Below the pieces are notes generated by a model. It was not told the origin of the DNA and made no database searches. It saw only the letters and a program-made list of their open reading frames with translations. Position numbers and translations under genes: made by a program. A stretch of DNA of 47,397 nucleotides from an uncultured SAR116 cluster alpha proteobacterium. GTDB taxonomy: Bacteria; Pseudomonadota; Alphaproteobacteria; Puniceispirillales; Marisalimonadaceae. Positions 1 to 47,397 of this stretch are shown in pieces (the first letter of the stretch is position 1; each line of letters starts with the position of its first letter). The stretch lies in NCBI GenBank assembly GCA_902590245.1, contig CACIWG010000001.1, forward strand, positions 65,747-113,143, given 5' to 3'.

Positions 1-2
1 GA

Positions 3-209
3 TTCATTTGGACGTTTAACAAATTTGACGATATTTTTCTTTTAACAGGTGGAAATGCAGGCACGCGAACTCTAACTGTTAATGTTTATGAACAAGCCTT
101 TGCTATTTCTAACCTGGGCGCTGGTGCAGCTGTTGCAGTAGTAATCTTTATCTTTTTATTAGTTTTTTCTGTCATTTTTATAAAATTTTCTAAAAAGGAA
201 GCTATGTGA
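3..209 (+). CDS. Carbohydrate ABC transporter permease, MalF/UgpA type (3' end only)
   Basis: An open frame enters from the left edge and stops with TGA at 207-209; only the last 68 codons are present. The fragment has the run WTFNKFDDIFLLTGG followed by a YEQAF element. Both are typical of the final periplasmic loop of MalF/UgpA-type inner-membrane permeases. A last hydrophobic helix and a short basic tail (KFSKKEAM) follow. The next gene, a MalG-type permease, starts 1 base downstream, so the two would form the heterodimeric channel. The start and the substrate-binding protein gene lie outside the window. Confidence is high for the family and nil for the substrate. Confidence 0.85.
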   Translation, partial: FIWTFNKFDDIFLLTGGNAGTRTLTVNVYEQAFAISNLGAGAAVAVVIFIFLLVFSVIFIKFSKKEAM

Positions 210-210
210 A

Positions 211-1434
211 ATGATCTGGAAATATGGTGTTTTTTGTTCAATTTTATCAGGTTCTGTTTGGGGAACTTTTTGGCAAGTTATTTTAACTATTTTAGGCATA
301 TTAACTACTGGCCTGCAATTATCTCTTGAAATAGCCCCAGCTTTATTTTCTGGTGCTTTAATTGGTTTTATCTACCTTATTTATCAAAAAAAAATTCAGT
401 TAAAACAACATGTAATATTTGTATTTACTACTACTTTATTAATATATGGACTAACTTTGGGGGATCCATATTTTGGTAAAGATGAAAATGTTTTTGTTGA
501 GTTTATTTTAGTTTTAATCACTTCCAGTTTTATTTGGATAAGTATTTACTTATCATTAAAAAACATATCAATCGGAAAATTATCAAGGTATCAATCTGAA
601 AAATTTTATATTCGTTTATTATGGGGTTTAGGCTTAATTATATTAATATTAATTACTCTTATTCCATTTTATATAATGATAATGACAAGTTTAAAAAACC
701 AACAAAGTTTAATTTTAAATCCTTTGGACTTGTCGTTAGATTTTAGCAATGGTTTTAACAATTTGTTTATTTCATATATTGAACTTTTTAAAAATTATAA
801 TTTTCATATTTTCTTGATGAACTCATTTCTTGTATCAATAGTTACAGTTTTAATAACTTTATTATTTTCAATTCCTGGAGCGTATGCTTTAGCAAGATTG
901 AAATTTCCTGGTAAAGAATGGTTTTCAGGTTCTGTTATACTTATATACCTAATACCATCAATCGTATTAGTCATACCTTTGTATGCGGTTTTTTCACAAC
1001 TGGGACTTAGAAATTCTCTTTTTGGTTTAATTATAGTATATCCAGCAACAACGATACCAGTAGCACTTTATATGTTACGAGGTTATTTCAGTACTCTCTC
1101 TAGTGAAATTGACGATGCTGCTATTATGGATGGTCTATCTCGATTACAAATAATTTATAAGATTGCTATGCCTTTATCTAAACCTGCAATAGTGAGTGTT
1201 GCTTTGTATGTGTTTATGATTGCTTGGAATGAGTTTTTATTTGCATTTATGTTCTTAGATGATCCAAATTTGTTTACTTTATCAAGAGGTATAATTTCAT
1301 TAAATTCTTCAGAGGTACCACAACAACATTTGATGGCTGGTGCAGTAATAGCAACGATTCCAATAATGATGATATTTATTTATTTAGAAAAATTTTTAAT
1401 TTCTGGTTTAACTACAGGAAGTGTTAAAGGTTAA
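211..1434 (+). CDS. Carbohydrate ABC transporter permease, MalG type, with extended N-terminus
   Basis: Inner-membrane permease of a carbohydrate importer. The C-terminal part (from about residue 128) has the MalG layout: a first helix, a periplasmic stretch, then the transmembrane domain. Its EAA loop is readable as EIDDAAIMDGLSR followed by MPLSKPA, where the ATPase docks. The family usually has about 270-300 residues, but this protein has 407. The extra N-terminal 125 or so residues hold about four hydrophobic segments (roughly 6-33, 38-57, 66-83 and 93-114) that do not belong to the MalG core. An AAGGAAG near 195-201 can serve as ribosome-binding site. The gene sits between the MalF-like fragment and a glycosidase in one operon. 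Confidence 0.9.
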   Translation: MIWKYGVFCSILSGSVWGTFWQVILTILGILTTGLQLSLEIAPALFSGALIGFIYLIYQKKIQLKQHVIFVFTTTLLIYGLTLGDPYFGKDENVFVEFILVLITSSFIWISIYLSLKNISIGKLSRYQSEKFYIRLLWGLGLIILILITLIPFYIMIMTSLKNQQSLILNPLDLSLDFSNGFNNLFISYIELFKNYNFHIFLMNSFLVSIVTVLITLLFSIPGAYALARLKFPGKEWFSGSVILIYLIPSIVLVIPLYAVFSQLGLRNSLFGLIIVYPATTIPVALYMLRGYFSTLSSEIDDAAIMDGLSRLQIIYKIAMPLSKPAIVSVALYVFMIAWNEFLFAFMFLDDPNLFTLSRGIISLNSSEVPQQHLMAGAVIATIPIMMIFIYLEKFLISGLTTGSVKG

Positions 1435-1436
1435 AT

Positions 1437-2750
1437 ATGATGACCATGATAAAAGAAGCTATAGATGTAATTAAAAAAAATGATCGAGGTGGCTTTACAG
1501 TACCTACCAATCGCCTTTACCCTCATCAATGGAATTGGGACTCAGGATTTACAGCATTAGGAATTTCTTCTTTGGACAAATCAAGAGCATGGCAAGAATT
1601 AGTTATGCTCATAAATGCACAATGGACCAATGGTATGGTTCCTCATATAATATTTCATGAAAAAAATCCTAATTATTTTCCTGGTCCCGATCAATGGCAA
1701 AAAAATGCAGAGTCGCAAACAAGTTGTCACTCTCAACCACCCGTATTAGCGAGTATTATATGGCAAATGGTAAGTAGAGGAACAGAATATGATAAAATGA
1801 AGGCTTGCACTCTATTTAATTCAATAATGGCTTATCATAGATGGTTTTTTTTGGCTAGAGATCCAGATAAAGAAGGTTGTATAAGTATAATTCACCCATG
1901 GGAATCTGGAAGAGATAATTGTCCTGATTGGGATATTGGATTAAATAATATAAAAATTCCAAAAAATTTAGAACAATATTTTAGAAAAGACACATCTTAT
2001 GTTGATAAATTAGAAAGACCCACAGATGATCATTATGATAGGTTCATGACAATTTTGAAATATGGTAGAGATTGTAATTGGGATAATGTTAAAATGCATA
2101 ATGAAGGACCATTCCTTGCTATTGATCCTGGTGTTAATTTTATATTACTTCGAGCAAATAAAGATCTTTATAAACTTGCCAACTATCTTGGGTATACTGA
2201 ATCTATAAATGAAATAAGAAACTGGATAAAAATTCTTGAACAAGGTTGTCAAAAAATGTGGAATAAAGATATTAATGCATTTACTTCTTTTGATAAAAGA
2301 ACCAATACATATTGTGATGCTATAACTAATGCGTCATTTCTTTGTTTTTATGCGGGAGTTGGTTCTAATAAACAAAAATCTTATATGATTGATCATTGCA
2401 ATAGGATATTAAATAATTGTAACTATGGAATGCCAAGTCTTGACCCAATGCACAAATGTTTTGAAAGCAAAAGATATTGGAGAGGACCTATATGGAGCAT
2501 AATGAATTATATGATTGCCGTTGGTCTTGAAGATATTAATGAATTGTGTCTGGCTAACAAAATTAAAAATGATACTATTCAATTAGTCAAAAAAAATGGA
2601 ATGGCAGAATATTTTGATCCTGTTACTGGTATTGGTCTAGGTGGAAGAGATTTTTCTTGGACTGCAGCAATTCATTTAGAATTGTTAAAAGATGAGATTG
2701 ACATTAATTCAAAACATAATTTTCTAAATAATAAAAATGTCATCAATTAA
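1437..2750 (+). CDS. MGH1-type glycoside hydrolase (GH63-like, mannosyl/glucosylglycerate hydrolase family)
   Basis: A 437-residue (alpha/alpha)6-barrel type hydrolase with no signal peptide, so probably cytoplasmic. Family features are the early motif [11 protein letters not shown] (about residues 28-38), the segment [11 protein letters not shown] (about 66-76), [10 protein letters not shown] (about 152-161), and [14 protein letters not shown] near residue 345. These match the GH63/GH37-like group that includes mannosylglycerate and glucosylglycerate hydrolases and some debranching enzymes. It starts 2 bases after the permease stop, and its 3' end overlaps the ATPase gene by 14 bases. It therefore probably cleaves the imported solute inside the cell. 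An uptake-and-hydrolysis route for a glycosylglycerate-like compatible solute is inference; the exact substrate cannot be read from the sequence. Confidence 0.8.
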
Positions 2751-3798
2751 ACTTAATAATGTTTCAAAATGGTTTGGAAAAAATCTTGTAATTAAAAATG
2801 TTAACTTAGAAATCAAAGATGGTGAATTTGTTGTACTAGTTGGTCCGTCTGGATGTGGTAAATCTACATTATTAAGAATAATATCAGGTTTAGAAGATCT
2901 TGACGAGGGTGAAATTTTGATTAACTTGGAGAATGTTACAAGTAAAATCCCTTCAGAAAGAGAATTATCAATGGTTTTTCAATCTTATGCTCTATACCCT
3001 CATATGAATGTCTCTGAAAATATTGGTTTTTCTCTTAAAACATCAGGCGTTGATAAAGAATTGTTAAAGAAAAAAATAGCTGAAGTAGCAAAAATTCTTA
3101 AACTTGATAGTTTGTTAAATAGACTACCAAAACAACTTTCTGGTGGACAAAGGCAAAGAGTAGCAATTGGTAGAGCAATAATTCGTCAACCTAAGGCTTT
3201 TTTATTTGATGAACCCTTATCTAACTTAGATGCATCTTTACGAGTTGAGATGAGATTAGAAATTTCAAGACTGCACAAACAACTTGGAATTACCACAATT
3301 TATGTAACTCATGATCAAGTTGAAGCTATGACACTCGCAGATAAAATAGTTGTAATTAATCAAGGAGAAATTATTCAAGAAGGATCACCACGTGAATTAT
3401 TTAACAAACCTAAAAATTTATTTGTAGCTGAATTTATTGGAACTCCTAAAATGAATGTTCTAAATTGTATTACAAAAAGAGGCTTTATTTACTTAAATGG
3501 TAAAAAGGATATTAAAACAAACATAAAAAAATCAGATGATAAAATAAATAAAATTGGATTTAGACCAAATAAAGTTATCATATGTGAAAAAGAAAAAGGT
3601 TTATTTACTGGTGAGATTAAATTTATTGAATATTTAGGCTCAGAACAATTTATTTATGTTGATTGTGGAATAGATGAAAAACTAGTAGTAGTTAAAACAA
3701 ATCCTGATTATAAAATATCGCTAAGAAAAATTGTTGGTCTCAATATATTATCAAAAGATTTATATTTCTTTTTAAAAAATGGTGAAGTTTTAATTTAA
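2737..3798 (+). CDS. Carbohydrate ABC transporter ATP-binding protein, MalK/UgpC family
   Basis: The 353-residue ATPase subunit that powers the importer encoded just upstream. Visible elements are Walker [10 protein letters not shown] (36-44), Q-loop Q82, ABC signature LSGGQ (134-138), Walker B FLFDE (155-159) and H-loop H192. A C-terminal regulatory OB/TOBE region (about 235-353) is typical of the MalK/UgpC group and rather divergent here. The start lies inside the 3' end of the glycosidase gene (14-base overlap), which points to translational coupling. This is the last gene of the operon. The next gene is convergent and 81 bases away. Confidence 0.93.
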
Positions 3799-3879
3799 CT
3801 AAAATTTTAATGCATTGTGTTTATTGAATTGTTTGATAAGAATTTTTGCAATAAAGTTTATGTTATCTTTTTTTTAAAA

Positions 3880-4893
3880 TTATAAATCATTAAAAGGATT
3901 AGATTTTATCCATGCTATGGTGTCTTTTAAAATAGTAGGGAATTCTCTTATTTTTACTCCAAGTGTATCTCTTCTTGAAAAGTCAAATCCTGTTGGCTCT
4001 ACAGCATTTCCATTAAAAGGTTCTGGCATTTTCATATCAGGAATTAATTTTTGACATTCATTATAAATATCTTGCCAATGTAAACTCTTATAAACACCGT
4101 AATATCGGCCAGATGCCTTTTTATTTTCATGACAAGCTAAAAATAATTCTGCTAAATCTCTTAGATGAATCATTGATACAGAATCATTTGGAACTTTAAG
4201 ATGCCTTGGTTCTCCACCATCTAAAACTCTTTTTAACCAAACAAAAGGATTATGCTTCATATGATCTGGAAGCACAGCATCTCCATATAAGCCAGTTGGC
4301 AAGATAATTGATAACCTAATATTGTTATCATTACAAAATTTTATTGCAGCTTTCTCCATGATAGTTTTAGTTGCTGATGTATATTTTTTTGATTTGCATT
4401 GTTCTATCTCATCTGACCAATGATCAATTTCATTTTTAATGGGTACAGGTGGAATTGGATTAGTACTGGATGTAGATGAACAAATTACAACATTTTTAAC
4501 GTCTAATTTTTTTGCACTTTTCAATATATTTATACAACCATTTACAGTTGGGTTAATAATTTCATTATAACCCCTTTCATCATCTAGTTCTTTTGCAAGA
4601 GTACCATCAAAACCTTTGTAAGTTGGAACTAAACAAGCAATAAATAAAGTAGATATATCTTGTAAGCAAAAATTAAAATCATTTTCATTTGACATTTCTG
4701 CCTTAAATAAATTAAGTTTTTCAAAATTTTTAAGTTTTTTTAAATAGTTTATTTTTGTACTATCTTCAATATTCCTCATAGTACCATTTACTTCATAACC
4801 TTTTTCAAGAGCACATCTAAGTATACTTGAACCTACTAAACCGCTACAACCAATAACGGCTAATTTTTTGTTATTTATTAGATTTTTAGACAT
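3880..4893 (-). CDS. NAD(P)-dependent epimerase/dehydratase-like SDR
   Basis: An extended short-chain dehydrogenase of 337 residues. The N-terminal Rossmann motif reads GCSGLVGSSIL (about 16-26), followed by ICSSTSSTNP in the middle and ILPTGLYGD after the active site, as in dihydroflavonol-4-reductase and cinnamoyl-CoA-reductase-like proteins. The expected active-site YxxxK is not evident. The nearest sequence is YTSATKTIMEKAA, where Tyr and Lys are separated by four residues instead of three. Homologous alignment would place this Lys correctly, so the Tyr may be shifted or another residue may serve. It is transcribed in the same direction as the reductase gene at 4957-5964, 63 bases away. 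The substrate is unknown. Confidence 0.8.
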   Translation of the reverse strand: MSKNLINNKKLAVIGCSGLVGSSILRCALEKGYEVNGTMRNIEDSTKINYLKKLKNFEKLNLFKAEMSNENDFNFCLQDISTLFIACLVPTYKGFDGTLAKELDDERGYNEIINPTVNGCINILKSAKKLDVKNVVICSSTSSTNPIPPVPIKNEIDHWSDEIEQCKSKKYTSATKTIMEKAAIKFCNDNNIRLSIILPTGLYGDAVLPDHMKHNPFVWLKRVLDGGEPRHLKVPNDSVSMIHLRDLAELFLACHENKKASGRYYGVYKSLHWQDIYNECQKLIPDMKMPEPFNGNAVEPTGFDFSRRDTLGVKIREFPTILKDTIAWIKSNPFNDL

Positions 4894-4956
4894 CGACTAG
4901 ATTAAAACATATTAATAAAACGGTTGAAACATATTATTCAATAAACAAAAAAATTG

Positions 4957-5964
4957 TTAAATAACTTTGACTAGTTGCTTTCCTAGATTTGAGCCATTTA
5001 ATAATTTCACTAAACTTTTAGGTGCAGTTTCTATTCCATGGCTTATATCTTCTTTATTATTTAATTTTCCTTTTTCATACCAATCTAGCAATTCATTATA
5101 TATTTCGGAATATTTATTAAAATAATCTAATATTAAAAGTCCTTCTATCCTTGCTCTTTTAACTAAAAGTGTTCTGTTAATTCTAGGACCATTTGGGATC
5201 GGGTAAGATGGCATTCCTATTGTTCCACAAATAACAACTCTAGCTTTGATATTAATATTTTCCATTACTGCATCAAATTGTTCACCACCAACATTATCAA
5301 AGAAACAGTCTATTCCCTGTGGGGCTATTTTTTTTAACTCTGATGAAATGTCTTTTATTTCATTATAATTAATAACATGGTCATATTTAAATTCATTTAA
5401 ACAAATGGATTTTTTTTCATTTGAGCTTGTAATTCCAATAGTTTTACATTCGAAAATTTTAGCAATTTGACCAACTGCTGAACCTACACTTCCAGCAGCA
5501 GTTGTAACGACAACGGTATCTCCTTTATTTGGCTTACAAATATCTACTAATCCCGCATGTGCAGTAATTCCATTTAACCCAAGCACTCCTAAATTTGCAG
5601 AAAGAGGCACATCATTTTCAGGAATTTTCATTTGAATATTTTCAGGTTTTACAATTGAGTACTTTTGCCAACCAAGCCATCCAACAACAAAATCACCTAC
5701 TTCAAACTTAATGTTTTTGGTAGAAATGATTTTACCAACGCCAAAACTTCGCATTGGCTCATCAAAAGCAACGGGTTCTGAATAGTTGCCAACTGTACTG
5801 ATCCAACCTCTCATTGCAGGATCAATTGAAACATAGGAAACTTCAACAAGAAACTCTTCTTTATTTAACTCTCTTACAGTATCAGTAATTATATCAAATA
5901 AATCTTCTGAAACTTGAGGATTTGGTCTTCTTTTTAAAACAATTTTTGTGTTTGTTAAATTCAT
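4957..5964 (-). CDS. Zinc-independent MDR reductase, prostaglandin/leukotriene-reductase (CurA-like) type
   Basis: A 335-residue NADP-dependent medium-chain reductase without the structural-zinc cysteines. The N-terminal segment includes SIDPAMRGW (about 47-55) and the middle has TTAAGSVGSAVGQIAK, the cofactor-binding turn. Both are characteristic of the PTGR/YncB (CurA) family, which reduces the double bond of alpha,beta-unsaturated ketones or aldehydes. C-terminal elements (ETAPKSLVKLLNGSNLGK) match the family's conserved end. The probable role is detoxification or side-chain reduction; the physiological substrate is unknown. It lies upstream of, and may be cotranscribed with, the SDR gene at 3880-4893. 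Confidence 0.88.
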   Translation of the reverse strand: MNLTNTKIVLKRRPNPQVSEDLFDIITDTVRELNKEEFLVEVSYVSIDPAMRGWISTVGNYSEPVAFDEPMRSFGVGKIISTKNIKFEVGDFVVGWLGWQKYSIVKPENIQMKIPENDVPLSANLGVLGLNGITAHAGLVDICKPNKGDTVVVTTAAGSVGSAVGQIAKIFECKTIGITSSNEKKSICLNEFKYDHVINYNEIKDISSELKKIAPQGIDCFFDNVGGEQFDAVMENINIKARVVICGTIGMPSYPIPNGPRINRTLLVKRARIEGLLILDYFNKYSEIYNELLDWYEKGKLNNKEDISHGIETAPKSLVKLLNGSNLGKQLVKVI

Positions 5965-6024
5965 ACTTTAATTTAACAAGGTTTTATTTTAACAACAAGA
6001 GGTTTGAAATTATTCTACAAACGT

Positions 6025-6423
6025 TTAATAAAGCCTGCTTGTCTCGAGTATTCTTATTATAAACATTAGTGTAAAATAACCAGCATTTATCATTAAAACA
6101 AAGCTTAACAAAAGATTAATAGAAAATGGGAGTTGATTTTGGAGAAAATCTCTCCAAAAATACTTTTCTAAGTAAAAGGCCAACTCTGTATACCAAATTG
6201 TAAGAAGTGCTGCATGAATAATGTAAAGAGTATATTTGTAGTTATCATACAGAATTTCATTTAATATAAAAAAACTTAAAAAAAATATTATTGAAAAAGT
6301 TACTTTAACAAAAAAGTTTTTGAAATATACAAACTTCCGACTGAATTTAAAGTGAAGCAATAAATAAATCAAAACAACATGAAAACTGCAAACTAAAAAT
6401 AATTTAACTAATTTAGGATCCAT
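6025..6423 (-). CDS. Small integral membrane protein of unknown function (132 aa)
   Basis: I do not recognise this protein. It has about four hydrophobic helices (roughly residues 5-25, 38-57, 64-85 and 98-125) separated by short basic loops. There are no cysteine pairs or catalytic motifs. Its start codon overlaps the stop codon of the 69-residue gene upstream by one base (TAATG), which suggests translational coupling and possibly a joint membrane complex. The helices and the coupling are seen directly. No function can be assigned. Confidence 0.6.
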   Translation of the reverse strand: MDPKLVKLFLVCSFHVVLIYLLLHFKFSRKFVYFKNFFVKVTFSIIFFLSFFILNEILYDNYKYTLYIIHAALLTIWYTELAFYLEKYFWRDFLQNQLPFSINLLLSFVLMINAGYFTLMFIIRILETSRLY

Positions 6424-6632
6424 TAAATCAACAATAGTGAATAACTTAAAATACCAAATGGAAGACCAATTGCAGCTCCTAAAGATAATGTTTTATTAAA
6501 AGATTTAATTTTAAAAAAACCTAAAAGAAGTATCCAAGCTGTAAAAGGAACTGCAAGGCCAAATAAAAATCCTATAATAAGGTTTGCATTATTTGCACTC
6601 CATTTTTTTGGACTATCTAAGAAATCATTCAT
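6423..6632 (-). CDS. Small membrane protein of unknown function (69 aa)
   Basis: A 69-residue protein with a hydrophilic N-terminus (NDFLDSPKKWSANNAN) and two hydrophobic helices (about 17-40 and 48-68). The loop between them is short and basic, giving a helical hairpin. It is followed by the 132-residue membrane protein gene with a one-base stop/start overlap. I do not recognise the family. Coding status is supported by the coupling and by composition typical of a membrane protein, not by any known motif. Confidence 0.55.
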   Translation of the reverse strand: MNDFLDSPKKWSANNANLIIGFLFGLAVPFTAWILLLGFFKIKSFNKTLSLGAAIGLPFGILSYSLLLI

Positions 6633-6687
6633 AAATTTTACATAATATAAAATCAGTTATTTATCAATTGAATACATTTATAAATAG

Positions 6688-6693
6688 TATAAT
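6688..6693 (+). promoter_or_regulatory. Candidate -10 element (TATAAT) for the small non-AUG gene
   Basis: A perfect TATAAT lies about 40 bases before the frame that starts near 6733-6736. The nearest -35-like hexamer, TTGAAT, is only about 14 bases upstream, so the match is incomplete. In such AT-rich DNA a single hexamer is weak evidence. Confidence 0.3.
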
Positions 6694-6735
6694 CTGTTAA
6701 TTATTTTTATATAATTAAATTTTACAGGAGACATT

Positions 6736-6933
6736 ATCAACGACTCTAATACAAATTTTTGGGATTGGTGGAACGATGGCGAAAGTAAATTTAAGAAAAT
6801 AACTTACCTGTTTAATAACTGGTGGAATAATGGAAAATATAAACCCTTAAAAGCTATATATGTCTCTATAATTTTACATATAATATTTGCAATGTTTTAC
6901 GGAATATATTGGATTTTTGTAAATTTATTTTAA
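6736..6933 (+). CDS. Small Trp-rich membrane protein with a non-AUG start (about 65 aa)
   Basis: A frame ending in TAA at 6931-6933 codes for a plausible small protein, but it has no ATG, GTG or TTG before its last 13 codons. It begins after an in-frame stop at 6712-6714. An AGGAG at 6726-6730 lies 5 bases before ATC (6736) and 2 bases before ATT (6733); one of these is the likely start, with ATC better spaced. The product has a polar N-terminal half with two related elements, FWDWWNDGESKFK and FNNWWNNGKYKPLK. One C-terminal transmembrane helix follows (from about AIYVSIILHIIF to the end). It fills most of an otherwise empty 408-base gap. The function is unknown. A point mutation from ATG to ATC would give the same picture. 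Confidence 0.55.
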   Translation: MNDSNTNFWDWWNDGESKFKKITYLFNNWWNNGKYKPLKAIYVSIILHIIFAMFYGIYWIFVNLF

Positions 6934-6986
6934 AAAATAACTTTGCTTAAATAAAATTCATATTTGCAAAATAATCTAAATTTAAT

Positions 6987-7015
6987 TTGAGTTTATGTCT
7001 AATTATTGGAATAAT
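6987..7015 (+). promoter_or_regulatory. Candidate sigma70-type promoter before the 93-aa gene
   Basis: TTGAGT (6987-6992) and AATAAT (7010-7015) are separated by 17 bases. AATAAT lies 25 bases upstream of the ATG at 7041. Four of six and five of six positions match the consensus. The element is judged by eye only. Confidence 0.35.
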
Positions 7016-7040
7016 TTAAAATTAACAGAAAGATTATTTT

Positions 7041-7322
7041 ATGAAAGATTATATGGTTGCACATACATTTAAATCAGAGGAATTAAAAGATCAATATTTT
7101 GAAATGTCTGCATCAATGACTGAAGACGATATTAGATCTAACATGAAAAATGAAAATGCAAGTTTTCAAATGAATTGGAATAACGAAAAAAATGATATGG
7201 TTATGTATTGCTGGTGGAAAGCTAATTCACCTGATGCAATAATAAAAACTCTTGGCGAAATGGCAAACATGTTTGAAAATGACATAAAAGAAATGCCTAA
7301 TATTATGAATGTATCTGACTAA
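7041..7322 (+). CDS. Small soluble protein, possible dimeric alpha/beta-barrel fold (93 aa)
   Basis: A 93-residue acidic soluble protein I do not recognise with certainty. The N-terminal beta-like run (DYMVAHTFKS) is followed by a helix and then strands around residues 43-58 (FQMNWNNEKNDMVMYCWWKA). A long helix comes after that (about 61-82). This beta-alpha-beta-beta-alpha pattern resembles ferredoxin-like or ABM-type dimeric barrels, as does the next protein. It is followed 12 bases later by the 86-residue gene, so the two probably form an operon. No strong ribosome-binding site is visible. Function unknown. Confidence 0.65.
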   Translation: MKDYMVAHTFKSEELKDQYFEMSASMTEDDIRSNMKNENASFQMNWNNEKNDMVMYCWWKANSPDAIIKTLGEMANMFENDIKEMPNIMNVSD

Positions 7323-7334
7323 GAAAGGATTATT

Positions 7335-7595
7335 ATGAATACACTTATTATCGTAAAAATGACTAAAGTTACTTATGATGATTGGAAAATTAAATTTGAT
7401 GAAGATGCAGAAGTACAATCAAAAATGATGAGAAATACTACTGTTGGAAAAGTTGATAACAATACTGCAATGGTATTAACCGAAGTATTCAATCCTGAAA
7501 TGGTTCAAGAATTTATGAATTCAGATGACTTTAAAGAAATGGAAACTAATCTTGGATTATCTCATGAAGTATATAAAGTTGAAAAAATTACTTAA
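7335..7595 (+). CDS. Small soluble protein, possible dimeric alpha/beta-barrel fold (86 aa)
   Basis: An 86-residue protein with strands at about 2-10 (NTLIIVKMT), a helix around 13-30 (TYDDWKIKFDEDAEVQSKM), strands around 33-50 (TTVGKVDNNTAMVLTEVF) and a helix around 52-70. This is the order expected of small dimeric ferredoxin-like (ABM, DUF-type) proteins. A ribosome-binding site AAGGA lies 8-12 bases before the ATG. It is second in a two-gene unit with the 93-residue protein, which may be a distant relative. No catalytic residues can be claimed. Confidence 0.65.
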   Translation: MNTLIIVKMTKVTYDDWKIKFDEDAEVQSKMMRNTTVGKVDNNTAMVLTEVFNPEMVQEFMNSDDFKEMETNLGLSHEVYKVEKIT

Positions 7596-7617
7596 ACTTT
7601 TTATTTTAGTTTTTTAA

Positions 7618-8013
7618 TTATTCTTGAAACTTTCTTGAAGATACAAAAAAAGATAAAATTACTAATATAATATGTAATGCATATATTATTATAGAAATGT
7701 TCACATCTCTAAAAAAATTTAGATAAATTAGATTTAACAAAACTATTGAAAATCCTAATCCACAACAAAATAAAAGTCTTTGGGCTGCTGATTTAGTTAC
7801 AGCTCTACATAAAAAAAGTAACATACCTAAAAAAAATACCCCAGAAGCCATTGCGTACCTTAGACTAATGCCAAGAGAAAGTGCTTCAGGATTATTTTTT
7901 GTAAAAGGAAACATAATTTCTGTAATTTCTACAGCAAAAAAAATGAAACCTATGCTTTCTAACATCATTATAATACCAATTAATGCGAGCATAAATCTTG
8001 AATTGTTAAACAA
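7618..8013 (-). CDS. Integral membrane protein of unknown function (131 aa)
   Basis: About four transmembrane helices (roughly residues 6-28, 50-68, 77-98 and 104-125). Polar, partly basic loops and a charged C-terminus (SSRKFQE) are present. No metal-binding or catalytic motif is visible and I do not recognise the family. It is convergent with the small-protein pair ending at 7595 and lies downstream of the dehydrogenase gene ending at 8086, 72 bases away. Confidence 0.6.
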   Translation of the reverse strand: MFNNSRFMLALIGIIMMLESIGFIFFAVEITEIMFPFTKNNPEALSLGISLRYAMASGVFFLGMLLFLCRAVTKSAAQRLLFCCGLGFSIVLLNLIYLNFFRDVNISIIIYALHIILVILSFFVSSRKFQE

Positions 8014-8043
8014 AAGATAACCTCTACTAATTAAAAAATATAT

Positions 8044-8058
8044 AATTGTATTACAATT
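8044..8058. repeat. 15-bp near-palindrome AATTGTA-T-TACAATT
   Basis: Two perfect 7-base arms around one central T lie about 30 bases upstream of the start of the 131-residue membrane protein gene. This could be a protein-binding site, but AT-rich palindromes are common here. Confidence 0.25.
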
Positions 8059-8085
8059 TTACATTATTTTAGATAATTTATCAAA

Positions 8086-8976
8086 TTAACGAGATAAATT
8101 AGCATTTTGTTCAATAATTTTTATTACAGATGAAGCATCTTTTTCACCAAGGCCATTTGCAACAGCTGAATAATAATATTGTAAAGCGACTTGATAAATT
8201 GGTAATGCAACTAAGTTTTCTCTAGATAATTCAGTAATAAATTTAGAATCTTTCATTGGTGTAGAAAAATTCATACCTTCTTTTTCAAAGTCTTGATCAA
8301 CCATCAATTTTCCCCTGTTTTCGAAAACTCCAGATGAAGAAAAAGTACCACTAATTGCCTCATGAATGACTTTAGGATTTAAACCTGCTTTCGTACCTAA
8401 TGTTAAAACCTCTGCTGAGACTGCATTGTGGACTAAATTTAGGATATTTCCTATCAGTTTCATGACAATGCCATTTCCAAAGACACCTACATCAGTTACT
8501 TTTTGACAAAATATATCGAGAATTTTTTTAGCAACTATTTTTTCAGATTTGTCACCACTTAAATAAGCTGATAGTTTTCCTTCCAAGGCTGCTAATCTGT
8601 TTCCAGATAATGGTGCATCAACAATTTTACAGTTAGAGTTTTTTAATTTATCAAGTACAATTATCTTGCATTCATGTGGCAATGTAGAAGTTTCAATAAT
8701 TAAAACTTTTGATTTTATATTTTCTGTAACATCCAAAAGACTTTGTTCAGAAGGTAAACAAGTAAGAACTATATCACATTTACTAAAGAGCTCTTTTAAT
8801 GAATCTATAGGAAAAAAATATGATTTGTTTAGATTTTTATAAAATTTATCAGATAAATCATAACCTAAAATATTAATTTTTTTATTTATAAAACATTCTG
8901 CTATTGCTGAACCTAAAACGCCAAGTCCAATTATTCCAATTTTATTATTTAAAACATCATCTATTTTCATTAACAT
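8086..8976 (-). CDS. NAD(P)-dependent beta-hydroxyacid dehydrogenase (HIBADH family)
   Basis: A 296-residue member of the 3-hydroxyisobutyrate dehydrogenase, 2-hydroxy-3-oxopropionate reductase family. Seen are the dinucleotide-binding GLGVLGSA (17-24), the substrate-binding element DAPLSGNRLAALEG (120-133), and catalytic Lys173 in the G169-x3-K-x3-N177 pattern. These enzymes oxidise short 3-hydroxy acids or reduce the semialdehydes. The start is uncertain between ATG at 8976 and ATG at 8970. The divergent isochorismatase-family gene starts only 12 bases from the first of these. A second, related gene is at 24089-24961. Confidence 0.9.
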   Translation of the reverse strand: MLMKIDDVLNNKIGIIGLGVLGSAIAECFINKKINILGYDLSDKFYKNLNKSYFFPIDSLKELFSKCDIVLTCLPSEQSLLDVTENIKSKVLIIETSTLPHECKIIVLDKLKNSNCKIVDAPLSGNRLAALEGKLSAYLSGDKSEKIVAKKILDIFCQKVTDVGVFGNGIVMKLIGNILNLVHNAVSAEVLTLGTKAGLNPKVIHEAISGTFSSSGVFENRGKLMVDQDFEKEGMNFSTPMKDSKFITELSRENLVALPIYQVALQYYYSAVANGLGEKDASSVIKIIEQNANLSR

Positions 8977-8988
8977 GAAGATTATAAT

Positions 8989-9675
8989 ATGAAAGCAGAC
9001 TTTACAAATTATAAATCTTTAATGAATAAATTGCTTAAAGTTAAGCAAAAAGAAACTTGTTTACTTACTGTTGATATGCAAAATGAATATCTTGATCCAA
9101 AAGTCGGCACATCACCTTTAGCTAAATCAGATATTAATAGAATTTTAAAAAACTCAAATTTTCTTTTAAACAAATTAAGAAAATTGAGTATTCCTATTGT
9201 TCATTGTTATGTTGTTAGAAAAAGAGAGGAATTGAAGTATAAATTTTCAATAAGTCCTTATATTGATGTCAGTCAAAAAAATAAACTTTCACAAAACAAA
9301 CAAGCTGGAGCAAGAAAAAAACCAGAGAGAGTTGAAGGGACATTATCTTGTGAATTACCAAAAACACTTGTAAAAACAAATGATATTCATATTACGAGCA
9401 AACGTAACTTTGATTGCTTTCAAGATACTGAACTAGATATGCTTTTAAAAAGAACTTTAAATGTTAAAAACATAATAATTTGTGGCGTAAATACTGATAC
9501 CTGTGTTTATGGAACAACATTTGGTGCAAGTAATAGAGGTTACAACCCTATTGTCATAGAATGTTGTACAGGCTCAATGCGTGGCGAAGACCAACATAAA
9601 ACAGCTCTTAAAATAATGTCTCAATCGATAGCTTGGGTAATGAAAAAAGAAGAAATATTAAATAAATTAAATTAG
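8989..9675 (+). CDS. Isochorismatase-family cysteine hydrolase
   Basis: A 228-residue cysteine hydrolase with the full triad visible: Asp29 in TVDMQNEY, Lys138 in HITSKRNFD and Cys172 in CGVNTDTC. The family includes nicotinamidase, N-carbamoylsarcosine amidase, maleamate amidohydrolase and isochorismatase. Most members in catabolic clusters cleave an amide or carbamoyl group. It is divergent from a hydroxyacid dehydrogenase and its 3' end overlaps the convergent MDR gene by 9 bases. Given the putative heterocycle-degrading genes nearby, deamidation of a ring-opening product is plausible, but this is inference. Confidence 0.9.
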   Translation: MKADFTNYKSLMNKLLKVKQKETCLLTVDMQNEYLDPKVGTSPLAKSDINRILKNSNFLLNKLRKLSIPIVHCYVVRKREELKYKFSISPYIDVSQKNKLSQNKQAGARKKPERVEGTLSCELPKTLVKTNDIHITSKRNFDCFQDTELDMLLKRTLNVKNIIICGVNTDTCVYGTTFGASNRGYNPIVIECCTGSMRGEDQHKTALKIMSQSIAWVMKKEEILNKLN

Positions 9676-10695
9676 TATACCAGCTCTTCCAGTAATTTCT
9701 CCTTTTTCAATTTTATCATGAAGACCTTCAGCTCCATCAAAATCTGTCTTAACAGATACTAATGGATCTATAAGGCCTCTTGCGTACAAATCTAAACTCT
9801 CTTTTAATTCCTGTTTAGTACAATAACGAGATCCAATTAGTTCTAGCTCTTTTACCAGCATGTCAGCTGAATTTGCTAAAAATTGTTCTCCACTACCTCC
9901 AAGTGTAACTAATCTACCACCTTTACCTAAAATTGAACAACCTAACTCAAGAGATGATTTACTTGAAACAAAATCTATAACAACATCTAAATCATTACTC
10001 TTAGAAAAATCAGCAATTTTATTTTTTAAACCATTCTCCATTGGAGAAACAGAGAATTCTGCACCATTTTCATTACAAGTATTAAACTTTTCAGTTTTTG
10101 TATCAATTCCAATTGCGGATATATTGTTTAACTTTAGCATTTTAAGCATATGAATACCTAACCCACCACCTGCACCAATAACTCCTACTTTATCAAAAGA
10201 TGATATTCTTGCTTTTTTAATGATTTTTAATGGTGTTGCTACAGCATCACAAACTACAGCAGTTTCCAGGAGGTTATTTTTATAATCAATTTCTTCAGGT
10301 ATTTTGATGAAGTTTTCAATTGGTAATTTAATATATTCTGCATAACCGCCATCAATTTCCCTTCCTATATAACCTCTAAAATTATCACATAAAGTTTCAC
10401 GATCTATGTTACACCATCGGCAATGACCACAAGTTAAATAAAAAAATGCTGTAACTGGGGTTCCAATTTCTAAATCACCTCCTTGTCCATTGATTTCAAC
10501 AATCTCTCCAACAATCTCATGGCCAATAATTCTTGGATAATTAACTGTAATCCTACCTGCCTTAACATGCTGAATTGTCAAGCCAGACCCACATGCTAAT
10601 ACTTTTGCAACTGCATAACCTTTTTCTGGAGTGGGGTCTTTTATAGTTTCTATTGAAAAAGGTTTGCCTGGTCCATTTAAAAGTAATGCTTTCAT
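9667..10695 (-). CDS. Zinc-dependent alcohol dehydrogenase (MDR superfamily)
   Basis: A 342-residue medium-chain dehydrogenase. The catalytic-zinc GHEIVGEI motif (about 58-65) and the structural-zinc cluster in C-x2-C-x2-C-x7-C spacing (CGHCRWCNIDRETLC) are visible. So is a Rossmann turn GVIGAGGGLGIHMLK (about 172-186). The first catalytic Cys is in LACGSGLT. It is the last gene of a tightly packed minus-strand operon, 1 base after the Gfo/Idh/MocA gene. It probably oxidises a secondary alcohol produced in the same pathway. Confidence 0.9.
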   Translation of the reverse strand: MKALLLNGPGKPFSIETIKDPTPEKGYAVAKVLACGSGLTIQHVKAGRITVNYPRIIGHEIVGEIVEINGQGGDLEIGTPVTAFFYLTCGHCRWCNIDRETLCDNFRGYIGREIDGGYAEYIKLPIENFIKIPEEIDYKNNLLETAVVCDAVATPLKIIKKARISSFDKVGVIGAGGGLGIHMLKMLKLNNISAIGIDTKTEKFNTCNENGAEFSVSPMENGLKNKIADFSKSNDLDVVIDFVSSKSSLELGCSILGKGGRLVTLGGSGEQFLANSADMLVKELELIGSRYCTKQELKESLDLYARGLIDPLVSVKTDFDGAEGLHDKIEKGEITGRAGILI

Positions 10696-10696
10696 A

Positions 10697-11830
10697 TTAT
10701 GAACTTTGTATTTTGAGAATTTCTGTTTCTATATCATCAGAAATATCGATTTTATTGTTGATTTTACTAGAAGCATCCATTGCCATTGTCATTACAAGAT
10801 TTTTATGTCCATCCTCTGCGGATGCATGTGGAGTATTTGTACCAACATATAATCTTTGAAACCAAGAGTTAGTTTCTTCTCTCATAGGTCCCCAAAGTTG
10901 GTTATTATAAATATCTCCAGGCGGATATGAAGTTAAAAAATCAACATGTCTTGTGTCTGTAGGTGCAAATCCTGAAGGGTTGTAGCCATGTCCTTGAGGC
11001 TTTTCACTCGCAAGAACTAAATCTCTATGCGTATCTTCAATATCTATAACCCCTTCTGTACCTACAATTCCAATTTCTAAACCGTATACAGATCCTGGCC
11101 ATACTGTTGGGAGAGCCCAGCTTATATTCATACTAAAAATAGTATCATCATCCATTGTAAAAATACCAAACGTGGAATCTTTAGTTCCATGACTTTGTAA
11201 TTTTTTATCTACTGATTGTGCAAATACAGATCTTGGATACTTACCTTCCATTAACCAAAATGACATATCTAGACTATGAGTGCCAGACACGACCATAGGT
11301 GTAAGATTTTTTCTTTCATTTGTTCTTCGTACAGTTGCTATTGGAACCATACTATTCATAAACGCTCTAGTTACAACAGATGTAACATGACCGATCTTTT
11401 GATCCATTAATTTTTGCTTAACTGCCAAAAACCTTCTTCTAAATCTTTGAGTATATCCTAAGACTACATCAACATTAGTTGACTTTATTTTATTTAAAAC
11501 ATCTCTACTTTCAACTAAATCAGTTGCAAGAGGTTTTTCTATAAATAAAGAACTTTCATTTTCAAGAGAGGACATTATAGGACCAAAATGATGATTTTCA
11601 TCAGTAGCAATAATAACTGCATTAACTTCTGATCTTTTTACAAGCTCATTGTAATTAGTTGTAAAAAAATCAGCATTACAATCGTTAAACAATTTTTTAC
11701 CTAATTCTTCATTAATATCACATAAACCAATCCAGCTAATTCCAGGATAATCTTTTGCCATCATTGCTCTTATTCTACCAATAGTTCCACAACCAACTAT
11801 CGCTAAACCTATTAGTTTTTTATTAGACAT
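10697..11830 (-). CDS. Gfo/Idh/MocA-family oxidoreductase
   Basis: A 377-residue NAD(P)-dependent dehydrogenase. The N-terminal Rossmann motif is VGCGTIGRIRA (about 13-23) and the family EKP motif appears in LFIEKPLATD (about 95-104). The C-terminal half has the beta-sheet substrate domain, with a GTHSLDMSFWLM element holding the catalytic-region His and Asp. Family members oxidise or reduce sugars, inositols and related polyols, and some act on amino or aromatic compounds. A good ribosome-binding site (GGGAGA) precedes the start. It sits between the molybdenum hydroxylase genes and the terminal MDR gene of the operon. Confidence 0.9.
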   Translation of the reverse strand: MSNKKLIGLAIVGCGTIGRIRAMMAKDYPGISWIGLCDINEELGKKLFNDCNADFFTTNYNELVKRSEVNAVIIATDENHHFGPIMSSLENESSLFIEKPLATDLVESRDVLNKIKSTNVDVVLGYTQRFRRRFLAVKQKLMDQKIGHVTSVVTRAFMNSMVPIATVRRTNERKNLTPMVVSGTHSLDMSFWLMEGKYPRSVFAQSVDKKLQSHGTKDSTFGIFTMDDDTIFSMNISWALPTVWPGSVYGLEIGIVGTEGVIDIEDTHRDLVLASEKPQGHGYNPSGFAPTDTRHVDFLTSYPPGDIYNNQLWGPMREETNSWFQRLYVGTNTPHASAEDGHKNLVMTMAMDASSKINNKIDISDDIETEILKIQSS

Positions 11831-11856
11831 TTATAGATCTCCCTAATTATAAATAT

Positions 11857-14013
11857 TTAACCTAGAAGTTGTTTTGTTATATTTTCTTGAGAAAAAGGCA
11901 TACTTTTAATTCTTTCACCTAAAGCTCTCTTAAGCGCATTAGAAATTGATGCACCTGTTGGGCCAGCTACCGCCTCTCCAACACCAAGATAAGGAAAACC
12001 CACTCTGTTAATTACTGATGTATTTATTAGCGGTATATTGTCAAATTCAATTATTTTGTACCCATCCCAATCTTTTGACAAAATTTCATTATTATCAAAA
12101 TTGACTTGTTCATAAAGAGACCAACTTGCAGCTTGAATAAATCCACCTTCCACTTGAGCCTCTATTCCCTCTTTAAAAGCCACTTCACCAGCATCTACAC
12201 TTATCCATGCTTGTTTTAATTCAACTTCCACATTGTCAGAAACAGTTAATTCTACACCTACAGCACAATAAGATGCTGAGTTTTTATATCGAGAAAAAGC
12301 TATTCCTCTAAAACCGTTTTCTGAAGGTTTATCCTTTTCCATTTGAATTTTTAAATCGTTTAGCAAATCTATTGCTCTATTATCATCAAGATGATTGATC
12401 CGAAATTCAAATGGATCGATATTTGCTTCAATACAAAGATCATCCATAAATGTCTCAGTTGCAGTTGTATTTGCAAAAGCACCCAATGTTCTAAGCGCTG
12501 ACGTTCTCAATGGTAAATCATGAACTAGGTTTTTAACTAACCTTGTTTCTTTAAAATTATATATAGGGTCTAAATTTCTGTGTATTCCCATATGAGCGCC
12601 CGTACGAGGCTCCACTTTATATTTTTTAAAATCGTTATTTATAAATCTTCGTGATACAAAATATTCTAATTTACCAACCATTGGTCTAGTTAAATAAGTA
12701 TCTGAATAAGCTTCACTAGACCAATATATAATCTTATTATTTTTATCTAAAGTAGCGGTTAATTTATTCTTAGACGCACTTCCATAAGGCTCCCAACAAT
12801 TTTCATCCTCTCTTGTCCATTTTAATAAAATATATTTATTTTGAAATTCTTTAGAGAGCAAAGCCGCCTCATATGTCACATCATCAGCGCCGTTATGACC
12901 ATAACACCCAGCTCCAGGCATAAAATGAAGTGTTATATTTTTTTCTTTAAGATTAAACGCATTTGATAGAATAGATTTCAAAGCATAAATTGCTTGACTA
13001 TGTGAGTAAATTATAAACTTCCCATTTTTATAAAATGAACATGAAGCAGATGGTCCAATAGAGCCATGCATTAAATAAGGTTTATTGAACTCTGATGTTA
13101 AAGTTTTATGATCAACTTTATTATAAGATTTAATTTCTGGTATATTTTCATGAAATGCCTCACCTCCTCTTTTTACAATAAGAGAGTCTTTGCTATTTTG
13201 ATCTATTAAGTTAAAAATTTTATCATTTGCTAATTTATTAACTTGTTCCCATTCAATAGAGTTTTTAATGCGGTTAAGTGACTTTATAACTTCGAATTCA
13301 TCATTACCAAGAACAGCAATAAAAGAGTTTTTTATATATAATTTAAGGTTATGATCTTTTAAATATTTATGAATAGCGTTATTAATTGATAAAAATTTAT
13401 GAAAGTAACTAGGAGGCCTTACTATTCTAGCGTGCAACATATCATCAAATCTTAAATCATGTAAAAATTTATATTCGCCTTTAACAATAGAGTTAATAAA
13501 TTTAGTTTCTACATGAGAGCAATGATCAAAATTTTTTTGATCTTCAATTTCTATAATCTCTGGAATAGATAACTTTAAAAAATCTTCTGTCTTTGAAAAG
13601 TCCCAAAAACTTATGCTAGCATTTGAGTTTGGATCTTTGGCAACACCATCTTCTAAATTAATATTGTTTATATTTAAATTTAAAGATTTAGCAGCAAAAT
13701 CTAAAAAATTTTTCTTAAATATAATTGATGCTGACCTTATTGCTGTACCCGAATTTGGAACTGATAAACTACTTGCGGTAATTCCTTCATTTGGCGTTAT
13801 ATCTGTATTAAGTTTATTTACAAAAATTGAATTAATATCAATTCCTAACTCTCTAGAACAAATTAGAGCTAAAGTTGTACTTATGTGTTGTCCTATATCA
13901 ACCTTGCCCGATGAGATATTTATTTTATTAGGAATTTCAAATGACAACCAATCAGAAACTTTATTATAATCTTTTACACTTGCACCAGTATTTATTTTAT
14001 ATTTATTAATCAT
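11857..14013 (-). CDS. Molybdopterin-binding subunit of a two-component hydroxylase (IorB/NicB type)
   Basis: A 718-residue large subunit of the xanthine dehydrogenase family. It has the permuted domain order of isoquinoline 1-oxidoreductase and nicotinate dehydrogenase large subunits. A cofactor-binding piece comes first (SGKVDIGQHISTTLALICSREL, cut here to its core GQHISTTLA, about residues 43-51), then the hammerhead domain. Later elements are GAGCYGHNGADDVTYEAALL, the family hallmark, and FPYLGVGEAVAGPTG, which holds the catalytic Glu near the C-terminus. No Tat signal is seen, so it is probably cytoplasmic. It overlaps the iron-sulfur subunit gene by 8 bases. Such enzymes hydroxylate N-heteroaromatic rings or oxidise aldehydes with water. 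The substrate is not determinable. Confidence 0.88.
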   Translation of the reverse strand: MINKYKINTGASVKDYNKVSDWLSFEIPNKINISSGKVDIGQHISTTLALICSRELGIDINSIFVNKLNTDITPNEGITASSLSVPNSGTAIRSASIIFKKNFLDFAAKSLNLNINNINLEDGVAKDPNSNASISFWDFSKTEDFLKLSIPEIIEIEDQKNFDHCSHVETKFINSIVKGEYKFLHDLRFDDMLHARIVRPPSYFHKFLSINNAIHKYLKDHNLKLYIKNSFIAVLGNDEFEVIKSLNRIKNSIEWEQVNKLANDKIFNLIDQNSKDSLIVKRGGEAFHENIPEIKSYNKVDHKTLTSEFNKPYLMHGSIGPSASCSFYKNGKFIIYSHSQAIYALKSILSNAFNLKEKNITLHFMPGAGCYGHNGADDVTYEAALLSKEFQNKYILLKWTREDENCWEPYGSASKNKLTATLDKNNKIIYWSSEAYSDTYLTRPMVGKLEYFVSRRFINNDFKKYKVEPRTGAHMGIHRNLDPIYNFKETRLVKNLVHDLPLRTSALRTLGAFANTTATETFMDDLCIEANIDPFEFRINHLDDNRAIDLLNDLKIQMEKDKPSENGFRGIAFSRYKNSASYCAVGVELTVSDNVEVELKQAWISVDAGEVAFKEGIEAQVEGGFIQAASWSLYEQVNFDNNEILSKDWDGYKIIEFDNIPLINTSVINRVGFPYLGVGEAVAGPTGASISNALKRALGERIKSMPFSQENITKQLLG

Positions 14014-14485
14014 TATTTTTTCTAAGTTTAATTACATTATTTATTGCTTTTAAGACAGAAGCATGAGAACCACATCTACATAATTGACCAGACAAAGATT
14101 CTATTATTTCCTTTTTACCAGGTGTTTGTTTCTTATTAAATAATTCTGTTAAAGAGACAATAATACCACTTGTACAATAACCACATTGAGCAGCATTAAA
14201 TTCTTTAAAAGATTGCTGAATTTCATTTAAAACGTCATTTTTTGAAATACCTTCGATAGTGGTTATTTCTTTATCAACAAATTCTATAGCTGGTCTATTA
14301 CAGCTTAAAATTTTACTTCCATCTACTAAGACAGCGCATGAACCACATTGTTCAAGACCACAACCTAACTTAGTTCCAGTCAATTTAAAGTCATCTCTTA
14401 ATATATAGAGTAATGGTTTGTCTTCAGAAGAAACTATATTTTTAGATTTTCCGTTAACATTTAAAATATATTCAGTTTTACTCAT
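14006..14485 (-). CDS. [2Fe-2S] subunit of molybdenum hydroxylase (IorA/NicA/CoxS type)
   Basis: A 159-residue electron-transfer subunit with two iron-sulfur domains. The plant-ferredoxin-like cluster is ligated in CGLEQCGSCAVLVDG plus SCNRPA, and the second, four-helix cluster in QCGYCTSGI and LCRCGSH. The length and spacing match IorA, NicA and CoxS subunits. It pairs with the large subunit immediately downstream (8-base overlap). No FAD-binding medium subunit is present in this operon. Electrons therefore probably go to another acceptor, as in isoquinoline 1-oxidoreductase. Confidence 0.93.
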   Translation of the reverse strand: MSKTEYILNVNGKSKNIVSSEDKPLLYILRDDFKLTGTKLGCGLEQCGSCAVLVDGSKILSCNRPAIEFVDKEITTIEGISKNDVLNEIQQSFKEFNAAQCGYCTSGIIVSLTELFNKKQTPGKKEIIESLSGQLCRCGSHASVLKAINNVIKLRKNND

Positions 14486-14506
14486 TTATAACTACTATCA
14501 ATAAAA

Positions 14507-15499
14507 TTAAGTTTTTAATATAATCTTTCCAAAATGTTCATTATCATTCATTTTATTTAGTGCAAGTTCTGCATCAGTTAATTCGAAAACACTATCAATA
14601 GGATGTTTAATCTGGTCATTTAGTACAAATTTCCATAATTCATCATTAGCTAATTTAGAAACTAAATAGTTTTCTTCAATTGACCTTGTTCTCCCAGTTG
14701 TTCCAATATAGTGAATTCTTCTTTTTGCATGCAAATCATGATCAAAATTTGAATTCATTCCCGCTAATCTACCGATGTTAATAAGATGTCCGTTAATCTT
14801 AGTAACTTCCATATTTAAATTAGAAAAATTCCCAGATAGCATATCAACAACTAAATCTACACCCTTACCATCAGTTTTATTTAGTATAATGTTTTTCCAA
14901 TTACTTTTGCTAATATCAATAAGATGATCTGCGCCAAATTCGCTAAGTTTTTTTAATCTAGTTTGATCAGATGACGAACCAAAAATTAAACTTGCACCTA
15001 AACATTTTCCAATTTGAAGCCCTATCAAACCTACTCCACTACTTGCTCCTTGAATAAATATAGACTGACCTTTTTTAAATTTACCATTTGTAATAATGGC
15101 ATCATGCATAGTTTGAAGACTTCCTTGAATAGATGAAGCTTTTTCCCAGTTTATTTGCTCATTTTGAAACTTTACACACCTTAAATGATGTGCCAATGCA
15201 AACTCTGCCCAGCCAGAGCCACCTCTGCACATCACTTTATCACCTTTTGACAAATTAGAGACTTTTGAACCCAATTCTATAACTTCACCAGCAAACTCTC
15301 CTCCTAATATTTTTAAGTTAGATCCCATGTGTCCAAAGGATTGGCCTTGAGTTTCTAGTAAATCTGATCTGTTTAAACCACACGCATATACTTTAACAAG
15401 TACTTGAAAATCATTTGGAGTTGGAACAGAAGTATCTACTACTTTAATTCCTTCTTTTTGTAATGTAACAGCTTTCATAAACTTTATCTCGAGGTCCAA
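14507..15499 (-). CDS. Zinc-independent quinone oxidoreductase-like MDR
   Basis: A 330-residue NADPH-dependent medium-chain reductase of the quinone oxidoreductase type. It has ACGLNRSDLLETQG (about 41-54), GGEFAGEVIELG (about 69-80) and the cofactor turn IQGASSGVGLIGLQIGK (about 148-164). There are no structural-zinc cysteines. Another in-frame Met lies 7 residues in (MKAVTLQ), which is the usual family start. The longer form would overlap the upstream SDR gene by 16 bases. It belongs to the operon that begins with the HpsN-type dehydrogenase, and its substrate is unknown. Confidence 0.9.
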   Translation of the reverse strand: MDLEIKFMKAVTLQKEGIKVVDTSVPTPNDFQVLVKVYACGLNRSDLLETQGQSFGHMGSNLKILGGEFAGEVIELGSKVSNLSKGDKVMCRGGSGWAEFALAHHLRCVKFQNEQINWEKASSIQGSLQTMHDAIITNGKFKKGQSIFIQGASSGVGLIGLQIGKCLGASLIFGSSSDQTRLKKLSEFGADHLIDISKSNWKNIILNKTDGKGVDLVVDMLSGNFSNLNMEVTKINGHLINIGRLAGMNSNFDHDLHAKRRIHYIGTTGRTRSIEENYLVSKLANDELWKFVLNDQIKHPIDSVFELTDAELALNKMNDNEHFGKIILKT

Positions 15500-16248
15500 C
15501 CACCATCAACAAGAACACTTGAACCAGTCATTAAAGAAGATGCATCAGATGCAAGAAAAACAAATGGACCCATTAAATCAGAAATCTCGCCAAGTCTTCC
15601 CAGAGGGATCATTGAAAGAACTTGTTTTTTAAATTCATCATCTTTTAAAAAAGGTTCAGTCATAGGAGTTTTTATGAAAGTTGGACAAATTGAATTAACT
15701 CTTATACCAATTGGAGCAAGTTCAATCGCAAGTGATTTAGTAAAACCCTCAATAGCAAATTTTGTTGAACAATAAGTTGTTCTATTAGGACCTCCAACAT
15801 GACCCATTTGAGATGAAACGTTAATAATTGATCCTTTTATATTATTTGAAATCATCTTCTTAACAACAGTTTGCGTTAAGCTAATAACTGATTTTACATT
15901 TAATGACATAACATAATCAAAATCATTAATATTGGTATCAACTAAACTAGATGGTATATTCGTACCTGCGTTATTTACTAAAATATCAAAACAATCTTCA
16001 TCATCAATGAGTTTAGACACATCGTTTTGGTTTGTTACGTCAAAAGATTTATAACTAGATTTATGACCTAACTTTTTTAAATGATTATATATTTCTTCTA
16101 ACTCTTTTGCTGTTCGTGAAACCATCATTACATCTGCTCCTGCGGAAGCTAATGCTATAGATGCACCGAGACCAATGCCTCTACCAGCTCCAGTAACTAA
16201 AGCTCTCTTGTTTTTTAAACTAAAACTTGGTGTTTCTGGAAAATTCAT
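15484..16248 (-). CDS. Short-chain dehydrogenase/reductase (classical SDR)
   Basis: A 254-residue classical SDR. The cofactor motif is TGAGRGIG (about 19-26), NNAG is at about 91-94, and the active-site Ser in NVSSQMG is followed by YCSTK with the standard YxxxK. It resembles gluconate 5-dehydrogenase and 3-oxoacyl-reductase-like enzymes. It lies 9 bases after the HpsN-type gene. In characterised dihydroxypropanesulfonate catabolism HpsN works with partner dehydrogenases, so this SDR may act on the same polyol or ketone. That link is inference. Confidence 0.92.
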   Translation of the reverse strand: MNFPETPSFSLKNKRALVTGAGRGIGLGASIALASAGADVMMVSRTAKELEEIYNHLKKLGHKSSYKSFDVTNQNDVSKLIDDEDCFDILVNNAGTNIPSSLVDTNINDFDYVMSLNVKSVISLTQTVVKKMISNNIKGSIINVSSQMGHVGGPNRTTYCSTKFAIEGFTKSLAIELAPIGIRVNSICPTFIKTPMTEPFLKDDEFKKQVLSMIPLGRLGEISDLMGPFVFLASDASSLMTGSSVLVDGGWTSR

Positions 16249-16257
16249 GATTTTCTC

Positions 16258-17565
16258 CTATTCTGCAGCAGCATAGGGTTTTATATTTCTACCACCATAT
16301 CGTCTTACTCTTATATTAGCTTGTTCACCGTGGCCAGAAAACCCTTCTAATGCGCAAAGCCTAGAACAATATTCACCAATTTTTGATGATGCTTCATCTG
16401 TTAAAACCTTTTGATAAGTGCAAGTTTTGATAAATTTACCAACCCATAAACCACCTGTATATCTTGCAGCTGTTTTTGTAGGTAAAGTATGATTTGTACC
16501 TATTACTTTGTCACCATAAGCTACATTAGTTCGAGATCCTAAAAATAAAGCTCCATAATTTGTCATATTTTTAAGAAAATAATCAACATCTTCTGTCATG
16601 ATTTGAACGTGTTCAAATGCCAGTTCATCTGCAACTTGAATCATTTCTTCTAGGGAATCACATACAATTACTTGCCCATATTCTTTCCATGAATTTTTTG
16701 CGATATCTGCGGTTGGTAGAATATTTAACTGTCTATCAACTTCCGTTAAAGTGTCCTCAGCAAGTTTTCTTGAATTGGTAAGTAAAATTGCAGGACTCGT
16801 TGGGCCATGTTCAGCTTGCCCAAGTAAATCAACTGCACATATCTCCGCATCTGAAGTTTCATCTGCTATAACTAAAGTTTCAGTTGGACCTGCAAATAAA
16901 TCTATACCAACTCTTCCATAAAGTTGTCTTTTTGCTTCTGCTACAAACATATTTCCTGGACCTACTATCATATCTGATTTGGTGATGCTTTCAGTCCCTA
17001 AAGCCATTGATGCTACAGCTTGAATACCACCAAGGCAAAGTATTTTATGTGCACCCCCATAAAACATTGCAGATACTATTGCAGGATGGGGCTTCCCATC
17101 TTGCGGTGGAGCAGAGGCAGTGATATTTTTTACACCAGCCACACTCGAAGTAATAACTGACATATGAGCTGAGGCAACCATAGGATATTTTCCTCCAGGC
17201 ACATAACAACCCACAGAATTCACTGGAATATTTTTATGACCTAAAACCACACCAGGCATAGTTTCTACTTCTAAATCTTTTAGACATTCTAATTGCTTTT
17301 TTGCGAAGTTTCGCACTTGATCTTGTGCAAACTTGATATCTTCCAAATCTCTTTTGTTTACTCTATCAATTATATTTTCAATTTCGTTTTTATTAAGAAT
17401 GAAATTATCAGGTGAATAATTGTCAAACTTAAGTGATAATTCTCTTACAGCTTCATCACCTCTTTTAGAAACATCGTTTAAAATGCTCTCAACCGTTCTT
17501 TTAACTTTTTCATCAGCTTCAATAATTTCACTTTCTGATTTACCTTCTTTTAACCATATAGCCAT
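16258..17565 (-). CDS. hpsN: Histidinol-dehydrogenase-family enzyme, HpsN type (sulfopropanediol 3-dehydrogenase-like)
   Basis: A 435-residue zinc dehydrogenase that oxidises a primary alcohol in two steps to an acid. All HisD-type functional residues are visible: zinc ligands Gln250, His253, Asp352 and His412, and the catalytic pair Glu318-His319. The text around [39 protein letters not shown] and [15 protein letters not shown] looks, from memory, much closer to HpsN than to biosynthetic HisD. It sits in a catabolic operon with no his genes. A ribosome-binding site AAGGAAT precedes the ATG. No sulfo-lyase gene is in the window, so the sulfonate substrate is only a hypothesis; a related polyol is the main alternative. 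Confidence 0.8.
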
Positions 17566-17611
17566 ATAAAAATTCCTTTTTAACTTAATTTATACACATT
17601 TTAATAAATGC

Positions 17612-17640
17612 AAAAATACTTTAAACTATCAAGTATTTTT
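17612..17640 (-). terminator. Possible AT-rich terminator or attenuator hairpin
   Basis: Perfect 10-base arms AAAAATACTT and AAGTATTTTT flank a 9-base loop, directly after the stop codon of the flavin reductase gene. On the minus strand the T-run forms the last part of the stem, as in AT-rich intrinsic terminators. It could partly separate the flavin reductase from the HpsN operon. Confidence 0.4.
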
Positions 17641-18098
17641 TAAGCTAAAGAACCATTCCAAAAAATCAAAGGATCATTTTCATTAGCATGGAAATTTATA
17701 ACTTCACCCACTAAAATTTGATGATCACCACCCGGATAGTTTTTCCATTTTAAACAATCAAACCATGCTAGTGATTTTTGGATAATAGGAAACCCATTGT
17801 CACTTAAATCAAAATCAATATTGTTAAATTTATTATCAACTGAGCTTGAAAATAAATTACAGATATCTCTTTGATCTTTTGATAAAATACTAACTGAATA
17901 ACCCTTAGCATTTAAAAAGATATCATAACTTGGTTGATTAATACCAATGTTCCATAACACTAACGGTGGATCAAGTGAAACAGAAGTAAAACTATTTACA
18001 GTCATTCCAACAGGTTTTCCATCATCATCAATGGTAGAAACTATTGTCACACCAGTAGCGAATTTTGATAAAACATTTCTTAAGTTCTTGTTGTTCAT
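17640..18098 (-). CDS. Flavin reductase-like protein (FMN-binding split barrel)
   Basis: A 152-residue protein with the flavin reductase fold. It has LSKFATGVTIVST near the N-terminus, VNSFTSVSLDPPLVLWNI in the middle (the FMN-binding segment), and GGDHQILVGEVI near the C-terminus, where the conserved His is found. Members supply reduced FMN or FAD to two-component monooxygenases. The luciferase-like monooxygenase at 25095-26192 is a possible client. It is divergent from the lysR gene, with a perfect 14-base palindrome 8 bases before its start, and lies upstream of the HpsN operon after a possible hairpin terminator. Confidence 0.9.
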   Translation of the reverse strand: MNNKNLRNVLSKFATGVTIVSTIDDDGKPVGMTVNSFTSVSLDPPLVLWNIGINQPSYDIFLNAKGYSVSILSKDQRDICNLFSSSVDNKFNNIDFDLSDNGFPIIQKSLAWFDCLKWKNYPGGDHQILVGEVINFHANENDPLIFWNGSLA

Positions 18099-18106
18099 AT
18101 TTAATG

Positions 18107-18120
18107 CATCTAATTAGATG
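18107..18120. promoter_or_regulatory. Perfect 14-bp palindrome CATCTAATTAGATG, candidate operator
   Basis: The palindrome lies in the 96-base divergent region between the flavin reductase gene (8 bases from its start) and lysR. It contains G/C at symmetrical positions, so it is less likely to be chance than pure AT repeats. Binding by the adjacent LysR-type regulator is inferred from position. Confidence 0.4.
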
Positions 18121-18194
18121 TTTTGTTTTATCATTATTTGTGTATTATAAGTAATTATTTATTTGTATGAATTGTATCAACTTAACTGATAATT

Positions 18195-19130
18195 ATGTCT
18201 GTATCTATAAAACAACTTAAAGCATTTGTAGCAGTAGTTGAAGAAAAATCTTTTAGTCAAGCTGCTGAAAGGTTAAATGCAACTCAATCTGGTATGTCTA
18301 TGCTAGTTCAAAATCTTGAAATTAGTATAGGAAAAAAATTATTAGATAGAATTCCAGGAAATATGCGTTTAACTGAAAGCGGAAAAGATTTCTATAAATA
18401 TTCATTAGACATTTTAAGGCTTATGGAAAAAGCTTTAATCGATACTAAATCGTCATCAGATGGTTTTACAGGTAATATTGATTGTGGATTAATGCCAACT
18501 TTTACAAGATCAGCATTGCCAATAACATTATCTAAATTTTTAGAAGATCATCCCAAGGTTGAATTCAAAATAACAGAAGCTTACTCGGGTGTTCTTGAAG
18601 AGATGGTTCGGTCAAACAAAATTGAATTTGCTATAGTTCCATCTGTAAAAAGTTCATTAGGATTAAATGTTCAATTTGTATCAAAAGACTTAAACTTATT
18701 AGTAAGTTCCAAAAAATCTCCATTTGAACATTTAAAACCTCTTAAAATAGAAAATTTAAAATCTCATGACTTAAAAATCATTTTACCAAGTCCTGAAAAT
18801 TCTAGACGAATTGCCATAAACCAATATTTATCTACTCATGGTATAAAGCCTAAATCAATTCTTGAGATGGATGGTATGATTGGGACATTAGAAATGGTTG
18901 CTTACAGCGATTGGTGCTCCATACTTCCAGCTGCATTATGTGACTTAGACATAGATGGAAAATCAAGAACCTTATCTCCATTAGATTCTCCCCCTTTAAT
19001 AACAGATTATGTTTTAATTACCTCAGCTAGTAGAGAACTAAGTCCAGTTACAAAATTTTTCAGTGAAAAAATTTGTGAAGAAATAAAAAATATCAGTGAA
19101 AAGCTAAATCAAAGAGTTCAAAAACATTGA
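18195..19130 (+). CDS. LysR-family transcriptional regulator
   Basis: A 311-residue regulator. The N-terminal winged helix-turn-helix runs from about residue 5 to 62 (KQLKAFVAVVEEKSFSQAAE, then SGMSMLVQNLE), and a periplasmic-binding-protein-like effector domain occupies about 90-295. It is divergent from the flavin reductase and HpsN operon and lies 70 bases upstream of the TRAP transporter genes in the same direction. The likely task is to sense the transported compound or its metabolite and control both sides. The effector is unknown. Confidence 0.93.
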   Translation: MSVSIKQLKAFVAVVEEKSFSQAAERLNATQSGMSMLVQNLEISIGKKLLDRIPGNMRLTESGKDFYKYSLDILRLMEKALIDTKSSSDGFTGNIDCGLMPTFTRSALPITLSKFLEDHPKVEFKITEAYSGVLEEMVRSNKIEFAIVPSVKSSLGLNVQFVSKDLNLLVSSKKSPFEHLKPLKIENLKSHDLKIILPSPENSRRIAINQYLSTHGIKPKSILEMDGMIGTLEMVAYSDWCSILPAALCDLDIDGKSRTLSPLDSPPLITDYVLITSASRELSPVTKFFSEKICEEIKNISEKLNQRVQKH

Positions 19131-19186
19131 TTAGTTTAATTTATCCTTGATTGCATATTTAATATGTCTATTCTTAAAAAAAAATC

Positions 19187-19194
19187 GAGAGGAA
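19187..19194 (+). promoter_or_regulatory. Strong ribosome-binding site deciding the dctQ start
   Basis: GAGAGGAA ends 6 bases before the ATG at 19201. This favours 19201 over an upstream in-frame TTG at 19147, which has no comparable site. Confidence 0.7.
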
Positions 19195-19200
19195 TTTATA

Positions 19201-19668
19201 ATGGTAAAAAAAGTCTCTGAAATTTTACAAGGTATTGCTGCAATTTGGCTTGTTTTTGTAGCTTTTACAATTTTTGCTGAAGTAACTTTTAGAAATTTTG
19301 GACTTTTTTTGGGAGCTGATCAGATAGTTCAAAACTCTGTTCCAGCAATTGTTTTTCTTCAAGTCCCTTTTGCTATTGTCTCAGGAACAATGTTAAGAAC
19401 AACTCTAATATACGAGTTTTGTAGCAAAAATTCTAAAATAATAATTAATGTCTTATCCTTCCTAATTGGAATGATGCTTTTTATTGGCATAGCTGTGGGT
19501 GGGTGGACAGATATGATTAAAGGATGGGAAATTAAGGAGTACCAAGGAATTGGTGCAATTGAATTTCCAGTATATATTGTAAGAACAGTAATAATATTTG
19601 CTGCTATTATAATTGTTTATATATATGCGAGCCTTATCATCAATCAATTCAGAAAAAAAAATAATTAG
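19201..19668 (+). CDS. dctQ: TRAP transporter small membrane subunit (DctQ)
   Basis: A 155-residue integral membrane protein with four helices (about 8-30, 48-65, 85-105 and 128-148), the usual size of DctQ. Elements include FAEVTFRNFG after helix 1 and GGWTDMIKGWEI in the loop before helix 4, which contains the conserved polar residues of the family. It forms the membrane complex with DctM, whose gene starts 15 bases later. Upstream are lysR and a strong ribosome-binding site. An alternative upstream TTG start would add 18 unlikely residues. Confidence 0.9.
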   Translation: MVKKVSEILQGIAAIWLVFVAFTIFAEVTFRNFGLFLGADQIVQNSVPAIVFLQVPFAIVSGTMLRTTLIYEFCSKNSKIIINVLSFLIGMMLFIGIAVGGWTDMIKGWEIKEYQGIGAIEFPVYIVRTVIIFAAIIIVYIYASLIINQFRKKNN

Positions 19669-19683
19669 CCTTAGAGAATAAAT

Positions 19684-21000
19684 ATGGAAATGGATTTAAA
19701 TGTATTAATGTTAATTACATTGCTTGGCATGTTACTAGCAATATTTGCAGGTGTTCACATAGCTTTAGCATTAGGTGCTACAGCAATGATTGGAACATAC
19801 TTTATATTTGAAGACGCATACATGGCTGCAAGCCAAGTTGGAGGTGCAGCTTATGAATTGATTAGAGATCATGTGTTTATGACAATACCCCTTTTTGTTT
19901 TAATGGGAGATTTTTTGTCGAGAAGTGGAGCGGCAGCAGACCTTTATAATCTTATTAATAAAGGTCTAAAAGGTGTGCCAGGAAGATTAGGTGTCGCAAC
20001 AGTAACTGGTAATACAGCATTTGCAGCAGTAACAGGAACATCTATTGCTTCAGCAGCAGCATTTACCAGAATAGCATGGCCAGAAATGAAAAAAGCTGGT
20101 TATAATCATAGCTTTGCACTTGGAGCTATTTCGGGTAGTGCATGTTTAGGAATGTTGATTCCACCTAGCGTTTTGCTGATTGTTTGGGGAATTATAACAG
20201 AAGACTCAATTGGAAAATTATTTGTTGCTGGTGTGATTCCTGGAATTCTTCTTGCTTTATTATATGTAACCTACAACCTCGTCAGAGCGATTATGAAACC
20301 ACAACTTGCTCCTGAACCTGATCAAGTTGGCTTAACAACAAAATTAACAAAAACAGAAATTTATTCAGGTTTTTCTATTATTGCATTAATTTTTTTAGTG
20401 CTTGGTGGAATTTGGGGAGGAATTTTTACAGCTACCGAAGCAGCAGGAATGGGTGCTATTGCAAGCTTTATAATAGCATTATGTAAAGGCATGAATTTTA
20501 AAGGTGTTGTTGATTCCGTGATCGATGCAGGAAAAACATCTGCTCCAATTATGATTTTACTAATAACAGCTGGGATGTATTCAAGATTTCTTTCCTTATC
20601 TGATATAAATTCAATCATACTTGAAGCTATTACATCAGTTGGATTAAATCAGTTTGCCATTTTAATTATGATGGTTGTTATATGGTTAGTTTTAGGAATG
20701 CTTTTAGACTCAATCTCAATTATTCTTCTTACAGTACCTTTATTTATTCATTTAGTTCCTGAAATGAACCCATACGCATTTGCTATATTTGGTATTTTAG
20801 CAATTGAAGCTGGGCTTCTTACACCTCCTTTTGGTCTTATTGTTTATACTGTCAAGGGAGTTCTCACAGGTAGCAATGATAATGTTCCGTTAGGAACAAT
20901 TTTTATGGGTTCTATTCCATATTGGATTATGATGTTATTCGTAATGATTATGGTTTATTTAATTCCAGAATTAGCAAGCTGGCCAACAAAGTTTGTTTAA
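19684..21000 (+). CDS. dctM: TRAP transporter large permease subunit (DctM)
   Basis: A 438-residue permease with about 12 hydrophobic segments, the normal DctM size. It shows the family runs PLFVLMGDFLSRSG (about 72-85), TGTSIASAAAFTRIAWPEM (about 118-136), the loop GSACLGMLIPPSVLLIVWG, and IEAGLLTPPFGLIVYTVKG near the end. It uses the ion gradient to move the ligand delivered by DctP. It lies in a lysR-dctQ-dctM-dctP unit. The gap to dctP is 54 bases, with a strong ribosome-binding site before dctP. Confidence 0.95.
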   Translation: MEMDLNVLMLITLLGMLLAIFAGVHIALALGATAMIGTYFIFEDAYMAASQVGGAAYELIRDHVFMTIPLFVLMGDFLSRSGAAADLYNLINKGLKGVPGRLGVATVTGNTAFAAVTGTSIASAAAFTRIAWPEMKKAGYNHSFALGAISGSACLGMLIPPSVLLIVWGIITEDSIGKLFVAGVIPGILLALLYVTYNLVRAIMKPQLAPEPDQVGLTTKLTKTEIYSGFSIIALIFLVLGGIWGGIFTATEAAGMGAIASFIIALCKGMNFKGVVDSVIDAGKTSAPIMILLITAGMYSRFLSLSDINSIILEAITSVGLNQFAILIMMVVIWLVLGMLLDSISIILLTVPLFIHLVPEMNPYAFAIFGILAIEAGLLTPPFGLIVYTVKGVLTGSNDNVPLGTIFMGSIPYWIMMLFVMIMVYLIPELASWPTKFV

Positions 21001-21042
21001 ACTTTAAAAATAAATAAAAGATGCTAAACTTTTAACATTAAC

Positions 21043-21049
21043 GGAGGAA
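21043..21049 (+). promoter_or_regulatory. Strong ribosome-binding site for dctP
   Basis: GGAGGAA lies 5 bases before the dctP ATG. It is one of the best Shine-Dalgarno matches in the window, as expected for a binding protein needed in excess over the permease. Confidence 0.7.
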
Positions 21050-21054
21050 TATTT

Positions 21055-22158
21055 ATGTTAAAAAATTTAAAAAAAGCACTTCCACTTGGGCTTTTGATCT
21101 CTGGTGCTATTGCAACTTCTGCCATTGCAGGCTCATATACCTTAAGAGTTGGATCAGGACATCCTTCAGCTCCTACTGCATATGTAACTGGAATGGAAAA
21201 AGTTTTTGTGCCGAACATTAAAAAAAGAGTGGCAGCGGAAACAAAACACAAAATTAAAATAATAGAAGCTTATGCTGGTAAAATAGCAAAAGTACATGAA
21301 ACATTAGAGGCAGTTGAAAAAGGATTGCTTGACATTGGTTCATATTGTGTATGTTTTGAGACTGCAAAATTATTACCATGGAACTTTGATTATTTTGTTC
21401 CATTTACATTAACAAATCTTGAGACAAACTGGGAAGTTAAGCACAGAGTTCTTAAAAAATTTCCACAATTAGCAAAAATGCTTGAAGATAAATATAATCA
21501 AAAATTTATAGCTATGCAGGGTTTTGATGATTATGGAATTGGAACTGTTAAACAATGGAATAAAGCACAAGAACTTAAAGGCGTTAAAGTGATTGCTGCT
21601 GGTCCAAATTTACCATGGGTATCATTATTTGGATCAATACCAGTAACATCGACATTGCCTACTATGTATAATGACTTAGCAACTGGTGTCGCAAAAGGTG
21701 TAATTATATTCCCTTCTGCCCACGCTGGAGGATTTAAGTTTTATGAACAAGCTCCATACTGGAAAGTTATAGGTTTTGGTGCAATGGCACAAACTATCAC
21801 AACAATTAATCTAAAAACATTAGCTAAACTTCCACCTGAAGTAGCAAAGATTGTTATGGAAGAAGCCGCTAATTACGAAAGATCAGCTGTTAAAGATGGA
21901 CAAAGAAGATACCAAAAAGGTTTAACTGATTTAATGAAACTAGGTCAGAAAAAAGGTATTAATGATGCTGTCACTTATCTACCTGTAGCACAGCAAAAGA
22001 TTTGGGCTGAAACAATTAAAGATTGGCCTAATTCAAGAGCTGCTGATATCACTAAAGGCTATCCTGGAATTGATGGTGCTGCGTTGATGAACGTTTACAT
22101 GGAAGAAGTTGAAAAAACAGGACATAAATTCCCTGTAAGATATAAAATTGGTGGTTAA
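21055..22158 (+). CDS. dctP: TRAP transporter solute-binding protein (DctP family)
   Basis: A 367-residue periplasmic binding protein. A Sec signal peptide is clear: basic KNLKKA, a hydrophobic core LPLGLLISGAIATS and cleavage after AIA (about residue 25). The mature protein has the DctP pattern, with LRVGSGHPSAP at the start, AYAGKIAKVHETLEAVEKG for the first ligand lobe and LKGVKVIAAGPN before the hinge. The invariant ligand-carboxylate Arg is not at its usual place in this last element (VKVIAAGP instead of the common KIRT/SG type). The ligand may therefore be unusual, although I cannot align it reliably. It is the last gene of the TRAP operon. Confidence 0.9.
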   Translation: MLKNLKKALPLGLLISGAIATSAIAGSYTLRVGSGHPSAPTAYVTGMEKVFVPNIKKRVAAETKHKIKIIEAYAGKIAKVHETLEAVEKGLLDIGSYCVCFETAKLLPWNFDYFVPFTLTNLETNWEVKHRVLKKFPQLAKMLEDKYNQKFIAMQGFDDYGIGTVKQWNKAQELKGVKVIAAGPNLPWVSLFGSIPVTSTLPTMYNDLATGVAKGVIIFPSAHAGGFKFYEQAPYWKVIGFGAMAQTITTINLKTLAKLPPEVAKIVMEEAANYERSAVKDGQRRYQKGLTDLMKLGQKKGINDAVTYLPVAQQKIWAETIKDWPNSRAADITKGYPGIDGAALMNVYMEEVEKTGHKFPVRYKIGG

Positions 22159-22179
22159 CAAATATTGATAAACATTTAA

Positions 22180-22208
22180 GGCATACAAGAAATTGTGTGC
22201 CTTTTTTT
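22180..22208 (+). terminator. Rho-independent terminator after the TRAP operon
   Basis: An 8-base stem GGCATACA/TGTGTGCC (one T-G wobble) with a 6-base loop is followed directly by seven T residues, 22 bases after the dctP stop. It is the clearest intrinsic terminator in the window. Confidence 0.85.
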
Positions 22209-22211
22209 ATT

Positions 22212-22448
22212 ATGAACAAAGAAAAATATATAATTTATTTAGCATCAATATTCATGTCAATTGTTATAACAATGTTCATTAGTTCTGTTGTAACGTTTAA
22301 ATCTCTAGATAATTTGAGTTTATTTTGGCAAGTTTGGCCAATTAATTGGTTTTATGCGATACTTATTGCTTTCCCTGCAATAATAATTTTTAAACCCATA
22401 TGTCAAAAAGCTAGTGAAAAAATAATTAGCATTTTATTAAAAAATTAA
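22212..22448 (+). CDS. DUF2798-like small membrane protein
   Basis: A protein of about 78 residues with two transmembrane helices (about 8-30 and 47-65). The spacing and the central polar/Trp-rich loop (FWQVWPINWFYAI) followed by AFPAIIIFKPI match the DUF2798 family of two-helix proteins. ATG at 22212 is preferred to a GTG at 22197, which lies inside the terminator stem. The start follows the terminator T-run by only 3 bases and has no ribosome-binding site, so expression would need read-through or another promoter. The 3' end overlaps the convergent cyclase gene by 4 bases. Confidence 0.65.
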   Translation: MNKEKYIIYLASIFMSIVITMFISSVVTFKSLDNLSLFWQVWPINWFYAILIAFPAIIIFKPICQKASEKIISILLKN

Positions 22449-23218
22449 TAATCTAAAATAGCAACAACCCTTACAAATCCCGCTGAACCATTTTTAATTT
22501 TAAATGGAAAAGCAGAAACTAAAAAACCTTTATCAGGTAATTTTTCTAAGTTACACAATTTTTCTATATGTGAATAACCTTTATGCATGCCTGCTCTATG
22601 ACCTTCCCAAATTAAGGAAGGATCTTTAGTCTTTTTAAATTTTTTAGCAGTATGTGTAAATGGAGCATCCCAACTCCAAGCGTCTGTTCCAGTTAATCGA
22701 ACACCTTGGTCAAGTAGATAAATTGTTGCATCTTTGCCAATACCACAACCTTTTAACAAAAAATCAGGTTTACCATAATGCCCAGATGCAGCTGTATTGA
22801 CAAATATGATATCTAAAGGAGAAAGAGTATGTTCAATTCTATCTAATTCTTTTTTAATGTCGTATACATTAACAACATAACCATCTGAAAAAGACCTAAA
22901 ATCAAACTTAACTCCTTTACCATAACACCATTCTAATGGCACCTCATCTATCGTAATAGCTCTATTTCCATTATCCATGGTTGAATGGTAGTGATAAGGA
23001 GCGTCCATATGTGTCCCATTATGCGTACTAACAGTAATGGTTTCCATAGCCCAGCCCTCACCACCTGGCAAATCTTCTTTTTTTAACCCCGGAAAAAAGC
23101 TCATAATTTCTTCAGAGGTATCTTGGTGATGATGGTAATTAATCTTGGGAAGCATAAAATCTGGATCGGAAGTAATTCCTTCTTCTAATGAAACAGATAA
23201 ATCAATAAATTTTTTCAT
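22445..23218 (-). CDS. Cyclase-family (PF04199) metal hydrolase, isatin-hydrolase/kynurenine-formamidase type
   Basis: A 257-residue hydrolase with the signature H66-N-G-T-H70-M-D72-A-P-Y-H76, the divalent-metal site of the family. Known members hydrolyse cyclic or linear amides such as isatin and N-formylkynurenine. A second family run, GCGIGKDATIYLLDQGVRLTGTD, lies further on, and TDAWSWDAPF carries another conserved acid. It is the last gene of a four-gene minus-strand operon (dehydrogenase, cupin, YciI-like, this gene). A second, more divergent member is at 27483-28451. Amide or lactam ring opening is likely; the substrate is unknown. Confidence 0.9.
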   Translation of the reverse strand: MKKFIDLSVSLEEGITSDPDFMLPKINYHHHQDTSEEIMSFFPGLKKEDLPGGEGWAMETITVSTHNGTHMDAPYHYHSTMDNGNRAITIDEVPLEWCYGKGVKFDFRSFSDGYVVNVYDIKKELDRIEHTLSPLDIIFVNTAASGHYGKPDFLLKGCGIGKDATIYLLDQGVRLTGTDAWSWDAPFTHTAKKFKKTKDPSLIWEGHRAGMHKGYSHIEKLCNLEKLPDKGFLVSAFPFKIKNGSAGFVRVVAILDY

Positions 23219-23230
23219 ATAAACCTCTTA

Positions 23231-23521
23231 TTAATTTGATAAATTATCTACCCTTTTATTAAAAGGGGAAATAATTATATCTTCCCAAACATCTGCATGA
23301 TATAGTGGATCATTTGCTTGAAATGTATGAATTTCTGAAATTTCGTCAGCTTCAACCATAAAAAATGAACCATTCATAGTGTTACTATCCAAATCCGTTA
23401 AGGGTCCTGATACAAGTGTTTTTATTGGATTTGTTGATAAATACTTTCTGTGTTCATCAATAACAGCCATTCTTCTTTTTAATGCGTCGGGTTTATCTTT
23501 ACATAAAATTATCCAAATCAT
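23231..23521 (-). CDS. YciI-like protein
   Basis: A 96-residue protein of the YciI family, a dimeric ferredoxin-like fold. The conserved His is in IDEHRKYL (about 21-28) and the conserved Asp in ANDPLYHADVWED (about 69-81). Strands at both ends match the family. Some YciI-like proteins act as small lyases or dehalogenases in aromatic catabolism. It lies 8 bases after the cupin and 12 bases before the cyclase-family hydrolase, so it probably acts in the same pathway. Confidence 0.88.
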   Translation of the reverse strand: MIWIILCKDKPDALKRRMAVIDEHRKYLSTNPIKTLVSGPLTDLDSNTMNGSFFMVEADEISEIHTFQANDPLYHADVWEDIIISPFNKRVDNLSN

Positions 23522-23529
23522 TTATTATT

Positions 23530-24096
23530 CTATGCTTGATTTGCTTCAAATTCAGATATTCTATTATAAGCCTTTTCAGTAAACTCTGCTTTTGGAGCAT
23601 TACCTGCTATCACAACAAGCAAAACATGCTCTATATTAGGTTCGTCTTCTGTAATATTCATGAACCGTCTTGCACAGCCTGGAGGAAAAGATACAACATC
23701 ACAAGGACCAACGTCTACTGACTGAAAATCATTTCCTTCGTTCCATTCACATCTCCATTTTCCAGTAATTGGCATAAAAGTTTCATTTGTATCATGATTA
23801 TGCATCAAAGGACCTTTTCCAGGTTTACATCTACAAAAACCTAGATTAAAACCTTCAGAAATATTTATAGCAGGCATTTGAGAATTATCATCACCTAATG
23901 GAGACACATGTTTTGATTTTCCTTTTGGTGGCTCAAAACCAATGACATTTATTAATTCTCTTGTACATTCAGGAAGAAGGCTATCTGGTAACCCTTTTTT
24001 TGAACCTTTTAAATCTTTAAAAAAGGCAATTCTTTTACTCATTTCATCTTTTTTCCAAACTCTGATTTTAGGTAATTCTTTTGCATTATCACTCAT
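23530..24096 (-). CDS. Cupin-domain protein
   Basis: A 188-residue protein with one cupin barrel in the C-terminal two thirds. Motif 1 reads GPLMHNHDTNETFMPITG, with two His and a Glu as metal ligands. Motif 2 reads GPCDVVSFPPGCARRFMN, where the usual His ligand is replaced by Arg. An N-terminal extension of about 80 residues precedes the barrel. Cupins in such clusters are dioxygenases, isomerases or binding proteins. The incomplete ligand set makes the catalytic role uncertain. The start overlaps the upstream dehydrogenase gene by 8 bases. Confidence 0.85.
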   Translation of the reverse strand: MSDNAKELPKIRVWKKDEMSKRIAFFKDLKGSKKGLPDSLLPECTRELINVIGFEPPKGKSKHVSPLGDDNSQMPAINISEGFNLGFCRCKPGKGPLMHNHDTNETFMPITGKWRCEWNEGNDFQSVDVGPCDVVSFPPGCARRFMNITEDEPNIEHVLLVVIAGNAPKAEFTEKAYNRISEFEANQA

Positions 24097-24961
24097 TCAC
24101 ATTCTCCATTTTTAAAACTTCATATACTGAAGCTGTATCCCAATTTTTAGATAAAGTTTTTTCTGCCTTATCATATATCTTTGCCGAACCCTCAAAAGTG
24201 GGTAAAATAACATTATTATTTTTTATAAAATTTCTAATAATATCAACATCTTTTAAAAAAATATTAAATGATGCTGTTGGAGGTTCATAATTTTGATTAA
24301 TCATCAAAGGCATTCTTTTTTGTAACATCACCGAAGTTGCTGCGCTGTTTCCTAAAACTTTATAAATCATATCTTTGTCTAAACCAGCACACTCACCAAG
24401 TCTAAGAGCCTCTGCAGCTGCTGTGTTGTGAATGGTTACTAACAAATTTGCAAGAATTTTAAATTTCATTCCATTACCAAAAGGACCTACATAAATAACT
24501 TCTTTAGAAAAACTTTCAAAAATATTATTATATTTTTTTGTTATGGTCTCATCACCACTAGCAAAAACTGTTATATCTCCTTCCAAAGCTTGTGCTCCAG
24601 TTCCACTTACTGGAGTATCTAACATATCTATATTAAGTTTTTTAATTTCATTTTTAAAATTAATTTTATCTTCAATCGAAATTGTATTCATATCCAATAT
24701 AATTTTATCGGAAGTGTGTTTTCCTAGTTTCTTAAGATTCTCTAAAACATTTTTATATGCTTCAAGAGAAGGCAAACTTAAAAGTACAACATCAACCTTA
24801 TCAAATAAATTTGGATAAGTAATCTCAGATCCTCCTAAATTTAAAAATCTTGAAATATTTTTTTTATCTAGATCTATACCATAACAATTAAAGTTGTTTG
24901 TAATAAGGTGTTTAGCGTAAGCTCCACCCATAGCCCCTAAACCTATTAACCCAATATTCAT
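24089..24961 (-). CDS. NAD(P)-dependent beta-hydroxyacid dehydrogenase (HIBADH family), second copy
   Basis: A 290-residue dehydrogenase with GLIGLGAMGGAYA at the N-terminus, DTPVSGTGAQALEGD as the substrate loop, and the catalytic Lys in GMKFKILANLL (G-x3-K-x3-N). It is related to the gene at 8086-8976 but clearly diverged. ATG at 24961 is chosen because GAGG lies 6 bases before it; a second ATG at 24973 would add MRFF. It heads the minus-strand operon leading to the cupin, YciI-like and cyclase genes. A perfect inverted repeat is located 22 bases upstream. Confidence 0.9.
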   Translation of the reverse strand: MNIGLIGLGAMGGAYAKHLITNNFNCYGIDLDKKNISRFLNLGGSEITYPNLFDKVDVVLLSLPSLEAYKNVLENLKKLGKHTSDKIILDMNTISIEDKINFKNEIKKLNIDMLDTPVSGTGAQALEGDITVFASGDETITKKYNNIFESFSKEVIYVGPFGNGMKFKILANLLVTIHNTAAAEALRLGECAGLDKDMIYKVLGNSAATSVMLQKRMPLMINQNYEPPTASFNIFLKDVDIIRNFIKNNNVILPTFEGSAKIYDKAEKTLSKNWDTASVYEVLKMENVNE

Positions 24962-24982
24962 AAAAAACCTCATAGAATTTTA

Positions 24983-25010
24983 ATTTAGAATTTATATATT
25001 TATTCTAAAT
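24983..25010. promoter_or_regulatory. Perfect 9-bp inverted repeat, candidate operator of the divergent catabolic operons
   Basis: The arms ATTTAGAAT and ATTCTAAAT are separated by 10 bases, between the dehydrogenase (24961) and luciferase-like monooxygenase (25095) starts. The half-site spacing of roughly two helical turns is typical of dimeric repressors. Which regulator binds is unknown; the only one nearby is the LysR at 18195. Confidence 0.45.
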
Positions 25011-25094
25011 CAACCTTTTTGATAGAATCTATAAAATATTATTATTTTTTCTTTTAACTTGAATGTTATATATATCTAATGATAGGAGTTAAAT

Positions 25095-26192
25095 ATGGAA
25101 GTTGGATTTTTTACAATGCCTATTCATCCTTTAGATAAGGATTATAGGAAGACTTTAGCTGAAGATAGAGAAGCATTTTTATTAGCAGATGAAATAGGTT
25201 TTTCAGAAGCATATTGTGGAGAACATTATACAGACGCAGCTGAAAACATTACATCTAGCACAGTATTCATTGCATCATTAGCAGCTGCCACAAAGAATAT
25301 AAGATTAGGAACCGGTACAGTAAATTTACCAAACTCCCACCCAGCAGCTGTAGCTGGCCAAATTGCCATGTTAGATCATATGCTAGACGGTCGTCTTAAT
25401 TTTGGTATCAGTCCAGGAGGTTTGGCTTCAGATGCAGAGGTCTTTGGAAATTTAGAAAAAAACCGGAACGAAATGTTTGTTGAATGCATTGATATGGTTT
25501 TAGAAATATGGAAACGAGATGCACCATATTCTATAAAAGGAAAATACTGGGAAGTTACAACAGAAAAAACTCAAATGACTGATATAGGTCAAGGCATAAT
25601 GCCTAAACCACTTCAAAAACCATATCCTCCTATAATTTGTACCGTTGTTGCACCTTATTCAAAAGGTATAACAGCTGCTGCCGCAAGAGGATGGAAACCA
25701 ATATCAGCTAATTTTTTATTGCCTAAATGGGTTAAAACTCACTGGCCAGGTTATGTTGAGGGATGTAAACAAGTTAACACAGAAGCCAATCCAATGGATT
25801 GGAGAATTGCTAAGTCTATATTTGTATGTGAAGATAGAAAAAAAGCAGAAGAATATGCACTTGGCAATGGTAGTCCATATGTATTTTACTACAGTCAACT
25901 CTTAACAAAAATGTTGAAGCATGGCCGTGCAAATTTATTTAAAGAAGATCAAAATATGTCTGATGACGCTCTTAAATTAGAAGATATATGCAAAAAACTA
26001 ATTTTATTTGGAACTCCAGATGAGGTTGCTGACAAGATTTTAGCCTTCAGAGAAGAAGTAGGTGAGTTTGGTACACTTTTATATGCTGGACATGATTGGA
26101 AAGATGTAAATTTAGCAAAAAATTCTATGAAGCTGATGACAGAAAAAGTTATGCCTCAGATTAATAGCAACATTAATATAGCTGCAGAGTAG
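25095..26192 (+). CDS. LLM-class flavin-dependent monooxygenase (luciferase-like)
   Basis: A 365-residue TIM-barrel monooxygenase that would use reduced FMN from a separate reductase. Family signs are EVGFFTMPIHPL at the N-terminus, SEAYCGEHYTD (about 36-46), TKNIRLGTGTVNLPNSHP (about 71-88), and the segment DGRLNFGISPGG (about 99-110). A GAGTT-type ribosome-binding site (AGGAG, 6 bases from the ATG) is present. It is the first gene of a five-gene plus-strand operon. The flavin reductase at 17640-18098 is a plausible partner. Possible reactions are ring hydroxylation or Baeyer-Villiger-type cleavage; the substrate is unknown. Confidence 0.92.
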   Translation: MEVGFFTMPIHPLDKDYRKTLAEDREAFLLADEIGFSEAYCGEHYTDAAENITSSTVFIASLAAATKNIRLGTGTVNLPNSHPAAVAGQIAMLDHMLDGRLNFGISPGGLASDAEVFGNLEKNRNEMFVECIDMVLEIWKRDAPYSIKGKYWEVTTEKTQMTDIGQGIMPKPLQKPYPPIICTVVAPYSKGITAAAARGWKPISANFLLPKWVKTHWPGYVEGCKQVNTEANPMDWRIAKSIFVCEDRKKAEEYALGNGSPYVFYYSQLLTKMLKHGRANLFKEDQNMSDDALKLEDICKKLILFGTPDEVADKILAFREEVGEFGTLLYAGHDWKDVNLAKNSMKLMTEKVMPQINSNINIAAE

Positions 26193-26200
26193 GAACTCTT

Positions 26201-26995
26201 ATGAGTAAATTGGATTTAGGAAATAATGAGTTTATAAATTATGAATTCCATGAAAATCCGAGGGGAAATACAATTGTTTTTTCAAACTCTTTAGGCTCAG
26301 ATTTATCAATGTGGGATCCTCAAGTTGAATACTTTAAAGATAATTATCAAATAATTTGTTATGATAAAAGAGGTCATGGCAAAAGCTCTCCAATCCAAGG
26401 CCCTTATACATTCGATATGCTTGAAAATGATGTAATTTCAATAATGGATGCAATTGGTATAGATAAAGCTCATTTTGTAGGTTTATCGATGGGAGGAATG
26501 ACATCATTAGGATTGGCACTAAAACATTCTAATAGATTTGATAAACTTGTGTGTTGTGCAGCAAGAGCTGACATGCCACCCCCAGCAATTGAGGCGTGGG
26601 ATCAAAGAATGGCAGTAGTTGAAGACAAAGGCACACAAGGTGTCGTTCAAGGTTCCCTAGAGAGGTGGTTTAGTGACAATTTTAGAAATGATATTGCAAA
26701 TAATCATATTTTAGAAAAAGCTGAAGAGATGATTAAATCAACCTCCACTAATGGATATATTGGGAGTTGCAATGCGATTAAAGGTCTTGATTATTTAAGA
26801 GAATTAGGAAAAATTAAAAAAGACTTTCTTTATATTTCAGGTGAAAACGACGTTGGTGCACCAGCTTTAGCTATGGAAGAAATGCATCATTTAACCGTTA
26901 ATAGTAAATATGTTTGCATTCCAGGAGTTGCGCATGTATTTAATCTTGAAAAACCTAATGAAACCAATAAAATTTTAAGTGATTTTTTAAACTAG
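26201..26995 (+). CDS. Alpha/beta hydrolase, 3-oxoadipate enol-lactonase-like
   Basis: A 264-residue alpha/beta hydrolase with nucleophile Ser96 in GLSMGG, oxyanion region SNSLGSDLSMWDPQ (about 28-41), YDKRGHGKSS (about 54-63), and the C-terminal His in GVAHVFNLEKP. The SNSLG/DxRGHG layout is that of PcaD (enol-lactonase) and of related amidases and deformylases such as NicD. It is 8 bases after the monooxygenase gene. It probably hydrolyses a lactone, ester or amide formed by the oxygenases. Confidence 0.9.
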   Translation: MSKLDLGNNEFINYEFHENPRGNTIVFSNSLGSDLSMWDPQVEYFKDNYQIICYDKRGHGKSSPIQGPYTFDMLENDVISIMDAIGIDKAHFVGLSMGGMTSLGLALKHSNRFDKLVCCAARADMPPPAIEAWDQRMAVVEDKGTQGVVQGSLERWFSDNFRNDIANNHILEKAEEMIKSTSTNGYIGSCNAIKGLDYLRELGKIKKDFLYISGENDVGAPALAMEEMHHLTVNSKYVCIPGVAHVFNLEKPNETNKILSDFLN

Positions 26996-27052
26996 TTTAT
27001 AAGTTTGATTTTAAATTAAAAATTAAATAAGCTTAAGTTTTAGGAGTATGAA

Positions 27053-27469
27053 ATGTCTTTAAAAACATTTGAACATGTACTTATATTAGCTGATGACCTA
27101 AAAAAAACTAAAGAATTTTATGTTGATTTATTAGGTTTGAAAGATGGATATAGACCAGATTTCCCCTTCCCAGGCCACTGGTTATATTTAAATGAAGACG
27201 ACAAAGCTGCTTGTATTCACTTGGCGATGAGAAAGCAAGGAGATGGTCAAGATTACTACATTGGGAAAAAAAATAATGTTAAATCGGGATCTGGTGCTAT
27301 AGATCATGTTGCCTTTAATTGTGAGGATATAGATAGTATGAAAGAAATGTTTGATAATAAATCTATCGAATACACTCACAGAAAAGTTCCTGGTTTTCCA
27401 CTAGAACAACTATTCGTTGATGATCCAGATGGTGTAAAAGTAGAATTAAATTTTCCAACAAAAGGTTAA
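27053..27469 (+). CDS. VOC-family (glyoxalase/extradiol dioxygenase fold) protein
   Basis: A 138-residue protein with paired beta-alpha-beta-beta-beta modules. The first metal ligand is probably His in FEHVLILADDL (about 6-16), a second His in DHVAFNCEDID (about 84-94), and the Glu in DPDGVKVELNF near the C-terminus. These are the classic glyoxalase ligand positions. Members are lyases, isomerases, dioxygenases or epimerases. Its place between a lactonase-like hydrolase and a cyclase-family hydrolase suggests that it acts on a ring-derived intermediate. Confidence 0.9.
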   Translation: MSLKTFEHVLILADDLKKTKEFYVDLLGLKDGYRPDFPFPGHWLYLNEDDKAACIHLAMRKQGDGQDYYIGKKNNVKSGSGAIDHVAFNCEDIDSMKEMFDNKSIEYTHRKVPGFPLEQLFVDDPDGVKVELNFPTKG

Positions 27470-27482
27470 ATAGGAGTTTATC

Positions 27483-28451
27483 ATGCCGAGAAAATATGAT
27501 GAAAAAATGTTTGATATAAAACATCTTAGAGAAACTGCAGAAAAACTAAAAAACTGGGGAAGATGGGGCCCAGATGATGAAAAAGGTACATTGAATTTTA
27601 TAACTCCTGAAATAGTTGTTGACGCTAGCAAACTCATTAAAAAAGGGAAAAGATTTAGCTTAGGTTTAAATTTTGATAGACATGGACCACAAAAAGGCTC
27701 TTGGGGTAATAGGTTTAATCCAATTCATTTAATGCTAGCTACTGGAACAGACTCTATAGCTGGAAGGTTTGATGATTTTGGACTTCAATATGCAGATGAT
27801 ATGATATCATTACCATTACAGTGCGCTACTCAATGGGATGCTTTAGGTCATATTTTTTATGATAACAAAATGTGGAATGGTTATTCTGCGGCACTTGTCG
27901 ACAGCGACGGTGCTCAAAAAAATGGAATCGAAAAAGTACGCGCTGAAATGGCTGGTAGAGGAGTGTTGCTTGATGTTGCTCGTTGGGCAGGGGTTGATTA
28001 TTTTGAAGATGGTGTAGCAATTACCAATGATGATTTAAATGAATGTGCAAAATCTCAAAATGTTGAAATTAAACGTGGAGATTTTGTTATTGTAAGAACT
28101 GGTCAAATGGAACAAAGACTAGATGATGGAGAATGGGGTGGTTATGCTGGAGGAGATGCACCAGGTTTAGCTTTTGAAACTGCCCAATGGATTTATGATA
28201 ACGAAATTGCCGCCATATGTACTGATACATGGGGTTGTGAAGTAAGACCAAACGAAACTAAAGATGCTCAACAACCTTGGCATTGGGTTGTAATACCGAT
28301 GATTGGTATAACAATGGGAGAAATTTTTTACTTAAGAGATCTGGCAAAGGATTGCGAAGAAGATAAAATTTATGATTTTTTCTTTTGTGCACCACCCTTA
28401 CCTATAACTAAAGCAGTAGGCTCACCAATTAATCCTATGGCAATAAAATAG
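27483..28451 (+). CDS. Cyclase-family (PF04199) hydrolase, long variant
   Basis: A 322-residue member of the same superfamily as the gene at 22445-23218. It belongs to the longer subgroup in which the metal motif becomes Q117-W-D119-A-L-G-H123. Other conserved parts are KNWGRWGPDDEKGTLNFI at the N-terminus and AAICTDTWGCEVRPNE near residue 245, which holds the catalytic-region acid. It starts 13 bases after the VOC gene and its stop is directly followed by the FAD monooxygenase start. Hydrolysis of a cyclic amide or lactone is likely, with an unknown substrate. Confidence 0.9.
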   Translation: MPRKYDEKMFDIKHLRETAEKLKNWGRWGPDDEKGTLNFITPEIVVDASKLIKKGKRFSLGLNFDRHGPQKGSWGNRFNPIHLMLATGTDSIAGRFDDFGLQYADDMISLPLQCATQWDALGHIFYDNKMWNGYSAALVDSDGAQKNGIEKVRAEMAGRGVLLDVARWAGVDYFEDGVAITNDDLNECAKSQNVEIKRGDFVIVRTGQMEQRLDDGEWGGYAGGDAPGLAFETAQWIYDNEIAAICTDTWGCEVRPNETKDAQQPWHWVVIPMIGITMGEIFYLRDLAKDCEEDKIYDFFFCAPPLPITKAVGSPINPMAIK

Positions 28452-29669
28452 ATGAAAAAAGCTGCCATCATTGGTGGCTCAATGTCGGGTCTTTTTGCAG
28501 CCAATTTTCTTAAAAAGATAAACTGGGATTATTCAATACATGAAATGGTTCCGGAACCTTTGTCAGGAAGAGGTGCTGGCATTGCCACATATGATGAGTT
28601 AGCAAAATTAGTTAAGTTAACCACAGGTTACAATAAATCACTCGGAACAATCTGTAATGAAAGGATTGTTTTAAATAAACAAAACGAAGTAATATCAAAA
28701 ATAAAATACCCTCAAGTCTTTACTAGTTGGCAATATTTATATGATGTTTTGCAGTCAAATATAGATAAAAAAAAATATTTTCTTGGAGATGAATGTATTG
28801 AAATTCTTAAAAAAGAAAAAATTAATACTTTAATTTTTAAAAGCGGTAAAGAAATTCAAGCTGATTTAATTATTATTGCTAATGGAATAAGATCCAATTT
28901 AAAAAAAATTGTAGATGAAAATAAACCAGAATTTGCAGGATATGTTGGTTGGAGAGGACTTGTCAATGAGGCCGATTTGTCAGAAAAAACATTTGACTTA
29001 ATTTCAGATTATTTTTGTTTCGTCCTTCCAAAAAACCAACAATTTTTAACTTATCCAGTTGCCGGGATTGGTAATAAAGGTTTAGAAAAAGGTAAAAGAA
29101 GAATTAATTGGTTGTGGTACAAACCAGTAACCATTAAAGAATATAATGATATATTAACTGGAAAATCTAAAAAAAAGTATGAGCACGGTATACCACCCCA
29201 TGAAATAAAAGATGAGTTAATTAAAAATCTTAAAGAAGAAGGTCAAACAAAATTACCTAGTTCAATAAATGAATTAATAAATAAAACAGATCAAATACTT
29301 GTGCAGCCAATATATGATTTAAAATGTAAAAAAATGGTCAATGAAAATATAATTATTATTGGGGATTGTGCTTTCACAGCCCGACCACATGCCGGAATGG
29401 GCGTTACAAAAGCGGGTTTTGATTGTTATGATTTAATGAAATGTTTAGATAATATCGAATTAGAAAATTTAAATCATGCTCTAATATCATGGGAACAAAA
29501 AAGAATGAAAGAGGGTATATTTCTAGTAGAAAGAAGTAGAGAAATGGGTTTTTACATTAAAAAAGATGAGACAATCATAATGCCAAAAAATGAAATAGTT
29601 TTAGATGAAACCGCTGTAAGCATTAAAAATATAAAGAATTATCCAAATAAAAGCAGTTTATTTAACTAA
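28452..29669 (+). CDS. FAD-dependent monooxygenase, 2,6-dihydroxypyridine 3-monooxygenase-like
   Basis: A 405-residue class A flavoprotein monooxygenase. It has the FAD-binding GGSMSGLFAAN (8-18), the subgroup run SGRGAGIATYDEL (about 38-50), GYVGWRGLVNE (about 163-173), the GD motif GDCAFTARPHAGMGVTKAG (about 311-329), and no transmembrane tail. The GGSxSG start, the GYVxWRG element and the ARPH...G.TKA element recall 2,6-dihydroxypyridine 3-monooxygenase and its relatives. That similarity is from memory. It is the last gene of the operon, starting immediately after the cyclase stop. Ring hydroxylation of a hydroxylated heteroaromatic is the favoured role. Confidence 0.85.
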   Translation: MKKAAIIGGSMSGLFAANFLKKINWDYSIHEMVPEPLSGRGAGIATYDELAKLVKLTTGYNKSLGTICNERIVLNKQNEVISKIKYPQVFTSWQYLYDVLQSNIDKKKYFLGDECIEILKKEKINTLIFKSGKEIQADLIIIANGIRSNLKKIVDENKPEFAGYVGWRGLVNEADLSEKTFDLISDYFCFVLPKNQQFLTYPVAGIGNKGLEKGKRRINWLWYKPVTIKEYNDILTGKSKKKYEHGIPPHEIKDELIKNLKEEGQTKLPSSINELINKTDQILVQPIYDLKCKKMVNENIIIIGDCAFTARPHAGMGVTKAGFDCYDLMKCLDNIELENLNHALISWEQKRMKEGIFLVERSREMGFYIKKDETIIMPKNEIVLDETAVSIKNIKNYPNKSSLFN

Positions 29670-29690
29670 ACTTATAACATATTGAAATAA

Positions 29691-32078
29691 TTATATTTTT
29701 CCCAATGCCTTTAAAACTTTTTCTGGAGTGATTGGTTGAGATGTCACCTCTGTATTTAAAGGAATTAATGCGTCATTAATAGCATTCATTATAGCTCCTG
29801 GAGCACCACCTGTTCCAGCTTCACCAGCCCCTTTTGCACCAAGAATACTTCTACCAGAATTTGTTGTCACATGATCTACAATAATGTCTGGCATTTCATA
29901 AGCCATTGGCACAAGGTAATCTGCCATATTTCCATTCGTTAAATTGCCCATTTCATCATAAATACACTCCTCATAAAGAGCACCACCAATACCTTGAACG
30001 ACACCGCCCCTAATTTGTTCTTCAACTAATTTAGGATTGATTTGTGTTCCACAATCTTCAACGGCCCAGAACTTTTCAATCTTTGTTAATCCGGTATCAA
30101 CATCAACATCAACTAAACACCCCATTGCACTATTTGTAAAAACAAATGGTATTCCTTCAATAGAAAATGATGCCGTCGCTATCAGTTCAGCATTAGTCCC
30201 AGGTGGCAATTCATGACCTCTGTAGTACACAATTTGTGCTAAATCTTTTAGTGATATACCCTCACCACCATCTTTTCTGATAACTTGATCATTTTGAACA
30301 TCAAGATTATTAACTTCACTTTGCATAATTACTGAGGCAATATTCAAAATATTTTCTTTTAACTTTCTTGAAGCTTTTAAAACAGCTTCACCACCTATTC
30401 CAGCACCTCGAGAAGCCCATGTTCCACCACCATACGGAGTAGCATCAGTATCTCCATGCGTAACCCTTACTGTATCTATCTTTACACCAAGTTGGTCTGC
30501 GGCTATCTGTTGCATTACTGCTTCTGTGCCTTGCCCCTGTTCAGTTATAGAAGTTGATATATGAACAGCTCCAGATCCCTCTAGTCTAATTGATGCTCCA
30601 TCCTGAGATGAGATTGGTGCCCCACCTACACCATAAAATGCAGGACTAGGATTTGTTACTTCAACCATATTAATTATTGAAAAACCTTTATATTTTCCTT
30701 TTGCCAGAGATTCTTTTTTATATTTCTCTAATTCAGAAATATTCATCATTTTTTTAAGTTTTTCAATACATGCCTCATGTGATAAATCTTCTAAAGGTAC
30801 TCCTGACGGAGTTTTTGTTGGGTAAGAGTTATCAGGAATTAAATTTATCTTTCTAAATTTGTAACGATCCATACCTAGTGCATTTGCAGCTTTATCGACT
30901 AATGCTTCAGTTATAGCAACTGCGATAGGATGACCTACCGCTCTATATTGGCACATTGGTGTTTTGTTTTGAAATACTACTGTACCTTTTGCCTTATAAT
31001 TTGGAACAACATAAGAAGCTGCAGAAAGATTTAAAACTTGATTTGTTTCAATAGCTGATGTTCTTGGGTAAACACTAAAAGGACCAATTCCAGATAAATC
31101 ATCTATTTCAAACCCAAGTATTTTACCTTTATCATCAACTCCTATTTTACCTGAAATCTTGTGGCATCTTGAATGGATATCAGTTGAATAGCTTTCTAGT
31201 CTATCAGCTACAAATTTTACAGGTCTTTTTAAGAGTTTAGAAACTGCAACCGTAACCATTTCATCTGGATAAACATGGACCTTTATACCAAATGAACCTC
31301 CTACGTCACAACTAATGATCCGTACTAATCCTTCGGTTATATTTAAATGCTTTGCTATTATAGACTGCATCATATGAGGTGCTTGACCATTATGATAAAC
31401 AGTCATTCTTTCTTCCGAAGAGTCCCAATCTGCTACAATTGCTCTTGTTTCTAATGTAACCCCTGTATGTCTTGCAAAATCAAGTGTAACTTCCTCTACA
31501 ATATGAGATTGTTTAAATGCTTCACTAACATCACCTTGATTTACAGTTCTAGTCCAAAAAAGATTGTTTCCTAAATCATCATGGATAACTTTTGTTGATT
31601 TATCCATTGCAGTTTCCATATCCAATTGAGCATCAAGGTCTTCATAATCTATCTCAACTAGTTCTGACGCATCTTCTGCCACTGCTCTTTTGTTAGCAAC
31701 TACTACAGCAACAGGTTCACCCTGCCATCTCACAACATCTTTTGCGAGAGGGTATTGAGTTGGAGAACGCATTTCACCTAAATGACCAAGTACTCCTTGC
31801 CAAGGAGAACAAACTTTTTCAATATCATCAATTGTAAAAACATCTAAAACACCAGGAATGTTTTTAGCATTCTCTGTGTTAATAGATTTTATTTTTGCAT
31901 GTGCAAGTGGTGATCTAACATAACTTAAATGAACCATTCTAGGTAAAAGTATATCATCTACGTATTTACCTTTACCTTCTAAAAGTTTTTTAGCTCTTTC
32001 TCTTGGTACACTTCGTCCAATATAAGAATTAGGTCTATCTGCTGAACCTAACTTAGGATTTTGATTTAAATCATCCAT
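29691..32078 (-). CDS. Molybdopterin-binding large subunit of a CoxMSL-type hydroxylase (CoxL family)
   Basis: A 795-residue large subunit in the standard (unpermuted) order. The hammerhead comes first (GKGKYVDDILLPRMVHLSYVR, about 35-55), then the cofactor domains. FxxDxGGSFGIKVHVYPDE gives the Gln/Gly-rich cofactor contact region, and GAKGAGEAGTGG near residue 757 supplies the catalytic Glu. The active-site loop that reads AYxCSFR in true CO dehydrogenase and AYRGAGR in common form II enzymes is here QYRAVGHP. This is therefore not a form I CO dehydrogenase, and the substrate is unknown. It follows the small-subunit gene by 1 base. Confidence 0.9.
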   Translation of the reverse strand: MDDLNQNPKLGSADRPNSYIGRSVPRERAKKLLEGKGKYVDDILLPRMVHLSYVRSPLAHAKIKSINTENAKNIPGVLDVFTIDDIEKVCSPWQGVLGHLGEMRSPTQYPLAKDVVRWQGEPVAVVVANKRAVAEDASELVEIDYEDLDAQLDMETAMDKSTKVIHDDLGNNLFWTRTVNQGDVSEAFKQSHIVEEVTLDFARHTGVTLETRAIVADWDSSEERMTVYHNGQAPHMMQSIIAKHLNITEGLVRIISCDVGGSFGIKVHVYPDEMVTVAVSKLLKRPVKFVADRLESYSTDIHSRCHKISGKIGVDDKGKILGFEIDDLSGIGPFSVYPRTSAIETNQVLNLSAASYVVPNYKAKGTVVFQNKTPMCQYRAVGHPIAVAITEALVDKAANALGMDRYKFRKINLIPDNSYPTKTPSGVPLEDLSHEACIEKLKKMMNISELEKYKKESLAKGKYKGFSIINMVEVTNPSPAFYGVGGAPISSQDGASIRLEGSGAVHISTSITEQGQGTEAVMQQIAADQLGVKIDTVRVTHGDTDATPYGGGTWASRGAGIGGEAVLKASRKLKENILNIASVIMQSEVNNLDVQNDQVIRKDGGEGISLKDLAQIVYYRGHELPPGTNAELIATASFSIEGIPFVFTNSAMGCLVDVDVDTGLTKIEKFWAVEDCGTQINPKLVEEQIRGGVVQGIGGALYEECIYDEMGNLTNGNMADYLVPMAYEMPDIIVDHVTTNSGRSILGAKGAGEAGTGGAPGAIMNAINDALIPLNTEVTSQPITPEKVLKALGKI

Positions 32079-32079
32079 T

Positions 32080-32565
32080 TTACATCCCTACATTTATTTT
32101 ATTAAGTGAATCTTCAACTGCATCAACAATTGCTTGATAACCAGTACAACGACAGTAGTTACCTGAAATCATTTCTCTTATCTCTTCACGAGAATGTTTT
32201 CTTTTAGATTTTATGATTTCATAGGTAGTCATTAACATACCTGAACTACAAAAACCACATTGCATGGCATTATTCTTTACAAAACAATCTTTAACAATTT
32301 CCATCTCTGAAGAATTGAGACCTTCAACCGTTGTTATTTTTTTTCCATTTGCTTGAACTGCTAGCATAAGACAAGATCTAACTGTTTCACCATCAACAAG
32401 AACGTTACAAGCTCCACAAGCACCTTGTTCACAACCTAAATGTGTTCCTTTAAATCCAAGATCTCTTAAAAAATCACCTAAATGTTGACGCGTTTCTACT
32501 GTTAAATCATCATAATTTTCATTATTAATAATCATTGATATTGTTGTTTTATTTAAATTAGACAT
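32080..32565 (-). CDS. [2Fe-2S] small subunit of a CoxMSL-type hydroxylase (CoxS family)
   Basis: A 161-residue iron-sulfur subunit. The N-terminal cluster is in GCEQGACGACNVLVDG with RSCLML, and the second cluster is in QCGFCSSGML and YCRCTGYQ. It carries electrons from the molybdenum centre to FAD in the medium subunit. Start and stop codons of neighbours touch: it shares one base with the medium-subunit gene and is 1 base before the large-subunit gene, giving the order M-S-L. Confidence 0.94.
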   Translation of the reverse strand: MSNLNKTTISMIINNENYDDLTVETRQHLGDFLRDLGFKGTHLGCEQGACGACNVLVDGETVRSCLMLAVQANGKKITTVEGLNSSEMEIVKDCFVKNNAMQCGFCSSGMLMTTYEIIKSKRKHSREEIREMISGNYCRCTGYQAIVDAVEDSLNKINVGM

Positions 32566-33404
32566 TAATTCAATTCCTTCATCATTCTTCCAACTAAAAT
32601 TGCTGATAAGTGAGCTTTCATATCTGATGAACTGGAGACATCGGAAGCAAAATCTATATCATTTTTTAATATATCTTTAATGTCAGAATAATTATATTCA
32701 TTCTTTAGAAGATACTCACAAGTTTTTGGGGCTTCATTAGGTCTATCACCAGTTCCAAAAAAAACTAAATTAATCTCTTCATTAATTTTATTATTCTGTT
32801 TAATTGAACCTACAAGGCCAGCCATTGCATAGTCTCCATGACGTCTTGTAACTTCGTCAAAAAATAATTTCATACCATTTTGATTAATTGGATATTTAAC
32901 AGAGGTTAAAATTTCATCTGAATTAATTGCAGTTTCAAACAATCCTTTATAAAACTCTTTTGCTGAAACAGTTCGTTCTCCATTAGGACCTGATAAAATT
33001 ATTTCAGCATTTACCAGAACAGCAAAAGCTGGTAATTCAGCTGCTGGATCTCCATATGCAATACTTCCACCATGAGTGCCTTTATTTCTAATTGCAGGAT
33101 GTGCAACTTGGGCTAAAAGTTTATTGAGTATAGGGAGTTTTTCATTAACTTCTTTATTATTCATAATTTGTGAATGACTACACATTGCTCCCATAATTAA
33201 ATATGAACCCTCAACTTTTATTTTTTTTAATTCATTAATACTTCCAATATCTATAAGAACACTTGGACTAGATAAACGCATGTTTAAAGCAGGTAAAAGT
33301 GACTGGCCACCAGCCAAAATTATAGAGTCATCATCTGATTTTTTTATATTTATAGCGTCAGCTAAATCTTTTGCTTGATAATAAGAAAATGCTGGTGATT
33401 TCAT
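32565..33404 (-). CDS. FAD-binding medium subunit of a CoxMSL-type hydroxylase (CoxM family)
   Basis: A 279-residue flavoprotein subunit. It has AGGQSLLPALNMRLSSP (about 31-47), the first FAD-pyrophosphate contact, and HPAIRNKGTHGGSIAYGDPAAELP (about 102-125), the second, which is diagnostic of CoxM/XdhB-type proteins. The C-terminal CO-dehydrogenase flavoprotein domain is present. It is the first gene of the three-gene unit, divergent from osmC. The rotated motif TIRNxGTxGGN of many homologues is AIRNKGTHGGS here, a small variation. Confidence 0.94.
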   Translation of the reverse strand: MKSPAFSYYQAKDLADAINIKKSDDDSIILAGGQSLLPALNMRLSSPSVLIDIGSINELKKIKVEGSYLIMGAMCSHSQIMNNKEVNEKLPILNKLLAQVAHPAIRNKGTHGGSIAYGDPAAELPAFAVLVNAEIILSGPNGERTVSAKEFYKGLFETAINSDEILTSVKYPINQNGMKLFFDEVTRRHGDYAMAGLVGSIKQNNKINEEINLVFFGTGDRPNEAPKTCEYLLKNEYNYSDIKDILKNDIDFASDVSSSSDMKAHLSAILVGRMMKELN

Positions 33405-33487
33405 TAAAAACCTCTAATTTATATAATTAATTATAGACATTATTGTTTAAGTATTTCAAATAAAATTTAAAGTAATGAGGCAGTTAA

Positions 33488-33937
33488 ATGAACAACGTCA
33501 ATTTAGTTAAAATGAAAGTAGAAGGATCTTCAAAGAGCCATTCTAGAGCTGACATTATTTCAAGAGATGTAGAAAGTGTAATTGATGAACCAGAAGCCAG
33601 AGGTGGAACTAATTTAGGATTAACACCTACTGAAACATTATTAGCCTCATTAATTGGTTGCTCAAATGTTATAACTCATAGGATCGCAGAAAAACAAGGT
33701 TTTAAAATTGAAACCCTTGAAATAACTGCAGATGCCAAATTTGATAAAAGTGGAGCAAGCATAATTAAAGAGATTGAGGTTCCTTTTCCGGAAGTTATAT
33801 TAAATATAAATATCAAATGTAATGCTAACGAAAATCAATTTAATAATATTAAAGAACAATTAAAAATGTATTGTCCTATTTCAAAAGTAATTACAAATTC
33901 AGGAACGATAATTATAGAAAATTGGAACAAAGTCTAA
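33488..33937 (+). CDS. OsmC/Ohr-family protein
   Basis: A 149-residue OsmC-type protein with the two redox cysteines at positions Cys58 (LIGCSNVITHRIA) and Cys129 (MYCPISKVI). This is the expected arrangement for thiol-dependent peroxidase activity. The N-terminal ARGGTNLGLTPTETLLASL run is typical of the YhfA/OsmC subgroup. A GAGG element lies 8 bases before the ATG. It is divergent from coxM-like and followed 3 bases later by the deacetylase gene. It may protect against organic peroxides or act as a small hydroperoxide sink. Confidence 0.9.
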   Translation: MNNVNLVKMKVEGSSKSHSRADIISRDVESVIDEPEARGGTNLGLTPTETLLASLIGCSNVITHRIAEKQGFKIETLEITADAKFDKSGASIIKEIEVPFPEVILNINIKCNANENQFNNIKEQLKMYCPISKVITNSGTIIIENWNKV

Positions 33938-33940
33938 CTT

Positions 33941-34816
33941 ATGGATAGAAGAGATAGATTATTTTACGAAGCTGCACCATTTAGAGAGAAACTGCTACTA
34001 AATGGAAAAGAAAAATTAATAATTTGGGTAGTAGTTAATATAGAAGTTTGGGATCCAAACTTACCACAACCAAGAAACGTTTTACCTCCTCCAATGGGTG
34101 TTCCAATGTTACCAGACCTTCCAAATTGGTCTTGGCATGAATATGGAATGAGAACAGGATATTGGAGATTCTTAGATATCCTAAAAAATAGAAAAATCAA
34201 GCCAACTCTTGCTCTTAATGGCGTAGTTGTAGATGTTTATCCAAAAGCTGTTGAGGAAGCTTTAAAGCTTGACTGGGAACTTATGGGGCATGGCTTTATA
34301 CAAAGACCAATGCATAAGGTAGATAATGAATATGTTGATATTAAAAGTACTTTGGAAAAACTAAGGAAATTTTCAAATCAAGATGTTATAGGTTGGGAAA
34401 GCCCAGGGTTAACAGAAACAAATGATACTATTGATATTCTCTCTGAAAATGGAATTAAATATGTTGCCAACTGGGTTATAGATGATCAACCTGTAGATCT
34501 TAAAGTAAAAAACAAAAATAGAATGTTAGCTTTACCTTATACAGTTGAAATAAATGATGTCTCCATTACGGCAGTTCATAATCACCCATCAGACGCTATT
34601 TTTACCAGAGGCAAAGATCAATTTGACCAATTATACAAAGAAGCAAAAAAAACTACTAAAATTATGTGTATAAGTATTCATCCATATTTAACAGGTGTTC
34701 CTCATAGGATTAATTACTTAAATAAATTATTAGATTATATAATAGAATTTGATGATGCTGTGTTCATGAACGGAAAAGAAATTCACAATTGGTATTGTAA
34801 TGAAGTTAATTTATGA
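33941..34816 (+). CDS. Polysaccharide-deacetylase-family protein, PuuE-like
   Basis: A 291-residue NodB-fold enzyme of the subgroup that includes cofactor-independent allantoinase PuuE. Seen are HEYGMRTGYWRFLDIL (about 66-81), KPTLALNGVVVDVYP (about 87-101), GHGFIQRPMHKV, the segment GWESPGLTETNDTIDIL, WVIDDQPVDL, and the ISIHPYLTGVPHR near the C-terminus. The pattern fits PuuE-like amidohydrolases better than chitin or peptidoglycan deacetylases. No other ureide gene is adjacent, so allantoin is only one candidate. It is probably cotranscribed with osmC. Confidence 0.88.
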   Translation: MDRRDRLFYEAAPFREKLLLNGKEKLIIWVVVNIEVWDPNLPQPRNVLPPPMGVPMLPDLPNWSWHEYGMRTGYWRFLDILKNRKIKPTLALNGVVVDVYPKAVEEALKLDWELMGHGFIQRPMHKVDNEYVDIKSTLEKLRKFSNQDVIGWESPGLTETNDTIDILSENGIKYVANWVIDDQPVDLKVKNKNRMLALPYTVEINDVSITAVHNHPSDAIFTRGKDQFDQLYKEAKKTTKIMCISIHPYLTGVPHRINYLNKLLDYIIEFDDAVFMNGKEIHNWYCNEVNL

Positions 34817-34823
34817 AAATAAA

Positions 34824-35696
34824 TTACCTTAAATTACCTTTAAGTTCACTTAAAAATGGGGCACCTGAAGATCCACCAAATTTTTTACATTTTAAACAGG
34901 CAATATAATTAGCGAATTCAATACATTTTTTTAGAGAAGAATTTGAAACTAATTTAAGTAAAAAAGCACCATGCCATACATCACCTGCAGCTAAAGTGTC
35001 AACTGGATTTATTTTTATTGCTGGAACGTTTATTAGAATGTTGTTTTTAATATAATAGCAACCATGTTCTCCATTTGTCACAAAAATTTTACAATCAAAT
35101 TTCTTAGAAATAGAAACTAATGCAGTTTCAATATCGTCTAATCCAGTAAAACTTTTTAATCCTTGATAAGAAAAAACGACGTGTGAAAAATGACTTAAAA
35201 GTTCACTAGTTGTATTTTCTTCAGCGTCAAGCAACTTAGGCTTTCTAACATTTTCAATTTTCTTTAAAATTTTAATTGAATTTTTTAAATCTCTAGTATC
35301 AAACAAAAACCCATCAAACATTTCATAATCTATATTATTTTTTATTACTACATCATTAAATTCACGATTATTTAAAACTAGTCTTTCACCATTTTTATCA
35401 ATGATAATAGATGAAATAGAAGTTTTGAAATTATCAACATAATGTGTGTAACTAAGATCTATGTTTTCGGATAGTAACTTTTGTTTTAAAATGTTACCAA
35501 CTTCATCGTTTCCTATTACAGTAGACAAAAAAACTCTCATACCAAGCCTTGAAAGGGCTACAGAAGCATTTGCTGCGTTACCACCAATGCTTACATATAC
35601 TGAGTTAGATTTATATTTTTCGGCGTACTTTGGAAACTCTGATACAGTATGTATTAAATCTAGAGCTGATAAACCATGTACAAAAATTTTTCTCAA
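34824..35696 (-). CDS. PfkB-family carbohydrate kinase (ketohexokinase/ribokinase-like)
   Basis: A 290-residue sugar or nucleoside kinase. The N-terminal PfkB signature is GGNAANASVALSRLG (about 38-52), and the C-terminal ATP-binding/catalytic motif DTLAAGDVWHGAF holds the catalytic Asp. The subgroup resembles ketohexokinase. The only supported start is TTG at 35694-35696, with AAGG about 8 bases before it, since no in-frame ATG is near. It lies 33 bases after phoB on the same strand and may be read through from it. A 7-base inverted repeat spans this junction. Confidence 0.88.
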   Translation of the reverse strand: MRKIFVHGLSALDLIHTVSEFPKYAEKYKSNSVYVSIGGNAANASVALSRLGMRVFLSTVIGNDEVGNILKQKLLSENIDLSYTHYVDNFKTSISSIIIDKNGERLVLNNREFNDVVIKNNIDYEMFDGFLFDTRDLKNSIKILKKIENVRKPKLLDAEENTTSELLSHFSHVVFSYQGLKSFTGLDDIETALVSISKKFDCKIFVTNGEHGCYYIKNNILINVPAIKINPVDTLAAGDVWHGAFLLKLVSNSSLKKCIEFANYIACLKCKKFGGSSGAPFLSELKGNLR

Positions 35697-35738
35697 GCCA
35701 TTAACCTTAAAGTTATAAAATATAAGACTTTATGGCTT
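35695..35738 (-). repeat. Inverted repeat across the phoB-pfkB junction
   Basis: Seven-base arms AAGCCAT (35695-35701) and ATGGCTT (35732-35738) would form a stem on the minus-strand mRNA that includes part of the TTG start of the kinase gene. No T-run follows, so it is not a terminator. A role in translation is conjecture. Confidence 0.3.
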
Positions 35739-36416
35739 TAGTAAACCGTAACCTCCGTCTCTAACTGTTCGAATTAAATCTACATCTTTTTCATTAATTC
35801 TAAGAGCTTTTCTTAATCTACTCATATGAACGTCAACGGTTCTATCCTCTATAAAAATTCCATGGCCCCAAACTGAGTCTAACAATTTTTCTCTAGAAAA
35901 TATATGGCCAGGTCTTTCTGCAAGGAGAGTTAATAATTTAAATTCTTTTGGACCTAATTTAACTAATTGATCATTTCTGAAGACTTGCATTTCTGATAAA
36001 GATATTTTTAGTTCTCCAACAATCAATACATCTATAGACATAGATGTATTTGTTCGTCTGATAAGCGCTTTAACTCTAGAAACAAGTTCCATTGGAGAAA
36101 ATGGTTTTGATATATAATCATCGGCACCTGTATCTAATCCAAGTGACTTATCAGAATCTTCACTTCTTGCACTTAACATTATTATTGGAAGCAACTTTGT
36201 ATCTTTGTTCGATCTGAGTTCTCTACAAAGCTCTATTCCAGACATTTTTGGCATCATCCAATCTGCAATAAGTACACTTGGCTTTTTTTCATAAATCATA
36301 TCAAGAGCTAGTTTACCATTATATGCTGATCTAACTAAAAAACCATTCTTTTCTAAATTGAATTTCATTAATTCAATTTGATTAGGCTCATCATCTGCAA
36401 TTAAAATTTCATTCAT
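35730..36416 (-). CDS. phoB: Phosphate regulon response regulator PhoB
   Basis: A 228-residue OmpR-type response regulator. The receiver domain has acidic pocket residues in IADDEPN (about 6-12), phospho-acceptor Asp52 in LIADWMMPKMSG, Thr/Ser in LSARSED and Lys in YISKPFSP. The C-terminal winged helix has KLGPKEFKLLTLLAERPG and VWGHGIFIEDRTVDVHMSRLRKAL, the PhoB-type recognition region. It is activated by the adjacent PhoR under phosphate shortage. It is 60 bases downstream of phoR on the same strand, the reverse of the order in E. coli. Confidence 0.93.
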   Translation of the reverse strand: MNEILIADDEPNQIELMKFNLEKNGFLVRSAYNGKLALDMIYEKKPSVLIADWMMPKMSGIELCRELRSNKDTKLLPIIMLSARSEDSDKSLGLDTGADDYISKPFSPMELVSRVKALIRRTNTSMSIDVLIVGELKISLSEMQVFRNDQLVKLGPKEFKLLTLLAERPGHIFSREKLLDSVWGHGIFIEDRTVDVHMSRLRKALRINEKDVDLIRTVRDGGYGLLKP

Positions 36417-36476
36417 ATTGTTTTATATTAAATAAATATTACATCTATATTACAATATTCAATAATTTATTATTTT

Positions 36477-37538
36477 TCAATTTTTCAAAACTGGAAAAGC
36501 TACAGAAAATATTGTTTGTTTGTTTTGACTACTTCTAATTGTAAGTTCTGCCCTGTGCTTAATCAATATGTGTTTCACAATTGCTAATCCTAAACCAGTA
36601 CCACCAATTTTTCTTGATCTTGCTTTATCTACTCTAAAAAATCTTTCTGTTACTCTATCAATGTATTTTTCAGGAATACCTTCGCCTTCATTAATTACAG
36701 ATACCGTTAATTCATTAGTTTTCATTTGATCAATTTTAATTAAAATATCTGAATTTGAATTCCCATATTTGATGCCATTTTCAATTAAGTTATAAAATAC
36801 TTGTGTTAGTTCTAAAAAATCAGCTTCTACTATAAGTGATTCGTTTTTATCAACTCTATTATCAATTAAAATTATTTTATTATTATTTAACAACCCACTC
36901 TTTTCAATATTTGAAATAACCGATTTTATTGGTTCAAAAATTGAAATAGTTGTTGATGGTGAAATATGTTCCTCGGATTCTACTTTTGAGAGAGAAAGAA
37001 TGTCATCAATTAATGTATTCATTCTTTTAGATTCTTCGTTCATAATATTTAAAAATTTATTGAGTGTTGTTTTATTAATTTTATCATCGTTTAACATTGT
37101 TTCCACAAAACCAGACAAAATTGTTAATGGAGATCTGAGTTCATGACTTACATTTGCAACAAAATCTCTTCTTATTTTTTCAAGATTTCTTTGCAAAGTT
37201 AAATCAGTTATTATTAATAAGTTTTTGTTTTTACTGATTTTTTTTAACTTTATTCTTAGTTGTCTATTTAGATAATCATCTAATTCGTGCACAAATGAAT
37301 AATCATATTTCTTGTTTGATTTATCAAAATTTAATGAATTAAAATCTGGATTTTTAATAATATTTAAAATATTTTTGTTTAATAAATTTTTTCCTAACAG
37401 TTCTTGAGAGACTTTATTTGAAACTAAAACTCGTCCAGAATTATTTATTAGAATGAAACCATCTTCCAATATATTTCCAACATCTATGAAATATTTAGAA
37501 GTTTTCTTTTTTTTCAAATTACTTTTTTTTAGATTCAT
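36477..37538 (-). CDS. phoR: PhoR-like sensor histidine kinase without transmembrane segments
   Basis: A 353-residue kinase with a PAS-like N-terminal domain (about 20-110, NILEDGFILINNSGRVLVSN), a HisKA domain with His132 in FVANVSHELRSPLT, and a HATPase domain (N-box FYNLIENGIKYG, G-boxes NEGEGIPE and GGTGLGLAIVK). A basic, lysine-rich start (LKKSNLKKKKTSK) replaces the usual transmembrane helix. An in-frame stop lies shortly upstream, so the gene is not merely annotated short. Most PhoR proteins are membrane-anchored, so this one would be soluble or peripheral. A Pho-box-like repeat is 33 bases before the ATG. Confidence 0.88.
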   Translation of the reverse strand: MNLKKSNLKKKKTSKYFIDVGNILEDGFILINNSGRVLVSNKVSQELLGKNLLNKNILNIIKNPDFNSLNFDKSNKKYDYSFVHELDDYLNRQLRIKLKKISKNKNLLIITDLTLQRNLEKIRRDFVANVSHELRSPLTILSGFVETMLNDDKINKTTLNKFLNIMNEESKRMNTLIDDILSLSKVESEEHISPSTTISIFEPIKSVISNIEKSGLLNNNKIILIDNRVDKNESLIVEADFLELTQVFYNLIENGIKYGNSNSDILIKIDQMKTNELTVSVINEGEGIPEKYIDRVTERFFRVDKARSRKIGGTGLGLAIVKHILIKHRAELTIRSSQNKQTIFSVAFPVLKN

Positions 37539-37570
37539 AAATTGATTTAATTAATAATTAACTTAAAAAA

Positions 37571-37588
37571 ATTACAATTATGTTACAA
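37571..37588 (-). promoter_or_regulatory. Pho-box-like direct repeat upstream of phoR
   Basis: Read on the minus strand: TTGTAAC, four bases ATAA, then TTGTAAT. Two 7-base units at an 11-base period match the architecture of Pho boxes (CTGTCAT-N4-CTGTCAT). A further TTGTCAA lies at 37603-37609, about two units further upstream. The position, 33 bases before the phoR ATG, fits autoregulation by PhoB. Confidence 0.5.
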
Positions 37589-37595
37589 TCTTTTA

Positions 37596-38591
37596 TTATA
37601 TATTGACAATTGTATCATTAGAACTAGATCGTTTAATTGCATCTAAAACAGCTATGTTTTGATATTTCTCATTATCTGTAAACAAATATTCTTTATCGTT
37701 AGTTGAAGCATCAACAAAATTATGAATATTTTTTGAAACAGTATCAGTCCAATTAAATATTATTTTTTCAATACTTCCATTACTCATTCTTATTGTCATT
37801 TCTGAGTCTCCAGGGGTATCAGGATGTGAACTATCAATAAGTTCTACCCATCCATTTTCTCCAAAAATTGTAACTCTTTGATAATGAGGTGTTTTTAAAA
37901 TTGCTGTTATTTGTGTACTTAATCCTGAATTATGAACTAGCGTAGCACTTACCACATCTCCAGTTTCATACTGTAATGCCCTTTTTGCTGTTGTAGCAAA
38001 TACTTTTTTAACAGAACCAAATAACCAAATCATAAGATCAGTTAAATGTATACCCATTCCAGTCATCCCCGCAGCAGGAGCAACTTCAGGGTCAGTCCTC
38101 CAGTTATCTAAAGGCAAATTTGCTAATTTATCGTGACTAAAATGTGCTTCAGCATACATGATGTTACCTAACAAATTATTTTCAATAACCTCTTTTAATT
38201 TTTGCCATCCATTTTCAAATCTACGTTCATGCCCAACACCTAAAAGAACATTATTTTTTTTGCAGACTTTAATCATCTCTTTAACATCAGAAGGTATCAA
38301 TGATAATGGTTTTTCACAAAAAACATGTTTTTTTAAATTTGCACATAAAATAGTTTGGTCTTTATGAAATGAATTAGGGGTACATAATACAATTCCATCG
38401 AAATCGGTTGATTTAACAGTCTCTTCAAAATCATAAGAAAAATTCAAGTTAAAATTTTTAGCTAATTGCAAGGCTTCTTTATCTGGGTAAGGTTCAATTA
38501 AATTCACTATTTTAACTTTTTCAGATGAAGATAACCTTTGAATCATCACCTTACCCCACCAACCTAAACCAGCAATTATGAGTTTAAACAT
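37596..38591 (-). CDS. Gfo/Idh/MocA-family oxidoreductase
   Basis: A 331-residue NAD(P)-dependent dehydrogenase. The N-terminal Rossmann motif is IAGLGWWGKVMIQ (about 5-17), the EKP motif lies in HVFCEKPLSLIP (about 91-102), and the C-terminal part carries GMGIHLTDLMIWLFGSV with the conserved HxxD/H pair. It belongs to a different subgroup from the gene at 10697-11830. The GST gene begins upstream and the two are 3 bases apart, so they share a transcript. The substrate is unknown; myo-inositol or sugar derivatives are family norms. Confidence 0.9.
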   Translation of the reverse strand: MFKLIIAGLGWWGKVMIQRLSSSEKVKIVNLIEPYPDKEALQLAKNFNLNFSYDFEETVKSTDFDGIVLCTPNSFHKDQTILCANLKKHVFCEKPLSLIPSDVKEMIKVCKKNNVLLGVGHERRFENGWQKLKEVIENNLLGNIMYAEAHFSHDKLANLPLDNWRTDPEVAPAAGMTGMGIHLTDLMIWLFGSVKKVFATTAKRALQYETGDVVSATLVHNSGLSTQITAILKTPHYQRVTIFGENGWVELIDSSHPDTPGDSEMTIRMSNGSIEKIIFNWTDTVSKNIHNFVDASTNDKEYLFTDNEKYQNIAVLDAIKRSSSNDTIVNI

Positions 38592-38594
38592 AAT

Positions 38595-39233
38595 TTAAGG
38601 CTGAGGTATTACTTGATCATTTTGTGGCACTAACCAACCTTTTTGAACTGCTGGCCTTTCTACCATTTCTTTGTACCACCTAGTTACATTCGGAAATTCA
38701 TTTAAGTCTATTTCCTGCCAATCAAATCTAGCAGTCCATGGCCATATTGAAATATCTGCAATTGAATAATTATTGCCAGCAATATATTGACTTTTAGATA
38801 ATTTTTTATCCAAAACACCATATAAACGTCTGGCTTCTTTAGAATATCTAGTTTCAGAATATTCTGATTTGCCTTTATTATATTTAACAAAATGATGCAC
38901 CTGACCGAACATTGGGCCTACCCCACCCATTTGCCACATTAACCATTCTAAAGTTCTGTAATAATCATCTGAATTGTCTTTATTGATAAGTTTGCCTGAT
39001 TTTTCTGCTAAATATAAAAGAATAGCGCCTGATTCAAACAAAGAGTAATTATTATTATCTCTATCTACAATTGCAGGTATTCTATTATTAGGCGATATTT
39101 TCAAAAAGTGTGGTTGGAATTGCTCATCTTTAGCAATATTAATTGAATGCACCTCATAAGGGATTTCAATTTCCTCTAACATAATTGAAACTTTTCTTCC
39201 ATTTGGCGTATGCCATGTATACAAATCAATCAT
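38595..39233 (-). CDS. Glutathione S-transferase, YfcG/YghU-like
   Basis: A 212-residue GST. The N-terminal thioredoxin-fold domain starts IDLYTWHTPNGRKVSIMLEE, where the TPNG turn is typical of the YfcG/YghU disulfide-bond oxidoreductase group. ISPNNRIPAIVD holds the cis-Pro and the ESGAILLYLAEK segment holds the glutathione gamma-glutamyl contact. The helical C-terminal domain has IAGNNYSIADISIWPW. It sits between the quinone reductase gene (15 bases) and the Gfo/Idh gene. Function in thiol redox repair is likely. Confidence 0.9.
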   Translation of the reverse strand: MIDLYTWHTPNGRKVSIMLEEIEIPYEVHSINIAKDEQFQPHFLKISPNNRIPAIVDRDNNNYSLFESGAILLYLAEKSGKLINKDNSDDYYRTLEWLMWQMGGVGPMFGQVHHFVKYNKGKSEYSETRYSKEARRLYGVLDKKLSKSQYIAGNNYSIADISIWPWTARFDWQEIDLNEFPNVTRWYKEMVERPAVQKGWLVPQNDQVIPQP

Positions 39234-39248
39234 TTTAAATCCTTACCT

Positions 39249-40232
39249 TTACAGTGTAATAACTATTCCACCTTTTGTCTTACGACCTTCAAGTTCATTA
39301 TGTGCTTCAACTATTTTTTCTAATGGCATTTTATCATGAATATAAACTTTTAGCCTGCCATCTGATACACGACTATAAAGCTGATGAGATGCATCATTAT
39401 ACTCAGCTCTATTTGCAATATAGCTAAATAATGTTGGTCTCGTAACAAATAATGAACCCTTAGCGGACAGCATAGCTAAATTAAAATCTGTTATTGATCC
39501 TGAAGCTTGGCCAAACAATACCCATAAACCCCTTGGTTTAAGGCAATCCATAGATCCTGGAAAAACATCTTTTGCTACACTATCGTAAACAACATCACAT
39601 TTTTGATTATTTGTAATTTTCATAACTTCATCAACAAAGTTATCTTTTTTATAGTCGATAACGTGATCATATCCTGCTTCTAAAGCAGTAGCAACTTTGT
39701 CAGGACCTCCAGCAGTTCCTATCATTGTAGCGCCAATTTCTTTTCCCCATTGGCCCATTAATTGGCCAACGCCACCTGCCGCTGCATGAACAAGAGTTGT
39801 CATACCAGGTGTTACTTTAGTAGTTAAATGAAGTAAATAATGGGTTGTCAATCCTTTCAAAGTACATGCAACAACATCATGATCTTCTACTTCAACGTTA
39901 ATCATAGTAGCATGTGCTGCATTAATAACAGCATATTCTGCATATGCCCCAACTGGAGTTACATATGAGACTTTATCACCTTCTTTAAAATCTGATACAT
40001 CAGAACCAACTGAATGAATATAACCAACTCCCTCAGAACCAGGAATTTTAATATCATTATTATTAGGCCATGGATATAAACCAGATCTAAAATATGTATC
40101 TAAGTAATTAAGACCTATAGCATTATTCTTAACAACAATTTGTCCACTTCCTGGAGACGGAATGTTAGCTTCAATTAAAGACATATTTTCTGCAGGACCA
40201 AAATCAGATAAATTTACCACTCTTTGTTTCAT
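39249..40232 (-). CDS. NADPH:quinone oxidoreductase (QOR-type MDR)
   Basis: A 327-residue reductase of the quinone oxidoreductase group. Seen are NAIGLNYLDTYFRSGLYPWP (about 38-57), GSEGVGYIHSVGSDVSDF (about 64-81), and VHAAAGGVGQLMGQWGKEIG (cofactor turn). C-terminal ELEGRKTKGGIVITL is the usual family end. ATG at 40232 is chosen because GAGAGG lies 5 bases upstream; a TTG at 40244 would add four residues. It heads a three-gene unit with the GST and Gfo/Idh genes and is divergent from sodB, which suggests a redox-protection role. Confidence 0.92.
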   Translation of the reverse strand: MKQRVVNLSDFGPAENMSLIEANIPSPGSGQIVVKNNAIGLNYLDTYFRSGLYPWPNNNDIKIPGSEGVGYIHSVGSDVSDFKEGDKVSYVTPVGAYAEYAVINAAHATMINVEVEDHDVVACTLKGLTTHYLLHLTTKVTPGMTTLVHAAAGGVGQLMGQWGKEIGATMIGTAGGPDKVATALEAGYDHVIDYKKDNFVDEVMKITNNQKCDVVYDSVAKDVFPGSMDCLKPRGLWVLFGQASGSITDFNLAMLSAKGSLFVTRPTLFSYIANRAEYNDASHQLYSRVSDGRLKVYIHDKMPLEKIVEAHNELEGRKTKGGIVITL

Positions 40233-40255
40233 AATACCTCTCAAGAATTAAAAAT

Positions 40256-40288
40256 TTGATATTCATATAAAGGATGAATCTTTATCAA
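40256..40288. repeat. Interrupted inverted repeat upstream of the quinone reductase
   Basis: The 11-base arm TTGATATTCAT pairs with ATGAAT-CTTT-ATCAA, allowing a 4-base bulge, across a 7-base loop. It lies 23 bases upstream of the reductase start. It could be a regulatory site, but AT-rich chance pairing is possible. Confidence 0.25.
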
Positions 40289-40380
40289 GTAATATAAACA
40301 AATTAAAAGAAAAAGTAATTACATTTTCTAGATTTTAGAATAAAATAATTATGATACTTATTTTTTTAAAGTATTTAAAA

Positions 40381-40409
40381 TTGAAACCTGAGTAACAATA
40401 ATCTATTAA
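40381..40409 (+). promoter_or_regulatory. Candidate sigma70-type promoter of sodB
   Basis: TTGAAA (40381-40386, five of six) and TATTAA (40404-40409, four of six) are 17 bases apart, 31 bases before the sodB ATG. GGAG at 40430-40433 serves as ribosome-binding site with 6-base spacing. Confidence 0.45.
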
Positions 40410-40439
40410 TAGTATATATTTAAATTTATGGAGATATAA

Positions 40440-41039
40440 ATGCCTTTAGAATTAAAAGACCTTCCTTATTCACATGATGCACTTGAGTCAAATGGAATGA
40501 GTAAAGAAACACTTGAATTTCATCATGATATTCATCACAAAGCATATGTTGATAATGGAAACAAACTACTATCTGGTACTGAATGGGAAAACAAATCATT
40601 AGAAGAAATTATTAAAGGAAATTATGATAGTTCAAAAGTTGCTCAAAATGGAATATTTAATAATGTTTCACAACATTGGAATCATACCCAATTTTGGGAA
40701 ATGATGGGACCGTCAAATAATAATATGCCTAGTGAGTTAGAAAAAACACTTATTGATCAATTTGGAAGTGTAGATGATTTTAAAAATGCCTTTTGTGATG
40801 CTGGTGCCACACAATTTGGTTCCGGTTGGTGTTGGCTTGTAAAAGAAAATGATGGATCACTTAAGATTACTAAAACAGAAAATGGTGTAAATCCAGTGTG
40901 TTTCAATCAGACTGCCCTATTAGGTTGTGATGTGTGGGAACATTCTTATTATATTGATTTTAGAAATAAGAGACCAGCTTACTTAGAAAACTTTTTAAAT
41001 AAACTTGTTAATTGGGAAAATGTTGCATCCAGAATGTAA
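40440..41039 (+). CDS. sodB: Superoxide dismutase, iron type
   Basis: A 199-residue dismutase with metal ligands His28, His82, Asp164 and His168. Gln78 in FNNVSQHWNH sits in the position of the active-site Gln of Fe-SODs. Mn-SODs have Gly there and a Gln in the C-terminal domain. The FGSGWCWLV and DVWEHSYYIDF runs complete the signature. It has no signal peptide, so it is cytoplasmic, converting superoxide to peroxide and oxygen. It has its own promoter-like element and a GGAG ribosome-binding site, and is followed 42 bases later by the membrane protein gene. Confidence 0.95.
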   Translation: MPLELKDLPYSHDALESNGMSKETLEFHHDIHHKAYVDNGNKLLSGTEWENKSLEEIIKGNYDSSKVAQNGIFNNVSQHWNHTQFWEMMGPSNNNMPSELEKTLIDQFGSVDDFKNAFCDAGATQFGSGWCWLVKENDGSLKITKTENGVNPVCFNQTALLGCDVWEHSYYIDFRNKRPAYLENFLNKLVNWENVASRM

Positions 41040-41081
41040 AGTATTTATACTCTATAAAGCTCAATTTGAAAGCTTCGCTTT

Positions 41082-41666
41082 ATGATTAATGTATTATCTG
41101 ATTTAAGTAAAACTGTTTTTGTTTCATTTGCTTTAGCAATAATATTTATATTTTTTTTAGCAAAACATGGACAGTTTGATCAAACAGCATTTAATATGTG
41201 GTTATTTAGATGGTTTCATGTGATATCTGGCATAATGTGGGTTGGAATATTATATTATTTTAATTTTGTACAAATCCCAAATATAAATAAAATTCCAGAT
41301 AATCAAAAACCCGCAATAAGTAAAGTAATTGCGCCGGCTGCATTATTTTGGTTTAGGTGGGGTGCAGTCGTCACAGTATTGACTGGCTTAAAATTAGCAT
41401 ATTTAAATGGATACTTACATAAAGCAATGACTTTTTCAGATGGCTTTTGGCCTATAGGCATTGGAATGTGGTTAGGTATTATAATGCTTTTAAATGTTTG
41501 GGGAGTTATTTGGCCAAATCAAAAAAGAGCTCTAGGTATAATCGAAGTTGATGCAGATGCAAAAGCAAAAGCAGCAAAAAGAGCAATGTTATTTTCGAGA
41601 ACAAATACACTTTTATCAATTCCGATGTTAGTAGGAATGACTGTCGCACAAAATGGGTTCTCTTAA
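41082..41666 (+). CDS. PuuD-like membrane protein (urate hydroxylase membrane-domain family)
   Basis: A 194-residue membrane protein with about five helices. The RWFHVISGIMWVGILYYFNFVQIP run (about 43-66; core HVISGIMWVG) and LFWFRWGAVVTVLTGLKLAYLNGY (about 88-111) match the membrane part of PuuD-type urate hydroxylases. Conserved His and Trp residues, likely heme or quinone contacts, are visible. The C-terminal cytochrome c domain of full-length PuuD is absent. It follows sodB and precedes mtnP by 3 bases. In this marine-type genome family such proteins are widespread and their role in purine oxidation is unproven. Confidence 0.8.
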   Translation: MINVLSDLSKTVFVSFALAIIFIFFLAKHGQFDQTAFNMWLFRWFHVISGIMWVGILYYFNFVQIPNINKIPDNQKPAISKVIAPAALFWFRWGAVVTVLTGLKLAYLNGYLHKAMTFSDGFWPIGIGMWLGIIMLLNVWGVIWPNQKRALGIIEVDADAKAKAAKRAMLFSRTNTLLSIPMLVGMTVAQNGFS

Positions 41667-41669
41667 ATT

Positions 41670-42542
41670 ATGAAAGTTAAAATTGGAATAATTGGTGGTT
41701 CAGGAGTATATAATTTGGATGGATTAGAGAACCCAAATTGGATAAAAGTAAAATCTCCCTGGGGAAAAACGTCAGATGACATATTAACAGGTAATTTAAA
41801 TGATATTGAATTAGTTTTTTTACCTAGACATAGCAGAAATCATAATATTTCCCCTAGTGATATTCCTTATCAGGCTAATATCGATGCATTAAAAAGACTT
41901 GATGTAACTGATATAATATCAGTTTCTGCTTGTGGTAGCCTAAATGAAAAGTTTAAACCTGGTGATTTTGTTTTGGTGGACCAGTATATTGATAGGACTT
42001 TTAAAAGAGAAAAAAGTTTTTTTGGAGCTGGTTGTGTTGCCCATGTTAGTATGGCTCATCCTACCTGCGAAAGATTAAGTAATTTACTTTTTGAAGCTGG
42101 AAAAAAAATTAATCTAAATATTTTTAAAGGGGGAACTTATTTGACAATGGAAGGCCCACAATTCTCCACATTGGCTGAATCTTTACTTTACAAAAATGTT
42201 TGGAATTGTGATGTTATTGGAATGACTAATATGCCAGAAGCAAAGTTAGCTAGAGAAGCAGAAATTTGTTATGCATCTTTATCAATGGTTACTGACTTTG
42301 ATTGTTGGCACCCAGATCATGATAAAGTTGAGGTATCTGATATTATTAGAGTATTAACTCAAAACTCATCAAATGCTCAGTCATTGATAAAAGAACTTAC
42401 AATTAATATTCCTAAAGAGAGAGAACTTTGTGAATATGGATGTAATACTGCACTCGATAATGCAATTATTACTCCTTCACAACATAGAGATGAAGCACTG
42501 GAAACAAAGCTAGATGCTATTTTAAAAAGAGTAAGTTCATAA
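41670..42542 (+). CDS. mtnP: S-methyl-5'-thioadenosine phosphorylase
   Basis: A 290-residue trimeric-type phosphorylase that splits 5'-methylthioadenosine into adenine and 5-methylthioribose-1-phosphate. Family elements are GIIGGSGVY (about 6-14), LPRHSRNHNISPSDIPYQAN (phosphate site, about 52-71), SACGSLNEKFKPGDFVLVDQ, TMEGPQFSTLAE, IGMTNMPEAKLAREAE and the purine-specific Asp in TDFDCWH. The NMPE/Thr pattern favours MTA over guanosine or inosine. It starts 3 bases after the PuuD-like gene and precedes apt by 10 bases, so the released adenine can be recycled directly. Confidence 0.93.
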   Translation: MKVKIGIIGGSGVYNLDGLENPNWIKVKSPWGKTSDDILTGNLNDIELVFLPRHSRNHNISPSDIPYQANIDALKRLDVTDIISVSACGSLNEKFKPGDFVLVDQYIDRTFKREKSFFGAGCVAHVSMAHPTCERLSNLLFEAGKKINLNIFKGGTYLTMEGPQFSTLAESLLYKNVWNCDVIGMTNMPEAKLAREAEICYASLSMVTDFDCWHPDHDKVEVSDIIRVLTQNSSNAQSLIKELTINIPKERELCEYGCNTALDNAIITPSQHRDEALETKLDAILKRVSS

Positions 42543-42552
42543 AGGTACATTA

Positions 42553-43083
42553 ATGAATAAAATTATAGAATCGATTAGAACAATACCAGATTTTCCAAAA
42601 AAAGGGATTATGTTTAGAGATGTAACCACCTTATTTAGTAATCCCATCGCTTTCAAACAAACCATCAATGAAATATGCAATTATTGGGAAAATAAAAACC
42701 TGACAAAAATAATTGGAATTGAAGCAAGAGGTTTTATCATAGGTTCATGTGTTTCTTTAGAACTTGGTTTGCCATTTATACCGATAAGGAAAAAAGGCAA
42801 ACTTCCTCATACTACTATTGAAGAAAGTTATGAACTTGAGTACGGAAAAGCAACAATTGAAATACACTCTGATGCATTAGATGCAAACGATAATGTATTG
42901 ATAATTGATGATTTAATTGCTACAGGCGGAACCGCTTTAGCTGCAATATCGTTGGTCAAAAGATTAGAAGCTTCAATATCTGGTTGCTCTTTTATTATTG
43001 ATTTACCTGTTCTTGAAGGCAATAAGAAAATAACAGATTTAGGTATTGAAGTTCAAACATTATGTGAATTCTCTGGGCACTAA
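42553..43083 (+). CDS. apt: Adenine phosphoribosyltransferase
   Basis: A 176-residue enzyme that converts adenine and PRPP to AMP. The PRPP-binding motif is VLIIDDLIATGGTALAA (about 116-132). FPKKGIMFRDVTTLFS (about 15-30) and GIEARGFIIGS (about 56-66) form the adenine-site loops, matching bacterial Apt in length. It is directly downstream of mtnP (10 bases), a common pairing that salvages the adenine made from methylthioadenosine. Its 3' end is convergent with the aldolase-dehydrogenase gene, 3 bases away. Confidence 0.94.
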   Translation: MNKIIESIRTIPDFPKKGIMFRDVTTLFSNPIAFKQTINEICNYWENKNLTKIIGIEARGFIIGSCVSLELGLPFIPIRKKGKLPHTTIEESYELEYGKATIEIHSDALDANDNVLIIDDLIATGGTALAAISLVKRLEASISGCSFIIDLPVLEGNKKITDLGIEVQTLCEFSGH

Positions 43084-43086
43084 AAA

Positions 43087-45126
43087 CTACCTTAAACTTG
43101 ATTCAATATTTCCACCATCTATCGTAAAAACATGAGCTGTAGTTTTTTTGGATTTAACTAAAGATAAAAAACCTTTAGCAACATCCTCTGCAAGAACTTC
43201 TTTTTTCAATAAGTTACCTTTCATATACTTTTCTTCAGAGACACCTCTACTTTTTGATCTAGCTTTAATAAGTTTATCATTTAATAACCCAGATTTAATT
43301 TTATCTGCATTAATTCCATTTACCTTAATATTAAACTTTCCTAATTCTAATGCTAATTGTTTAACTAAAAAAAATAATGAAGCTTTAGGTAAACCGTAAG
43401 AACCAAAATTCATTCCTGGATTTACCGCTTGTTTGGTAACATTAAATATAATATCACCACCAGAATTTTGATCCATTAAAACTTTAGAAACCAGTTGAGA
43501 TAAATTGTAATGGGCAAAAAAATTAATTTCAAAACTTTTTCTCAATAACTTTTCGTCAAGATCAATAAATGGTTTTTCTATAGCTATGCCAGCATTAGAG
43601 ATTAAAATATCTACACCTCCAAAGTAATTTAAACAATGTTTCATAACATTTTTAAGATCTCTTTGTTTTGTAATATCTGCAACTAAACTATAAGATTCAT
43701 TTTTAATTTGAGCTGAAGTTTCCATTAAAGATTTTTCATTAATATCAATCAAGAATAGATTAGCGCCCTCCTCTGAAAACTTTTTAGAAATTTCTCTTCC
43801 AATTGTACCTCCAGCTCCAGTAACCATAACAATCTTACCATTCAAAGATTTAGGCTTACTTAATTTTAACTTTGCTTGTTCTAGAGACCAGTACTCCATC
43901 TGAAAATGGTTATTATCATTTATTGGGTAATAACCTCCTAAATCAACACATTTAGACATTACTTTAATATTTTGTAACCCAATATCTCCAGCAATAACTG
44001 AATTTCTTTTATTTGAGCCAATACCGATTAGACCAACACCTTTAACCCAAGCAATGTTTGGTGTTGGATCTAACATAACATATGAACCTTTTTGCTTTAA
44101 GCTATTTGCTTTAAAATATTTTATGTAGTTATTTTTATAAGCGATAATTTTATTTGATAATTCAGCCTCAAAGTTATTATCTGAAAAATTTAAAATTATA
44201 GGTTCTTTTTTGATCCTTATAACATGATCTGGTGAAGAAACCCCTTTTTTGCTTAATTGAAGTAGATCTTTTCTTTCCATAAAATCTAATGTAAAATTAT
44301 CGTTTCTTAAATCAAATATTGGAGAATAACTTGCATCATCAGTGTGTTTAAGAATATTTTTTCTGAATATAGAAATAAAATCTTGATAATTAAAATTATT
44401 TTTTTTAATCGATTTAGCTTTATAGACTTTTTTATTTTTGCTTAAAAAGGCATCCAATTTATTTGAATGCTCAATAACTTTTTCATAAGATGATTTAGCT
44501 GTATCACCCCATGTAAAATACCCGTGATTTACTAGAAGCATTGCTTCTATATCCTTGTTTTTCTCATATATTTCAATAGCTTTTTTGGATAATTTAAAGC
44601 CTGGCATTATATAAGGAACTATGCAAAATTTGTTTCCGAATACTTCTTCTGTAATTTCCTTATAATTTTTTAAGTTTGCTAATACTAAAAAAGGAGTTGC
44701 ATGCGTATGATCAACAAACTTATGAGGTAAGAATGCGTGCAATAATGTTTCTACAGAAGGATTGGGTGAAGTAGATAACATTAAGTTTGCACGTTGTAAG
44801 TTGACCATATCCTCATCTGACAATGAATTTAAATTTCTTAATTTTAACAATGGATCTAATCTAACTGCAGGCAATCCTGGGGCTTCAATTGTATCTAGAT
44901 CCCATCCAGATCCTTTTATACATAAGACATCAATTTTATTTCCAAAAATATCTTCTTGAATAGTTTTACATGAAGTGTTACCTCCTCCATGCATAACTAG
45001 ATCAGGTATTTTACCTATAATTCTAGAACTATAAACTCGAGTACCTAAATCATACCTAAATAAAGTATTGTTGATTTTTTTTACATATGAATTTTTATCT
45101 TTTTCGTTCCATAAATTTTTAAACAT
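43087..45126 (-). CDS. Bifunctional class II aldolase/short-chain dehydrogenase
   Basis: A 679-residue two-domain protein. The N-terminal class II aldolase/adducin domain (about 20-330) has the phosphate loop HGGGNTS (46-52), catalytic Glu126, zinc ligands His140 and His142 (DHTHATP) and His201 (VNHGYFTW). The C-terminal SDR domain (about 428-679) has TGAGGTIG (436-443), NAG (511-513), Tyr577 and Lys581. The usual catalytic Ser is Thr564. The fusion type is known from rhamnulose-1-phosphate aldolase/lactaldehyde dehydrogenases. Here no rhamnose gene is near: mtnA follows 1 base upstream and mtnP-apt is next door. Cleavage of 5-methylthioribulose-1-phosphate (or 5-deoxyribulose-1-phosphate) and oxidation or reduction of the released aldehyde is the inferred role. 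Confidence 0.88.
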   Translation of the reverse strand: MFKNLWNEKDKNSYVKKINNTLFRYDLGTRVYSSRIIGKIPDLVMHGGGNTSCKTIQEDIFGNKIDVLCIKGSGWDLDTIEAPGLPAVRLDPLLKLRNLNSLSDEDMVNLQRANLMLSTSPNPSVETLLHAFLPHKFVDHTHATPFLVLANLKNYKEITEEVFGNKFCIVPYIMPGFKLSKKAIEIYEKNKDIEAMLLVNHGYFTWGDTAKSSYEKVIEHSNKLDAFLSKNKKVYKAKSIKKNNFNYQDFISIFRKNILKHTDDASYSPIFDLRNDNFTLDFMERKDLLQLSKKGVSSPDHVIRIKKEPIILNFSDNNFEAELSNKIIAYKNNYIKYFKANSLKQKGSYVMLDPTPNIAWVKGVGLIGIGSNKRNSVIAGDIGLQNIKVMSKCVDLGGYYPINDNNHFQMEYWSLEQAKLKLSKPKSLNGKIVMVTGAGGTIGREISKKFSEEGANLFLIDINEKSLMETSAQIKNESYSLVADITKQRDLKNVMKHCLNYFGGVDILISNAGIAIEKPFIDLDEKLLRKSFEINFFAHYNLSQLVSKVLMDQNSGGDIIFNVTKQAVNPGMNFGSYGLPKASLFFLVKQLALELGKFNIKVNGINADKIKSGLLNDKLIKARSKSRGVSEEKYMKGNLLKKEVLAEDVAKGFLSLVKSKKTTAHVFTIDGGNIESSLR

Positions 45127-45127
45127 A

Positions 45128-46216
45128 TTATTCTGTTAACTCTTTTAATTTTTTTAAAGAATTTTCATCTGCTTGATAAACGCCATAATCTGTAATTAAC
45201 CCAGAAACTAATCTTGATGGAGTTACATCAAAAGCAGGATTTCTACAAGATGTTCCAGCTAATGATATATTTACTTTTTCAATTTTATTACCTTCCAACA
45301 ATCCTTGTACGTAAGAAACTTCTTCATGACTTCTCTCTTCAATTGGTATTTCTGTTAAACCATTTTTTAAATTCCAATCAATTGTTGAGTTTGGTAATGC
45401 TACATAAAATGGGATATTATTATCTTTAGCAGACAGAGCTTTTAAATAAGTTCCAATTTTATTGCATACATCTCCAGAAGAGGTTGTTCTGTCTGAGCCA
45501 ACTAAAACCATATCAATTTCACCGTGTTGCATCAAATGTCCACCAGCATTGTCCACTATTAGATCATGATTAATGTTATTGTGACTTAATTCCCATGCTG
45601 TTAATTGTGCCCCTTGGTTCCTTGGCCTAGTTTCATCTACAAAAACATGAACATCAATACCCTTTTTTTTCGCATGATAAATTGGAGAAGTCGCAGTGCC
45701 CCAATCGACAGTCGCAAGCCATCCAGCATTACAATGAGTTAATATATTAATTTTATTTGATTTTTTCTTTTTTAATATTTCTTGAATAATATTTAAACCA
45801 TTTTCTCCTATTTTTTTATTTGAAATTATATCATGTTCAAAAATTTCATCTGCTTTTTTAAAAGCTTGTTCTAAAATATCATCATCATTTACTGATAAAA
45901 GTGCCTTTTTCATTTCTTCTAATGCCCAAAATAAATTTACAGCTGTAGGTCGAGTTTCTAGTAAATTACTACAAATCATATCAAGATCATTCTTTTTGTG
46001 GCCAGATAACAAAGAAACGGCCACCGCATATGCTGCAGTAACACCGATAAGAGGGGCACCTCTAACAAGCATATCTTTAATGGCAATACAAAAATCACTT
46101 AAATTTTTAAGTTCAACAATTTTAAATTCATGAGGAAGAATCCTTTGATCAATTATAAAAACTTGTTTTTTTTCATTTCTCCAAATAGAAGTGTAATGTT
46201 TTCCATTAACTATCAT
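45128..46216 (-). CDS. mtnA: S-methyl-5-thioribose-1-phosphate isomerase
   Basis: A 362-residue isomerase turning methylthioribose-1-phosphate into methylthioribulose-1-phosphate. The catalytic Cys is in LTHCNAGWLATVDWGTA and the catalytic Asp in VLVGSDRTTSSGDVCNKIGTY. The substrate-phosphate RGAPLIGVTAAYAVA run (about 53-67) and the DVTPSRLVSGLITDYGVY C-terminal element are all standard for MtnA rather than eIF2B. It lies 1 base upstream of the aldolase-dehydrogenase gene and is cotranscribed with it. It links that enzyme to the MtnP product made from the gene cluster on the other strand. Confidence 0.94.
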   Translation of the reverse strand: MIVNGKHYTSIWRNEKKQVFIIDQRILPHEFKIVELKNLSDFCIAIKDMLVRGAPLIGVTAAYAVAVSLLSGHKKNDLDMICSNLLETRPTAVNLFWALEEMKKALLSVNDDDILEQAFKKADEIFEHDIISNKKIGENGLNIIQEILKKKKSNKINILTHCNAGWLATVDWGTATSPIYHAKKKGIDVHVFVDETRPRNQGAQLTAWELSHNNINHDLIVDNAGGHLMQHGEIDMVLVGSDRTTSSGDVCNKIGTYLKALSAKDNNIPFYVALPNSTIDWNLKNGLTEIPIEERSHEEVSYVQGLLEGNKIEKVNISLAGTSCRNPAFDVTPSRLVSGLITDYGVYQADENSLKKLKELTE

Positions 46217-46247
46217 ATTATATTTATACTAATTTAATTTTAAAAAT

Positions 46248-46784
46248 CTAATTAATATTATAAATTTTACAAATTTCTGATAATTTTTTTTTAAATAATT
46301 CTGCTCCAACGAGAAGTTCTTTTGACCAGAATTTCAAACTTTTTTTTTCAGCGTAATCTGATACAAATTTATAACATAAAAAATCAATATTAAATTTTTG
46401 AGAAAACTTTGCATATACATATGCTTCCATATCAACTAAATCCGTATAAATTTTTAAATTATTTTTTAAAACAGTTTCACCAGTAGCACAGGATAAACCG
46501 TCCTTATTTATTATTATTTTCTTAGAGGTTAAATAAGCATCTCTATCATAAAAAGATGTAACTTTAATTAATCCAGACAACTTTTTGTTAAGAGCTCCAG
46601 CAGAACCATAATTTATTATAAACAAAGGTTTGAATTTTAAATATGAATCGTATATCGCAAAAGATGCATTAACCTTTCCAACACCTGTGTAAATTACATT
46701 AAAATCATTTAAATAATTTTTTGGCAGTTCTTTTTTTAAAGCAACTAAGATTAGAATATCTTTTTTTTTGATAATTTTGTTCAT
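46248..46784 (-). CDS. MTA/SAH-nucleosidase-like phosphorylase-superfamily protein
   Basis: A 178-residue protein of the PNP/MTAN fold. Seen are LVALKKELP (about 12-20), TGVGKVNASFA (about 33-43), NYGSAGALNKKL (about 58-69), VDMEAYVYAK (purine/ribose Glu) and FVSDYAEK (catalytic Asp). It is shorter than typical MTAN (about 230 residues), with compressed middle loops. Possible substrates are S-adenosylhomocysteine, methylthioadenosine or 5'-deoxyadenosine. No methylthioribose kinase gene is nearby, so MtnP, not this enzyme, is the likely feeder of MtnA. It lies 31 bases upstream of mtnA on the same strand. Confidence 0.75.
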   Translation of the reverse strand: MNKIIKKKDILILVALKKELPKNYLNDFNVIYTGVGKVNASFAIYDSYLKFKPLFIINYGSAGALNKKLSGLIKVTSFYDRDAYLTSKKIIINKDGLSCATGETVLKNNLKIYTDLVDMEAYVYAKFSQKFNIDFLCYKFVSDYAEKKSLKFWSKELLVGAELFKKKLSEICKIYNIN

Positions 46785-46801
46785 GATTTAAAGAATATAT
46801 T

Positions 46802-46838
46802 TTAATTTAAAATTTAATAATAATAAATTTTAAATTAA
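46802..46838. repeat. Perfect 15-bp AT-only inverted repeat in a divergent promoter region
   Basis: The arms at 46802-46816 (TTAATTTAAAATTTA) and 46824-46838 are exact reverse complements around a 7-base loop. The repeat fills most of the 63-base space between the nucleosidase-like and amidase starts. It could form a cruciform or bind a regulator. AT-only composition raises the chance of coincidence, but 15 perfect pairs are notable. Confidence 0.45.
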
Positions 46839-46847
46839 CATAAACAT

Positions 46848-47397
46848 ATGACTTACTTGGTACCACATTCTCCTGAAAAAGAAATTTGTATATCTAATAG
46901 TGGTAGTTTGTCAGGCATGACTTTTTTATGTAAAGATATGTGTGACATTAAAGGCTTCAAATCTTCATGTGGAAATCCTGATTTTTATAAATACTCAATA
47001 GAGGCTTTAGATTACGCTCCATTTTTAAAAAAAATTTTGAATGAAGGTGCAATTTTAAAAGGAATTACAATTTGCGATGAGTTTTTTTATTCCATTATTG
47101 GAGAAAACAAACATTATGGAACACCTGAAAATTTAAACTCACCAAAATGTGTTCCAGGTGGATCCAGCTCTGGTTCAGCTGCAGCTCTGACTCAAATGGA
47201 TTATGATTTTACAATAGGAACTGATACTGGTGGGTCAGTAAGAGTTCCCGCATCTTTTTGTGGAGTTTTTGGATTTAGACCAACTCATGGCAGAATTAAT
47301 CTTAAAAAAGTTTATCCGATGTCAGAGAGCTTTGATACATTGGGATGGTTTTCTAACAATAAATCAAACATGCTAAAATTAGGTAAGTTATTTTTTG
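46848..47397 (+). CDS. Amidase signature family protein (5' part; runs off the right edge)
   Basis: The first 183 codons of an amidase, with no stop before the end of the window. The amidase signature is clear: catalytic Lys29 in LCKDMCDIKG, the cis-Ser near residue 106 in PGGSSSGSAAA, and nucleophile Ser130 in TDTGGSVRVPASFCG. The N-terminus is short, with Lys at residue 29. This resembles compact amidases such as plant AMI1 rather than GatA. It is divergent from the nucleosidase-like gene across an AT-only inverted repeat. Its substrate is unknown; an amide formed in the sulfur-compound pathway is one possibility. Confidence 0.85.
   Translation, partial: MTYLVPHSPEKEICISNSGSLSGMTFLCKDMCDIKGFKSSCGNPDFYKYSIEALDYAPFLKKILNEGAILKGITICDEFFYSIIGENKHYGTPENLNSPKCVPGGSSSGSAAALTQMDYDFTIGTDTGGSVRVPASFCGVFGFRPTHGRINLKKVYPMSESFDTLGWFSNNKSNMLKLGKLFF

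Follow-up and report, generated by a model that had tools for sequence, protein, structure and literature searches.

To our knowledge, only a few bacterial genes have been described in which a non-canonical start codon is conserved. In E. coli, the AUU starts of infC and pcnB limit translation of these genes, and that of infC couples it to the level of IF3. Short proteins with one membrane span form a second relevant group, exemplified by CydX and AcrZ, which attach to larger complexes. IF3 discriminates against start codons that do not end in G, from which AUG, GUG and UUG escape, and the anticodon stem of the initiator tRNA has been tied to this inspection (PMC4611024). The AUU start of pcnB is cited in PMC13009471. 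In S. aureus, cvfC1 and ccpN start with AUU and AUA, respectively, carry extended Shine–Dalgarno (SD) sequences, and reach about 10% of the output of an AUG start; cvfC1 was reported beside the AUA start of infC (PMC13009471). The nearest parallel among small proteins was published in 2026.

The WW gene and its conservation

The window, i.e. the whole 47,397-nucleotide stretch of DNA analysed here, derives from an uncultured SAR116 cluster alphaproteobacterium and contains a stop-to-stop frame on its forward strand (6715–6933), which is preceded by a TAA (6712–6714) and closed by the stop codon TAA (6931–6933). Read from the ATC at 6736, the frame encodes a WW-repeat membrane protein (WW; CDS 6736–6933, forward strand, 65 codons plus stop, AUC start) with the sequence INDSNTNFWDWWNDGESKFKKITYLFNNWWNNGKYKPLKAIYVSIILHIIFAMFYGIYWIFVNLF. 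Two WWN-G-x-x-K elements at residues 11–21 and 29–39 correspond to WW repeat 1 (WWNDGESKFKK, 6766–6798, forward strand) and WW repeat 2 (WWNNGKYKPLK, 6820–6852, forward strand), both made up of near-invariant columns. They are followed by a C-terminal membrane helix (6853–6921, forward strand; hydropathy of 2.06 over 19 residues) with an invariant Ser44 and His48. An SD sequence, AGGAG (6726–6730, forward strand), is identical in four species of the genus. Of the 72 codons of the frame, only the ATG at index 59 is a canonical start, and it is absent from the other species.

A preliminary description of the window had suggested that ATC or ATT serves as the start of a small membrane protein, in a frame with an AGGAG, a repeated WWN-G-K element and a C-terminal membrane helix, bounded by stops and devoid of ATG, GTG or TTG near its 5' end. 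Each of these elements was found in the sequence, and the proposal as a whole is supported, with ATC 6736 fitting the SD spacing better than ATT 6733. The expectation that automatic gene callers would miss the gene was also borne out, as the list of ATG-, GTG- and TTG-started open reading frames (ORFs) of the window has no entry at this locus. The description went too far in letting the frame explain most of the surrounding gap: of the 408 nt that separate 6632 from 7041, the frame takes up 198, or about half.

Genome comparison identifies 6736–6933 as a real protein-coding gene. Conservation of the frame in relatives, which the preliminary description had named as decisive, was looked for and found: a first search returned homologues in 21 of 61 genomes, and a search with a 12-sequence profile returned them in 36 of the 58 genomes of the SAR116 family, with E = 4e-33 for the family profile, well outside what chance would give, and E-values to 1e-33 across genera. 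We refer to the genus of the window's genome as g1, to the nearest genus as g4, and to the sister genus as g2, which together with g3 makes up the sister clade. Within g1, the dN/dS of the gene is 0.08–0.30 and changes are concentrated at third codon positions. The invariant core comprises two copies of WWN-G--K--K and, further on in the membrane helix, a Ser and a His; g3 encodes a short relative with a single repeat. Among 385 sampled genomes of the class, WW was found in the window's own genome only, which makes it an orphan family of this SAR116 family, to which it seems to be confined on the basis of these searches. A single match in Sphingobacterium (L082, E = 3e-4) was regarded as fortuitous.

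Start codons across genera and a proposed mechanism

The same comparison reveals that the canonical start is missing throughout one clade. All six carriers in g1 (the window, AG-919-E16, AG-426-A06, AH-326-A17, and MED585) and g4 (AG-426-B08 as its sole carrier) lack ATG, GTG and TTG before the conserved core. At the start position, three g1 species have ATC and two ATT, and the g4 species has ATT. The ATT of MED585 is preceded, at a distance of four codons, by a TGA in the same frame. The preliminary description had considered that homologues might carry ATG at this codon and thereby expose a sequencing error or strain mutation. Such homologues do exist, namely in more than 20 g2 species and in the short form of g3, but ATG is absent from all g1 and g4 carriers. 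In the rpoB tree, g1 and g4 form one clade (100/99) and g2 and g3 another (100/98). Thus, a single change between AUG and AUH (AUA, AUC or AUU) suffices, and the AUC/AUU start has been inherited and conserved, which excludes a strain mutation or sequencing error. In part of g2 (L013, L014), the WW gene is preceded by TTGAAA, 17 nt, TAAAAT and 5 nt before the ATG; judged by this arrangement, its mRNA is apparently leaderless there, contrasting with the SD-led AUH start in g1.

We consider it probable that the locus encodes an AUC-started, single-span protein of 65 residues whose initiation with fMet is SD-driven and whose output is low and IF3-sensitive. We infer these last properties as follows. 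Ordinary initiator fMet-tRNA would decode the AUC at 6736, Met would be the first residue of the mature protein, and the AGGAG 5 nt upstream would position the ribosome at this codon. The AUH start is inherited in g1 and g4, with AUG in the sister clade. Like the starts of the infC/pcnB type, the WW start codon (ATC or ATT) does not end in G. Because IF3 discriminates against such starts, the weak, SD-dependent WW start probably keeps output low and lets it rise when IF3 is scarce, and the AUA-started infC would fall under the same rule.

Other AUH-start genes and possible neutral drift

AUH starts were surveyed on contigs C1 and C2 by comparison with other g1 species and in 400 kb more by coding potential (604 kb in total). 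A gene was counted as AUH-started where its conserved domain, e.g. in a profile match, sets in before the first canonical codon. Nine of the 593 gene-like ORFs in these 604 kb qualified, WW included. The infC gene (within G000:C2:78600–80400) starts with AUA, and ATA was found in every SAR116-family genome where the infC start was readable. The tmk gene, usually regarded as essential, has an AUU start in g1 (L148, 11321–11983), with an in-frame TAA directly before the ATT in four species and the ATT placed 6 nt after GGAG. A MATE transporter gene has AAGGAG, 6 nt, and ATA. The survey also yielded egtB-egtD and an amidohydrolase gene; egtB is without a recognisable SD, and its start position is approximate. 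Three further cases were checked in this genome only: a carboxyltransferase gene (mmdA/pccB type), a gene for an AbrB-like membrane protein (no recognisable SD, approximate start position), and anmK (AAGGAG, 6 nt, ATT). The margin for anmK is small, with the profile matching from residue 17–19 and the first ATG at residue 23, and the case rests mainly on the SD. Several other survey candidates were discarded as antisense, tRNA or over-extended frames. Overall, an SD is present in seven of the nine AUH genes vs. 74 of 186 ATG genes (p = 0.035).

Two further observations concern individual starts. The g1 infC start region, ATA AAC GAC/GAT TCA AAA, resembles the WW start, ATC AAC GAC TCT AAT (ATH AAC GAC TCN), a likeness given no weight here. 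Furthermore, CTG seems to be the start codon of an lptB-like ABC transporter gene both in g2, where it follows AAGGAGATTAAA (L193, G023:C2:107297–108148, reverse strand), and in g4 (L209, G015:C3:20771–21583, reverse strand). Both g2 and g4 have the infC AUA and this CUG case, and g4 has one further AUU case. No AUH start was found among approximately 185 conserved ORFs of two genomes of other SAR116 families, a difference (p = 0.04) that comes from a small comparison with infC outside the sampled stretches.

It is conceivable that the SAR116 genera g1 and g4 made AUA/AUU/AUC initiation a regular expression class, comprising about 1.5% of genes including tmk and sharing control by IF3 supply, with infC AUA-started as well, a suggestion we regard as speculative and rather unlikely to hold in full. 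If it were true, all genes of this class would be shortened or overlooked by standard annotation. A serious rival, with an appreciable chance of being correct even if we lean away from it, is that AUH starts arose neutrally through AT-driven drift, are tolerated beside a strong SD and have no regulatory meaning. The genome has a G+C content of approximately 30%, the AUH-started genes are functionally unrelated, AUC and AUU interchange between species, and the genomes sampled from other SAR116 families yielded no AUH start. However, a single transversion would restore AUG, yet none of the six g1 and g4 carriers has reverted even though synonymous distances reach about 1, and the AUU of tmk has likewise been retained across g1.

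Genetic code and decoding machinery

It is improbable that an altered genetic code or initiator tRNA has turned AUA, AUU and AUC into ordinary starts in this clade. What speaks for this reading is the initiator tRNA of the family, which has an AGG/CCU anticodon stem in the region inspected by IF3; the usual GGG/CCC stem was not found in g1. Its anticodon is nevertheless a normal CAU, and the same AGG/CCU stem is present in g1, g2 and g3 alike. Since g2 and g3, in which the WW start is ATG, share this stem, it was ruled out as the cause of the AUH state in g1 and g4. In rpoB of genome G000, AUA codons align with Ile in 18 cases and with Met in none, so internal AUA is read as Ile and AUH starts reflect initiation and not recoding; most genes are, moreover, still ATG-started. 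In the IF3 alignment, the g1 protein retains the conserved C-terminal residues without obvious loss, and nothing in IF3 accordingly accounts for the frequent AUH starts.

Which codon starts the WW gene

An SD match of at least four bases precedes 74 of 186 ATG genes of this genome. The spacing is 5–8 nt in 65 of these 74 genes and 2 nt in none of them. The ATC at 6736–6738 (forward strand; ATT in AG-426-A06 and MED585) lies 5 nt after the AGGAG, and by this measure it is the most likely WW start. The alternative, less likely candidate is the ATT one codon upstream (6733–6735, forward strand), only 2 nt from the AGGAG. In its favour, four g1 species agree in having ATT at 6733, while position 6736 alternates between ATC and ATT. 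We give it little credence, given that none of the SD-bearing genes uses a 2-nt spacing and that the g1 locus L005 has an ATT only at the position equivalent to 6736, with AAC before it. The SD is AGGTG at this locus and GGAG at the g4 locus L016, each with an ATT 5–6 nt away; the single ATT of MED585 sits 5 nt after its SD, and that of AG-426-B08 6 nt. Across L001–L005 and L016, comparison finds an AUH codon at normal SD distance (5–6 nt) in every case.

That the ATC at 6736 stems from a sequencing error or from an ATG mutated in the window's genome alone, with the gene dead or mis-assembled there, has almost no probability left. A change of one base would turn ATC into ATG, the codon found in the sister genus, but the five g1 species, with proteins that are 66–95% identical, and the g4 species are all without a canonical start, and the frame is still under purifying selection. 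Because these sequences come from independent single-cell genomes and a metagenome bin, sequencing error is untenable. A non-coding reading, i.e. a conserved RNA or a chance open frame, might be prompted by the absent canonical start and the small size of the frame in AT-rich DNA, but can be dismissed in view of the low dN/dS, the profile E-values across genera, the ATG-started g2 homologues, and an Rfam scan of the window that returned no match.

Neighbourhood and upstream region

Two divergent genes precede the WW gene in g1. The nearer one, m69 (6423–6632, reverse strand), encodes a 69-aa membrane protein and is linked to WW: it occurs in four of the 58 family genomes, all of them g1 genomes with a complete WW locus, and in none of the other 54. 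In the fifth g1 carrier, the contig ends 80 nt upstream of the WW start, between WW and m69. Behind m69 lies m132 (6025–6423, reverse strand), which encodes a membrane protein of 132 aa and stands beside m69 and WW in g1 loci. MED585 has kept the m132-m69-WW trio amid otherwise different neighbouring genes. In g2, the WW gene is located after xseA; with neighbours differing in this way between g1 and g2, no partner is conserved across genera.

The intergenic region contains a conserved block (6657–6696, no strand assigned) with 30 consecutive identical columns in four species, which possibly serves as a shared promoter or operator, to judge from its conservation. Short palindromes, TCAATTGA and ATTTATAAAT, are found within it. 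A -10-like TATAAT (6710–6715, forward strand), also identical in four species, would give a short leader containing the SD; no convincing -35 element was found near it, and a regional promoter scan was at chance level. A promoter at this position is thus conjectural.

In MED585 (L054), degraded tRNA-fMet fragments at 250–312 and 6249–6270 flank the m132-m69-WW block, one approximately 50 nt past the WW gene on its downstream side and the other 5.7 kb upstream of it, and the block may have moved there as part of a tRNA-fMet island. Partial 3' copies of tRNA-fMet, in one orientation and 1.5–9 kb apart, occur on many contigs (e.g. G016:C1 and G029:C1), a pattern that tandem integrative islands inserted at this tRNA would be expected to produce.

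Predicted fold and possible role

AlphaFold2, run with 30 sequences, predicted with high confidence two helices at residues 4–31 and 36–64 (mean pLDDT of 90.7), of which one spans the membrane. In this model, the first is predicted to be an amphipathic, Trp-rich helix on the inner membrane face and the second a membrane helix. Searches of Pfam and NCBIfam gave no match for the family, a PDB sequence search and Foldseek against PDB returned nothing significant for the protein, and PHROGs and PADLOC yielded only weak, composition-type matches, with the PHROG matches near E = 1e-3 reflecting hydrophobic-helix similarity. We infer topology and role from this anatomy, and our best guess is that WW is most likely a low-abundance, membrane-anchored accessory protein or regulator.

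Comparison with known systems

The WW start adds a case to a rare but known kind; of more interest is the clustering of AUH starts within a single lineage. If these starts are real, gene catalogues of abundant ocean bacteria systematically lose small proteins and clip N-termini. As AUG and AUH homologues of one gene exist in sister genera, a direct test of the purpose of a weak start is possible.

Compared to proteins of the CydX/AcrZ type, WW is similarly short, Trp-rich, endowed with one membrane helix and easily missed by annotation, although no sequence or fold match was found for it and its two WWNDG-K repeats are peculiar to the WW family. With E. coli infC and pcnB, it shares a start codon that does not end in G. 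Their products are IF3 and poly(A) polymerase, whereas in the SAR116 genome infC uses AUA and AUH starts extend to the nine ORFs found in the survey. The closest likeness is to S. aureus cvfC1, which is also small (61 aa), has an AUU start with a strong SD, and is conserved genus-wide (PMC13009471). In contrast to the alphaproteobacterial membrane protein WW, cvfC1 encodes a putative zinc-finger protein and heads an operon in a Firmicute, and the tests made show no relationship between the two protein families. Moreover, the start of cvfC1 was proven by ribosome profiling and a reporter, whereas that of WW is supported by comparison, in which the AUH state recurs in six species of two genera.
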